Positions 1 through 34,363 of a stretch of 34,363 nt of DNA are shown here, in pieces. The notes beneath the pieces were generated by a model. That model had not been told where the DNA came from. It worked only from the letters and a program-made list of their open reading frames with translations, and did no database searches. Positions within the stretch are counted from its first letter, which is position 1. Every line of letters starts with the position of its first letter. The stretch covers positions 1-34,363 of the IMG/VR virus record IMGVR_UViG_3300008267_000707. One strand, 5' to 3'. The stretch is from a virus. Made by a program: the position numbers and the translations under genes.

Positions 1-1
1 T

Positions 2-2728
2 ATTAGAATGCATAATGAATTTGGCATTAAGCTTGTTTCTACTGCCGATAGCCACTATCCCAATCCCGATGCTTGGAAAGACCGCGAGCTTTACAAGCGT
101 CTTGGTTGGCTTGGCAAGGGTCGTCCCGATTGGGCAGAGGGCCAAGGCCAGCTTCCTAGTGGTGTAGAAGAGATTGGTTACGAACTTTATCCAAAGAACG
201 GCGACCAAATGTGGGCTGCTTACAAGAAGTATTCCGCTGATTCTGATTATGATGATTCGCTTGTGATGGAGTCTATCACAAACACTTATCATATTGCACA
301 TGAGCGTATCGATAACTTTATGCCAGACACTACGGTTCGTCTGCCAGATTTCGTCGTACCTGCTGGTTTTACTGCTGGTGAGGCTCTAAAGCACTACTCT
401 ATTGAGGGTCTACGCAATCTTGGCTTGCTTGATAAGCCAGAGTATGTAGAGCGTATGAATATGGAGCTTGAAGTTATCGAGAAGCAGAATTTCTCTAAAT
501 ACTTTCTTACCATGAAGGCTATTAGCGACCGTGCAATGGCAGTTCAACTTACAGGCCCCGGACGCGGCTCTGCGGCTGGTTCTCTTGTCACATATTCGCT
601 TGGTATCACACAGGTAGACCCAATCAAGCACGGTCTACTCTTTGAGCGTTTTATGACCAAGAATCAAGATGGGTTTCCCGATATTGACTATGACGTATCT
701 GACCCAATGGTACTTAAGGAGCAGCTTATCAACGAGTGGGGCGATACTACCGTAGTTCCTATTTCTAATTGGAATACACTACAACTCAAGTCTCTCGTCA
801 AGGATATCAGCAAGTTCTACGATATTCCATTCAAGGAAGTAAATGAGGTAACATCTAAAATGATGTCAGAAGCCACTCCGCTTGCGAAGAAGGCTCATGG
901 CATGAAAGCTGGTGTATATGTACCTACATTTGAGGAAGTCAAGGAATACTCCAAGTCTCTACAGGACTTTCTTGCGAAGTATCCTCATATTGCCACACAT
1001 ATTGATATTCTCTACGGACAGGTTCGCTCCTGTTCCCGTCACGCTGGTGGTGTTGTAGTTGGTGAGAATCTTGACCAATATATGCCTCTTATTAACTCTG
1101 ATGGTGTACGTCAAACTCCTTGGTCAGAGGGTCAAAACGTTCGTCACCTTGAGCCAATGGGTTTCATTAAGTTCGATATTCTTGGCCTTGCAACTCTCAA
1201 GATGATTGAGACTGCAATTCGTCATATTCTCAAGCGTCACCACAATAACCCAAATCCAACATTTGATGATGTTCGTAAGTTCTATGAGGACAACCTGCAC
1301 CCAGAGAAAATCAATCTTTCTGACAAGAAGGTTTATGACAATATCTTCCACGAAGGTAAATGGGTTGGTATCTTCCAATTTACAGAGCGTGGAGCGCAGG
1401 ATTTCTGTAAGCGTGTAAAGCCCAATAATATCATTGACCTTTCTGCTATTACCTCTATCTATCGCCCCGGACCTCTATCTGCTGGTGTAGATACGCAATT
1501 TGCAGATGCCAAGGAAAACCCATACAAGGTGCGCTATGCACATCCTCTAATCAAGGAAGTAACAAAAGAGACTTACGGCTTCCTTATTTTCCAAGAGCAA
1601 ATTGCTCTTCTAGCCCACAAGCTTGGAAAGGACGTATCGCTTGATGAAGGTAACAAACTCCGTAAACTACTTACCAAGAAGGGAACAGGTAAGGGCTTTG
1701 AAGAGAAGGACAAGATTCACGCGAAGTTCATTTCTGGCTGCGTTGACAAGGGGCTTGCGGAGAAGGCCGCACAGCAGCTTTGGGAAACCTTTGAGTATTT
1801 CTCTGGTTACGGCTTCAATAAGTCTCACGCCGTTTGTTATTCTGTCCTTTCATATCAATGTGCTTGGCTTGCCACTTACTTTGAGTCCGAATGGCTTTGC
1901 GCCTTTTTGGAGAAAGAGTCTGAGCAAGACCAGAACAAGGACGATAAAATCAATCGCAAAGAGAAGGCAATCAACCTCGTCAAGTCTCTAGGTTATAGCA
2001 TTTCTCCGCTTGATATCAATAAGTCTGGTACAACTTGGGAAATCTCTGAGGATGGTAAGGAAATGATTCAGCCCCTTACTTGCATCAAGGGTCTTGGTGA
2101 AGCAGCGATGGAACAGATTATGAAGAACCGTCCATTCAAGAGTGCAGAAGAACTCCTTTTTAACGAGGCAGTATCTTACAGTAAGTTCAACAAGAAAGCT
2201 CTTGATGTTCTTATCCGTGCTGGTGCTTGTAATAGTCTGATTGATAGCCGCTTTACTGGTGCTAAACACTTCTGGTCTGCGGTCGCAGTTGACCGTCCAA
2301 AGAACAAGAAGAAACTACATGAAAACATTGAGCTTTATAAGCCAGAAGGAGATTTTAGCGATGAAGAAAAGATTGAGTATATTACAGACCTTACGGGCGA
2401 ATATCCTGTCTCTATGGTTATGCCTACAGATGTTGCTAAACGTCTGGAGGAAAAATATGTCCCACCAATCGGAGAATACGACGAAGAGCTTGGAGTAGCG
2501 TGGTTTATCGTTCGTAACGTAATCAAGAAGCGTACACAGACAGGCAAGGATTATCTTGTTCTTGAAGTTATCGATGATACCAATAAACTTACGCAAGTTC
2601 GTTGTTGGGGCGTAAAGCCAAATGAGCATGTTCACAAGAATCGTGTTTATATGGCAAAGCCAAACTACGATGATTCTTGGGGTTTTTCTGTGCGTTCCGT
2701 AACTTCTCAACTTAAAATGATTGCATAA
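2..2728 (+). CDS. dnaE: DNA polymerase III alpha subunit (C-family), 5'-truncated
   Basis: Replicative C-family DNA polymerase. The frame is open to the left window edge, so the start and most of the PHP domain lie upstream; only the end of PHP (STADSHYPNPDAWKDRELY) is visible. Counting from the first internal Met at base 8, the palm starts with GRGSAAGS near residue 184. The catalytic aspartates are in PDIDYD (D225, D227) and KFDILGL (D390), matching E. coli D401, D403 and D555. YRPGPL, a helix-hairpin-helix (IKGLGEAA, about 700) and a C-terminal OB fold (about 830-900) follow in the normal order. A strong terminator follows the stop. No exonuclease, clamp or loader gene is in the window. 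Family assignment is secure. It implies that this phage uses a bacterial-type polymerase instead of a B- or A-family phage enzyme. Confidence 0.96.
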   Translation: MRMHNEFGIKLVSTADSHYPNPDAWKDRELYKRLGWLGKGRPDWAEGQGQLPSGVEEIGYELYPKNGDQMWAAYKKYSADSDYDDSLVMESITNTYHIAHERIDNFMPDTTVRLPDFVVPAGFTAGEALKHYSIEGLRNLGLLDKPEYVERMNMELEVIEKQNFSKYFLTMKAISDRAMAVQLTGPGRGSAAGSLVTYSLGITQVDPIKHGLLFERFMTKNQDGFPDIDYDVSDPMVLKEQLINEWGDTTVVPISNWNTLQLKSLVKDISKFYDIPFKEVNEVTSKMMSEATPLAKKAHGMKAGVYVPTFEEVKEYSKSLQDFLAKYPHIATHIDILYGQVRSCSRHAGGVVVGENLDQYMPLINSDGVRQTPWSEGQNVRHLEPMGFIKFDILGLATLKMIETAIRHILKRHHNNPNPTFDDVRKFYEDNLHPEKINLSDKKVYDNIFHEGKWVGIFQFTERGAQDFCKRVKPNNIIDLSAITSIYRPGPLSAGVDTQFADAKENPYKVRYAHPLIKEVTKETYGFLIFQEQIALLAHKLGKDVSLDEGNKLRKLLTKKGTGKGFEEKDKIHAKFISGCVDKGLAEKAAQQLWETFEYFSGYGFNKSHAVCYSVLSYQCAWLATYFESEWLCAFLEKESEQDQNKDDKINRKEKAINLVKSLGYSISPLDINKSGTTWEISEDGKEMIQPLTCIKGLGEAAMEQIMKNRPFKSAEELLFNEAVSYSKFNKKALDVLIRAGACNSLIDSRFTGAKHFWSAVAVDRPKNKKKLHENIELYKPEGDFSDEEKIEYITDLTGEYPVSMVMPTDVAKRLEEKYVPPIGEYDEELGVAWFIVRNVIKKRTQTGKDYLVLEVIDDTNKLTQVRCWGVKPNEHVHKNRVYMAKPNYDDSWGFSVRSVTSQLKMIA

Positions 2729-2731
2729 ACC

Positions 2732-2766
2732 AACAAAAGCTACTATTTAATGGTAGCTTTTGTTTT
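2732..2766 (+). terminator. Rho-independent terminator after dnaE
   Basis: A 12-bp perfect stem (AACAAAAGCTAC with GTAGCTTTTGTT) and a 9-nt loop, followed by TT. It starts 4 bases after the polymerase stop. The loop contains CTATTTAAT, which resembles the candidate late-promoter motif seen elsewhere. Confidence 0.85.
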
Positions 2767-2781
2767 ATAAGGAGAAGGCAA

Positions 2782-3189
2782 ATGAAACTTAATAAATTGA
2801 TGTTGCGTAATATGATTAAAGAAGCCTTAGATGATATGATGGGTTCCGAAGGTATGGAAGGTTCTGGAGATATGGGAGCTTCTGAAAAAGTTTATACAGA
2901 AGATAATATTTATGAATTAAAGGATAAAGCTGTAGAAGAATTACGTCGTATTCGTCGCACCGCTACCCGTGGACCTGTGCCACGCCCATCTGATGATGAA
3001 GCTTATCGCAGAGTAGGTGAGAAATTTGCAGGTATAAAAGTTAAATTAACTAGACATTTTGGTGCTACCGCTGGCTATAAAGAAATAGAGGCAACAATTA
3101 CTGGTGTCGATATGAGTTATAATGAATTAGTATTTACAATACAATATACAAGTCCAAAAACTGGCAAGATTGTAAATTCTGAAGTATAA
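2782..3189 (+). CDS. Leader-bearing protein of unknown function (135 aa)
   Basis: Not recognised. It opens with MKLNKLMLRNMIKEALDDM, an amphipathic segment that aligns with the first about 18 residues of the next three genes. A Gly/Met/Ser-rich acidic linker follows (about 20-35), then a charged helix and a C-terminal half (about 75-135) with alternating hydrophobic residues that suggest a small beta domain. A good AAGGAG precedes the ATG. The gene is first of a four-gene run (2782-4721) and sits just after the polymerase terminator. The shared leader suggests a common destination such as the prohead; that is inference. Confidence 0.85.
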   Translation: MKLNKLMLRNMIKEALDDMMGSEGMEGSGDMGASEKVYTEDNIYELKDKAVEELRRIRRTATRGPVPRPSDDEAYRRVGEKFAGIKVKLTRHFGATAGYKEIEATITGVDMSYNELVFTIQYTSPKTGKIVNSEV

Positions 3190-3193
3190 TTAG

Positions 3194-3697
3194 ATGAAGC
3201 TAACCAAGTCACATCTAATTTCTTTAATTAAAGAGGCATTAAAAGAAACAGAATATACGTCCAAAGGTCATTGGGGAGACAAAGCTAGCGGTGTCTTGCT
3301 AACTACTGGAGAGCGTATATTCTTGCTTCTACGTTCAGAAGAAGTTACCGAAGGGGGTACTTGGGGTATCCCCGGAGGTGCCATTGATGCTGGTGAATCT
3401 GCCCTAAATTCAGCTATTCGTGAACTAGAAGAAGAAACTGGTTTATCATTAGATAAGTATGATGTAATCGATAAGACTATTTATAAAGATGATGAAGACG
3501 GCTTTAAATATACTACTTTTATTATAAAGGTGTCAGAATCATTTGAATCAAAACCAGTTAGATTAGATTGGGAAAATGATGATTATCGATGGGTAGACCA
3601 AGATTGGCTTGAGGACAATGCACACGAATTACATTCTGGCGTTATGTATACTTTAGAGCAAAAGTGGAACACTATCTTTGATTCTGACTATTTATAA
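3194..3697 (+). CDS. Nudix hydrolase with N-terminal leader peptide
   Basis: A hydrolase of nucleoside diphosphates linked to another moiety. The Nudix box is complete: G62-x5-E68-x7-R76-E-L-x-E-E-x-G83-L84, so the metal-binding glutamates (E77, E80, E81 region) are present and the enzyme should be active. The Nudix fold starts near residue 30. Ahead of it are about 20 extra residues, MKLTKSHLISLIKEALKE, which match the leaders of the neighbouring non-Nudix proteins. The ATG lies 4 bases after the previous stop with no strong Shine-Dalgarno, so translation is probably coupled. Substrate unknown; phage Nudix enzymes act on (d)NTPs, ADP-ribose, NADH or capped RNA. Confidence 0.92.
   Translation: MKLTKSHLISLIKEALKETEYTSKGHWGDKASGVLLTTGERIFLLLRSEEVTEGGTWGIPGGAIDAGESALNSAIRELEEETGLSLDKYDVIDKTIYKDDEDGFKYTTFIIKVSESFESKPVRLDWENDDYRWVDQDWLEDNAHELHSGVMYTLEQKWNTIFDSDYL
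3688..3696 (+). promoter_or_regulatory. CTATTTATA motif, candidate late promoter
   Basis: CTATTTATA ends 18 bases before the ATG at 3715. The same motif at nearly the same distance precedes the genes at 8714, 16086 and 28521. Here it overlaps the last codons of the Nudix gene, so chance from coding sequence is possible at this copy. Confidence 0.35.
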
Positions 3698-3714
3698 AGT
3701 AAAGGATTTAAAAA

Positions 3715-4314
3715 ATGAAAGTAACCGAATCTCAATTAAGGGACGTAGTTAAACAAGAACTACGCAAAGTTGTAGCAGAAGCAGAAATGGAACAATTTGA
3801 ACAACCACCAATGAGTGAACTGGCTCAATCATATGTTGATAGACTTAATGAAATTTATGCAGAAATGGTTGCTAAAGCATCAACTGGTGAATTAACAGTT
3901 AATGATTTTCACTATGAAGCAATACCACAAGAATTCCGTGCAGGTATTAGTAGTGCAGCCCGTAAATATAAAAATTCTCAATTACCACCAGAAGTAAAAG
4001 CAGCGAGAGCAGCAAAAGCAGCCGCTACGAGAGCAGCAAATAAGAAAGCCTCAGAGGAACGTTCAGCAAGGTGGGATAGAGAACGCGCTGCCGCGAAAGC
4101 AGAAACAGAGCGTCGTGCAGCAGAGGGATATGCGCCTATGTCTCTGGGTGTTGGCGAAGCTTATGGAACACCAAAAGGAATGGTGCCAAACCCAATGTTC
4201 TATGAACCAGAAGAAGGAAGCATGGGATATGGCTATACCTTAAGACCAAGATATAGAAACGTTAGAAATATTGGCCCTATATGGATTGACCCTGCTGAAA
4301 GGGATATGTATTAA
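3715..4314 (+). CDS. Leader-bearing Ala/Arg-rich protein of unknown function (199 aa)
   Basis: Not recognised. Residues 1-17 (MKVTESQLRDVVKQELR) are the shared leader, closest to that of the next gene in both protein and DNA. Residues about 35-90 look helical. Residues about 95-140 are a long Ala/Lys/Arg/Glu helix or coiled coil (KAARAAKAAATRAANKK). The last 55 residues are Gly/Tyr/Pro/Arg-rich and probably extended. AAAGGA precedes the ATG. A basic rod plus leader would suit an internal virion protein that contacts DNA, but nothing in the sequence proves this. Confidence 0.85.
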   Translation: MKVTESQLRDVVKQELRKVVAEAEMEQFEQPPMSELAQSYVDRLNEIYAEMVAKASTGELTVNDFHYEAIPQEFRAGISSAARKYKNSQLPPEVKAARAAKAAATRAANKKASEERSARWDRERAAAKAETERRAAEGYAPMSLGVGEAYGTPKGMVPNPMFYEPEEGSMGYGYTLRPRYRNVRNIGPIWIDPAERDMY

Positions 4315-4328
4315 AAAGGATTATAATC

Positions 4329-4721
4329 ATGAAAATAACCGAATCTCAATTGAGAAACATAATCAAGCAAGAGTTAAAAAATGCCTTGTCTGAAGCACCA
4401 ATGGACCCCGAAAGAAAGGCTAAAATGCTTGCATCAAGAGCGCGTAATAGACAAGCAGAAAAAGAATTTGCTGCTAGAGCTAGCGAATATTATGCTGCCC
4501 GTGAGGCTGTTCCCCCAGAGGAGCGTACATATTTTAAACGCGGAAAAATAGAATCTACACCACAAGAATATGAGAGTGATTTATACGGTGGTGGTGGAAA
4601 TGTTTGGAAAGGCGAAGATGGAAAGTATTATAAAATGGCTGTAGTACCAGCAACCGCACAAGAATACGAATCTGCCCTATGGGGTGGTGACGCTGGGCGT
4701 AATGTCTGGAGAGAAAAATAA
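4329..4721 (+). CDS. Leader-bearing protein with internal repeat (130 aa)
   Basis: Not recognised. It begins MKITESQLRNIIKQELKN, nearly identical to the leader of the previous gene; the DNA of the two leaders is also similar, which suggests recent duplication of that segment. The middle is a charged helix. The C-terminal third holds two imperfect copies of a short unit: QEYESDLYGGGGNVWKG (about 86-102) and QEYESALWGGDAGRNVWRE (about 111-129). AAAAGGA precedes the ATG. It is last of the leader-gene run, followed by a promoter for uvsE. Confidence 0.85.
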   Translation: MKITESQLRNIIKQELKNALSEAPMDPERKAKMLASRARNRQAEKEFAARASEYYAAREAVPPEERTYFKRGKIESTPQEYESDLYGGGGNVWKGEDGKYYKMAVVPATAQEYESALWGGDAGRNVWREK

Positions 4722-4740
4722 TTTTCCTTCAATAAACTTC

Positions 4741-4769
4741 TTGACCCCCGAAACCCCTTGTGCTATAGT
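4741..4769 (+). promoter_or_regulatory. Sigma-70 promoter of uvsE
   Basis: TTGACC (4741-4746), a 17-base spacer and TATAGT (4764-4769), with an extended -10 TG at 4761-4762. Transcription should start near 4776, about 17 bases before the GTG start. The -10 lies inside a long inverted repeat (4750-4790). Confidence 0.85.
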
Positions 4770-4790
4770 CTTCTATACACAAGGGGTTTC
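4750..4790 (+). promoter_or_regulatory. Long hairpin overlapping the uvsE promoter and RBS
   Basis: GAAACCCCTTGTG (4750-4762) pairs perfectly with CACAAGGGGTTTC (4778-4790). Inside it TATAG (4764-4768) pairs with CTATA (4773-4777) around a TCTT loop, with only C4763 bulged. The right arm holds the uvsE ribosome-binding site AAGGGG (4781-4786). RNA that reads through from upstream can fold and hide the site, while RNA begun at about 4776 lacks the left arm. Confidence 0.7.
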
Positions 4791-4792
4791 TA

Positions 4793-5725
4793 GTGTCTAC
4801 ACAGAACTTGGGCTATGCCTGTATTAATATGACTCTTTCCGATGTACCTGCCAAGCGCAAGGTCACTACCAATCGGACAATGATTAGGAAGACTTTTAAT
4901 GAACGGGGGATTAATTACGCTGCACAACTTGCTGAACAGAATTTCGTGGACTTGTATAAAATTCTACAATGGAATACAGCAAACGGAATTGGGTTCTATC
5001 GTATGTCCTCCGATATGGTTCCTTGGGCATCCGAATTCGGTATCTATAATCTCCCGAACATTGAGCGTGTTTCAGCTTTGCTTCGTAAGTGTGGGGAGTA
5101 TGCTACCGCAACCAATCAGCGACTTACTTTCCATCCCGGTCCATTTAACAAACTCACATCTTCTAATCCATCTGTAACTGCTAATACCATCAAGGACTTG
5201 ACGGTACATGCAGATATTCTTGATTTGATGGGTCTTTCTCGTACTCCATACAACAAGATTAATATTCATGTTGGTGCGACGTACAAGAACAAGCCTATGG
5301 CTGTTACACAGTTTCTGCACAATTTTGAGTTGCTTGACGAGAAAATTCGTTCACGTTTTACACTTGAGAATGACGACAAGGCTTCACTATATTCTACGCA
5401 GGAACTATATAATCTAGTACACAAGCATACAGGTATTCCAATTGTCTTTGACTATCATCATCATTCACTCAATACTGGTGGTACTTCTGAACGTGATGCA
5501 ATTCATATCGCTGCTTCTACATGGGGCGATATCAAGCCTGTCGTACATTACTCAGAGTCTCGTTCTGCCGAGCAGAAAATCAAGTGCCCTGCCCAAGCAC
5601 ATTCGGATTATGTGTATCGCTATATCGATACTCACGGTCTTGATGTTGATATCATGATTGAAGCAAAGATGAAGGAGCTTGCACTTTTCCGCTATCGTGA
5701 TATGCACAACAAGGCAGCAGCATGA
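4793..5725 (+). CDS. uvsE: UV damage endonuclease (UvdE/UvsE)
   Basis: TIM-barrel, metal-dependent endonuclease that nicks DNA 5' to cyclobutane dimers and 6-4 photoproducts, starting excision repair without UvrABC. The family N-terminus is clear: LGYACINMTLSD, then the RMSSDMVPWAS block, FHPGPF and INIHVGATYKNK. Further metal-site blocks are ENDDKASLYS, FDYHHHSLN and the VHYSES segment. At 310 aa the length is normal. The start is GTG with AAGGGG six bases upstream. The gene has its own sigma-70 promoter inside a hairpin. The next gene overlaps its stop by ATGA. Confidence 0.95.
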   Translation: MSTQNLGYACINMTLSDVPAKRKVTTNRTMIRKTFNERGINYAAQLAEQNFVDLYKILQWNTANGIGFYRMSSDMVPWASEFGIYNLPNIERVSALLRKCGEYATATNQRLTFHPGPFNKLTSSNPSVTANTIKDLTVHADILDLMGLSRTPYNKINIHVGATYKNKPMAVTQFLHNFELLDEKIRSRFTLENDDKASLYSTQELYNLVHKHTGIPIVFDYHHHSLNTGGTSERDAIHIAASTWGDIKPVVHYSESRSAEQKIKCPAQAHSDYVYRYIDTHGLDVDIMIEAKMKELALFRYRDMHNKAAA

Positions 5726-6018
5726 GTACAAAAGTAAGCCTTTCGTATGGGCCAAATTATCACCTATATCAAGAAATCTTTGATTATGGCAGCATCTATC
5801 TAATGGTGCAGGGTCATGAATTTGAGGTATCAAATGATAAAGCCATGATTCAAATTCCAATCGATGTTTGGAAGAAGATGGTTGATGATTGGCCGAAAGT
5901 TAAGCATATGTATGATAATCAGCAATCCACAGAAGATTGGGTTGAATCATTAGAATGGCTTGAAAAGACAAATAAGCCAACTGATGAAACTATTATTTTT
6001 AAAAAGAGGAACAAATGA
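5722..6018 (+). CDS. Hypothetical protein (98 aa)
   Basis: Not recognised. Overlaps the uvsE stop (ATGA) and is overlapped the same way by dut, so it is translated in the same chain. Sequence is mixed alpha/beta, with Tyr and Trp scattered through (IPIDVWKKMVDDWPKVKHMY) and a basic end. No signal peptide, membrane segment or metal motif is visible. The tight coupling between a repair gene and dUTPase suggests an early gene. Confidence 0.8.
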   Translation: MSTKVSLSYGPNYHLYQEIFDYGSIYLMVQGHEFEVSNDKAMIQIPIDVWKKMVDDWPKVKHMYDNQQSTEDWVESLEWLEKTNKPTDETIIFKKRNK

Positions 6019-6440
6019 GTCTTAATCTAAAAGTTATGAAACAATCTGGGTTTATTAATTTTAAACAGCGTGATAATGGTAACGCTGGATTTGACCTATA
6101 CGCTACAGAAGAGGGTTCAATTGCGCCCGGAGAAAGAATGGCAGTACCTGTAGGTATTTCCACTTCATTCAGCCCAGAGTATTATATGCGTGTTGCTCCT
6201 CGTTCTGGTCTTGCAGTTAAAAGTGGTGTGAATGTACTTGCAGGAGTTATTGATTCAAGTTATAGAGGAGAGTGGATGGTAGTTCTCCACAATACCTCTC
6301 AGTTGTATTTTCACTTTGAGTTAGGTGATAGAATCGCTCAAGCAATTCCAGAGAAGATTAGCACCGAAGAGTTTGAATTTGTAGATTCTCTTCTTGCAAC
6401 AGAACGTGGTGCTGGTGGGTTTGGAAGCACAGGACGATAA
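6015..6440 (+). CDS. dut: dUTP diphosphatase (trimeric dUTPase)
   Basis: Hydrolyses dUTP to dUMP and PPi, keeping uracil out of DNA and supplying dUMP for dTMP synthesis. All five motifs of the trimeric family are present: AGFDLYA (24-30), PRSGLA (62-67), GVIDSSYRGEW (77-87, catalytic D80), GDRIAQAI (104-111) and the C-terminal RGAGGFGSTG (131-140). Length 141 aa is typical. ATGA overlap with the previous gene. It fits with thymidine kinase (21717) and the IMPDH-like gene as the phage's nucleotide supply set. Confidence 0.97.
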   Translation: MSLNLKVMKQSGFINFKQRDNGNAGFDLYATEEGSIAPGERMAVPVGISTSFSPEYYMRVAPRSGLAVKSGVNVLAGVIDSSYRGEWMVVLHNTSQLYFHFELGDRIAQAIPEKISTEEFEFVDSLLATERGAGGFGSTGR

Positions 6441-6441
6441 T

Positions 6442-6690
6442 ATGAGTAGCGCAAGAAAGATTAGAAAAGCCCAACAGGCTATGGCAGAAAAGAATGTTCT
6501 TTTCGGTAAATTGCCAGATAAATGTACAGGATGCAGTAAAGACTATGATAAAAAGAATAGAGAACACGTTACAACGTGGTCGGTCACGGTTTACGCACAG
6601 AGCGAACGGGTTAACTTATATTGCCCCGAATGTTGGTCTAATGTTAAGGCGTATTTGGAAGATGAAGCAAGGGGATTATTCAATGAGTAA
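6442..6690 (+). CDS. Small zinc-ribbon protein (82 aa)
   Basis: The ATG lies one base after the dut stop. Residues 25-65 contain CTGC and CPEC, a C-x2-C pair on each side of a beta-rich stretch (VTTWSVTVYAQSERVNLY), the pattern of a four-Cys zinc ribbon. The N-terminus is basic (SSARKIRKAQQ). Function unknown; such small phage zinc ribbons often bind nucleic acid or host proteins. The next gene overlaps by 8 bases. Confidence 0.85.
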   Translation: MSSARKIRKAQQAMAEKNVLFGKLPDKCTGCSKDYDKKNREHVTTWSVTVYAQSERVNLYCPECWSNVKAYLEDEARGLFNE

Positions 6691-6916
6691 AGAAGCAGTA
6701 AATCACCCACAGCATTACAATGCTGGAAAAATTGAAGTAATTGATGCAATTGAAGATTGGAAACTTGGTTTTCATCTTGGAAATGTAGTTAAATATGTTG
6801 CAAGAGCAGAGCATAAAAATGATGCTCTTGAAGACTTGAAAAAAGCACGATGGTATCTAGATAGATATATCAAATTTATTGAGGCAACAAAAGATGATAA
6901 GACCAAAACAAAGTAA
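6683..6916 (+). CDS. DUF3310-family protein (77 aa)
   Basis: Matches the phage DUF3310 pattern: VNHPQHYNAGKIEVIDAI, then GNVVKYVARAEHKN, then DLKKARWYLDR. The family is widespread in tailed phages beside nucleotide-metabolism genes, and its function is not established. The start is the ATG at 6683, inside the end of the zinc-ribbon gene; longer upstream starts would run far into that gene. The HPxHY and KY...R residues are the conserved ones of the family. Confidence 0.88.
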   Translation: MSKEAVNHPQHYNAGKIEVIDAIEDWKLGFHLGNVVKYVARAEHKNDALEDLKKARWYLDRYIKFIEATKDDKTKTK

Positions 6917-7283
6917 TGTTACAGAGATAACCTTTCTTAATTTTAAAGATACCGTAATGGCATCTGATAAACCAGTTGTGATTAAATTTACAACCAGTTC
7001 TTGTCACCTTTGCAAAGCATTTAAACCAATATTTGAGAATATCGCTGATGAATATTCTGACAAGTTTAATTTTGGAAATGTAAATACAGTTACACAACAG
7101 AATCTTACCAGATTCTTCACTATCGATGGTGTACCAGAAGTTTACATTGTTAATCCAAAAGAGGAAGATGCTGCAAAGCGCGCCCATCTTATGAAATATC
7201 CAGAGAAACCAGACGAACGTTCTGGCTTTAGTGAATCATATTTCAAGAAACAATTAGATAAATATATTGACGAAAAAATGTGA
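6894..7283 (+). CDS. Thioredoxin-like protein (CHLC)
   Basis: Thioredoxin fold with a redox motif C37-H-L-C40 after VVIKFTTSS, and the cis-proline segment IDGVPEVYIV. Compared with classic thioredoxin the Trp-Cys-Gly-Pro-Cys site is changed to SSCHLC, closer to glutaredoxin-like or specialised phage redoxins. I chose ATG 6894 with GAGG nine bases upstream; it overlaps the DUF3310 gene by 23 bases. A TTG at 6879 is possible but less likely. A basic N-terminal tail of about 10 residues precedes the domain. A second thioredoxin is at 26678. Confidence 0.88.
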   Translation: MIRPKQSNVTEITFLNFKDTVMASDKPVVIKFTTSSCHLCKAFKPIFENIADEYSDKFNFGNVNTVTQQNLTRFFTIDGVPEVYIVNPKEEDAAKRAHLMKYPEKPDERSGFSESYFKKQLDKYIDEKM

Positions 7284-7291
7284 GGAGTCAA

Positions 7292-8350
7292 ATGAGCATT
7301 CATGGTGTACCAAAATTTGTTGAAACTCTAACTTATGATGATGTGCTTTTGGTTCCACAGTATAGCGACATTGAATCTCGTAAAGAGGTTAGCCTTCAGT
7401 CTTGGCTAGACCAAGATAGAGGCTTATCATTTGAGTTACCAATTATCGCTTCTCCAATGGACACAATTTGCGAAGTTAAAATGGCTATCCTTATGGCTAG
7501 AATGGGTGGTCTTGGAATTGTCCATAGATACAATACAGTAGATAAACAATGTGAAATGGCAGAGACTATCTTTGAGAATGTTTCTGCCGATAAAGTAGGA
7601 TTTGCAATAGGAATTAGTGGAGATTATCTAGAACGTGCAAAGCGACTAGTTAGTTTAGGGGCCAGAATTCTATGCGTAGATGTAGCACACGGCGACCATA
7701 TTTTGATGCAAAATGCACTTACCAACTTAAGAAAGGAGTTGGGTAATGGGCCACACATCATGGCTGGAAACGTTGCGACTCTTGATGGGTTTAATCATCT
7801 GGCTGCTTGGGGAGCTAATTCAATTCGTGTTGGTATTGGTGGCGGTAGCATTTGCTCTACTCGTATTCAAACTGGTCATGGAGTTCCTAGTTTGGCTTCT
7901 ATACTGGATTGCGTGAGGAGTGTTTACAATGTCGCAATTATTGCGGACGGTGGCATTAAAAATAGTGGAGACATTACTAAAGCTATTGCTGCTGGTGCTG
8001 ATTTTGGAATGGTTGGTTCACTCCTTGCAGGAACAGATGAAACACCGGGAGAAACTTATCTTGGAAAAGACTTACAACCTCGTAAAAGTTATAGAGGAAT
8101 GGCCTCAAAAGCAGCACAAATGGATTGGAGAGGTAAGGCATCGTCTTTGGAAGGCATTTCTACATCTGTTCCATATAAAGGAAGTGCAAGAGATATTCTT
8201 GAACAACTTGATAATGGAATACGTTCTGGCTTCAGTTACTCTGGTGCTAGGAATATTGTAGAGTTTTGGCACAAGGCAAAGTTTGTGCGTCAAACCTCTG
8301 CTTCTGCACACGAATCCAGCACACATATTTTGAGCAGAAATGGTGAGTGA
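7292..8350 (+). CDS. guaB: IMP dehydrogenase/GMP reductase family enzyme, no CBS domain
   Basis: TIM-barrel purine enzyme. Visible features (start at ATG 7292, GAGGAG just upstream): [13 protein letters not shown] (13-25), SPMDT (54-58), VDVAHG (129-134), GNVAT (159-163), and the catalytic loop [11 protein letters not shown] with Cys188. The end, [18 protein letters not shown], and the motif [12 protein letters not shown] look more like IMP dehydrogenase than GMP reductase. The CBS pair usual in bacterial IMPDH (about 120 aa) is absent, so allosteric control by ATP/GTP should be missing. It would push IMP to XMP, toward GTP. Choice between guaB and guaC is not certain from motifs alone. Confidence 0.9.
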
Positions 8351-8666
8351 CAAGTTAAAGCGCATCGCATTAAACTTTCCAGAGAAAACTCAGATTGATT
8401 TTTTAATTCGTCTAAGATATGACGATTTTAAAGGTCAGACTGATTTCTTTAGGGAAGTTATTTATGCTTATCTAAACAATGACCCACATATATTAGATTT
8501 TGTTGAATCAATAAAAGTAAAAAAATCAATACAAAATAAAAAAAGGAATAAACAAAATAGAAAACTAATTAATGATGGTCAGCAGATTTTAAAAGAATTT
8601 GCATTAGATAAGGATGAAATCGAAAATATTTTTGACATATTAGAAGAAAATAATATTGATTTATGA
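8340..8666 (+). CDS. Small basic protein, possible ribbon-helix-helix fold (108 aa)
   Basis: Overlaps the previous gene by 11 bases. The first half, RIALNFPEKTQIDFLIRLRYDDF then DFFREVIYAYL, has the strand-helix-helix spacing of ribbon-helix-helix DNA-binding proteins. The middle is a Lys/Asn/Gln-rich linker (KKSIQNKKRNKQNRK) and the C-terminus an acidic helix (DEIENIFDILEENN). Probably a dimeric DNA- or RNA-binding regulator; no target is evident. The RHH assignment is from pattern only. Confidence 0.8.
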   Translation: MVSDKLKRIALNFPEKTQIDFLIRLRYDDFKGQTDFFREVIYAYLNNDPHILDFVESIKVKKSIQNKKRNKQNRKLINDGQQILKEFALDKDEIENIFDILEENNIDL

Positions 8667-8684
8667 TTTTTGTTTACTTTATTA

Positions 8685-8693
8685 CTATTTAAA
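8685..8693 (+). promoter_or_regulatory. CTATTTAAA motif, candidate late promoter
   Basis: CTATTTAAA lies in an A/T-rich intergenic stretch, ending 20 bases before the ATG at 8714. No sigma-70 -35 box is present at the right distance. It shares motif and spacing with sites before 3715, 16086 and 28521. Confidence 0.45.
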
Positions 8694-8713
8694 TCTGTAG
8701 GAGTTATACAACA

Positions 8714-9190
8714 ATGAGCAAGAGACTATTAAGTGAATCACAAGTAAACCGTTGGGCCAAGCTTTCTGGCGTTAAACTCAACGAGAATTATGGTATGGCT
8801 GGTGAACGTGAAGAAGAAGCAGCCCCAGAGATGGATATGGGCGGCGATATGGGTGCCGAAGCTGGTGCCGAAGATATGGGTGCTGATATGGGAGCCGAAG
8901 GCGGCGAGTCCGAAATGACAGTTGAGGACGACCAACTTATGGCTATGATTGAGAAAGCAGTTGAAAACGTATTAGTAAAAATGGGTCTTGGAGAGGAAGG
9001 TGGAGCCGAAGAAGGTGACGAAGGTGGAGGTGAAGAGGGAGGTGATGAACTCGCTGAACCCGACGCTGGAGGCGAAGCCGAAATGGAAGCTGGCGAAGAG
9101 GGTGAAGATGAAACCCTAGCCGAAATGGTTTCAGATGATGAAATCATAAATGAGACTCTCAAGAGAGTTATTAAAAGACTCGTAGGTTAA
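8714..9190 (+). CDS. Acidic scaffold-like virion protein candidate (158 aa)
   Basis: Begins MSKRLLSESQVNRWAKLSG, a basic amphipathic leader. The centre (about 35-135) is almost all Glu, Asp, Gly, Ala and Met in low-complexity repeats such as GGDMGAEAGAEDMGADMG. The end is a basic helix, NETLKRVIKRLVG. A helical leader, long acidic centre and basic C-terminal helix are what prohead core or scaffolding proteins of T4-like phages look like; the assignment is inference. GGAG precedes the ATG and a candidate late promoter lies upstream. A terminator follows. Confidence 0.85.
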   Translation: MSKRLLSESQVNRWAKLSGVKLNENYGMAGEREEEAAPEMDMGGDMGAEAGAEDMGADMGAEGGESEMTVEDDQLMAMIEKAVENVLVKMGLGEEGGAEEGDEGGGEEGGDELAEPDAGGEAEMEAGEEGEDETLAEMVSDDEIINETLKRVIKRLVG

Positions 9191-9217
9191 TTATAACAAT
9201 CATTGTTGTGTAAAACT

Positions 9218-9251
9218 AAGCCATACATCTTAATTGGTGTATGGCTTTTTT
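9218..9251 (+). terminator. Rho-independent terminator
   Basis: AAGCCATACATC pairs with GGTGTATGGCTT (12 bp including one T-G pair) around a TTAATT loop, followed by a run of T. It separates the acidic protein gene from the clpP promoter. Confidence 0.88.
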
Positions 9252-9253
9252 AC

Positions 9254-9281
9254 TTGACATACCCCGTACTTGTGTTATATT
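9254..9281 (+). promoter_or_regulatory. Sigma-70 promoter of clpP-like gene
   Basis: TTGACA (9254-9259), a 16-base spacer and TATATT (9276-9281). The ATG of the protease is at 9302, with GGAG in the short leader. Confidence 0.85.
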
Positions 9282-9301
9282 AATAAAGCAATGGAGATAA
9301 T

Positions 9302-10006
9302 ATGCGATTCAATCTATTCGGTAAAAAACGTGTTGAAGATGATGTTGAAGAAGTAGACGAGACAGGCGAAGATAAAGAAAGCGAAGGCGAGTCTAAAGCA
9401 TTAACCAAAGCACTTATTCCTATCTTGGCTGGTGATGATGAACCAGATATTAGAACTATTGGTCTTTATGGTGAAGTAGAAGAGAAGAAAGTATCAGAGA
9501 TTATCGGCGGTCTTATTGCACTTGCTGCAACCGCAGAAGTAGAAGAGCCAATCAACCCAGAGAAACCAGAAGAGGGAACTCAAACCGTAATTGACCCTAT
9601 TGAATTCCTAATCTCTACCCCCGGAGGTAGTGCTGATGATATGCTATCATTGTACGATATGATGCGTGTTATCAAAGCAAAATGCCCAATCCATACTTTT
9701 GGTATTGGTAAGGTAATGTCTGCTGGTGTATTAATCCTAGCAGCAGGTACAAAAGGTAAACGTCGTATTGGCAAGAACTGTCGCGTTATGATTCACTCAG
9801 TAGCTGGTGGTAACGTTGGTTCCTTCCATAATCTTGAAAACGAAATGGAAGAGATTCGTCATATTCAGAAAACCTATATCAGACTATTGGCTGAAGAAAC
9901 TAATATGACAGAGGCACAACTTAAAAAGATGATAAATAAGAAGGTAAACGTCTATTTATCAGCAGAGGAAGCAGTAGAATTAGGTATTGCTGACGAAGTA
10001 TTCTAA
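9302..10006 (+). CDS. clpP: ClpP-like serine protease
   Basis: ClpP/crotonase-fold protease, a family that forms a barrel and normally works with a Clp ATPase. An acidic N-terminal extension of about 40 residues precedes the domain. STPGGS (oxyanion region), the nucleophile S140 in GKVMSAGVL and H165 in RVMIHS are present. At the third triad position (RDRFLSA in E. coli ClpP) this protein has KVNVYLSAEEAVELG, so the catalytic Asp appears to be Asn (N216). A Glu-rich insertion (about 80-95) lies before the STPGG strand. No ClpX/ClpA gene is in the window, so it may use the host ATPase. In large phages ClpP-like enzymes can also be prohead proteases; the neighbouring scaffold-like gene makes that possible. 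Confidence 0.9.
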   Translation: MRFNLFGKKRVEDDVEEVDETGEDKESEGESKALTKALIPILAGDDEPDIRTIGLYGEVEEKKVSEIIGGLIALAATAEVEEPINPEKPEEGTQTVIDPIEFLISTPGGSADDMLSLYDMMRVIKAKCPIHTFGIGKVMSAGVLILAAGTKGKRRIGKNCRVMIHSVAGGNVGSFHNLENEMEEIRHIQKTYIRLLAEETNMTEAQLKKMINKKVNVYLSAEEAVELGIADEVF

Positions 10007-10025
10007 AATAGGAACTATTTAAGAT

Positions 10026-11642
10026 ATGAACAAACAAGAAATAGATTTAATGGTTGAAAACTTTTTGAAACCACAAAAAAATAACAATAAAAAGCAAATG
10101 GATATCAATGAATTATTTTCGTTGATAAACGAAGTTCAACAATCTATTGCTGGTTCTGGTGTCTTAAATGAAGCCCAAGCAAAGCGTTTTAGTGTAGATA
10201 TCCCCATTCCAAAACTTACACCAACGGAGGCGTGGGGAAATCCAGCCAATCATTCTCGTCAAGAGGTTGATAGAATTTTTGCTTCTATTACCAAACAGGG
10301 CGGTATGAAAGAGAGAATACAACATCTTAATTCATTCCTCGATACGAAACAGGCTATTAAAAAGGCTCCGGGCGGAAAGATTAATAAAGTATTGAACGTT
10401 CTTCAAATCATTGAAGCATTACAAGCAGCATTGAATGATTATAACGAAGCTTCTGCTGGTTTCGTATTTGAAGGATTTATGGCTGCATTAACAAAAGGTT
10501 CACAAGTATCTGAACGTGTTGGCGGTACTTTACCAATTGAGGACTTTATTACAGAAACTGGTGAGAATGTAAGTTTGAAATTGCTAAGTCCAAAAACAGG
10601 TATTCACGGAAGTTTTACAAATCTTGTCGATTATTTATTCCTTCGTGGAAATACTGGTGAATCAAAAATCAAATATCTTGTTGCATATAAGGATGTAGAA
10701 GGCGACAATGTATCTAAATTGGCAATATTTGATTTTATGATTACAAGAGATAATTTTGTTGATGCAATGATGCAAACTAGAAATCAAAAATTGTTTGGTA
10801 ATTATGCCAATGAGTTAAAAGCACACACAACTTCTTGGGATGATACGCCAGAATGGCGTTTGAGCATGGCTCAAATAATGAAGAATATTCCGGGCTATGA
10901 CCAAAAAAGAGGTATGTTTAATAAAATAGATGAAACTGGTAATTTAGTCTCTGCACCATCTGAGGAAGGTGGTGAAGAAGAAGTAGGTGGAAAGGCTGGT
11001 TATACACAACGAGCATCAAGCGGATATATGTTGGATTTTGAAAACACAGCCGAAGAAGCAGCACTTAACTATGCAAACAACCCAGAGTCTGCACCAAGTT
11101 TTGAGGTTTGGTATCAAAACAATGTTACACCAGAAGTATTAACAAAACTAGGCAAAACATCTGTAAACTCTGTCAAAAAATTTAAAGACCAAATCAAAGC
11201 AATATTTGATAATGCTATGGCTAAAAAACAACAAACATTAGCAGAATTTTATTTTGGTAAATTCCACGCAGAAGAGAAACGCTTATTGAATGAGGGTAAA
11301 CTATCTGGTGGCGAGGGTGGCGCACAATGGTCTATTACAGGCCCAGACTTATATAAACTAAATGACCTTCTTTCAACTGAATTTTATGGTGAACTTAACT
11401 TGTCCCAAGCAAATATAGATGAATTGACAAAAATCTATATTGAAAAGATTGGTGAAGATTTGATGAAATTACTACAAACTACAAAAGACTTTACCGAAAA
11501 TATCGGTAAATACTTTAGTTCTACTGATAGAACCGAAGCGATTGCAGCAAATCAAACAGCAATCAACCAAGGTGGTCAAATCATTACCACACTAGCAACA
11601 GACCCAGCAGGTTTAACGCAAGAACAGCAGCCAGAAGTTTAA
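10026..11642 (+). CDS. Large conserved phage protein of unknown function (538 aa)
   Basis: Not assigned. The N-terminal 40 residues are Asn/Lys-rich, then MDINELFSLINEVQQS, a possible leader-like helix. A recognisable block PIPKLTPTEAWGNP (about 57-70) is followed by helices, then a core FVFEGFMAAL...GGTLPIEDFI...VSLKLLSPKTGIHGSF (about 147-200). From memory I connect this core with large marine T4-like phages, but no function is known to me. The E...ED...SLK spacing loosely recalls PD-(D/E)XK nucleases; weak. The C-terminal half is mostly helical with a Gly/Glu linker near 315-325. AGGAA precedes the ATG. It lies between clpP and groEL. Confidence 0.85.
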   Translation: MNKQEIDLMVENFLKPQKNNNKKQMDINELFSLINEVQQSIAGSGVLNEAQAKRFSVDIPIPKLTPTEAWGNPANHSRQEVDRIFASITKQGGMKERIQHLNSFLDTKQAIKKAPGGKINKVLNVLQIIEALQAALNDYNEASAGFVFEGFMAALTKGSQVSERVGGTLPIEDFITETGENVSLKLLSPKTGIHGSFTNLVDYLFLRGNTGESKIKYLVAYKDVEGDNVSKLAIFDFMITRDNFVDAMMQTRNQKLFGNYANELKAHTTSWDDTPEWRLSMAQIMKNIPGYDQKRGMFNKIDETGNLVSAPSEEGGEEEVGGKAGYTQRASSGYMLDFENTAEEAALNYANNPESAPSFEVWYQNNVTPEVLTKLGKTSVNSVKKFKDQIKAIFDNAMAKKQQTLAEFYFGKFHAEEKRLLNEGKLSGGEGGAQWSITGPDLYKLNDLLSTEFYGELNLSQANIDELTKIYIEKIGEDLMKLLQTTKDFTENIGKYFSSTDRTEAIAANQTAINQGGQIITTLATDPAGLTQEQQPEV

Positions 11643-11650
11643 TTAAGCAC

Positions 11651-11678
11651 TTGACATTTTCTAATATCTGGTTATAAT
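11651..11678 (+). promoter_or_regulatory. Sigma-70 promoter of groEL
   Basis: TTGACA (11651-11656), a 16-base spacer and a perfect TATAAT (11673-11678). A short leader with TGAGG leads to the ATG at 11701. This is the best-matching promoter in the window, consistent with high chaperonin expression. Confidence 0.9.
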
Positions 11679-11700
11679 TCCCCTATACTTTGAGGTTCGT

Positions 11701-13290
11701 ATGAGCAAGGAATATTGTAATGGTCGCACACTAAGCGAGAAAATCCTTAGTGGCGCAAATGTATTGGCTGATAATGTTGTTTCAACATTAGGGCCAAAAG
11801 GAAGAAACGTAATTCTTTATGATGGTAGCAAACCTGTAATTACCAAAGACGGTGTTACAGTTGCTAATTTTATTGAGTTATCTGACCCATTTGAGAATTT
11901 GGGTGTTCAAGTAATTAAGCAAGCCTCGCAACAAACCGCTGCACAGGCTGGCGATGGTACTACTACTAGCATCGTCCTAGCCCGTGCAATGCTTCGTGAG
12001 GCACAGAAGTATATTAGTGCTGGTGTATCCCCTATTGACCTTAAACGTGGAATGGACGCCGCTGCAAACGAGATTGTATCTGTTATTAATGAGATTGCAG
12101 TACCAATATCAAGCGAGCAAGAGATTGAGGATATCGCCACTATCTCAGCCAACAATGACCGTTCTATTGGTAAATTAATTGCTACTGCCGTAGATAAGGT
12201 AGGTAAAGACGGGGCTATCACTATTGAAGAAGCACGTTCTATGGAAACCTCTCTTGATATTGTAGAGGGCTTCCGCTTTGATAGTGGATATCTAGCAACT
12301 GCTTTCGTCAACGATGAACGTCGTGGCGTCGTAAAATATGACGACCCATATATTCTTGTAACAGACCACAAACTTGAGACTGTAAATGAAATGCTACCAG
12401 TTCTTGAATTGGTTGCAAGAGAGGGTAGACCTCTTGTTATCGTTGCAGATGATATTGAAGGACAAGCACTTGCCTCTCTTATTATGAACGCAGTCCGTGG
12501 CTCTATGAAGGTTGTAGGTATCAAAGCACCAAGATACGGAGAGGAGCGCAGAGCAATTCTAAAAGACTTGGCTGTTTCAGTTGGTGCTACCTATGTATCT
12601 ACAACGCTTGGAATGAAACTTGGAGCAGTTAAACTTACAGATTTCGGTCGTTGTAAGTCAATTGAAGTTTCCAAAAATCTAACAACAATTGTGGGAGGCA
12701 AAGGTTCTTATGAACAAATTGACCAACGGATTGAATCACTTAAGTCTGAAATGGCAAGCACAGATAGCATCCACGATGCCCAACGTATACAGGAACGTAT
12801 TACGCGCCTTGCAAGCGGCATTGCCATTATTCGCGTAGGTGCTGCTACAGAAGTTGAAATGATTGAGAAGAAGCATCGTATCGAAGATGCTTTGGAAGCA
12901 GTTAAGTCGGCACAACAAGAGGGTATCTTGCCCGGAGGTGGTGTTGCACTATTGCGTGCAGCAGAACTACTCAAGCGAAATGCAATGAAGGCCGATGATT
13001 TGACTGAAGCAGAGAAGATGGGTTTCCTAATTGTAGAGCGTGCTTGTTATGAGCCTGTTCGACAAATGGCATTAAACGCTGGTGAATCACCAGACTTAAT
13101 TATCCAGACAGTAGAACTTGCAGGTAAGGAAGAATGGTTTGAGGGCTACGATTTTAGAACAGGAACCGTAAAACATATGGTTAAAGCTGGCATTATTGAC
13201 CCCGCAAAAGTCACTCGTTGTGCAGTACAAAATTCTGTATCTGCGGCAGGAACTTTAATTACTACCAACTATGCTGTTGTCAAAGTATAA
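11701..13290 (+). CDS. groEL: GroEL-like chaperonin (phage 60-kDa subunit)
   Basis: Group I chaperonin that folds client proteins in an ATP-driven double ring. ATP-site motifs are intact: LGPKGRNV (30-37), TKDGVTVA (48-55, D50) and GDGTTT (84-89, D85). The hinge and equatorial block VGAATEVEM...HRIEDALEAV retains the catalytic Asp equivalent of E. coli D398. GGGVALLRA is also present. The protein ends at YAVVKV with no Gly-Gly-Met tail. At 529 aa it is near full length. No GroES is encoded in the window; it may use the host's or a phage co-chaperonin elsewhere. Likely role: folding phage structural proteins such as the capsid. Confidence 0.97.
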   Translation: MSKEYCNGRTLSEKILSGANVLADNVVSTLGPKGRNVILYDGSKPVITKDGVTVANFIELSDPFENLGVQVIKQASQQTAAQAGDGTTTSIVLARAMLREAQKYISAGVSPIDLKRGMDAAANEIVSVINEIAVPISSEQEIEDIATISANNDRSIGKLIATAVDKVGKDGAITIEEARSMETSLDIVEGFRFDSGYLATAFVNDERRGVVKYDDPYILVTDHKLETVNEMLPVLELVAREGRPLVIVADDIEGQALASLIMNAVRGSMKVVGIKAPRYGEERRAILKDLAVSVGATYVSTTLGMKLGAVKLTDFGRCKSIEVSKNLTTIVGGKGSYEQIDQRIESLKSEMASTDSIHDAQRIQERITRLASGIAIIRVGAATEVEMIEKKHRIEDALEAVKSAQQEGILPGGGVALLRAAELLKRNAMKADDLTEAEKMGFLIVERACYEPVRQMALNAGESPDLIIQTVELAGKEEWFEGYDFRTGTVKHMVKAGIIDPAKVTRCAVQNSVSAAGTLITTNYAVVKV

Positions 13291-13335
13291 ACTAATTATA
13301 TGTAGATAGCATTGCATGTAATGGAGGGTTCTATC

Positions 13336-13620
13336 GTGGGTACTACTGACCAAGATATGTCTGATTTGAAAGAAGCAATAGTAAATTTAGATAAAAAACT
13401 TGATAGACTAGTAACCACGGTAGACACTATAAAATCCGCGCAAGACTTATTTGCACAAGATATGCAAAAGATTAAAGACCCCGACACAGGCATATATCCA
13501 CGTATACGAACATTAGAACAATGGAAAGATACACAATCTAAGTTTATGTGGATATTTGCCACCAGCATGGCTGGTGTTATAGCAAAAATAATTTGGGACT
13601 TGCTATCGTTGCCAAGATAA
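13336..13620 (+). CDS. Coiled-coil protein with C-terminal membrane segment (94 aa)
   Basis: Residues about 5-40 form a heptad-like helix (LKEAIVNLDKKLDRLVTTVDTI). A short linker, a second helix (RIRTLEQWKDTQSK) and one transmembrane helix near the C-terminus (FMWIFATSMAGVIAKIIW) follow. This coiled coil-TLEQW-TM plan resembles XhlA-type phage lysis accessory proteins, which work with a holin. No holin or endolysin is next to it, so function is uncertain. I chose GTG 13336 because GGAGGG sits 7 bases upstream; ATG 13321 would add five residues. Confidence 0.75.
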   Translation: MGTTDQDMSDLKEAIVNLDKKLDRLVTTVDTIKSAQDLFAQDMQKIKDPDTGIYPRIRTLEQWKDTQSKFMWIFATSMAGVIAKIIWDLLSLPR

Positions 13621-13645
13621 GTTATACTTCTTAAATGGAGTATGA

Positions 13646-14041
13646 ATGTCAGATAAAATTAAAAGAGAATATTGTTTATTTAAAATCAATAAATCTTCTT
13701 ATAAAACCGTCAATAATGATAAAGTAATCTGGCAATGGGATAATATGTACAATTATGCCCGTCTTAAGCCAGCTAAAAATCGCTCTGGTAATCTATGGAC
13801 AAAGAGCGGTGTTCTGTTTGTAGACGAAATTCCACTAGCAGTCAATTTAGGTAAAGGACGAGATTGTGTATACGTCCATCCGATTTACCTTGACAATCTC
13901 CCCGAAGTATCTTATGTTAAGAGGTATGCTAGAGAAGTGGAGAAGTATCTGCAACTGCATGGTAAGTATGAAAATACCAAAGGATATCTCCCACTAAGCA
14001 TAGATATTATACAAGAAATAGCGGAGATTATACTAAAATGA
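13646..14041 (+). CDS. Hypothetical protein (131 aa)
   Basis: Not recognised. Basic, Tyr/Trp-rich N-terminal half (YCLFKINKSSYKTVNNDKVIWQ) that reads as beta-strands, then VDEIPLAVNLGKGRDCVYVHP, then a helical C-terminus. GGAG lies eight bases before the ATG. The next gene overlaps by ATGA, starting a chain of six coupled small genes to 16001. Confidence 0.8.
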   Translation: MSDKIKREYCLFKINKSSYKTVNNDKVIWQWDNMYNYARLKPAKNRSGNLWTKSGVLFVDEIPLAVNLGKGRDCVYVHPIYLDNLPEVSYVKRYAREVEKYLQLHGKYENTKGYLPLSIDIIQEIAEIILK

Positions 14042-14328
14042 GAGTAGGAATTACATATTCTGTCGAATTAGAAGATATACCTCAAGAAATCATTAATTTG
14101 TTAGACGAAGTTTCTTTTCCAAATAATATGGATATTAAAGAAATTAATGATAATATTAGTGATAACAATATGTTAAAGGCTTTAGAAAACATACATCACC
14201 TTCGTAAGAGTCTTAGTAGTATAGATTACAGACTACAGGATTGCGCGGCTATCATAACGGGTTATACTAATACTGTAGCAAAGAAAGTAACAACTGACAC
14301 CAGCGATGAATCGTCCAACGAAGGGTGA
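14038..14328 (+). CDS. Hypothetical protein (96 aa)
   Basis: Not recognised. Overlaps its upstream neighbour by ATGA. The first 25 residues (MRVGITYSVELEDIPQEI) look like a beta strand and turn. The rest is helical with an acidic, Asn-rich middle and a Ser/Thr/Asp-rich tail. No motif identified. The next gene overlaps its last 23 bases. Confidence 0.78.
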   Translation: MRVGITYSVELEDIPQEIINLLDEVSFPNNMDIKEINDNISDNNMLKALENIHHLRKSLSSIDYRLQDCAAIITGYTNTVAKKVTTDTSDESSNEG

Positions 14329-14536
14329 TTTAGTTCATATACCAGCAAATTGCTGCATGTATGACCCGAATAACATTAAGAATCCACAGAGATATTATAT
14401 TCCAACAGCCCCAATGATGGGGGTGTTGTTAGATTCAATTAATGAAGAAATGACAACAGTTTATGTCAATGGCGATTATTGGGCCACCGAGAACGAAAAC
14501 ATCTACCCATTTAAACAAAGGAGCGAAGATGGTTAA
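14306..14536 (+). CDS. SH3-like 'GDLV' protein (76 aa)
   Basis: First clear member of the window's small 'GDLV' family. TKGDLVHIPANC opens the domain; MMGVLLDSINEEMTTVYVNGDYWATENENIYPF supplies the later strands. It has the family pattern of hydrophobic-Gly-Asp-Leu-Val, a central Gly-Val strand and an aromatic strand, as expected of a small SH3/KOW-like barrel. The start lies inside the previous gene and its end overlaps the next by 8 bases. Function unknown. Confidence 0.8.
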   Translation: MNRPTKGDLVHIPANCCMYDPNNIKNPQRYYIPTAPMMGVLLDSINEEMTTVYVNGDYWATENENIYPFKQRSEDG

Positions 14537-14816
14537 ACTTACTGAGATTTTTCAAGAGTCTATGTCAACGAAGATTGGAGTTCGTGAGGTTTATATCAAT
14601 CCTAATCATGTTGTAATGGTACGAGAGGATATGAACTTTGGACGATATTTGCAAGAGGGCAAACTAAACGATTTAGGCGTTAACCAAGCAATGCGATTCA
14701 CTCGTATTTCAGTCCGCAATAGTGGAACAGGAAATTATGAAATTGTCGTGTTTGGAGACACAGAGGCGGTGTACGAGAAGATTCGTACATCACAAAAGTC
14801 ACTTCTAAAGGGGTAA
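14529..14816 (+). CDS. Hypothetical protein (95 aa)
   Basis: Starts at ATG 14529 with AAAGGAG five bases upstream. MVKLTEIFQESMSTKIGVREVYINPNHVVMVRED is followed by an RFTRISVRN strand and a VVFGDTEAVYEKI helix. The VREVYINPNHVV...RED block resembles small conserved phage proteins I have seen but cannot name; the VFGDTEAV...KI end recalls FlbD-like or DNA-regulator small proteins only loosely. Function not assigned. Confidence 0.8.
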   Translation: MVKLTEIFQESMSTKIGVREVYINPNHVVMVREDMNFGRYLQEGKLNDLGVNQAMRFTRISVRNSGTGNYEIVVFGDTEAVYEKIRTSQKSLLKG

Positions 14817-14818
14817 AT

Positions 14819-14995
14819 ATGATTTGGACTGTAATTGGATATAAAGATGGAAAGTCTGTTGTTCACACTTTTCATGGTTCACAGAATGGTAAAGATTCAA
14901 TTAGCGATGCCTACAAGGTTTTTCCGGGCATTGAAGTCGTTGCTATCGTAGCAGGTAATCACCTATCTTCAACTTATCTCAAGGAGAAAAAGTAA
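14819..14995 (+). CDS. Small hypothetical protein (58 aa)
   Basis: A short gene between two coupled neighbours. It starts MIWTVIGYKDGKSVVHTF, continues with a helix (SISDAYKVFPGIEVVAIVAG) and ends LSSTYLKEKK. AGGGG lies upstream of the ATG and its stop overlaps the next start (TAATG). The beta-hairpin plus helix looks folded. Supported by coding context and overlap, not by homology. Confidence 0.75.
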   Translation: MIWTVIGYKDGKSVVHTFHGSQNGKDSISDAYKVFPGIEVVAIVAGNHLSSTYLKEKK

Positions 14996-15621
14996 TGGGT
15001 CGTCCTAAAGGTTCAAAGAACAAGCCAAAGACTGATTCAAATGGTGTTAAACTAGAAGCCCCAAAGAAACGTGGGCGTCCTGCTGCTTCTAAAAATACCT
15101 CTGCTATGAAGGTAGAAGCACCAAAGATTACCAAGCGGACACGCAAACCAAAGTCTGTTATTGTATCTACTGAAAATGAAACAGTAGAAGATAGTGGGCC
15201 TGTCTATACCTATCTTGATAATTATTTAAATCCGTTTGAGGATACCACACATTCTTTTGAATGTCGCTTTGAAGAGACATATGAGTGGGGTAATATTATT
15301 CCACCAAAAGCAGATGCTAAAAAGAAACTTGGTAATTATTCGTCCTGTCGTGTACCAGTAAAACCAGTTTCAAAAACGCTTTATCCTATTGTTGCTTATA
15401 TTGAGGTAGACGTTGAATCTTTGCGTAGTCAAGGATATAGTGATAGAGATATCTACGCTGGTTGTGTCAATTATTTAAATCGTAATCAAAGTAAATCCAA
15501 ACTCAAGAGATTTGGTAATTTACTACCATATTATTTTAAGGTTCTTGCAAACGGTAAGTTGTCTGCAATGTTCCTAACTGACGAGAAGAAATCAAAAATG
15601 TTTTGGGGGGAGGGAGAATGA
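14995..15621 (+). CDS. AT-hook DNA-binding protein (208 aa)
   Basis: The N-terminal 55 residues hold AT-hook-like segments: GRPKGSKNK (2-10), KKRGRPAASKN (24-34) and KRTRKPKS (47-54). These bind the minor groove of A/T-rich DNA. An acidic linker follows, then a mixed domain (about 70-208) with an ECRFEETYEWGN block, YPIVAYIEVDVE strands and a Tyr/Lys-rich helix. AAGGAG precedes the ATG. The downstream cupin gene overlaps by ATGA. Likely binds DNA or competes with host nucleoid proteins; the large domain is unassigned. Confidence 0.82.
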   Translation: MGRPKGSKNKPKTDSNGVKLEAPKKRGRPAASKNTSAMKVEAPKITKRTRKPKSVIVSTENETVEDSGPVYTYLDNYLNPFEDTTHSFECRFEETYEWGNIIPPKADAKKKLGNYSSCRVPVKPVSKTLYPIVAYIEVDVESLRSQGYSDRDIYAGCVNYLNRNQSKSKLKRFGNLLPYYFKVLANGKLSAMFLTDEKKSKMFWGEGE

Positions 15622-16001
15622 GAACAACGAAGCATGTATCAAAGCCTTGGGGTCACGAAGAGATTTGGGCACAGACAAGCGATTATGTAGGTAAAATCCT
15701 TTACATCAATCGTAATTCTAAATTATCTCTACAGTACCATCAACAAAAGGAAGAGACTATTAGGGTCTTGAGGGGTAGATTATATCTCCACTATGGAGAG
15801 AATAAGGATAGTCTACAAATCCTAGAAATGGTTGAGGGTGATACCTACCATGTTCTACCAAACCATATTCATCGCTTTGAAGCGCGTGAAGAAGCAGTAG
15901 AATTGGTTGAGGTGTCTACAAACCATTTACATGATGTTGTAAGAATCGAAGATGATTATAGTCGTGTTAGAGAAAAATCTAGTGATTTCCCGTCAGTATA
16001 A
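15618..16001 (+). CDS. Cupin, mannose-6-phosphate isomerase type II-like (127 aa)
   Basis: Single-domain cupin matching the C-terminal domain of bifunctional ManC-type enzymes: SKPWGHEEIWA near the start, LSLQYHQQKEETIRVLRGRLYLHYG as cupin motif 1, and EGDTYHVLPNHIHRFEA as motif 2. The metal-binding H..., E and H residues are visible. Starts at ATG 15618, overlapping the previous stop, with GGGAG upstream. Such stand-alone cupins in phages may act in sugar-phosphate isomerisation or surface-sugar changes. Substrate unknown. Confidence 0.88.
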   Translation: MRTTKHVSKPWGHEEIWAQTSDYVGKILYINRNSKLSLQYHQQKEETIRVLRGRLYLHYGENKDSLQILEMVEGDTYHVLPNHIHRFEAREEAVELVEVSTNHLHDVVRIEDDYSRVREKSSDFPSV

Positions 16002-16015
16002 TCTAATAAGTTAAT

Positions 16016-16054
16016 AATTAAAGGCATCTATTTGAGGTGCCTTTAATTGTTTTT
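16016..16054 (+). terminator. Rho-independent terminator
   Basis: AATTAAAGGCATC pairs with GGTGCCTTTAATT (13 bp, one T-G pair) around a TATTTGA loop, then GTTTTTA. It ends the coupled gene chain that starts at 13646. Confidence 0.88.
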
Positions 16055-16057
16055 ATG

Positions 16058-16066
16058 CTATTTATA
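16058..16066 (+). promoter_or_regulatory. CTATTTATA motif, candidate late promoter
   Basis: CTATTTATA between a terminator and the gene at 16086, ending 19 bases before its ATG. It is in non-coding DNA, so coding constraint does not explain it. Same motif and spacing as before 3715, 8714 and 28521. Confidence 0.5.
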
Positions 16067-16085
16067 TCATAAGGTCGCTACAGTT

Positions 16086-17081
16086 ATGAACGAAATAAAG
16101 AAGTTTTTAGGTGTTTGGAACAATCATCTTGAACGCAAAGATTTAATTTGCGAAATGGATGAAAGGCACATCGATGCTATCCAAGATGAAATTAGAAATG
16201 CAGAAAGTGGTAGAGCAACTGATATGCCATTCAATGATATTTTTGGTATGCCAGAAGCGGGCAATCCAAAAACCAGAATCATAATGCCATATGGCAATGA
16301 AGATATTGAGAACTTTAAATTTGCTCTTGATAATATTGAACAAAAAGTCAGAGCAGAATTAAGAAGAGAACAATTAAAATGGGACGAAGAAGGAACAGGT
16401 AATGTTAAAAGTTTTCGACCCCCTATGTGGCAAGTTGTAGAACAAACTGTTCAACAAAAACAAAAACCACAAGGTTGGCAAGAAGGCGACCCAATTCCAA
16501 CCATTGAAAAAACAACTGGTAATATTGTTCTACAATATTTTTTCATACCATCAAAAGGTGAAGGAAAAGAGCGAAAAGTAGAACTAAGTTTTGCAAAAGG
16601 GCTTCAAAAATATCTACCAGAATTTTTTCAATGGTGGCAAGGTGGCAAAGGTAAAGAAGGAAAACACGCTTTCTTTACTAATAACGTAGTGCTATTGGAA
16701 CAATTAGTTGGTTTGGTTAATGGAGGCTATTATGAGCCTTCAAAAGCAGGAGCATCAAGTGGTATGATATTATTCTCTCGTCACCCCATTGACGTATTGA
16801 GAATGTCAGATTTTAAAAAGGTTAAATCTTGTCACTCACCACCAGAAAAGGGTGGTGAATACTGGAATCGCTGCCGCATGGAAGTAAAAGATAATGCTGG
16901 TGGCGGTGTATTATTTACCGTGACAACAGAAGAGTTTGAGAAACTATTTCCAGACGGAGAAGTGCCGCAAACTGGAGAAAGATTTACGGTGATTATAACA
17001 CACAATTCAGAGGAAGTAGTTTTCAATTCTTTGCTCAAAAACAAAAAGATAAATTCATTAACCAAGAAGGGAAATGGATAA
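16086..17081 (+). CDS. Large phage protein, N-terminal part (0 frame before putative -1 frameshift)
   Basis: 331 aa from ATG 16086 (AAGG upstream). Starts MNEIKKFLGVWNNHLERKD, then a KTRIIMPYGNEDIENFKFAL block, coiled stretches and a Gln/Lys-rich middle. The segment GMILFSRHPIDVLRMSDFKKVKSCHSPP (about 237-264) is distinctive; I remember similar 'RHPIDVLRMSD...SCHS' sequences in large marine phages with no known function. The frame ends in low-quality residues (KNKKINSLTKKGNG), while the -1 frame is already coding-like from about 17006. It probably continues into the 17162 frame as one about 800-aa protein. Candidate late promoter upstream suggests a virion or late role. Confidence 0.82.
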   Translation: MNEIKKFLGVWNNHLERKDLICEMDERHIDAIQDEIRNAESGRATDMPFNDIFGMPEAGNPKTRIIMPYGNEDIENFKFALDNIEQKVRAELRREQLKWDEEGTGNVKSFRPPMWQVVEQTVQQKQKPQGWQEGDPIPTIEKTTGNIVLQYFFIPSKGEGKERKVELSFAKGLQKYLPEFFQWWQGGKGKEGKHAFFTNNVVLLEQLVGLVNGGYYEPSKAGASSGMILFSRHPIDVLRMSDFKKVKSCHSPPEKGGEYWNRCRMEVKDNAGGGVLFTVTTEEFEKLFPDGEVPQTGERFTVIITHNSEEVVFNSLLKNKKINSLTKKGNG

Positions 17082-17161
17082 TTCCAGACCCATATGAACT
17101 CACAAGATACGGTGGTTCATACGAGGATTCTCTTAGTGTAGGTGATAATTTTCTAGAATTA
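17015..17161 (+). other. Putative -1 frameshift junction
   Basis: The -1 frame is open from 16940. It reads as protein without any ATG, GTG or TTG before 17162, e.g. FFAQKQKDKFINQEGKWIIPDP and then YELTRYGGSYEDSLSVGD. The 0 frame stops at 17081. Two C-AAA-AAC/AAG runs (17036-17042 and 17042-17048) are aligned with the 0-frame codons and could allow slippage. Alternatively one A is missing from the assembled sequence in these homopolymers. Confidence 0.6.
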
Positions 17162-18472
17162 ATGAACTATGTTTCGACACAAGCAAGTGTGGAATTAAGC
17201 AGTCAAACACCAAAGTATGGCGAATTAAAGCAAGTGCTTCAATCCAAATCTATTCGTTGGGGTGGCGCACCAAATATTGAAGCATCGCTTGAAGATGATA
17301 CGAATGAATGTACGCCACTTATGGATGCTTGTGACCAAATCAATAATTCATCCTACGGAATCCTAGACCTAATGGCAACCGCAGAATGTCATAACGACCC
17401 TCCATATGCAGATTTAAATGGATATCTGGTTGCTTATATTCCATTTGATAATTTAGAAAGATGGTTCCGTGAAGAATTGGTACAGTCAAGAAACAATAAC
17501 TATCAAAAGCAAAGAGAATTTGAGAGAGTCTTTAAACGCGACGACCCTCTTGGCGATATCGCAGGAGTTGGTATAGAATATATGGATTTACCTTTTGAAG
17601 ATGTTGAAATTTCTGTAGAACCACATCCAACGACAGGCGATTTATCTGCTAAAGTTCAACTACAGTACCAAGGAACGTCAACTGACGCAAGAGAAATTAT
17701 ATCCCGTGGACGAGATGCAAAATCCTTTACAAACAGAGTAACTCAAGAACAACTCCATGCTGCCGTTCATCAAGCATTTGAAACATTGGGTTGGGCCAAA
17801 GAATCTCCTTATTCTGCTAAAAAAAGTATGATTGAATCTTTTTCTGATTCACTTGATGATTTAGAGAATTTTGATTATGAGATAGGTGATAACAAAGCGT
17901 GGTTTGAATATAAAAATATAATACTTGATGAATTTATAAAGGATTTACCTCAAGAATTTGTCACAGAAATTCAATCTCCTGCAAGCCGCGAAGCGATTGT
18001 GAGCGAGTTTGCTTACAACTTTAGACAAGCATTTAATAGAAGGGCAGCACAATATAAAAATGAAATAGCAAGACAAATGCCATTGTTTGCTGGTGTTCAA
18101 GAGAATAGCGATGTAACCTTTATGAACATGCCTGTATTTATTGAACCTTCCATGTTAATGATAGATAACTACCGTGGTGGGTTTCCAGCGACACCAGAAA
18201 AGAAAACACTTGAAATTAGATTTTTCTTAAAGATAGTTCTTGATAAAACATTAACAGACGACCAGATTGAATATGCATTAAGATTTATTCAACACATTGT
18301 CGATGATGAAGATGTTATACTGAATATTGCACATGCACAATTAAATCAAGTGTTATCCACTCCCGCTCTCGTTTCTTTGAAAGAGGGAAAAAAGAAGATT
18401 ACCATTCAAGAAGCAAAAGAAATGCGTAAGAAACTGAAAGAGTGGATGAAAGCCAAACAAGGAAAGAAATAA
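17162..18472 (+). CDS. Large phage protein, C-terminal part (-1 frame)
   Basis: 436 aa from the first ATG in this frame, which has no Shine-Dalgarno; coding character extends at least 120 bases further upstream, so this ATG is probably internal. No known domain recognised. Features: an acidic block (DDTNECTPLMDACD, about 45), an aromatic-rich segment, VQLQYQGTSTDAREIISRGRD (about 168-188), long helices, an FMNMPVFIEPSMLMIDNYRGGFP stretch (about 321-343), then EIRFFLKIVLDKTLTDDQIE. The C-terminus is a very basic helix (KKKITIQEAKEMRKKLKEWMK). Most likely the second half of the 16086 protein. Confidence 0.8.
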   Translation: MNYVSTQASVELSSQTPKYGELKQVLQSKSIRWGGAPNIEASLEDDTNECTPLMDACDQINNSSYGILDLMATAECHNDPPYADLNGYLVAYIPFDNLERWFREELVQSRNNNYQKQREFERVFKRDDPLGDIAGVGIEYMDLPFEDVEISVEPHPTTGDLSAKVQLQYQGTSTDAREIISRGRDAKSFTNRVTQEQLHAAVHQAFETLGWAKESPYSAKKSMIESFSDSLDDLENFDYEIGDNKAWFEYKNIILDEFIKDLPQEFVTEIQSPASREAIVSEFAYNFRQAFNRRAAQYKNEIARQMPLFAGVQENSDVTFMNMPVFIEPSMLMIDNYRGGFPATPEKKTLEIRFFLKIVLDKTLTDDQIEYALRFIQHIVDDEDVILNIAHAQLNQVLSTPALVSLKEGKKKITIQEAKEMRKKLKEWMKAKQGKK

Positions 18473-18473
18473 T

Positions 18474-19070
18474 ATGAACCTAAATAAATGGAAGAAATTC
18501 TTGTTTGAAGAAGAACAAGAGGTCAAGAAATTGAGAGTCTTTGACCTTGATGATACCCTTGTTAAGACTTCTGGCAAAGTAAAACTAACCTTACCAACAG
18601 GACAGTTTAGATATCTAGACCCTGCTGAATATGCTGTATATGAACCAAAAGAGGGTGAAACCTATGGTGAAGATGCATATGAGCAATTCCATTCTCTAAT
18701 CGACCCACGAATGATTAAGTATACAACTTCAATTTTTAAGAGTGTATACAATGCTGGTCTTGGAGAACAAAGAAAACTAGCGATTCTAACTGCCAGAGGG
18801 CCAATGGTCAAACAAAGCCTTGAAGATTGGCTAACCAAAGCCGTCAAGATAAATCCAAGAGATATCGAAATAATTACGTTGGGTGATTCAGACCCTTTAA
18901 AGAAAAGAGAATGGATTGAACAACAAATTATGGACGGTGGCTATAACGATATTGAATTCTTTGATGATAGTGAGAAAAACGTTAGAGCAGTAATGAGTCT
19001 TAAAAATGATTATCCACATATCAAATTAAGGTCTAGACGAGTTGTTGCTGATATCCATGAGGAAACATAA
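18474..19070 (+). CDS. HAD-superfamily phosphatase (198 aa)
   Basis: HAD hydrolase with motif I D24-L-D26-D27-T-L, motif II ILTARG (about 103) and the acidic motif FFDDSEKN (about 161-168). This is the set needed for a phospho-aspartyl phosphatase, similar in pattern to polynucleotide 3'-phosphatase and related phage HADs. A helical prefix MNLNKWKKFLFEEEQE precedes motif I. It resembles 'KWKxFLxE' leaders found on late phage proteins and may be another targeting tag. It starts one base after the previous stop, and the next gene overlaps its stop. Confidence 0.9.
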   Translation: MNLNKWKKFLFEEEQEVKKLRVFDLDDTLVKTSGKVKLTLPTGQFRYLDPAEYAVYEPKEGETYGEDAYEQFHSLIDPRMIKYTTSIFKSVYNAGLGEQRKLAILTARGPMVKQSLEDWLTKAVKINPRDIEIITLGDSDPLKKREWIEQQIMDGGYNDIEFFDDSEKNVRAVMSLKNDYPHIKLRSRRVVADIHEET

Positions 19071-19291
19071 TGGAATCCGAAGAAAGAGATAAATTATTAA
19101 AGAAAATTAAGAAGTTAGAAAAAGAATTAAGCGTAGCGTCTGCAATGATAGCCGAATTGCAAGATGAAAATTCTATGCTTTGGGACTATATGGAAGAACT
19201 AAAACGGTCAGATATGCAAGCATTGCAAGAAATTCAATCCAAGTTTATGGAAGAATTGTTTAAATCTGTAAAGACCGTTGGTGATGCGTAG
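19070..19291 (+). CDS. Small coiled-coil protein (73 aa)
   Basis: Starts on the previous stop (TAATG). Residues 5-65 are one long heptad-patterned helix (LLKKIKKLEKELSVASAMIAELQDEN, broken here by no proline), highly charged with Leu/Ile at a and d positions. Probably a dimeric or trimeric coiled coil acting as adaptor or regulator. No specific family recognised. The next gene overlaps by 8 bases. Confidence 0.8.
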   Translation: MESEERDKLLKKIKKLEKELSVASAMIAELQDENSMLWDYMEELKRSDMQALQEIQSKFMEELFKSVKTVGDA

Positions 19292-19613
19292 AATAATATT
19301 AGAGATTGGGGATTTAGTAGTTTTAAAAGATAAGAAATACAGAAAGAAAACAATTAGAGATAAACTATTTAAATCCGAGTTCACACAAGATATTGGTATA
19401 GGTATAATAACTGAAAAGTTAGAGGAACTTTTTGTTTTGCCAGATTTAACTTTAGAAGAGTTTTCTGAAGAAATGACCATTTATGATTTAGCAGAAAAGC
19501 AAACACCAAAAAAAGTTCCTATTCAAACCACAATAGTTCGCGTATTGTGGATAAAATTAGACAAAAATAGATGGGAATACGAAGAAGATTTACAAATTTA
19601 TAAAGCCCCCTAA
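19284..19613 (+). CDS. SH3-like 'GDLV' protein (109 aa)
   Basis: Start at ATG 19284, within the end of the coiled-coil gene. ILEIGDLVVLKDKKYRKKTI opens the barrel, with GIGIITEKLEELF as the central strand pair. An insertion (LEEFSEEMTIYDLAEKQTPKK) precedes VRVLWIKLDKNRWEYEEDLQIY. Longer than most family members because of that acidic insert. First of three tandem members (19284, 19626, 19919) that look like local duplicates that have diverged. Confidence 0.8.
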   Translation: MRRIILEIGDLVVLKDKKYRKKTIRDKLFKSEFTQDIGIGIITEKLEELFVLPDLTLEEFSEEMTIYDLAEKQTPKKVPIQTTIVRVLWIKLDKNRWEYEEDLQIYKAP

Positions 19614-19625
19614 AGGAGACAGAGC

Positions 19626-19919
19626 ATGAATAGACGCTTTTCTATTGGTGATTTGATTGAACATACATATCGATATGCAGTAAGAGTAGAACGAGATACA
19701 AAATTTTATATGCCAGAAGAACCAGAAGAACGAACAGAACCAATTATTTATATAAAAGATAAAGAAACCCTCTTGATAGAAGCCGAAGAAGATGATATGT
19801 TTGTTGTACGTCCAATAGGAAAGGAAGCAAAAGAAGTACCATATAGAATTTCTCTTACTAATGGTTGCTTTAAGATGCCCAAAGATTATATTGAGAAACA
19901 CACAAAACTGGTGAATTAA
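19626..19919 (+). CDS. SH3-like 'GDLI' protein (97 aa)
   Basis: FSIGDLIEHTYRYAV opens the domain. An acidic insert (MPEEPEERTEP) is followed by IYIKDKETLLIEAEEDDMFVVRPIG, and a Lys-rich end reaches LVN. AAAGGAG precedes the ATG. Second member of the tandem trio; its stop overlaps the next start (TAATG). Confidence 0.8.
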   Translation: MNRRFSIGDLIEHTYRYAVRVERDTKFYMPEEPEERTEPIIYIKDKETLLIEAEEDDMFVVRPIGKEAKEVPYRISLTNGCFKMPKDYIEKHTKLVN

Positions 19920-20161
19920 TGTTTGAGATAGGCGATATCCTTATTCTTAAGGAAATGCAAAGAAGTTCGGATAAATATACTGAAACAATCCTTTCAGAGA
20001 AATTACTGATGGTAACAGGAATAGACGAAACACCATATGAACATTATGTAGTGGAGTTCCCATTCAGCAAAGCATCATCTGAAAAGGTTGTTCGTTCTAA
20101 AGAGTTTCTAGAGTCATATTATGAAATTTATGACGGTAAAACTCCAATAAATCAATCATAA
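19919..20161 (+). CDS. SH3-like 'GDIL' protein (80 aa)
   Basis: MFEIGDILILKEMQ begins the family pattern, followed by LLMVTGIDETPYEHYVVEFPF as the central strands and an acidic aromatic tail (ESYYEIYDGK). Translation is coupled to the previous gene. Third member of the tandem trio, followed directly by a new sigma-70 promoter. Confidence 0.78.
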   Translation: MFEIGDILILKEMQRSSDKYTETILSEKLLMVTGIDETPYEHYVVEFPFSKASSEKVVRSKEFLESYYEIYDGKTPINQS

Positions 20162-20170
20162 ACTTTTCTC

Positions 20171-20199
20171 TTGACACCTTAAACCATCTGCGATATAGT
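20171..20199 (+). promoter_or_regulatory. Sigma-70 promoter producing a leaderless mRNA
   Basis: TTGACA (20171-20176), a 17-base spacer and TATAGT (20194-20199). The ATG at 20206 is six bases past the -10 box, exactly where transcription should begin, so the mRNA should have no 5' leader. Confidence 0.85.
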
Positions 20200-20205
20200 A
20201 TAAGC

Positions 20206-20832
20206 ATGAAGATTGAAGAACGCCTCGCCGCTCTCTCCTCTTTGCCCCTTAAGGGTTGGGAGATTAATTTTTACAAGTCTTTCAAGGATGCAACCTCTCT
20301 CACAGAGAAGCAGTTGGCTACTCTTGAAAAGATTGAAAAGCGTTTTGCTGCTGGTAAGCAGAAGGAGCGCGCAGATTGGATTGCTTCGTGGGATAGTGAT
20401 AAGCGTAACCGTTTTGTGTTTGCGTGCAAGTATCTTCGCTCACATACTGTCCCAAGAAAGTATCGTGTTAAGTATATGGCTATTACAAGTTATCTCCATG
20501 ACCCTGTAGCCTATATTCCCGATGAAAAGTCATATCGTACTATTGTGGAGAATTCCCATGTTGTCAAGGCTTATAATGCGTATTGTGCTGCTGCCAAGTA
20601 TTCTGTTGGTGATATGGTTTATGTGAATAAGTCACAGTATGCTACAAAGAAGGGTAAGCCTTCCGATAAGGAATTTCATTGGACAGGCATTATCACAGAG
20701 GTTAGAGAGAGTGATGTTGTTTCTCTTCATACCCGTGATTATGTTGTAGAGCCTATCACGCCTGTTTTGTACGAGACTGCTCCTCACATTGTTAAGGAGT
20801 ATTGTATGCGCCGCTTTGTTGCAGGAGGCTAA
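20206..20832 (+). CDS. Helical protein with C-terminal SH3-like domain (208 aa)
   Basis: N-terminal about 130 residues are basic and helical (SLTEKQLATLEKIEKRFAAGKQK, then RFVFACKYLRSHT). The last third is a member of the GDLV family: YSVGDMVYVNKSQYATKKG, then FHWTGIITEVRESDVVSL and YVVEPITPVLYET. This shows the small barrel fused to a larger domain. Start chosen as ATGAAG at the predicted +1 of a strong promoter; there is no Shine-Dalgarno. The stop overlaps the first base of a structured RNA. Confidence 0.82.
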   Translation: MKIEERLAALSSLPLKGWEINFYKSFKDATSLTEKQLATLEKIEKRFAAGKQKERADWIASWDSDKRNRFVFACKYLRSHTVPRKYRVKYMAITSYLHDPVAYIPDEKSYRTIVENSHVVKAYNAYCAAAKYSVGDMVYVNKSQYATKKGKPSDKEFHWTGIITEVRESDVVSLHTRDYVVEPITPVLYETAPHIVKEYCMRRFVAGG

Positions 20833-21065
20833 ATTTAAATAAGACTCGCTATGGATTTATTTCCTTGTTGTTATAATTATATCGTATCACGGGGCTGATA
20901 CACTAATATTTATGGTTATCCCACGGGTCTGTTCTTTTCCCGTGGCTCTCTCAATATAGATTCAGTTTTGACTATATTGATGATAGATTAAGAACTAGCG
21001 ATTAGACGGCGAAAACGGTCAAAAGCCCCACCAATTTAAATCTGTAGCGAGTTTTATTTAAGTTT
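20831..21065 (+). ncRNA. Unclassified structured RNA, about 235 nt, 29-bp closing stem and possible pseudoknot
   Basis: The ends, 20831-20859 and 21037-21065, pair without interruption for 29 bp, with four G-U pairs. Inside: hairpin 20884-20901 (GTATC/GATAC), whose loop GGGGCT (20891-20896) can pair with AGCCCC (21024-21029), forming a pseudoknot; hairpin 20921-20945 (CCACGGG/CCCGTGG); and hairpin 20951-20980 (TCAATATAG/CTATATTGA). No substantial ORF is in it. The next gene begins 7 bases after the 3' end, with no Shine-Dalgarno. It could be a 5'-UTR regulator or a free ncRNA. No known RNA family recognised. Confidence 0.7.
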
Positions 21066-21071
21066 AGTCTC

Positions 21072-21239
21072 ATGCACAAAATCTTTGATGTAAAGCCCTG
21101 TCCCAACAAAAGTTATTACCATGTGCAAGCCATATGGGTTGCTCACGGTACTAGTCCAACTTGGGCTACATTGCATAAATGTGTTATACCACAAGAATGG
21201 ATGGATTATGCAGACGGAAAACGAGACAGACCCATTTGA
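21072..21239 (+). CDS. Small hypothetical protein (55 aa)
   Basis: Starts MHKIFDVKPCPNKSYYHVQ directly after the structured RNA and ends GKRDRPI. Rich in aromatic and His residues (AIWVAHGTSPTWATLHKC), with a YADG turn. No Shine-Dalgarno is visible, so expression may depend on the RNA structure or coupling. The next gene overlaps its last 32 bases in another frame. Function unknown. Confidence 0.65.
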   Translation: MHKIFDVKPCPNKSYYHVQAIWVAHGTSPTWATLHKCVIPQEWMDYADGKRDRPI

Positions 21240-21429
21240 AATAGGTGATATGCTTCGTTACGATAAGTCACATATTAAAGGATATATGGCAGAATATTTT
21301 ATTGTAACGGACATTACATATATCATGGGTAATCCTGTACGATACGACCTAATTCAGTTAGATGATAACTACAAGTGCAAACTTGACATTGGCTCACCAT
21401 CACACAAGAGGTTCATAAAAATATCATGA
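21208..21429 (+). CDS. SH3-like 'GDML' protein (73 aa)
   Basis: Chosen start ATG 21208: MQTENETDPFEIGDMLRYDKS. FEIGDMLRY is the family opening, EYFIVTDITYIMGNPVRYDLIQLDD the central strands, and RFIKIS the closing strand. An upstream start in this frame would overlap nearly all of the 21072 gene and add a non-family stretch, so it is unlikely. Confidence 0.75.
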   Translation: MQTENETDPFEIGDMLRYDKSHIKGYMAEYFIVTDITYIMGNPVRYDLIQLDDNYKCKLDIGSPSHKRFIKIS

Positions 21430-21533
21430 TTTCAAAGATTGGTACATTTCTTATTGACCTAACCGTAAAGGTTGTTCTGCTTACATTCTTTTGGACGTTG
21501 TTCCAAACTATTCGTTCCGTAGCGGGTTATTGA
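21426..21533 (+). CDS. Tiny membrane protein (35 aa)
   Basis: Overlaps the previous stop by ATGA and the next start by TGATG. After MISKIGTF there is one hydrophobic helix (LIDLTVKVVLLTFFWTLF), then a short polar tail. A single-pass inner-membrane peptide of this size could be a toxin-like early protein or an anti-host factor. Evidence is gene coupling at both ends plus the clear membrane helix. Confidence 0.65.
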   Translation: MISKIGTFLIDLTVKVVLLTFFWTLFQTIRSVAGY

Positions 21534-21715
21534 TGTTTGATGTTGGAGATTTGGTTAAACATTTTAACGAATCAGAGGAACTATATGGGATTGTTACTAG
21601 GTTTGGTTCAATACAGGGTGGACATTCTACTTACTATGTTCATTGGTTTAGTAACGGTGAGTTCTCTTCTGAACATGATTGGCTTGAATGGGAATACGAA
21701 TTAAAGAGGGTGTAA
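21533..21715 (+). CDS. SH3-like 'GDLV' protein (60 aa)
   Basis: A compact, textbook member: MFDVGDLVKHFNESEELYG, IVTRFGS, a loop, then YYVHWFSNGEF and a closing WEYELKRV. ATG 21533 is chosen because MFxxGD is the start of other members; a start further upstream would run into the membrane peptide gene. Stop lies one base before the thymidine kinase ATG. Confidence 0.82.
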   Translation: MFDVGDLVKHFNESEELYGIVTRFGSIQGGHSTYYVHWFSNGEFSSEHDWLEWEYELKRV

Positions 21716-21716
21716 T

Positions 21717-22244
21717 ATGGTTGAAGTTATATGCGGCGGTATGTTCGCTGGAAAATCTGAAATGCTTATCCACAGGCTTAAGCGCGCCGCATATGCGAAG
21801 AAGAAGATTGTAGCATTTAAGCCAGCAATCGACAATCGCTATTCTGTTAGCGATATTGCCTCTCATTCGGGACATACGATTAATTGTATTGCCGTTGCAA
21901 ATGCTGGAGATATCCTAAAATATCTAAAGGATGAACAAGTCGTCGGTATAGACGAAGCGCAGTTCTTTGACAGTTATATAGTTGATGTGGTTGATATCCT
22001 TCAAAGAAAGGGTATAGACGTTTATATCGCTGGTTTAGACCTTGATTCAATGGGTAAGCCATTCGGTAGTATGCCTTACTTGCTTTCAGTAGCAGAAAAG
22101 GTTACAAAGATATCAGCGGTGTGCATGAGTTGTGGAGCAGATGCTACACGCTCGCAACGTCTGATTAAGACAACCGAACAAGTTTTAGTGGGTGCAGCAG
22201 ATAGTTATGAGGCTCGTTGCTTCGATTGCTGGTATCCACAATAG
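21717..22244 (+). CDS. tdk: Thymidine kinase (type II, TK1-like)
   Basis: Phosphorylates thymidine (and deoxyuridine) with ATP, the salvage route to dTMP. Walker A GGMFAGKS (7-14), catalytic DEAQFF with E80, the AGLDLD segment (105-110) and four zinc cysteines (C136, C139, C168, C171). Length 175 aa is normal for bacterial/phage TK1. A 5'-coupled start with the preceding GDLV gene. tmRNA begins five bases after the stop. Confidence 0.96.
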   Translation: MVEVICGGMFAGKSEMLIHRLKRAAYAKKKIVAFKPAIDNRYSVSDIASHSGHTINCIAVANAGDILKYLKDEQVVGIDEAQFFDSYIVDVVDILQRKGIDVYIAGLDLDSMGKPFGSMPYLLSVAEKVTKISAVCMSCGADATRSQRLIKTTEQVLVGAADSYEARCFDCWYPQ

Positions 22245-22248
22245 TTTA

Positions 22249-22616
22249 GGGGGCGTAAAGGTTTCGACAGGGTAAAAGATAAGAATAGTGCAGGTAGTCA
22301 ATGATTTCTGACTTTAAAGTAATCAAAATGTTAAGTGCCAATAATACAGCACACTTCGATTCTCTCGCTCTAGCAGCATAGTATCGATGGGGTTTCTTAA
22401 GACCTTATAACCAAACTTAAGATAACAGGTCAAACCTGCGAAAACAAAAGGGAAATGGTTATCCATCTTTTAGATGGTGGAACGCAACAGGACTGTAAGC
22501 GTTGGTGGAACCACAGTCTATCTTTGTTTATTTCTGATAGTAAATAGACTAAACCTGTGAATGACTTGAATTTGAATTTGCTTTGGACGCGGGTTCGACT
22601 CCCGCCGCCTCCACCA
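22249..22616 (+). ncRNA. ssrA: tmRNA (ssrA), phage-encoded
   Basis: The 5' end GGGGGCG pairs with CGCCTCC near the 3' end; the T-arm GCGGGTTCGACTCCCGC and encoded CCA complete the tRNA-like domain. The tag reading frame starts at GCC 22337 and encodes ANNTAHFDSLALAA before TAG (22379-22381). The LAA end is the ClpXP-type degron. Length about 368 nt is normal. Phages with many tRNAs sometimes carry tmRNA; it would rescue stalled ribosomes or tag proteins with a phage-specific sequence. Confidence 0.95.
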
Positions 22617-22629
22617 CTTATGGTGATAA

Positions 22630-22797
22630 ATGTTCCAAATAGGTGATTTAGTATATTACGGAAAACTAAAAGAAATGGGCGTTGTGGTAGACATACTCCA
22701 CCGCGCCGAAATCTATAAATACAAAGTGCATTTCTTGGAAACTAATTTTGTTTGGACATACGATAAAGATGAACTAACAAGAATTCAAGATGCTTAA
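22630..22797 (+). CDS. SH3-like 'GDLV' protein (55 aa)
   Basis: MFQIGDLVYYGKLKEMGVVVDILHR opens the domain. YKYKVHFLETNF follows as the central strand and DELTRIQDA closes. It sits between tmRNA and the tRNA array, 13 bases after the tmRNA CCA. It is the only protein gene embedded in the RNA-gene cluster. Short, but with every conserved position of the family. Confidence 0.8.
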   Translation: MFQIGDLVYYGKLKEMGVVVDILHRAEIYKYKVHFLETNFVWTYDKDELTRIQDA

Positions 22798-22815
22798 GAA
22801 AAGTTTTTTACCCTC

Positions 22816-22844
22816 TTGACAAGATGAACGAGAGCGGATAAGAT
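22816..22844 (+). promoter_or_regulatory. Sigma-70 promoter of the tRNA cluster (1)
   Basis: TTGACA (22816-22821), a 17-base spacer and TAAGAT (22839-22844). tRNA-Ser begins 10 bases downstream. An AAAGTTTTTT stretch lies just upstream, as before other promoters in this window. Confidence 0.8.
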
Positions 22845-22854
22845 ATAAAACGAT

Positions 22855-22944
22855 GGAAGCATGACCGAGAGGCTTAAGGTAGCACTTTGCTAAAGTGCCG
22901 TGCCCTAAAAAGCACCGCAGGTTCAAATCCTGCTGCTTCCGCCA
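22855..22944 (+). tRNA. tRNA-Ser(GCT)
   Basis: Acceptor GGAAGCA/TGCTTCC, anticodon loop TTGCTAA (anticodon GCT, codons AGC/AGU), long class II variable arm, encoded CCA. First of 14 tRNAs. Confidence 0.93.
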
Positions 22945-22978
22945 CTTAAAAAGAGAACAAAAAAGTTTTCTAAACCCC

Positions 22979-23007
22979 TTGACGGGGGAGATAAGGCGAG
23001 ATAAGAT
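22979..23007 (+). promoter_or_regulatory. Sigma-70 promoter in tRNA cluster (2)
   Basis: TTGACG (22979-22984), a 17-base spacer and TAAGAT (23002-23007). No complete tRNA follows before the next promoter; the 80 bases after it contain only a small hairpin (23014-23033). Confidence 0.75.
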
Positions 23008-23088
23008 ATAAGGGTGAGGGCGAGAAACCTCACGACTCCTTGAAAACGCAATAAGAAATGTGAACGAAAAGAAAGTTTAAGAAACCTC

Positions 23089-23117
23089 TTGACGGGAGAC
23101 TTGAGAGAGGTTAAGAT
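23089..23117 (+). promoter_or_regulatory. Sigma-70 promoter in tRNA cluster (3)
   Basis: TTGACG (23089-23094), a 17-base spacer and TAAGAT (23112-23117), upstream of tRNA-Arg. Similar in sequence and context to promoter 2, suggesting a duplicated promoter unit. Confidence 0.78.
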
Positions 23118-23137
23118 AATAGGGTAAGAAGAAAGCA

Positions 23138-23156
23138 GCGAGGTTCAAGCCCTCGC
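23138..23156 (+). pseudogene. tRNA T-arm relic
   Basis: GCGAGG-TTCAAGC-CCTCGC forms a 6-bp stem with a 7-nt T-loop, the shape of a tRNA T-arm. No acceptor, D-arm or anticodon arm surrounds it. Together with the spare promoters it looks like a leftover of a deleted tRNA gene. Confidence 0.5.
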
Positions 23157-23163
23157 GATGAAT

Positions 23164-23240
23164 GTGGGGTTAGCGCAATCGGATAGAGCAACAGGTTTCT
23201 ACCCTGTAGGTTGGGGGTTCGAGTCCCTCACTCCACGCCA
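23164..23240 (+). tRNA. tRNA-Arg(TCT)
   Basis: Acceptor GTGGGGT/ACTCCAC, anticodon stem ACAGG/CCTGT with loop TTTCTAC (anticodon TCT, codons AGA/AGG), encoded CCA. Confidence 0.93.
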
Positions 23241-23302
23241 CTTTGGCAGACTAATTGAGAACGCTATTAAATCTGTGCAATATTGACTGATGCAACCATT
23301 TT

Positions 23303-23378
23303 AGGCGGGTAGCGCAGCGGTCAGCGCAGTTGGCTTATATCCAATTGGTCGTGGGTTCAAATCCCACCCCGCCTACCA
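23303..23378 (+). tRNA. tRNA-Ile(TAT)
   Basis: Acceptor AGGCGGG/CCCGCCT, anticodon stem GTTGG/CCAAT around loop CTTATAT, so the anticodon is TAT for AUA; T-arm GTGGG TTCAAAT CCCAC, encoded CCA. A UAU anticodon is uncommon in bacteria, which usually read AUA with a lysidine-modified CAU tRNA. Confidence 0.88.
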
Positions 23379-23431
23379 TTTCGATGATTGTGAGATAATC
23401 AATCTGACTCGCTGGAAAGACAGCGGTTTAT

Positions 23432-23516
23432 GGCTTCTTGGTGGAACGGTATACACAACTGACTTAAAATCAGTCGCCCTTCGGGCTTGCGAGTTCAAAT
23501 CTCGCAGAAGCCACCA
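23432..23516 (+). tRNA. tRNA-Leu(TAA)
   Basis: Acceptor GGCTTCT/AGAAGCC, anticodon stem ACTGA/TCAGT with loop CTTAAAA (anticodon TAA, codon UUA), long variable arm, encoded CCA. Confidence 0.93.
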
Positions 23517-23521
23517 CTTTT

Positions 23522-23606
23522 GGGAAGATGGTGTAATGGCAGCCACGGCAGACTCAAAATCTGCTGCTTAACAAGCGTGCGGGTTCAAGTCCCGCTCTTC
23601 CCACCA
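23522..23606 (+). tRNA. tRNA-Leu(CAA)
   Basis: Acceptor GGGAAGA/TCTTCCC, anticodon stem GCAGA/TCTGC with loop CTCAAAA (anticodon CAA, codon UUG), long variable arm, encoded CCA. Confidence 0.93.
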
Positions 23607-23612
23607 CATCAT

Positions 23613-23687
23613 GCCAAAATAGCACAGGGGTAGTGCAGCGCATTTGTAACGCGCAGGTCGTCGGTTCAAATCCGACTTTTGGCTCCA
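23613..23687 (+). tRNA. tRNA-Thr(TGT)
   Basis: Acceptor GCCAAAA/TTTTGGC, loop TTTGTAA (anticodon TGT, codon ACA), encoded CCA. The last anticodon-stem pair is an A-C mismatch (GCGCA/CGCGC). Confidence 0.9.
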
Positions 23688-23691
23688 CTAT

Positions 23692-23766
23692 GGTCGCATC
23701 GTCTATCGGTTAAGACTCAAGATTTTCATTCTTGCGAGCGGGGTTCAACTCCCCGTGCGACTACCA
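23692..23766 (+). tRNA. tRNA-Glu(TTC)
   Basis: Acceptor GGTCGCA/TGCGACT (first pair G-T), anticodon stem CAAGA/TCTTG with loop TTTTCAT (anticodon TTC, codons GAA/GAG), encoded CCA. Confidence 0.9.
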
Positions 23767-23785
23767 CTTTAAAAATCGTTATAAT

Positions 23786-23861
23786 GGGCTGGTAGCTCAA
23801 TTGGCAGAGCAAAAGACTCTTAATCTTTAGGTTGTGGAATCGTCCTCCACCCAGCCCACCA
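23786..23861 (+). tRNA. tRNA-Lys(CTT), unusual T-loop
   Basis: Acceptor GGGCTGG/CCAGCCC, anticodon stem AAAGA/TCTTT with loop CTCTTAA (anticodon CTT, codon AAG), encoded CCA. The T-arm GTGGA/TCCAC encloses ATCGTCC, not the universal TTCRANY, so T54 and A58 are changed and the tertiary fold may be weak. Confidence 0.85.
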
Positions 23862-23875
23862 CTTAAATCGCGTAT

Positions 23876-23953
23876 GGTGAATATAGTTCAGTTGGTTGAG
23901 AACATCGGTTTGTGGCACCGAAAACAAGGGTTCAAATCCCTTTATTCACCCCA
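23876..23953 (+). tRNA. tRNA-His(GTG)
   Basis: Acceptor GTGAATA/TATTCAC with the extra 5' G (G-1, 23876) opposite C73, as tRNA-His requires. Anticodon stem TCGGT/ACCGA with loop TTGTGGC (anticodon GTG). Encoded CCA. Confidence 0.92.
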
Positions 23954-23971
23954 CTTAAAAATAGAAAAAAT

Positions 23972-24047
23972 GGGATGGTAGCTCAGTTGGTAGAGCACCG
24001 GACTTTTAATCCGAGGGTCGTGGGTTCAACCCCCACCCGTCCCACCA
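23972..24047 (+). tRNA. tRNA-Lys(TTT)
   Basis: Acceptor GGGATGG/CCGTCCC (one T-G pair), anticodon stem CCGGA/TCCGA with loop CTTTTAA (anticodon TTT, codons AAA/AAG), encoded CCA. Second lysine tRNA of the array. Confidence 0.93.
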
Positions 24048-24053
24048 CATTAT

Positions 24054-24130
24054 ACAGGTATGGCTCAGTCTGGTAGAGCGTCGCGTTTGGGGCGCGAAAG
24101 TCGTAGGTTCAAATCCTGCTACCTGTACCA
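24054..24130 (+). tRNA. tRNA-Pro(TGG)
   Basis: Acceptor ACAGGTA/TACCTGT, anticodon stem TCGCG/CGCGA with loop TTTGGGG (anticodon TGG, codon CCA and others), encoded CCA. Confidence 0.92.
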
Positions 24131-24134
24131 TTTA

Positions 24135-24222
24135 GGGGAAGTTGCAAGTGTTGGTAGTTTGCAACGGACTGTAAATCCGTTACCGTTGGTCGTCGGGAGT
24201 TCGATTCTCTCCTTCCCCACCA
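24135..24222 (+). tRNA. tRNA-Tyr(GTA)
   Basis: Acceptor GGGGAAG/CTTCCCC, anticodon stem ACGGA/TCCGT with loop CTGTAAA (anticodon GTA), long variable arm, encoded CCA. Confidence 0.93.
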
Positions 24223-24238
24223 TTTAATAAGTAATTAC

Positions 24239-24315
24239 AGGGGTATAGCTCAGTTGGTTAGAGCGTTTGACTGATATTCAAAAGGTCGCAAGTTCGATTC
24301 TTGCTACCCCTACCA
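24239..24315 (+). tRNA. tRNA-Ile(GAT)
   Basis: Acceptor AGGGGTA/TACCCCT, anticodon stem TTTGA/TCAAA with loop CTGATAT (anticodon GAT, codons AUC/AUU), encoded CCA. With tRNA-Ile(TAT) it covers all three isoleucine codons. Confidence 0.93.
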
Positions 24316-24319
24316 CTAC

Positions 24320-24396
24320 GTCCGATTAGTTCAGTTGGTTAGAACAACAGACTGTTAATCTGTGGGTCGCTGGTTCAAGTCCAGCATCGGACGCCA
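24320..24396 (+). tRNA. tRNA-Asn(GTT)
   Basis: Acceptor GTCCGAT/ATCGGAC, anticodon stem ACAGA/TCTGT with loop CTGTTAA (anticodon GTT), encoded CCA. Last of the array; an endonuclease gene starts 15 bases later. Confidence 0.93.
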
Positions 24397-24411
24397 CTTT
24401 AAAGAGAGAAT

Positions 24412-24909
24412 ATGAAAGACACAATCAAGCACCATCTACCTCAAGTAATTACCGAAGTAGATAAGCGGCTTTCAGTATTAAAGTCCGTGACTGATTGGCA
24501 GTCATTTTCTACTAAATTGAAGTCAGAGTTGATTTCAAATATTGTAGAAACCTCGTTCGCTACCATTATTCCTAATACTGTAGACCCAAAGCGGGATGCA
24601 GAACCCGACTTGTATATTGATGGTAATGCATTAGAATTAAAAACCTCAAAGACTACAACTACTTGGAGAGGTGGAGAATTCTCAAAGCGAGACTCCGACT
24701 ATCTCTTGATTGCATGGGATGAAGAAGATAATGCGTTTAAATGGTTTGTTTGTTGGACGCATCTAAAAGAAATTGATTGGAAATCTTCCAAATCATCTAG
24801 TTATTATGCTACTACCATAGATATTGATGATGTTCTAAAATTAGAGCAAACTGAAATTCTAATGGGCGATGTAGTTAAAAAGCGTATAAAAAATCATATA
24901 CGTTTCTAA
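24412..24909 (+). CDS. PD-(D/E)XK restriction-like endonuclease (165 aa)
   Basis: Nuclease-fold protein. The core motif is E64-P65-D66 then E75-L-K77 (AEPDLYIDGNALELKTSK), the PD...ELK signature of type II restriction enzymes. An upstream helix carries E47 (SNIVETSFATIIP). After the core come RGGEFSKRDSDYLLIAWD and FKWFVCW strands, also common in type II enzymes. 165 aa suffices for a single catalytic domain. It begins 15 bases after the last tRNA, with GAGAG upstream, so it is probably on the same transcript. No methyltransferase is next to it; a Mom-like modification gene follows. Cleavage specificity unknown. Confidence 0.85.
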   Translation: MKDTIKHHLPQVITEVDKRLSVLKSVTDWQSFSTKLKSELISNIVETSFATIIPNTVDPKRDAEPDLYIDGNALELKTSKTTTTWRGGEFSKRDSDYLLIAWDEEDNAFKWFVCWTHLKEIDWKSSKSSSYYATTIDIDDVLKLEQTEILMGDVVKKRIKNHIRF

Positions 24910-24937
24910 CCCCGCTATTGATAGTATCTTTAGCCCG

Positions 24938-24975
24938 ATACCGCAAGACTTAACGGTTTTGCGGTATTTCTTTTT
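24938..24975 (+). terminator. Rho-independent terminator
   Basis: ATACCGCAA pairs with TTGCGGTAT (9 bp) around a 12-nt loop, followed by TTCTTTTT. It ends the tRNA-endonuclease unit just before the Mom-like gene's promoter. Confidence 0.87.
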
Positions 24976-24979
24976 CCTC

Positions 24980-25008
24980 TTGACAGCCTAAAGGGGCCGT
25001 GCTATATT
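24980..25008 (+). promoter_or_regulatory. Sigma-70 promoter producing a leaderless mRNA (Mom-like gene)
   Basis: TTGACA (24980-24985), a 17-base spacer and TATATT (25003-25008). The ATG at 25015 is six bases past the -10 box. Confidence 0.86.
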
Positions 25009-25014
25009 GATTGC

Positions 25015-25617
25015 ATGAAAAGCGATTTCTCCATCAAGTCCATTTCTAAAAAGCAAGCAACCGACATTCTCAAGGAGTATCACTACCTTTCTTCTATCTC
25101 GCGTGGATTTAAGAGCGGGCACAACTACGGACTTTTTAAGAACGACGTTCTTTGCGGCGTCTGTATTTTTACAGGTCTACCTGCACCCGAAATTGCAAAG
25201 GGTTGCTTTGGCCTTGAACGCGCCAATCAAGATGGTCTTTTTGAACTCTCGCGCCTGTGCCTCTCTCCCGATGTGCAGAGCGAAGAACATAACCTTGCTG
25301 GCTGGTTTTCCGCAAGAGCAATCAAGCAGTTGTGTAAGGATACCAACGTGCGTGCTATCCTTTCCTACGCTGACAACGACTTTCATAGTGGCGTTGTGTA
25401 TGCTGCAACGAATTGGAAGTATTATGGTCTGACTGATATCAAGAAAGACTTTTGGTTTAAGCAGGAAGATGGAACCTTTATCAAGCACAATCGCGGCAAG
25501 GTGAAGGGAGCAGAAGGAGAATGGCGAGAGCGTAGCCGCAAGCATCGTTTCTTGAAGGTGTTTGACCGTTCTCTCAATGTTCTGTGGAACGAGCAGAAGT
25601 GGGGTAACAATGTTTGA
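25015..25617 (+). CDS. Mom-like DNA-modification protein (GNAT fold)
   Basis: Resembles phage Mu Mom, which converts adenine in DNA to N6-methylcarbamoyl adenine and protects phage DNA from restriction. Matching blocks: EYHYLSS (21-27), FELSRLCLSPD (76-86), GWFSARAIKQL (96-106), LSYADNDFHSG (116-126) and YAATNWKYYGLT (129-140). The last two correspond to Mom's SYAD...GHVG and YQATNW. Length 200 aa is close to Mom (about 240). Start is ATGAAA at the predicted +1 of a strong promoter with no Shine-Dalgarno. It may protect phage DNA against its own neighbouring endonuclease as well as host enzymes; that is inference. Confidence 0.85.
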   Translation: MKSDFSIKSISKKQATDILKEYHYLSSISRGFKSGHNYGLFKNDVLCGVCIFTGLPAPEIAKGCFGLERANQDGLFELSRLCLSPDVQSEEHNLAGWFSARAIKQLCKDTNVRAILSYADNDFHSGVVYAATNWKYYGLTDIKKDFWFKQEDGTFIKHNRGKVKGAEGEWRERSRKHRFLKVFDRSLNVLWNEQKWGNNV

Positions 25618-25834
25618 GATTGGTGACCTTGTTGAAGCAAAAAGTCTTAATCCTATGACGAATCGCAAACTAATAGGAATTGTCGAATCAATTATAGATG
25701 GAAAGGTTGGCGTTCGTTATTTAAATGCTAATGAATTTGGTATTGATAATTTTCGTAATGAACTTTCAGTTTACACAAATCCCCTTGACTATCTCCGAAA
25801 GGTTGATAGTATAGATGAACGAGGTAACGAATGA
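25610..25834 (+). CDS. SH3-like 'GDLV' protein (74 aa)
   Basis: MFEIGDLVEAKSLNPMTNRK opens the domain. LIGIVESIIDGKVGVRYLNA forms the central strands, and the closing strand is LDYLRKVDS. It overlaps the end of the Mom-like gene by 8 bases and is coupled to the next gene by ATGA. One of the best-conserved members. Confidence 0.84.
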   Translation: MFEIGDLVEAKSLNPMTNRKLIGIVESIIDGKVGVRYLNANEFGIDNFRNELSVYTNPLDYLRKVDSIDERGNE

Positions 25835-26019
25835 ACGAGAACTATGCTGGCGTGCTTGTGTTAGCAGGTATTGTTTTGCTTAATTTTATGATTGGATTTT
25901 GGTGTGCTTCTGCTTTTTGGAAAGAGGATACCTTCAATTGTACCAACACTTGTAGTGGTAGACATTCGATTTATAATACTGATACTAAAATTTGTTATTG
26001 CGAGGCAGAAACTAAATGA
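25831..26019 (+). CDS. Small Cys-rich single-pass membrane protein (62 aa)
   Basis: One transmembrane helix near the N-terminus (GVLVLAGIVLLNFMIGFWC), then about 35 residues with five Cys (NCTNTCSG...KICYCEAE) that would lie in the periplasm if the N-terminus stays inside. Start overlaps the previous stop (ATGA) and its stop overlaps the next start. The paired cysteines suggest disulfides. Function unknown. Confidence 0.78.
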   Translation: MNENYAGVLVLAGIVLLNFMIGFWCASAFWKEDTFNCTNTCSGRHSIYNTDTKICYCEAETK

Positions 26020-26246
26020 AATATAAAGCAAAAGTATGGTATAACGAAACCTACGAGAAAGTCGTGGAGTTTGAGATTGATGTTGATATTCCAGCAGACT
26101 TAAACGAAGATAATCGTGCCAATCTAATTTATAATTCTATTGAAAATAAGATGCATGATAAGTTTGATGAAATGATGGAACAAGACGAGCGTTTGCGTTT
26201 TGAGATTGACGATGTTACATTCAAAAAGATAGAGTCAACAGAATGA
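26016..26246 (+). CDS. Hypothetical protein (76 aa)
   Basis: MKYKAKVWYNETYEKVVEFEIDVDIPADL begins with two likely strands. A helix (NLIYNSIENKMHDKFDEMMEQ) and a final strand (RFEIDDVTFKKIES) follow. Acidic and compact, a beta-beta-alpha-beta arrangement. Coupled at both ends by ATGA overlaps. No family recognised. Confidence 0.78.
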   Translation: MKYKAKVWYNETYEKVVEFEIDVDIPADLNEDNRANLIYNSIENKMHDKFDEMMEQDERLRFEIDDVTFKKIESTE

Positions 26247-26662
26247 GATTAAGCCCCGAAAATCCTTGGGTATTCATTGAGAATACAAACGCTGACGACT
26301 TTCTGAAAGAGGTTCTCAAACTTGGGAAACCTACAGAAGTATCAGTAGTTGGAGTGTTTGGCAAGGACGGACGAGGCAGCACACAAGATATGGACTTGCC
26401 TCTACACCATGATGGGGACTATTCAGCCCGCAAGGCAGCAGAAAAGGGCTTGACATTTGATAAAAAGATTGACATACTTGCTCTCTACTGTTTGAACGGT
26501 GGAGATACAGTTACTACCCTTGAGTGGGATAGGGGATACGAAGAGGTTGTCTTTAAGACAGGGCAAGCCTTAATCGTTGATAATCATTTATGCCGCCACG
26601 GTAGGCGAGGTGCGGTAGGAGATAGACTACTGCTTCGTGTTTGGATTGAGAGAATTAACTAA
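26243..26662 (+). CDS. 2-oxoglutarate/Fe(II) dioxygenase, TauD-like (139 aa)
   Basis: Double-stranded beta-helix oxygenase pattern. Iron ligands appear as H55-x-D57 in LPLHHDGDYS and distal H119 in DNHLCRHGRRG. The 2-oxoglutarate-binding Arg is in GDRLLLRVWIER (R128 or R132). The DN...HGR...R.LLR.W end matches TauD/clavaminate-type enzymes. At 139 aa it is short for the family, so it is a minimal domain. Substrate unknown: a nucleotide, DNA base or protein are all possible. It lies downstream of the Mom-like gene and upstream of a thioredoxin. Confidence 0.8.
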   Translation: MRLSPENPWVFIENTNADDFLKEVLKLGKPTEVSVVGVFGKDGRGSTQDMDLPLHHDGDYSARKAAEKGLTFDKKIDILALYCLNGGDTVTTLEWDRGYEEVVFKTGQALIVDNHLCRHGRRGAVGDRLLLRVWIERIN

Positions 26663-26677
26663 AATATTGGAGGAACC

Positions 26678-26962
26678 ATGAGAAGCATTTTGACAGAAGA
26701 ACTTGGAAGTTATACAGGCGTTGTAATGTTCGGAGCCTCATGGTGTATGCCGTGTAGGTTTGCAAAGCCAATTGTTGAACGATTATCGGATAGTAGCAAG
26801 GTTCCTGTTGCCTACTATGATATTGACGACGGACAAGATTATGTACGAACACTTGGAATTCAATCAGTACCGACATTCATTCGATTTAATAGTGGAACAC
26901 CGACAGGTACAAGGTTAATCGGTGCAAGCGAAGATGGACTTAAGGTTCTTTTCGGAGTTTAA
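26678..26962 (+). CDS. Thioredoxin-like protein (CMPC, 94 aa)
   Basis: Minimal thioredoxin fold: VVMFGASWCMPCRFAKPIV with the active-site C23-M-P-C26, then VPVAYYDIDDG and the cis-proline segment IQSVPTFIRF. At 94 aa it is close to T4 thioredoxin size. The Trp before the first Cys and Pro before the second keep the classic environment, so oxidoreductase activity is likely. GGAGG lies close before the ATG. A strong terminator follows. Confidence 0.92.
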   Translation: MRSILTEELGSYTGVVMFGASWCMPCRFAKPIVERLSDSSKVPVAYYDIDDGQDYVRTLGIQSVPTFIRFNSGTPTGTRLIGASEDGLKVLFGV

Positions 26963-26985
26963 AAGTTGTCAATTTGAGCAATCAT

Positions 26986-27018
26986 CCGTTCTGTAGTCTT
27001 GGTTACAGAACGGTTTTT
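26986..27018 (+). terminator. Rho-independent terminator
   Basis: A perfect 10-bp stem, CCGTTCTGTA with TACAGAACGG, around GTCTTGGT, followed by five T. It ends the chain starting at the Mom-like gene. Confidence 0.92.
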
Positions 27019-27057
27019 GCACATAGGATATAGTGTATCTACCAAACAGGAGAAACT

Positions 27058-27393
27058 GTGGAAATCCCCCAAACTTATATCAATCAAGCCGTAAAGCCTC
27101 GTGGTAATACCGTAAACGAGCGTCTTACTTACCTTCTTGATTGGTATGTAAATACGGGTACAAAGGTTGGTAAGGACTCTGATTGGCCTTATCAGATTGA
27201 ATTCTGTGGTATTATGGCACAGCATGGTAATACGCTGCGACCCGTACTGTTGAGGGAAAACGATGAAGATACGCGAAATGCCATTATTAACTTTCTTCCT
27301 GTTGTTGAGTATATGCGAAATAGTAATCGCTCTGCTGCTGGTATTGCCTTTTTTACCTATCTTTACGTCGAACTAAATAAGGTGATTTCGTAG
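27058..27393 (+). CDS. Hypothetical protein (111 aa)
   Basis: GTG start with CAGGAG upstream. No family recognised. The sequence looks alpha-helical: NERLTYLLDWYVNTGTK, LLRENDEDTRNAIINFLPVVEYM and SAAGIAFFTYLYVELNKV. It contains no Cys-rich or charged low-complexity stretch. It stands alone between a terminator and the next promoter; I see no convincing -35 box for it. Confidence 0.78.
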   Translation: MEIPQTYINQAVKPRGNTVNERLTYLLDWYVNTGTKVGKDSDWPYQIEFCGIMAQHGNTLRPVLLRENDEDTRNAIINFLPVVEYMRNSNRSAAGIAFFTYLYVELNKVIS

Positions 27394-27419
27394 TCGTCTA
27401 GTTTTGTAGTCTAAACTAC

Positions 27420-27448
27420 TTGACAAGGCACCCCACCTGTTATAAGAT
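27420..27448 (+). promoter_or_regulatory. Sigma-70 promoter producing a leaderless mRNA (27455 gene)
   Basis: TTGACA (27420-27425), a 17-base spacer and TAAGAT (27443-27448); six bases later comes ATG 27455. Confidence 0.82.
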
Positions 27449-27454
27449 GTAGGC

Positions 27455-27655
27455 ATGAAGAACGTACCACCATCCCGCGACTTTCAGATTGGCGATTTCG
27501 TTATGCAAAGGCGTCTGCATGGTCGTGACCCTTTTTGGTATGGAACCATCTTTGGCTATCATTTTGTGAATGACCGTAAATTCTATCTTGTTGATTGGGT
27601 AGACGTTCACAAACCTACTCCCGAACGTGCTGAAAACCTTATTTGGGTGGCATAA
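27455..27655 (+). CDS. SH3-like 'GDFV' protein (66 aa)
   Basis: DFQIGDFVMQRRLHGRDP opens the domain; YGTIFGYHFVNDRKFYLVDWVDV gives the central strands and a closing ENLIWVA. The Arg-rich first loop (MQRRLHGR) is distinctive. Start is ATGAAG at the predicted transcription start. Its stop overlaps the next start (TAATG). Confidence 0.83.
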   Translation: MKNVPPSRDFQIGDFVMQRRLHGRDPFWYGTIFGYHFVNDRKFYLVDWVDVHKPTPERAENLIWVA

Positions 27656-27855
27656 TGCAGTTTCAAATTGGCGACTTGGTTAAATATCGTAACGCTCTCT
27701 TGAGCGATACGTCCAAGTATGTTGGCTATATCAGCAAGACCGCTAATAACGGTTACGAGGATATGGCTTACATTGAATGGATTAGTCACAAAATTCACGA
27801 ACTCCCGTATGGATTTACGGGTTTCATCTATATGTCAAAATTGGAGAAAGCATGA
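27655..27855 (+). CDS. SH3-like 'GDLV' protein (66 aa)
   Basis: MQFQIGDLVKYRNALLSDTSKY opens the domain, then VGYISKTANNG, AYIEWIS and a final FIYMSKLEK. Coupled at both ends. It directly follows a close relative, so the two probably arose by tandem duplication. Confidence 0.83.
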   Translation: MQFQIGDLVKYRNALLSDTSKYVGYISKTANNGYEDMAYIEWISHKIHELPYGFTGFIYMSKLEKA

Positions 27856-28259
27856 AGTGGCGTTATGGTATTGTGAAGTATCGACACAAACAAAACGAAA
27901 GGATACGCTTTTATGGTATTGGCGAACTTTTCTACGATACCGACCCGCTAAAGGTATATGCTTGTACGCAAGAGCCTGTAGAAGTATATACTGACGCTGA
28001 TGCAGAAAACGAGGAAGAAATCCGAGAAAGCATAACTTGGCAACTCAATGCCGTGCTTAAAGATATTGCAAAGTTCCCTGTTTTTGACGTTGATGGGCCT
28101 TTTGAAAAGTACCCCATTGATGTAGACGAGGAAGAATGGGTAGAATTGACCGAAGAAAAGTTGAAGGAACTATTCGGTAAGGAAGGTCACCAAGAAGAGG
28201 TTGCCGACGAGGGCTTGCAAGATTACATTAAGAGCATCCAAGAGGAGCAGAACGAGTGA
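27852..28259 (+). CDS. Conserved-type phage protein, unknown function (135 aa)
   Basis: The start MKWRYGIVKYRHKQNERIRFYGIGELFYD resembles a set of small phage proteins beginning 'MKWNYRIVK..' whose function is not known to me. Strand-rich first 45 residues, then a helix (EEEIRESITWQLNAVLKDIAKF) followed by PVFDVDG, and a long acidic C-terminal tail. ATGA overlap with the previous gene; the next starts inside its stop. Confidence 0.8.
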   Translation: MKWRYGIVKYRHKQNERIRFYGIGELFYDTDPLKVYACTQEPVEVYTDADAENEEEIRESITWQLNAVLKDIAKFPVFDVDGPFEKYPIDVDEEEWVELTEEKLKELFGKEGHQEEVADEGLQDYIKSIQEEQNE

Positions 28260-28477
28260 CCACCGAGTACCAAGTTGGTGATTTGCTTGATGTTACGCCA
28301 AATACCATCGGCGCACCCACCTCTCGCGTGTTAGTTGAGAGTGGCCCCCATTCTATGTGTAATAGCGACGGCGAAGATTGGTGGTTAGAATGGCGTTGTG
28401 TTTCGCTTCAGACAGGTAAGCGAATTAATATCAGTAGCCATTTCCCGAATGTTTATGATATCAGAAAGGTGTCATAA
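28256..28477 (+). CDS. SH3-like 'GDLL' protein (73 aa)
   Basis: GTG start. TTEYQVGDLLDVTPNTIG opens the domain, then SRVLVESGP, an aromatic block EDWWLEWRCVSLQTG, and the closing VYDIRKVS, one of the clearest 'IRKV' ends. The Trp-Trp-x-x-x-Trp cluster is stronger than in its relatives. Confidence 0.82.
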   Translation: MTTEYQVGDLLDVTPNTIGAPTSRVLVESGPHSMCNSDGEDWWLEWRCVSLQTGKRINISSHFPNVYDIRKVS

Positions 28478-28491
28478 CACTATAGTTTGTG

Positions 28492-28500
28492 CTATTTATA
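28492..28500 (+). promoter_or_regulatory. CTATTTATA motif, candidate late promoter
   Basis: CTATTTATA in an intergenic stretch, ending 20 bases before ATG 28521. Shared with the sites before 3715, 8714 and 16086; no -35 box. Confidence 0.48.
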
Positions 28501-28520
28501 ATAAATTGGAGTAATTTTAA

Positions 28521-28784
28521 ATGATTAAACGCGCTTTGCTTATCGCATTACTATTTTTACCAACCCATAGTGTCGCCCATGCTGGTGACGACGAAGAGGA
28601 TAGAAAGGTAGTATATAGACAGAAAACAGAGATTGATTTTGAAGATTTAGAGATTGAAGGAATTTTACAGAAGCCACAGTCTGCTCTTGTATTAGAGAGA
28701 AAGAAGGCCAATTTTAATCCGCTTGTCAAGTTAAGAACAGATTGGAACGAGGAAATCGCTTCATCTGTTGATGAAATTAAATAA
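28521..28784 (+). CDS. Exported protein with signal peptide (87 aa)
   Basis: A classic signal peptide: MIKRALLIALLFLPTHSVAHA with likely cleavage after AHA (residue 21). The mature part is charged: DDEEDRKVVYRQKTEIDFED, then EIEGILQKPQSALVLERKK and FNPLVKLRTDW. The 'KTEIDFE..EGxxxKP..ERKKANF..L.KLR' pattern recalls small periplasmic proteins of Bdellovibrio/Myxococcus-type bacteria. I know them only by memory and cannot name a function. TGGAG precedes the ATG. If right, it was taken from the host. It may act in the envelope during infection or lysis. Confidence 0.85.
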   Translation: MIKRALLIALLFLPTHSVAHAGDDEEDRKVVYRQKTEIDFEDLEIEGILQKPQSALVLERKKANFNPLVKLRTDWNEEIASSVDEIK

Positions 28785-28808
28785 CCACAATTAAAAGGAG
28801 TTTTTATA

Positions 28809-29012
28809 GTGTCTCGTCCATTTATTGATTTTGATAGTGTCTCTAATACCAATAACAGCAAGAATGTTATTGCGTGTCCTACGCACGGTGATTATCCCGC
28901 TTCTATGAAGAATTATGGGTGTCCCGATTGCGTCAAGGAGCGAGAGGAATACGAGGAAGAACTTGAGGAATTGAGCAATTCGCGTGTTCGTCGTTTCAAC
29001 GGACGCCGATGA
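28809..29012 (+). CDS. Small zinc-binding protein (67 aa)
   Basis: GTG start with AAAGGAG upstream. IACPTHGDYPASMKNYGCPDCVK gives C-x2-H and C-x2-C, a likely zinc ribbon of the kind found in many phage and viral small proteins. It is followed by an acidic helix (EREEYEEELEELS) and a basic RVRRFNGRR tail. The next start overlaps its stop. Confidence 0.82.
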   Translation: MSRPFIDFDSVSNTNNSKNVIACPTHGDYPASMKNYGCPDCVKEREEYEEELEELSNSRVRRFNGRR

Positions 29013-29278
29013 ATGAAGCATTAGTATTAGAAACCTTTGAGGTTAATGAAAGATACGAAGATAATTCTGTAAAAGCAACCGTTTATTGTATGATGCCCCC
29101 GTGGCGTGGGGCGTTATTCGTGAGAGTATCTACAAATTTAAATAAGAGAGAAACGCTTATTTTTAAATCCGACGACAAGGGAAAAGTGCTTGATTGGTCA
29201 GAACTTGAAGGAATAGGCGACGTTATACCTCACGATGAAATGATGATAAGGATAGGCTATCGACCCCGTGAGCCGTGA
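29009..29278 (+). CDS. Hypothetical protein (89 aa)
   Basis: Not recognised. It starts ATGA-overlapping the zinc protein. Beta-rich: ALVLETFEVNERY, KATVYCMMPP, ALFVRVSTNLN, ETLIFKSDDKG, then an acidic turn and MMIRIGYRPREP. No SH3-family Gly-Asp motif. Ends just before a new promoter. Confidence 0.76.
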   Translation: MNEALVLETFEVNERYEDNSVKATVYCMMPPWRGALFVRVSTNLNKRETLIFKSDDKGKVLDWSELEGIGDVIPHDEMMIRIGYRPREP

Positions 29279-29292
29279 TACAGAAAAACTAC

Positions 29293-29321
29293 TTGACCTT
29301 CCCCCGCATATGAGATAAGAT
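29293..29321 (+). promoter_or_regulatory. Sigma-70 promoter with flanking inverted repeat
   Basis: TTGACC (29293-29298), a 17-base spacer and TAAGAT (29316-29321). ACCTTCCCC (29296-29304) and GGGGAAGGT (29325-29333) form an inverted repeat around the -10 region, a possible operator. Confidence 0.82.
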
Positions 29322-29345
29322 GTAGGGGAAGGTTGAGGAGTTTCT

Positions 29346-29561
29346 GTGTCTACCAACAGGTTCAAAATCGGTGACCTCGTTCAATTTGGTAATTCCAATA
29401 AATGCATTGGAATTGTTGAAGGTATTGGCGATTGCACCACTAATATTGAAAGTTGGTGTGCGGTTCGCTGGCTGAATTCTGACCATCTTTCGGTTGATAG
29501 ACTAAATCGCTATCATATCAATAACATTGAACCTTATAAGAGTGTGCCGCGTGCAAACTGA
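29346..29561 (+). CDS. SH3-like 'GDLV' protein (71 aa)
   Basis: GTG start with GAGGAG five bases upstream. NRFKIGDLVQFGNSNKC opens the domain, then IGIVEGIGD, WCAVRWLNSD and the closing NIEPYKS. It heads a run of four tandem family members (29346-30251) joined by overlaps. Confidence 0.84.
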   Translation: MSTNRFKIGDLVQFGNSNKCIGIVEGIGDCTTNIESWCAVRWLNSDHLSVDRLNRYHINNIEPYKSVPRAN

Positions 29562-29742
29562 ATTTGAGGTAGGCGACCTCGTACAATATAAGCAGCAAGG
29601 GCTTCCCATCGGGATAGTCGTAAAGGTATATCGTGGAGTAAAGACTACCTATGATGTAACTTGGATTGTTCAAGGCAAGCGTGCAAAGATTGGTAATACT
29701 TGCGAGGAAGCATACTACATGCAGAAGGTGACTCATGTTTAA
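29551..29742 (+). CDS. SH3-like 'GDLV' protein (63 aa)
   Basis: EFEVGDLVQYKQQGLPIGIVVKV opens the domain, with YDVTWIVQGKRAKIG as the later strands and YYMQKVTHV at the end. GTG 29551 chosen; GTG 29542 is possible and would add three residues. Overlaps the previous and next genes by 8-11 bases. Confidence 0.8.
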   Translation: MQTEFEVGDLVQYKQQGLPIGIVVKVYRGVKTTYDVTWIVQGKRAKIGNTCEEAYYMQKVTHV

Positions 29743-29989
29743 GTTGCAGGATTTTGCAGTTGGCGATATGGTTCGTCATTACGTTTGGACTGACACTATC
29801 TATGTGATTACGGATTTGTCGGCCAAAGACCCGTATTCGGGTGTTGCTAATTGTATCAAGTTGGAGCCTGTGTTTCAAGTTAGTAATGATAGGAACAAGA
29901 TTAGTCCAACACAGGAGTATGTGCAGAGGCCACGCTTTGTGGTTCCTCGCATTATGCGTAACGAGTACCAGCATGTTCCTTCATCCTAA
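29735..29989 (+). CDS. SH3-like 'GDMV' protein (84 aa)
   Basis: LQDFAVGDMVRHYVWTDTIYVITDL opens the domain. Then comes an insertion and a basic, aromatic end (EYVQRPRFVVPRIMRNEYQH). The central Gly-Val strand is less clear than in relatives, so membership rests mainly on the first 30 residues and the tandem position. Confidence 0.78.
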   Translation: MFKLQDFAVGDMVRHYVWTDTIYVITDLSAKDPYSGVANCIKLEPVFQVSNDRNKISPTQEYVQRPRFVVPRIMRNEYQHVPSS

Positions 29990-30251
29990 TTGCGAATTCA
30001 AGCAAGGTGACTTAATCAATATTTATTGGGTGAATGACGAGGGAGTGCAAAGAAGCCCGCTATATCCTTACCCTGTTATCTTCATAGACAATAGTACGCC
30101 GACCTATCTTGTAGAGGGAGGCTACGCACAGGATGCAGATTACGAGGGACAACCTCGCTTTTATCGCGTATGGGTGATGGACGATACGAACGAGGAAGGG
30201 GCGGGCGAGCAGCATTTTGACCGTCCTTATTGGACTTTTGAGAAGGCTTAA
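29973..30251 (+). CDS. SH3-like 'GDLI' protein (92 aa)
   Basis: Begins MFLHPNCEFKQGDLINIYWVND in a different frame inside the end of the previous gene. PVIFIDNSTPTYLVEGG and FYRVWVMDDTN are the later strands, followed by an acidic loop and a YWTFEKA end. Longer than most members. Start ATG 29973 keeps the overlap short. Confidence 0.77.
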   Translation: MFLHPNCEFKQGDLINIYWVNDEGVQRSPLYPYPVIFIDNSTPTYLVEGGYAQDADYEGQPRFYRVWVMDDTNEEGAGEQHFDRPYWTFEKA

Positions 30252-30271
30252 AAAAATTTTTCTGACCCCCC

Positions 30272-30300
30272 TTGACTTTCTTAAACGGATGGGCTATACT
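30272..30300 (+). promoter_or_regulatory. Sigma-70 promoter
   Basis: TTGACT (30272-30277), a 17-base spacer and TATACT (30295-30300). The upstream A/T block and CCCCCCTTGACTTTC are shared with the promoter at 32380. Confidence 0.85.
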
Positions 30301-30340
30301 GTATTCACGCTCAAGAAACCCCTAACCCTTAAAGGCTCCG

Positions 30341-30694
30341 ATGCGTACCTGCGTTCATTGCGAAGATGAATTTGACCACACCAGCCGCGAAAAGCAGCGT
30401 GTGGGCGGCAAAATCAACGAGTGCCCCGATTGCGTCGTGCTTCTTGGCACCGAGAAGGCTCCTGTTTCTGTTGGAGTCGGTGCTGGCGACGGCAAGACCA
30501 CGCTTATTACTATCATGCGCTTTCCTAACCAGCGCAATGCTGACGCTTATGTGAAGGCATACAAGAATAGCACAGGGTTTAACAAGGGCAAGTCTTGTCA
30601 CCTTGGCTCTACAAATATCATGCACACCGATAATCTTGGCGGCTCTATCGTCGGTGAATTCGGCGGCAACGGTAATCACAAAGGGAGGCTATAA
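30341..30694 (+). CDS. Zinc-finger protein (117 aa)
   Basis: MRTCVHCEDEFDHTSREKQRVGG then INECPDC: two C-x2-C pairs 25 residues apart form a treble-clef or ribbon zinc site. The C-terminal part (TTLITIMRFPNQRNADAYVKAY and on) has a strand-helix pattern, then Gly-rich GGSIVGEFGGNGNHKG. Function unknown. It is preceded by a strong promoter with a leader of about 35 bases without a clear Shine-Dalgarno. A membrane peptide gene follows. Confidence 0.8.
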   Translation: MRTCVHCEDEFDHTSREKQRVGGKINECPDCVVLLGTEKAPVSVGVGAGDGKTTLITIMRFPNQRNADAYVKAYKNSTGFNKGKSCHLGSTNIMHTDNLGGSIVGEFGGNGNHKGRL

Positions 30695-30695
30695 T

Positions 30696-30806
30696 ATGGA
30701 GTTTTGGAGGTTCTGCGAGGAAGCACTAAAAAGCATTGACCCCGTATATGTGTGCTTTGCACTTATGTTTTATGCTATTATCTACATGGTAAAGGAGAGG
30801 ATTTAA
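30696..30806 (+). CDS. Tiny membrane protein (36 aa)
   Basis: MEFWRFCEEALKSIDP then one hydrophobic helix, VYVCFALMFYAIIYMV, and a basic KERI end. GGGAGG lies nine bases upstream. A single-pass peptide, similar in style to those at 21426 and 32281. Confidence 0.7.
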   Translation: MEFWRFCEEALKSIDPVYVCFALMFYAIIYMVKERI

Positions 30807-30809
30807 AAT

Positions 30810-30986
30810 ATGCTCATTCGTATCTTCAAGATTTTCCCGTTTCTTTTCTTCCCTGCGAATTCTGTAAGCGAGCCTACTGGACAGGTGACGGTGGATGTGG
30901 TAGATTATGATGCGGTATGGGTTCCTGCCGACCATAGCGGCCCTATTATCGCTGCACCTTTCGACGCATCTGTATTTGAGGAGTAA
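30810..30986 (+). CDS. Small protein with hydrophobic N-terminus (58 aa)
   Basis: Starts MLIRIFKIFPFLFFPANSVS, which could be a signal peptide or membrane anchor, then an acidic Val-rich stretch (GQVTVDVVDYDAVWVP) and AAPFDASVFEE. AAAGGAGAGG precedes the ATG. Coding is supported by ribosome-binding site and position between close neighbours. Confidence 0.68.
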   Translation: MLIRIFKIFPFLFFPANSVSEPTGQVTVDVVDYDAVWVPADHSGPIIAAPFDASVFEE

Positions 30987-30989
30987 TTT

Positions 30990-31202
30990 ATGAATTTCGC
31001 GGTAGGTGATATCGTAGAACATATGCACCGCAAACATCGCGGATTTGTTGTAAGTGCCAGCAAGCCACATTGGCCTAACTATCATCCTCGCGACGAGCAG
31101 TACGATATCGCTTGGTTTGACGAAGAACTAAATAACCGTCATAGGGCTGGCATGAGGCAAATTGAGCATGGTCATGTGCTTGCTAAAGTTAAGGTAACCT
31201 AA
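30990..31202 (+). CDS. SH3-like 'GDIV' protein (70 aa)
   Basis: MNFAVGDIVEHMHRKHRG opens the domain, with FVVSASKPHWPNYHPRDEQYDIAWFDE as later strands and ending HVLAKVKVT. His-rich loops (HMHRKH, HWPNYHP) could bind a metal. GAGGAG precedes the ATG. Confidence 0.82.
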   Translation: MNFAVGDIVEHMHRKHRGFVVSASKPHWPNYHPRDEQYDIAWFDEELNNRHRAGMRQIEHGHVLAKVKVT

Positions 31203-31220
31203 AAGCGGAGAGAGGAATAA

Positions 31221-31433
31221 ATGAGCGACTTTCAGATTGGTGATTTCGTCAAGGGCTATCGCCTTCAAGGTACGAAGGGTCTTATCGGCATTATTACCGA
31301 GTTTAATCCGCATGTATCCTTTGCGGGTGCGCTCAACTACAAGGTTGAATGGCTCAATCCTCGCGTTGGCGACCCTCGTTGGAGTCAGACCTATGGCTAT
31401 TTCGGTGCTGCTAATCTGCGAAAGGTTGAGTAA
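31221..31433 (+). CDS. SH3-like 'GDFV' protein (70 aa)
   Basis: SDFQIGDFVKGYRLQGTKG, LIGIITEFNPHV, NYKVEWLNPRV and a closing ANLRKVE: all four family blocks present. GAGAGGAA precedes the ATG. The next gene begins on its stop. Confidence 0.84.
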   Translation: MSDFQIGDFVKGYRLQGTKGLIGIITEFNPHVSFAGALNYKVEWLNPRVGDPRWSQTYGYFGAANLRKVE

Positions 31434-31618
31434 TGTTTAATATTGGCGACCTCGTTATGATGCCAGCCGATAAACAGGAAGAAGCGGTTTACGGGCTTAT
31501 CATAGGTCGCGAATGGAGCGGGCTTATAGACGGTTACTATTACGAAATTGATTGGTTCGATGGTGAAAATAGCACAGAATATGCAGCAGATATCATAAAG
31601 GTAGAAAATAATGGCTAA
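31433..31618 (+). CDS. SH3-like 'GDLV' protein (61 aa)
   Basis: MFNIGDLVMMPADKQEEAVYG, LIIGREWSG, YYYEIDWFDGEN and a final DIIKVEN. It is acidic, unlike the basic neighbours, showing how surface charge varies on the same fold. Overlaps the previous stop and the next start. Confidence 0.84.
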   Translation: MFNIGDLVMMPADKQEEAVYGLIIGREWSGLIDGYYYEIDWFDGENSTEYAADIIKVENNG

Positions 31619-31856
31619 ATTACCAGATTTTATTGATAAAAACGATAAAAAGGCAGTTGCAGACTATTTTATTAAACAACGTCAATTAAAAGAGTGGAAA
31701 GACCATATCGATGAAGTAATCGAACGTGAGGGTAAAAACCGCACTTTCATTATCGGCCAGCCACGCGAGGAATATTTGCAGTATTTACGCGATAATGGCT
31801 ATACCGTGGATTATGTAAGCCACATTACTTGGCAGGTGTCTCGCCCCGTGGTATAG
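31611..31856 (+). CDS. Hypothetical protein (81 aa)
   Basis: Helical, charged: MAKLPDFIDKNDKKAVADYF, then KQRQLKEWKDHIDEVIERE and YLQYLRDNGYTVDYV. The helical half is followed by a short strand pair. No family found. Overlaps the previous gene by 8 bases; a promoter for the next gene lies within its last 30 bases. Confidence 0.78.
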   Translation: MAKLPDFIDKNDKKAVADYFIKQRQLKEWKDHIDEVIEREGKNRTFIIGQPREEYLQYLRDNGYTVDYVSHITWQVSRPVV

Positions 31857-31857
31857 T
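31829..31857 (+). promoter_or_regulatory. Sigma-70 promoter inside gene end, near-leaderless
   Basis: TTGGCA (31829-31834), a 17-base spacer and TATAGT (31852-31857). The ATG at 31865 is seven bases past the -10, one more than at the other four leaderless sites. Weaker -35. Confidence 0.6.
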
Positions 31858-31864
31858 ATAGAAA

Positions 31865-32086
31865 ATGAAACAGAGCCTATTTGAAAACCGCACCTTGACC
31901 TCTCAAGAGGTGTGGGATAGCCTTGAAAGAGGCGATTTATTGCAGACGGAATACAACAATGGAAAGCGCGATGTATTCCTTGTGAGAGAGAAAAACGACC
32001 ATTCAATCACCGCTATTCAAGTGAGGACAGGCTATGAAAGGATTATCGACAGACAATCCAGCACATGCAGCAAGTTTTGGCTTTGA
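31865..32086 (+). CDS. Small protein with SH3-like 'GDLL' segment (73 aa)
   Basis: A helical start (LTSQEVWDSLER) leads into GDLLQTEYNNGKRDVFLVREKND and then SITAIQVRTGYERI. The Gly-Asp motif is central, not N-terminal, so this may be a permuted or shorter family member. Its end overlaps the next gene by 53 bases in another frame. Confidence 0.75.
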   Translation: MKQSLFENRTLTSQEVWDSLERGDLLQTEYNNGKRDVFLVREKNDHSITAIQVRTGYERIIDRQSSTCSKFWL

Positions 32087-32264
32087 AATTGGCGATTTAG
32101 TCCGTGAATACTCCTCATTCAGCGAGGATATGGATTGGAAGCCTATGGGCGTTATTGTAGGATTTGTGCAGGTTCTTGATAGTTTTTACGCACAAGTTCA
32201 AATTTTGAACGACGATAACAATATCACCATCCCCCTTTATCTCAACGAAATTCGTAAAGTTTAA
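32034..32264 (+). CDS. SH3-like 'GDLV' protein (76 aa)
   Basis: FGFEIGDLVREYSSFSED, PMGVIVGFVQVLD, FYAQVQILNDDN and the closing NEIRKV are all present. An N-terminal extension of 16 residues from ATG 32034 precedes the domain and overlaps the previous gene by 53 bases; GAGG-like sequence is near this start, so it is kept. Confidence 0.82.
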   Translation: MKGLSTDNPAHAASFGFEIGDLVREYSSFSEDMDWKPMGVIVGFVQVLDSFYAQVQILNDDNNITIPLYLNEIRKV

Positions 32265-32280
32265 CAAGGAGATAAACCAC

Positions 32281-32358
32281 ATGACTCGCGACGATATCGT
32301 GTCCATCCTCATTCTCTCGCCCCTCGTCATTATTCCAATTTGGGCACTTTTTAGTTAG
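32281..32358 (+). CDS. Tiny membrane peptide (25 aa)
   Basis: AAGGAG eight bases before the ATG, then MTRDDIVSILILSPLVIIP and WALFS. Nearly all of it is one membrane helix. Very short, so coding status rests on the good ribosome-binding site and on similar peptides at 21426 and 30696. Confidence 0.6.
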   Translation: MTRDDIVSILILSPLVIIPIWALFS

Positions 32359-32379
32359 AAAAAAAGTTTTAGACCCCCC

Positions 32380-32408
32380 TTGACTTTCTGAAAGCGTCGT
32401 GCTATATT
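32380..32408 (+). promoter_or_regulatory. Sigma-70 promoter
   Basis: TTGACT (32380-32385), a 17-base spacer and TATATT (32403-32408). The transcript start near 32415 leaves a short leader with AAAGGAG before ATG 32432. Confidence 0.88.
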
Positions 32409-32431
32409 CTTAACCGTAAAGGAGACACTAA

Positions 32432-32587
32432 ATGTTCATCGTTCGCGTTCACGATTGGAATACCGACGAGATTGCCTATGTCGGAGTTTTTGCTACGGCT
32501 GCGGCTGCAACAACTTGGATTAACGAGCAAGCCAAGAACGACAACGAAGATATTGATTATGAGATTTGCCCGCTTGAGGCTCCGTAA
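32432..32587 (+). CDS. Small hypothetical protein (51 aa)
   Basis: MFIVRVHDWNTDEIAYVGVFATAAAA is followed by TTWINEQAKNDNEDIDYEI. A strand-turn-strand and Ala-rich helix, then an acidic end; it looks like a small folded protein. AAAGGAG seven bases before the ATG and a strong promoter upstream support it. Function unknown. Confidence 0.75.
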   Translation: MFIVRVHDWNTDEIAYVGVFATAAAATTWINEQAKNDNEDIDYEICPLEAP

Positions 32588-32620
32588 TTAACAATTCCTA
32601 ATAAAATCAAGGAGATATCT

Positions 32621-32794
32621 GTGTACCGTCGCAAGACTGAATATGCGCCATTTGTGTTCGCAACCGTTATGGTTGTTGGCCTTATTGGCTATATCTATGC
32701 CCTTTTTAATGGCTATGACCCTATGGCTTGTCCGCAGGGAACCAAGACAATCTCAAAGCCTATGTCGTTTGAAAAGTATTGTGTTGAAGAGTAA
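32621..32794 (+). CDS. Small single-pass membrane protein with two Cys (57 aa)
   Basis: GTG start with AAGGAG upstream. A basic start (YRRKTEYAP) precedes a transmembrane helix (FVFATVMVVGLIGYIYALF), then a periplasmic-type tail with two Cys (MACPQGTK...KYCVEE) that could form a disulfide. Same plan as the protein at 25831. Confidence 0.75.
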   Translation: MYRRKTEYAPFVFATVMVVGLIGYIYALFNGYDPMACPQGTKTISKPMSFEKYCVEE

Positions 32795-32821
32795 AACCTA
32801 ACAATAACGAGGGCTTACACA

Positions 32822-33115
32822 ATGTCTGTTGCTAATCGTCACGTTATCGCTGCTTGGAAGAACGGTGAGAAGGCTGTAAGTGGGCGTAAGTGCTTCCGTA
32901 CTGACGGCATCCGTCTTTACAGTTATCAACTCCTTATCGGTATCAACGTGAACGGCACGCTTCATGTGGGCGATTTTACCGCTCCAAGCGGCGGTTTTCA
33001 TTCCATGACCACCTCAAAGCACGTTGGCATGGCCCGACGAGTCGCTAACGAGGTTTTCCACCCCGCAGTTTTCCGCCTTCTATCTGATGATTTGGCCCGC
33101 GCCGCGAAAAAGTAG
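32822..33115 (+). CDS. Hypothetical protein (97 aa)
   Basis: MSVANRHVIAAWKNGEKAVSGRKCFRTDG is followed by LYSYQLLIGINVNG, then HVGDFTAPSGGFHSMTTSKH and a C-terminal helix (VGMARRVANEVF). Small phage proteins with this 'G..RTDG..LYSY...T..HVGMARR' pattern exist in many phages, with no known role. It is basic and beta-rich. Confidence 0.8.
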   Translation: MSVANRHVIAAWKNGEKAVSGRKCFRTDGIRLYSYQLLIGINVNGTLHVGDFTAPSGGFHSMTTSKHVGMARRVANEVFHPAVFRLLSDDLARAAKK

Positions 33116-33125
33116 TTTAGACTAC

Positions 33126-33154
33126 TTGACGCGGCTGCTGGCATATGCTATATT
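33126..33154 (+). promoter_or_regulatory. Sigma-70 promoter
   Basis: TTGACG (33126-33131), a 17-base spacer and TATATT (33149-33154). A short leader carrying GGAGG leads to GTG 33176. Confidence 0.87.
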
Positions 33155-33175
33155 CTTTAGACCATCGGAGGTATC

Positions 33176-33514
33176 GTGGATACGGCAAGCGTCCTTGAGG
33201 GCATCAATTCCTTTAATTATCGTGAGGTGCAGGAATTCCTCAACAATAATCGCGCCCTCTTCCAAAAGGAGGAGACAAAGCGCATTAATGCCGAGTGCCG
33301 CGAGCATATCAAGGCGCATAATATCAAGGTGGGCGATTGGTTCAACCTCACCGAAATTCGCAAGGAAGGTAACTTCGACGTTACTTTTATGTACGAATTG
33401 CAGGTAGTTAAGATTAATCGTACCTGCATACAGGCCACGGGCTTTCAGATTAGCCCCCGTCCTTTTAAGTACGAATATCCTATCAGCGTCCCAATTCGCA
33501 AGGTTATTCCTTGA
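33176..33514 (+). CDS. Protein with SH3-like 'GDWF' domain (112 aa)
   Basis: GTG start with GGAGG six bases upstream. A helical N-terminal half (YREVQEFLNNNRALFQKEE) precedes IKVGDWFNLTEIRKEG, YELQVVKINRTCIQATGF and the closing PIRKVIP. The last block is the family's 'RKV' end, so this is a helix-plus-barrel member like the one at 20206. Confidence 0.78.
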   Translation: MDTASVLEGINSFNYREVQEFLNNNRALFQKEETKRINAECREHIKAHNIKVGDWFNLTEIRKEGNFDVTFMYELQVVKINRTCIQATGFQISPRPFKYEYPISVPIRKVIP

Positions 33515-33550
33515 AAAGCCGGCGGCTTGAAATTCTGTAGTCCCGCTTAC

Positions 33551-33579
33551 TTGACCTTTCAACCGCTATAGGCTATATT
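33551..33579 (+). promoter_or_regulatory. Sigma-70 promoter producing a leaderless mRNA (zinc-knuckle gene)
   Basis: TTGACC (33551-33556), a 17-base spacer and TATATT (33574-33579). ATG 33586 is six bases past the -10; sequence from -10 to ATG nearly matches that of the Mom-like gene. Confidence 0.87.
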
Positions 33580-33585
33580 GATAGC

Positions 33586-34363
33586 ATGAAGAACGCCACC
33601 ACTCCCAAGTCCTGCTCCTACTGCGGCAACATCGGCCACACCGTTCGCACCTGTGCGAATAAGGCTGCTGGTGCGCCCTCTCTTGCCGATATCAAGCGAC
33701 AGGAGCGTGCTAATGCGCGCCTTGCCGCTATTGCCGAAAAGGAAGCCGCAAAGGCCGCGAAGGCTGCTGCAAAGGAAGCCGCAAAGGCTGAAAAGGCCCG
33801 TGTCAAGGCTGAAAACCGCAGTTGGCGTTCCCGTCGTCAAATTTGCTCTTTTTGCGGTAATTACGGACATTCCCGCACAGCCTGTGCCACGCTTAAGGAG
33901 ACTCGCGTTCGCGTTGTGGCGTTCCATCGTGCTTGGCGTGCAAAGGTGTGGGATAGGATTAAGCATCTGCCCTACGGTGTCGGCGCGATGCTTGACTTCC
34001 GTGGATGGGGAACCCACATGAAGAATGGGCAAATTTGTAGTGGTCGCCCGCAGGGTGCAGACCGACAGATTGTTGTTGGTATCAATCTCACCAGCAACCC
34101 GCTTGTACCCTTCTCTTTTGAGGTTACGCCTGTTGCCAACATTGGTGGCGATAAGTATGGTAACAACACCTTTAACGGTTTTGTGCCTTATAACTACCTC
34201 ACTAACGAGTTGGCTATCCGTGTGCGCCGCTATGCGGATTACTACGATACGGACTCGCTTGAGGAGAACGAATACGTTAATCGCTTCAACGTGGAGCCGT
34301 CTGCCGCCACGATTGCCGATACCATCGATGCTCGCGTCGTTGAGGATTGGCTCAATTTCAGCG
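33586..34363 (+). CDS. Double CCHC zinc-knuckle protein, 3'-truncated (at least 259 aa)
   Basis: Two complete CCHC knuckles: C10-S-Y-C13-G-N-I-G-H18-x4-C23 and C87-S-F-C90-G-N-Y-G-H95-x4-C100, the nucleic-acid-binding C-x2-C-x4-H-x4-C pattern of retroviral nucleocapsid and CNBP proteins. Between them is an Ala/Lys/Glu helix (about 45-80, e.g. AEKEAAKAAKAAAKEAAKA). After them is a larger unknown domain: AFHRAWRAKVWDRIKHL, a Gly-rich GWGTHMKNGQICSGRPQG block and IVVGINLTSNPLVPF. The frame is open to the window edge. No family is recognised for the C-terminal part. Likely binds single-stranded nucleic acid. Confidence 0.83.
   Translation, partial: MKNATTPKSCSYCGNIGHTVRTCANKAAGAPSLADIKRQERANARLAAIAEKEAAKAAKAAAKEAAKAEKARVKAENRSWRSRRQICSFCGNYGHSRTACATLKETRVRVVAFHRAWRAKVWDRIKHLPYGVGAMLDFRGWGTHMKNGQICSGRPQGADRQIVVGINLTSNPLVPFSFEVTPVANIGGDKYGNNTFNGFVPYNYLTNELAIRVRRYADYYDTDSLEENEYVNRFNVEPSAATIADTIDARVVEDWLNFS

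Follow-up and report, generated by a model that had tools for sequence, protein, structure and literature searches.

An RNA structure that spans 235–247 nt, closed by a 35-bp stem and tied together by two pseudoknots, lies at a gene boundary in an uncultured bacterial virus and is almost certainly conserved, as judged from compensatory changes between two independent sequences. It is a new structured RNA family with a narrow distribution and absent from Rfam, adding to the known RNAs an undescribed family whose pseudoknots are backed by covariation.

Genomic context of the element

The window analysed here is the 34,363-base IMG/VR record IMGVR_UViG_3300008267_000707, carrying a DnaE-like polymerase, a GroEL-like gene, a thymidine kinase (TK), a tmRNA and 14 tRNAs. 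The phage has no close named relative, its polymerase being at most ~32% identical to phage records among the matches listed, and polymerases 64–100% identical to it are present in many uncultured contigs. The element is preceded by a gene of 208 aa (20206–20832, plus strand), without a Pfam or PHROG family, and followed by an open reading frame (ORF) of 55 aa (21072–21239, plus strand). As seen by sequence comparison, the 55-aa ORF looks like a translated gene, because all three differences from its counterpart in contig 3300046779_000926 (L002) are synonymous. The location between a stop and a start codon, as given in the earlier note, is right for the ATG at 21072, which directly follows the stem, but the upstream gene ends, with its stop codon at 20830–20832, inside the full stem. 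Nor is the element just upstream of TK, as had been stated, since ~650 nt with several small ORFs separate it from this gene.

Regarding the 208-aa gene itself, a near-consensus promoter (TTGACA-17-TATAGT, 11/12) is located at 20171–20199, ending 6 nt 5' of the ATG, and the Shine-Dalgarno (SD) sequence of the gene is poor (−0.7 kcal/mol). With such an adjacent promoter, its transcript is possibly leaderless.

Secondary structure

The closing stem had been described as an uninterrupted helix of 29 bp with four G-U pairs, formed by 20831–20859 and 21037–21065, and it was recovered as such; it also runs six pairs further (GAGGCT/AGTCTC), to 20825 and 21071. The full stem, P1, is formed by a 5' arm at 20825–20859 and a 3' arm at 21037–21071 on the plus strand, with 35 bp and five G-U pairs. 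When the window was shuffled 40 times under a first-order Markov model, the longest comparable helix had 15–23 bp, and the fold of the whole element is well below that of shuffled sequences (MFE z = −6.4). The plus strand folds better than the minus strand (MFE −84.3 vs −67.1 kcal/mol), because all five mismatches at the DNA level are G-U on the plus strand. The earlier argument that G-U pairs point to pairing kept at the RNA level is weak alone; by our own estimate, the chance of all five being G-U and not A-C is ~3% among transitions.

Inside the stem, the three hairpins previously claimed were all found, at 20884–20901, 20921–20945 and 20951–20980 of the same strand. Hairpin 1 has 6 bp (GTATCA/TGATAC), and its loop strand GGGGC(T) at 20891–20896 pairs with AGCCCC at 21024–21029, thus forming pseudoknot 1, which had also been predicted and is present, its sixth pair being in competition with hairpin 1. 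Hairpin 2 has 7 bp (CCACGGG/CCCGTGG), with a conserved CTCTC following it. Its loop takes part in a second pseudoknot that had been overlooked, where GTTCTT at 20931–20936 pairs with AAGAAC at 20990–20995. Meanwhile, hairpin 3, with 9 bp (TCAATATAG/CTATATTGA), is a variable arm that is not conserved in the diverged homologue described below (L008), where a larger branched arm takes its place.

Besides the helices, some stretches of the interior are preserved in sequence. The single-stranded block CCTTGTTGT (20863–20871, plus strand) is invariant in L008, and the best conserved block, AGACGGCGAAAACGGTC (21004–21020, plus strand), is identical at 15 of its 17 positions, with a possible 3-bp hairpin GAC/GTC. 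Over the whole element, conservation is highest in CCTTGTTGT, CTCTC and AGACGGCGARAACRGTC. A tRNA-like 3' end (GCCCCACCA) was also considered and rejected, being absent from L008.

Homologues and covariation

Two further copies of the element were found. The first, in L002, is nearly identical, with one substitution in 247 nt compared to 25 in 627 nt of the preceding gene. The second is a diverged homologue from another uncultured phage, contig 3300020183_000225 (L008:4330-4617), detected by nhmmer with E = 5.7e-5 and by a covariance model, built from the window and L002 only, with 60 bits and E = 1e-10. Here, too, the gene immediately before the element is homologous to that of 208 aa (35% identity, E = 1e-33), and TK lies downstream. 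The closing stem of this homologue has 28 bp and again contains the stop codon of the preceding gene, and the fold has a z of −6.2. The window and L008 share 59% identity in the aligned core columns.

When helices of at least five pairs at the same columns in both sequences were listed, with two or more pairs required to differ on both sides, six covarying helices were observed, compared to a mean of 0.21 in column shuffles and never more than two in 300 trials. All the real structural elements are among the top-ranked helices, and the sixth is a spurious alternative using one arm of the closing stem. Double compensatory changes are thus seen in five structural elements, namely, the closing stem, hairpins 1 and 2 (two changes each) and pseudoknots 1 and 2 (also two each). 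In pseudoknot 1, GGGGCT/AGCCCC is replaced by AAGGCT/AGCCTT in L008, and in pseudoknot 2 (20932–20936 with 20990–20994, paired in both phages), TTCTT/AAGAA is replaced by TCCTG/TAGGA. Alignment gaps were set by hand within the closing stem and the hairpin-1 loop, while the columns of pseudoknot 2 are those of automatic alignments. Covariation among homologues, which the earlier note had named as a check, is therefore positive in an independent, diverged sequence, and these compensatory changes between the window and L008 support the RNA-level conservation of structure that it had claimed.

The element had been said to match no recognised RNA, in agreement with the search of Rfam 15, where it has no match at the gathering threshold and nothing meaningful below it. 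The same search gave no match over the L008 element, and the known families, including GOLLD, ROOL, tmRNA and the group I intron, do not reach their gathering thresholds over the element. DNA similarity in phage and plasmid collections was none or a chance match. No members beyond L002 and L008 were recovered by covariance search of 50 whole records and ~175 loci, and scans of IMG/VR with a pattern for the conserved block and with a profile of the upstream protein returned these contigs and none other. Among 84,980 genomes, the conserved-block pattern had a sole match, in a Clostridiales MAG, which was rejected as having no surrounding similarity and being about what chance would give.

A possible split ribosome-binding site

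Just 5' of the stem is the sequence AGGAGG (20823–20828, plus strand), not noticed in the earlier note, which is the strongest SD-like sequence at the locus. Its anti-SD duplex of −10.3 kcal/mol ranks among the strongest 0.5% of 20-nt windows and beats that of every start codon examined in the window. Two nucleotides separate AGGAGG from the inner 29-bp stem, and its last four bases form pairs once the stem is extended to 35 bp. On the other side, the start codon of the 55-aa ORF has no SD sequence of its own, as had been observed, the upstream anti-SD energy being only −0.9 kcal/mol. The arrangement of SD, stem and ATG is repeated in L008, which makes only two independent cases: the ORF after the element has no SD (+0.4 kcal/mol), while ACAGGGGTG, just 5' of the stem, reaches −6.6 kcal/mol and the top 2.9%. 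Both phages consequently combine a far SD with none at the normal distance, and in both a stable structure, the 35-bp or the 28-bp stem, would restore a spacing within the range of ~5–11 nt. In the window, the gap between SD and AUG is 243 nt unfolded and about 8 nt with the stem folded; in L008, the effective spacing is 7–9 nt.

Two related phages, L005 and L007, do not have the element at this place; their homologous gene carries near its end an SD-like sequence, which serves a next ATG overlapping the stop codon of that gene. In L006, the overlap of ATG and stop codon is present without an SD at the corresponding place. A start codon without SD is not exceptional, as 15 of the 50 starts examined in the window have no plain SD and that of L006 also lacks one.

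From the geometry in both phages and the SD layout of L005 and L007, the element looks placed within a ribosome-binding site, and its stem may bridge the SD and the next AUG. This proposal, drawn from a geometry noticed post hoc, is a tentative one, which we hold at somewhat less than even confidence. The formation of the closing stem would bring the SD at the end of the upstream gene to ~8 nt from the next AUG, so that ribosomes finishing the upstream gene, or binding there, could start the next ORF across the RNA. Translation of that ORF would then be switched as the domain folds or unfolds in response to a protein, to a ligand or to the state of infection. If true, initiation would occur across a folded domain of 240 nt, roughly ten times the span known from T4 genes 25 and 38, a prediction that is directly testable.

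Several observations speak against such a bridge, besides the starts without SD mentioned above and the limitation to two independent sequences. In the window, the outer six base pairs of the stem take up four bases of the SD and would need to open, and the downstream genes differ, being the 55-aa ORF in the window and a membrane peptide in L008. In addition, a 35-bp duplex is likely a substrate of RNase III, whose cleavage would part the SD from the AUG, and a bridge alone would need no pseudoknots. As the bridge leaves both pseudoknots and the invariant blocks unexplained, the interior probably has its own task, whether as a switch of the bridge, as a trans-acting RNA released by RNase III or as a leader acting by another route.

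The second of these tasks leads to a stand-alone noncoding RNA, in which RNase III or a similar nuclease would cut the stem and release a pseudoknotted RNA of ~180–240 nt, which would act in trans, either by targeting a protein of the host or phage or by serving as a decoy. We regard it as a serious possibility, albeit one that we lean against. The conservation of the interior, with its two pseudoknots and invariant unpaired blocks, is what such an RNA would show, and the long duplex enclosing the whole unit resembles the precursor stems of stable RNAs. The tmRNA and the 14 tRNAs within 3.5 kb downstream would also mark this as a region of stable RNAs. However, a scan of both ends of the element revealed nothing resembling a promoter or terminator, and the flanking genes on both sides share one direction.

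It is unlikely that the element is instead a cis-acting leader regulating the downstream genes otherwise than by a bridge, whether it hides the start region, shields the mRNA from decay or acts as a translational operator bound by a phage protein. The pairing of the SD within the full stem, which extends to the base preceding the ATG, and the occupation of the stop-to-start space in both phages would fit this role, but the AUG just outside the stem is odd for simple hiding, and the genes downstream are not the same in the window and L008. Finally, a DNA element, such as a mobile element with terminal inverted repeats, a DNA hairpin or a replication site, is very improbable: despite the long inverted repeat at the ends and the slightly different placement of the element and the type B RNA (see below) relative to their neighbours, the mismatches are all G-U on one strand, the hairpins and both pseudoknots covary as RNA, there is one match per record with no second copy in the window, and no target duplication or transposase was noticed. 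A T4 late promoter-like sequence in the L008 stem, TATAAATA, was judged an A/T-rich coincidence.

Comparison with known phage RNAs

As reviewed for T4 genes 38 and 25, an RNA structure shortens the distance between SD and AUG from 22 to 5 nt and from 27 to 11 nt, respectively (PMC3014915). The proposed bridge is similar in that a too-distant SD would be brought to working distance by the intervening structure; however, the span here would be 243 nt, shortened to ~8, and the element is a conserved pseudoknotted domain compared to the small hairpin of T4. The bypass element of T4 gene 60 also makes ribosomes pass over structured phage mRNA, skipping 50 nt within one ORF (PMC3014915), whereas the present element has a stop codon, a new start codon and an SD. 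GOLLD and ROOL are, like the element, structured RNAs carried by phages near tRNA islands, with functions that are unknown (PMC12286853), but they are several times larger, many GOLLD RNAs exceeding 800 nt, and their Rfam models do not match it.

A second RNA type in related phages

Another structured RNA of ~220 nt, here called type B, occurs directly before TK in L005 (5765–5990), L006 (5752–5981) and L007 (5775–5990). It has a closing stem of ~15–21 bp and a covarying long-range helix UAU-CUAC/GUAGAUA, no match in Rfam, and a model of it recognises only these three loci among 50 records. Type B resembles the element in its long closing stem, in a long-range helix that joins the hairpin-1 loop to a 3' strand and in its place between a homologue of the 208-aa gene, on the upstream side, and TK; on the other hand, it follows a small membrane-peptide gene, and TK has its own SD there. 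Neither covariance model recognises the other above background, in both directions, and type B is, on sequence grounds, an analogue at a neighbouring position, not an established homologue. That it occurs close to this position in related phages suggests repeated use of such structured RNAs by the lineage. A broader interpretation would be a class of phage RNA that is new, in which a pseudoknotted domain within a ribosome-binding site responds to a protein or ligand and allows initiation across ~240 nt only when folded (a fold-to-initiate switch), with type B as a structural analogue of unrelated sequence nearby in sister phages; this remains speculative and we consider it quite improbable.

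A strict pairing of the element with the 208-aa gene was rejected, as relatives of this gene in other phages adjoin TK on its upstream side without either RNA type detected (L129:4225-4983, L130:4210-5001 and L141:4355-4987). Two other inverted repeats were set aside: that of 28 bp at L022:4698-4938 (the same in L023) surrounds a small ORF of an unrelated phage and is a different thing, and that of L068 and L069 lies within apparently protein-coding sequence and is not the same thing.

Other features were observed at these loci. A group I intron (Rfam RF00028, 67.8 bits) is located at L008:10852-11053, inside the tRNA cluster, and was not seen in the window. In the window, the gap between tRNA-Ser and tRNA-Arg (22945–23163) folds better than shuffles (z = −4.1) and ends with a T-arm-like GCGAGGTTCAAGCCCTCGC; it may be a tRNA-like or other structured RNA that has escaped recognition. 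Further downstream, positions 25015–25617 encode a member of the Mom family (Pfam PF25680, E = 1.7e-23), named after a protein that modifies DNA in phage Mu.
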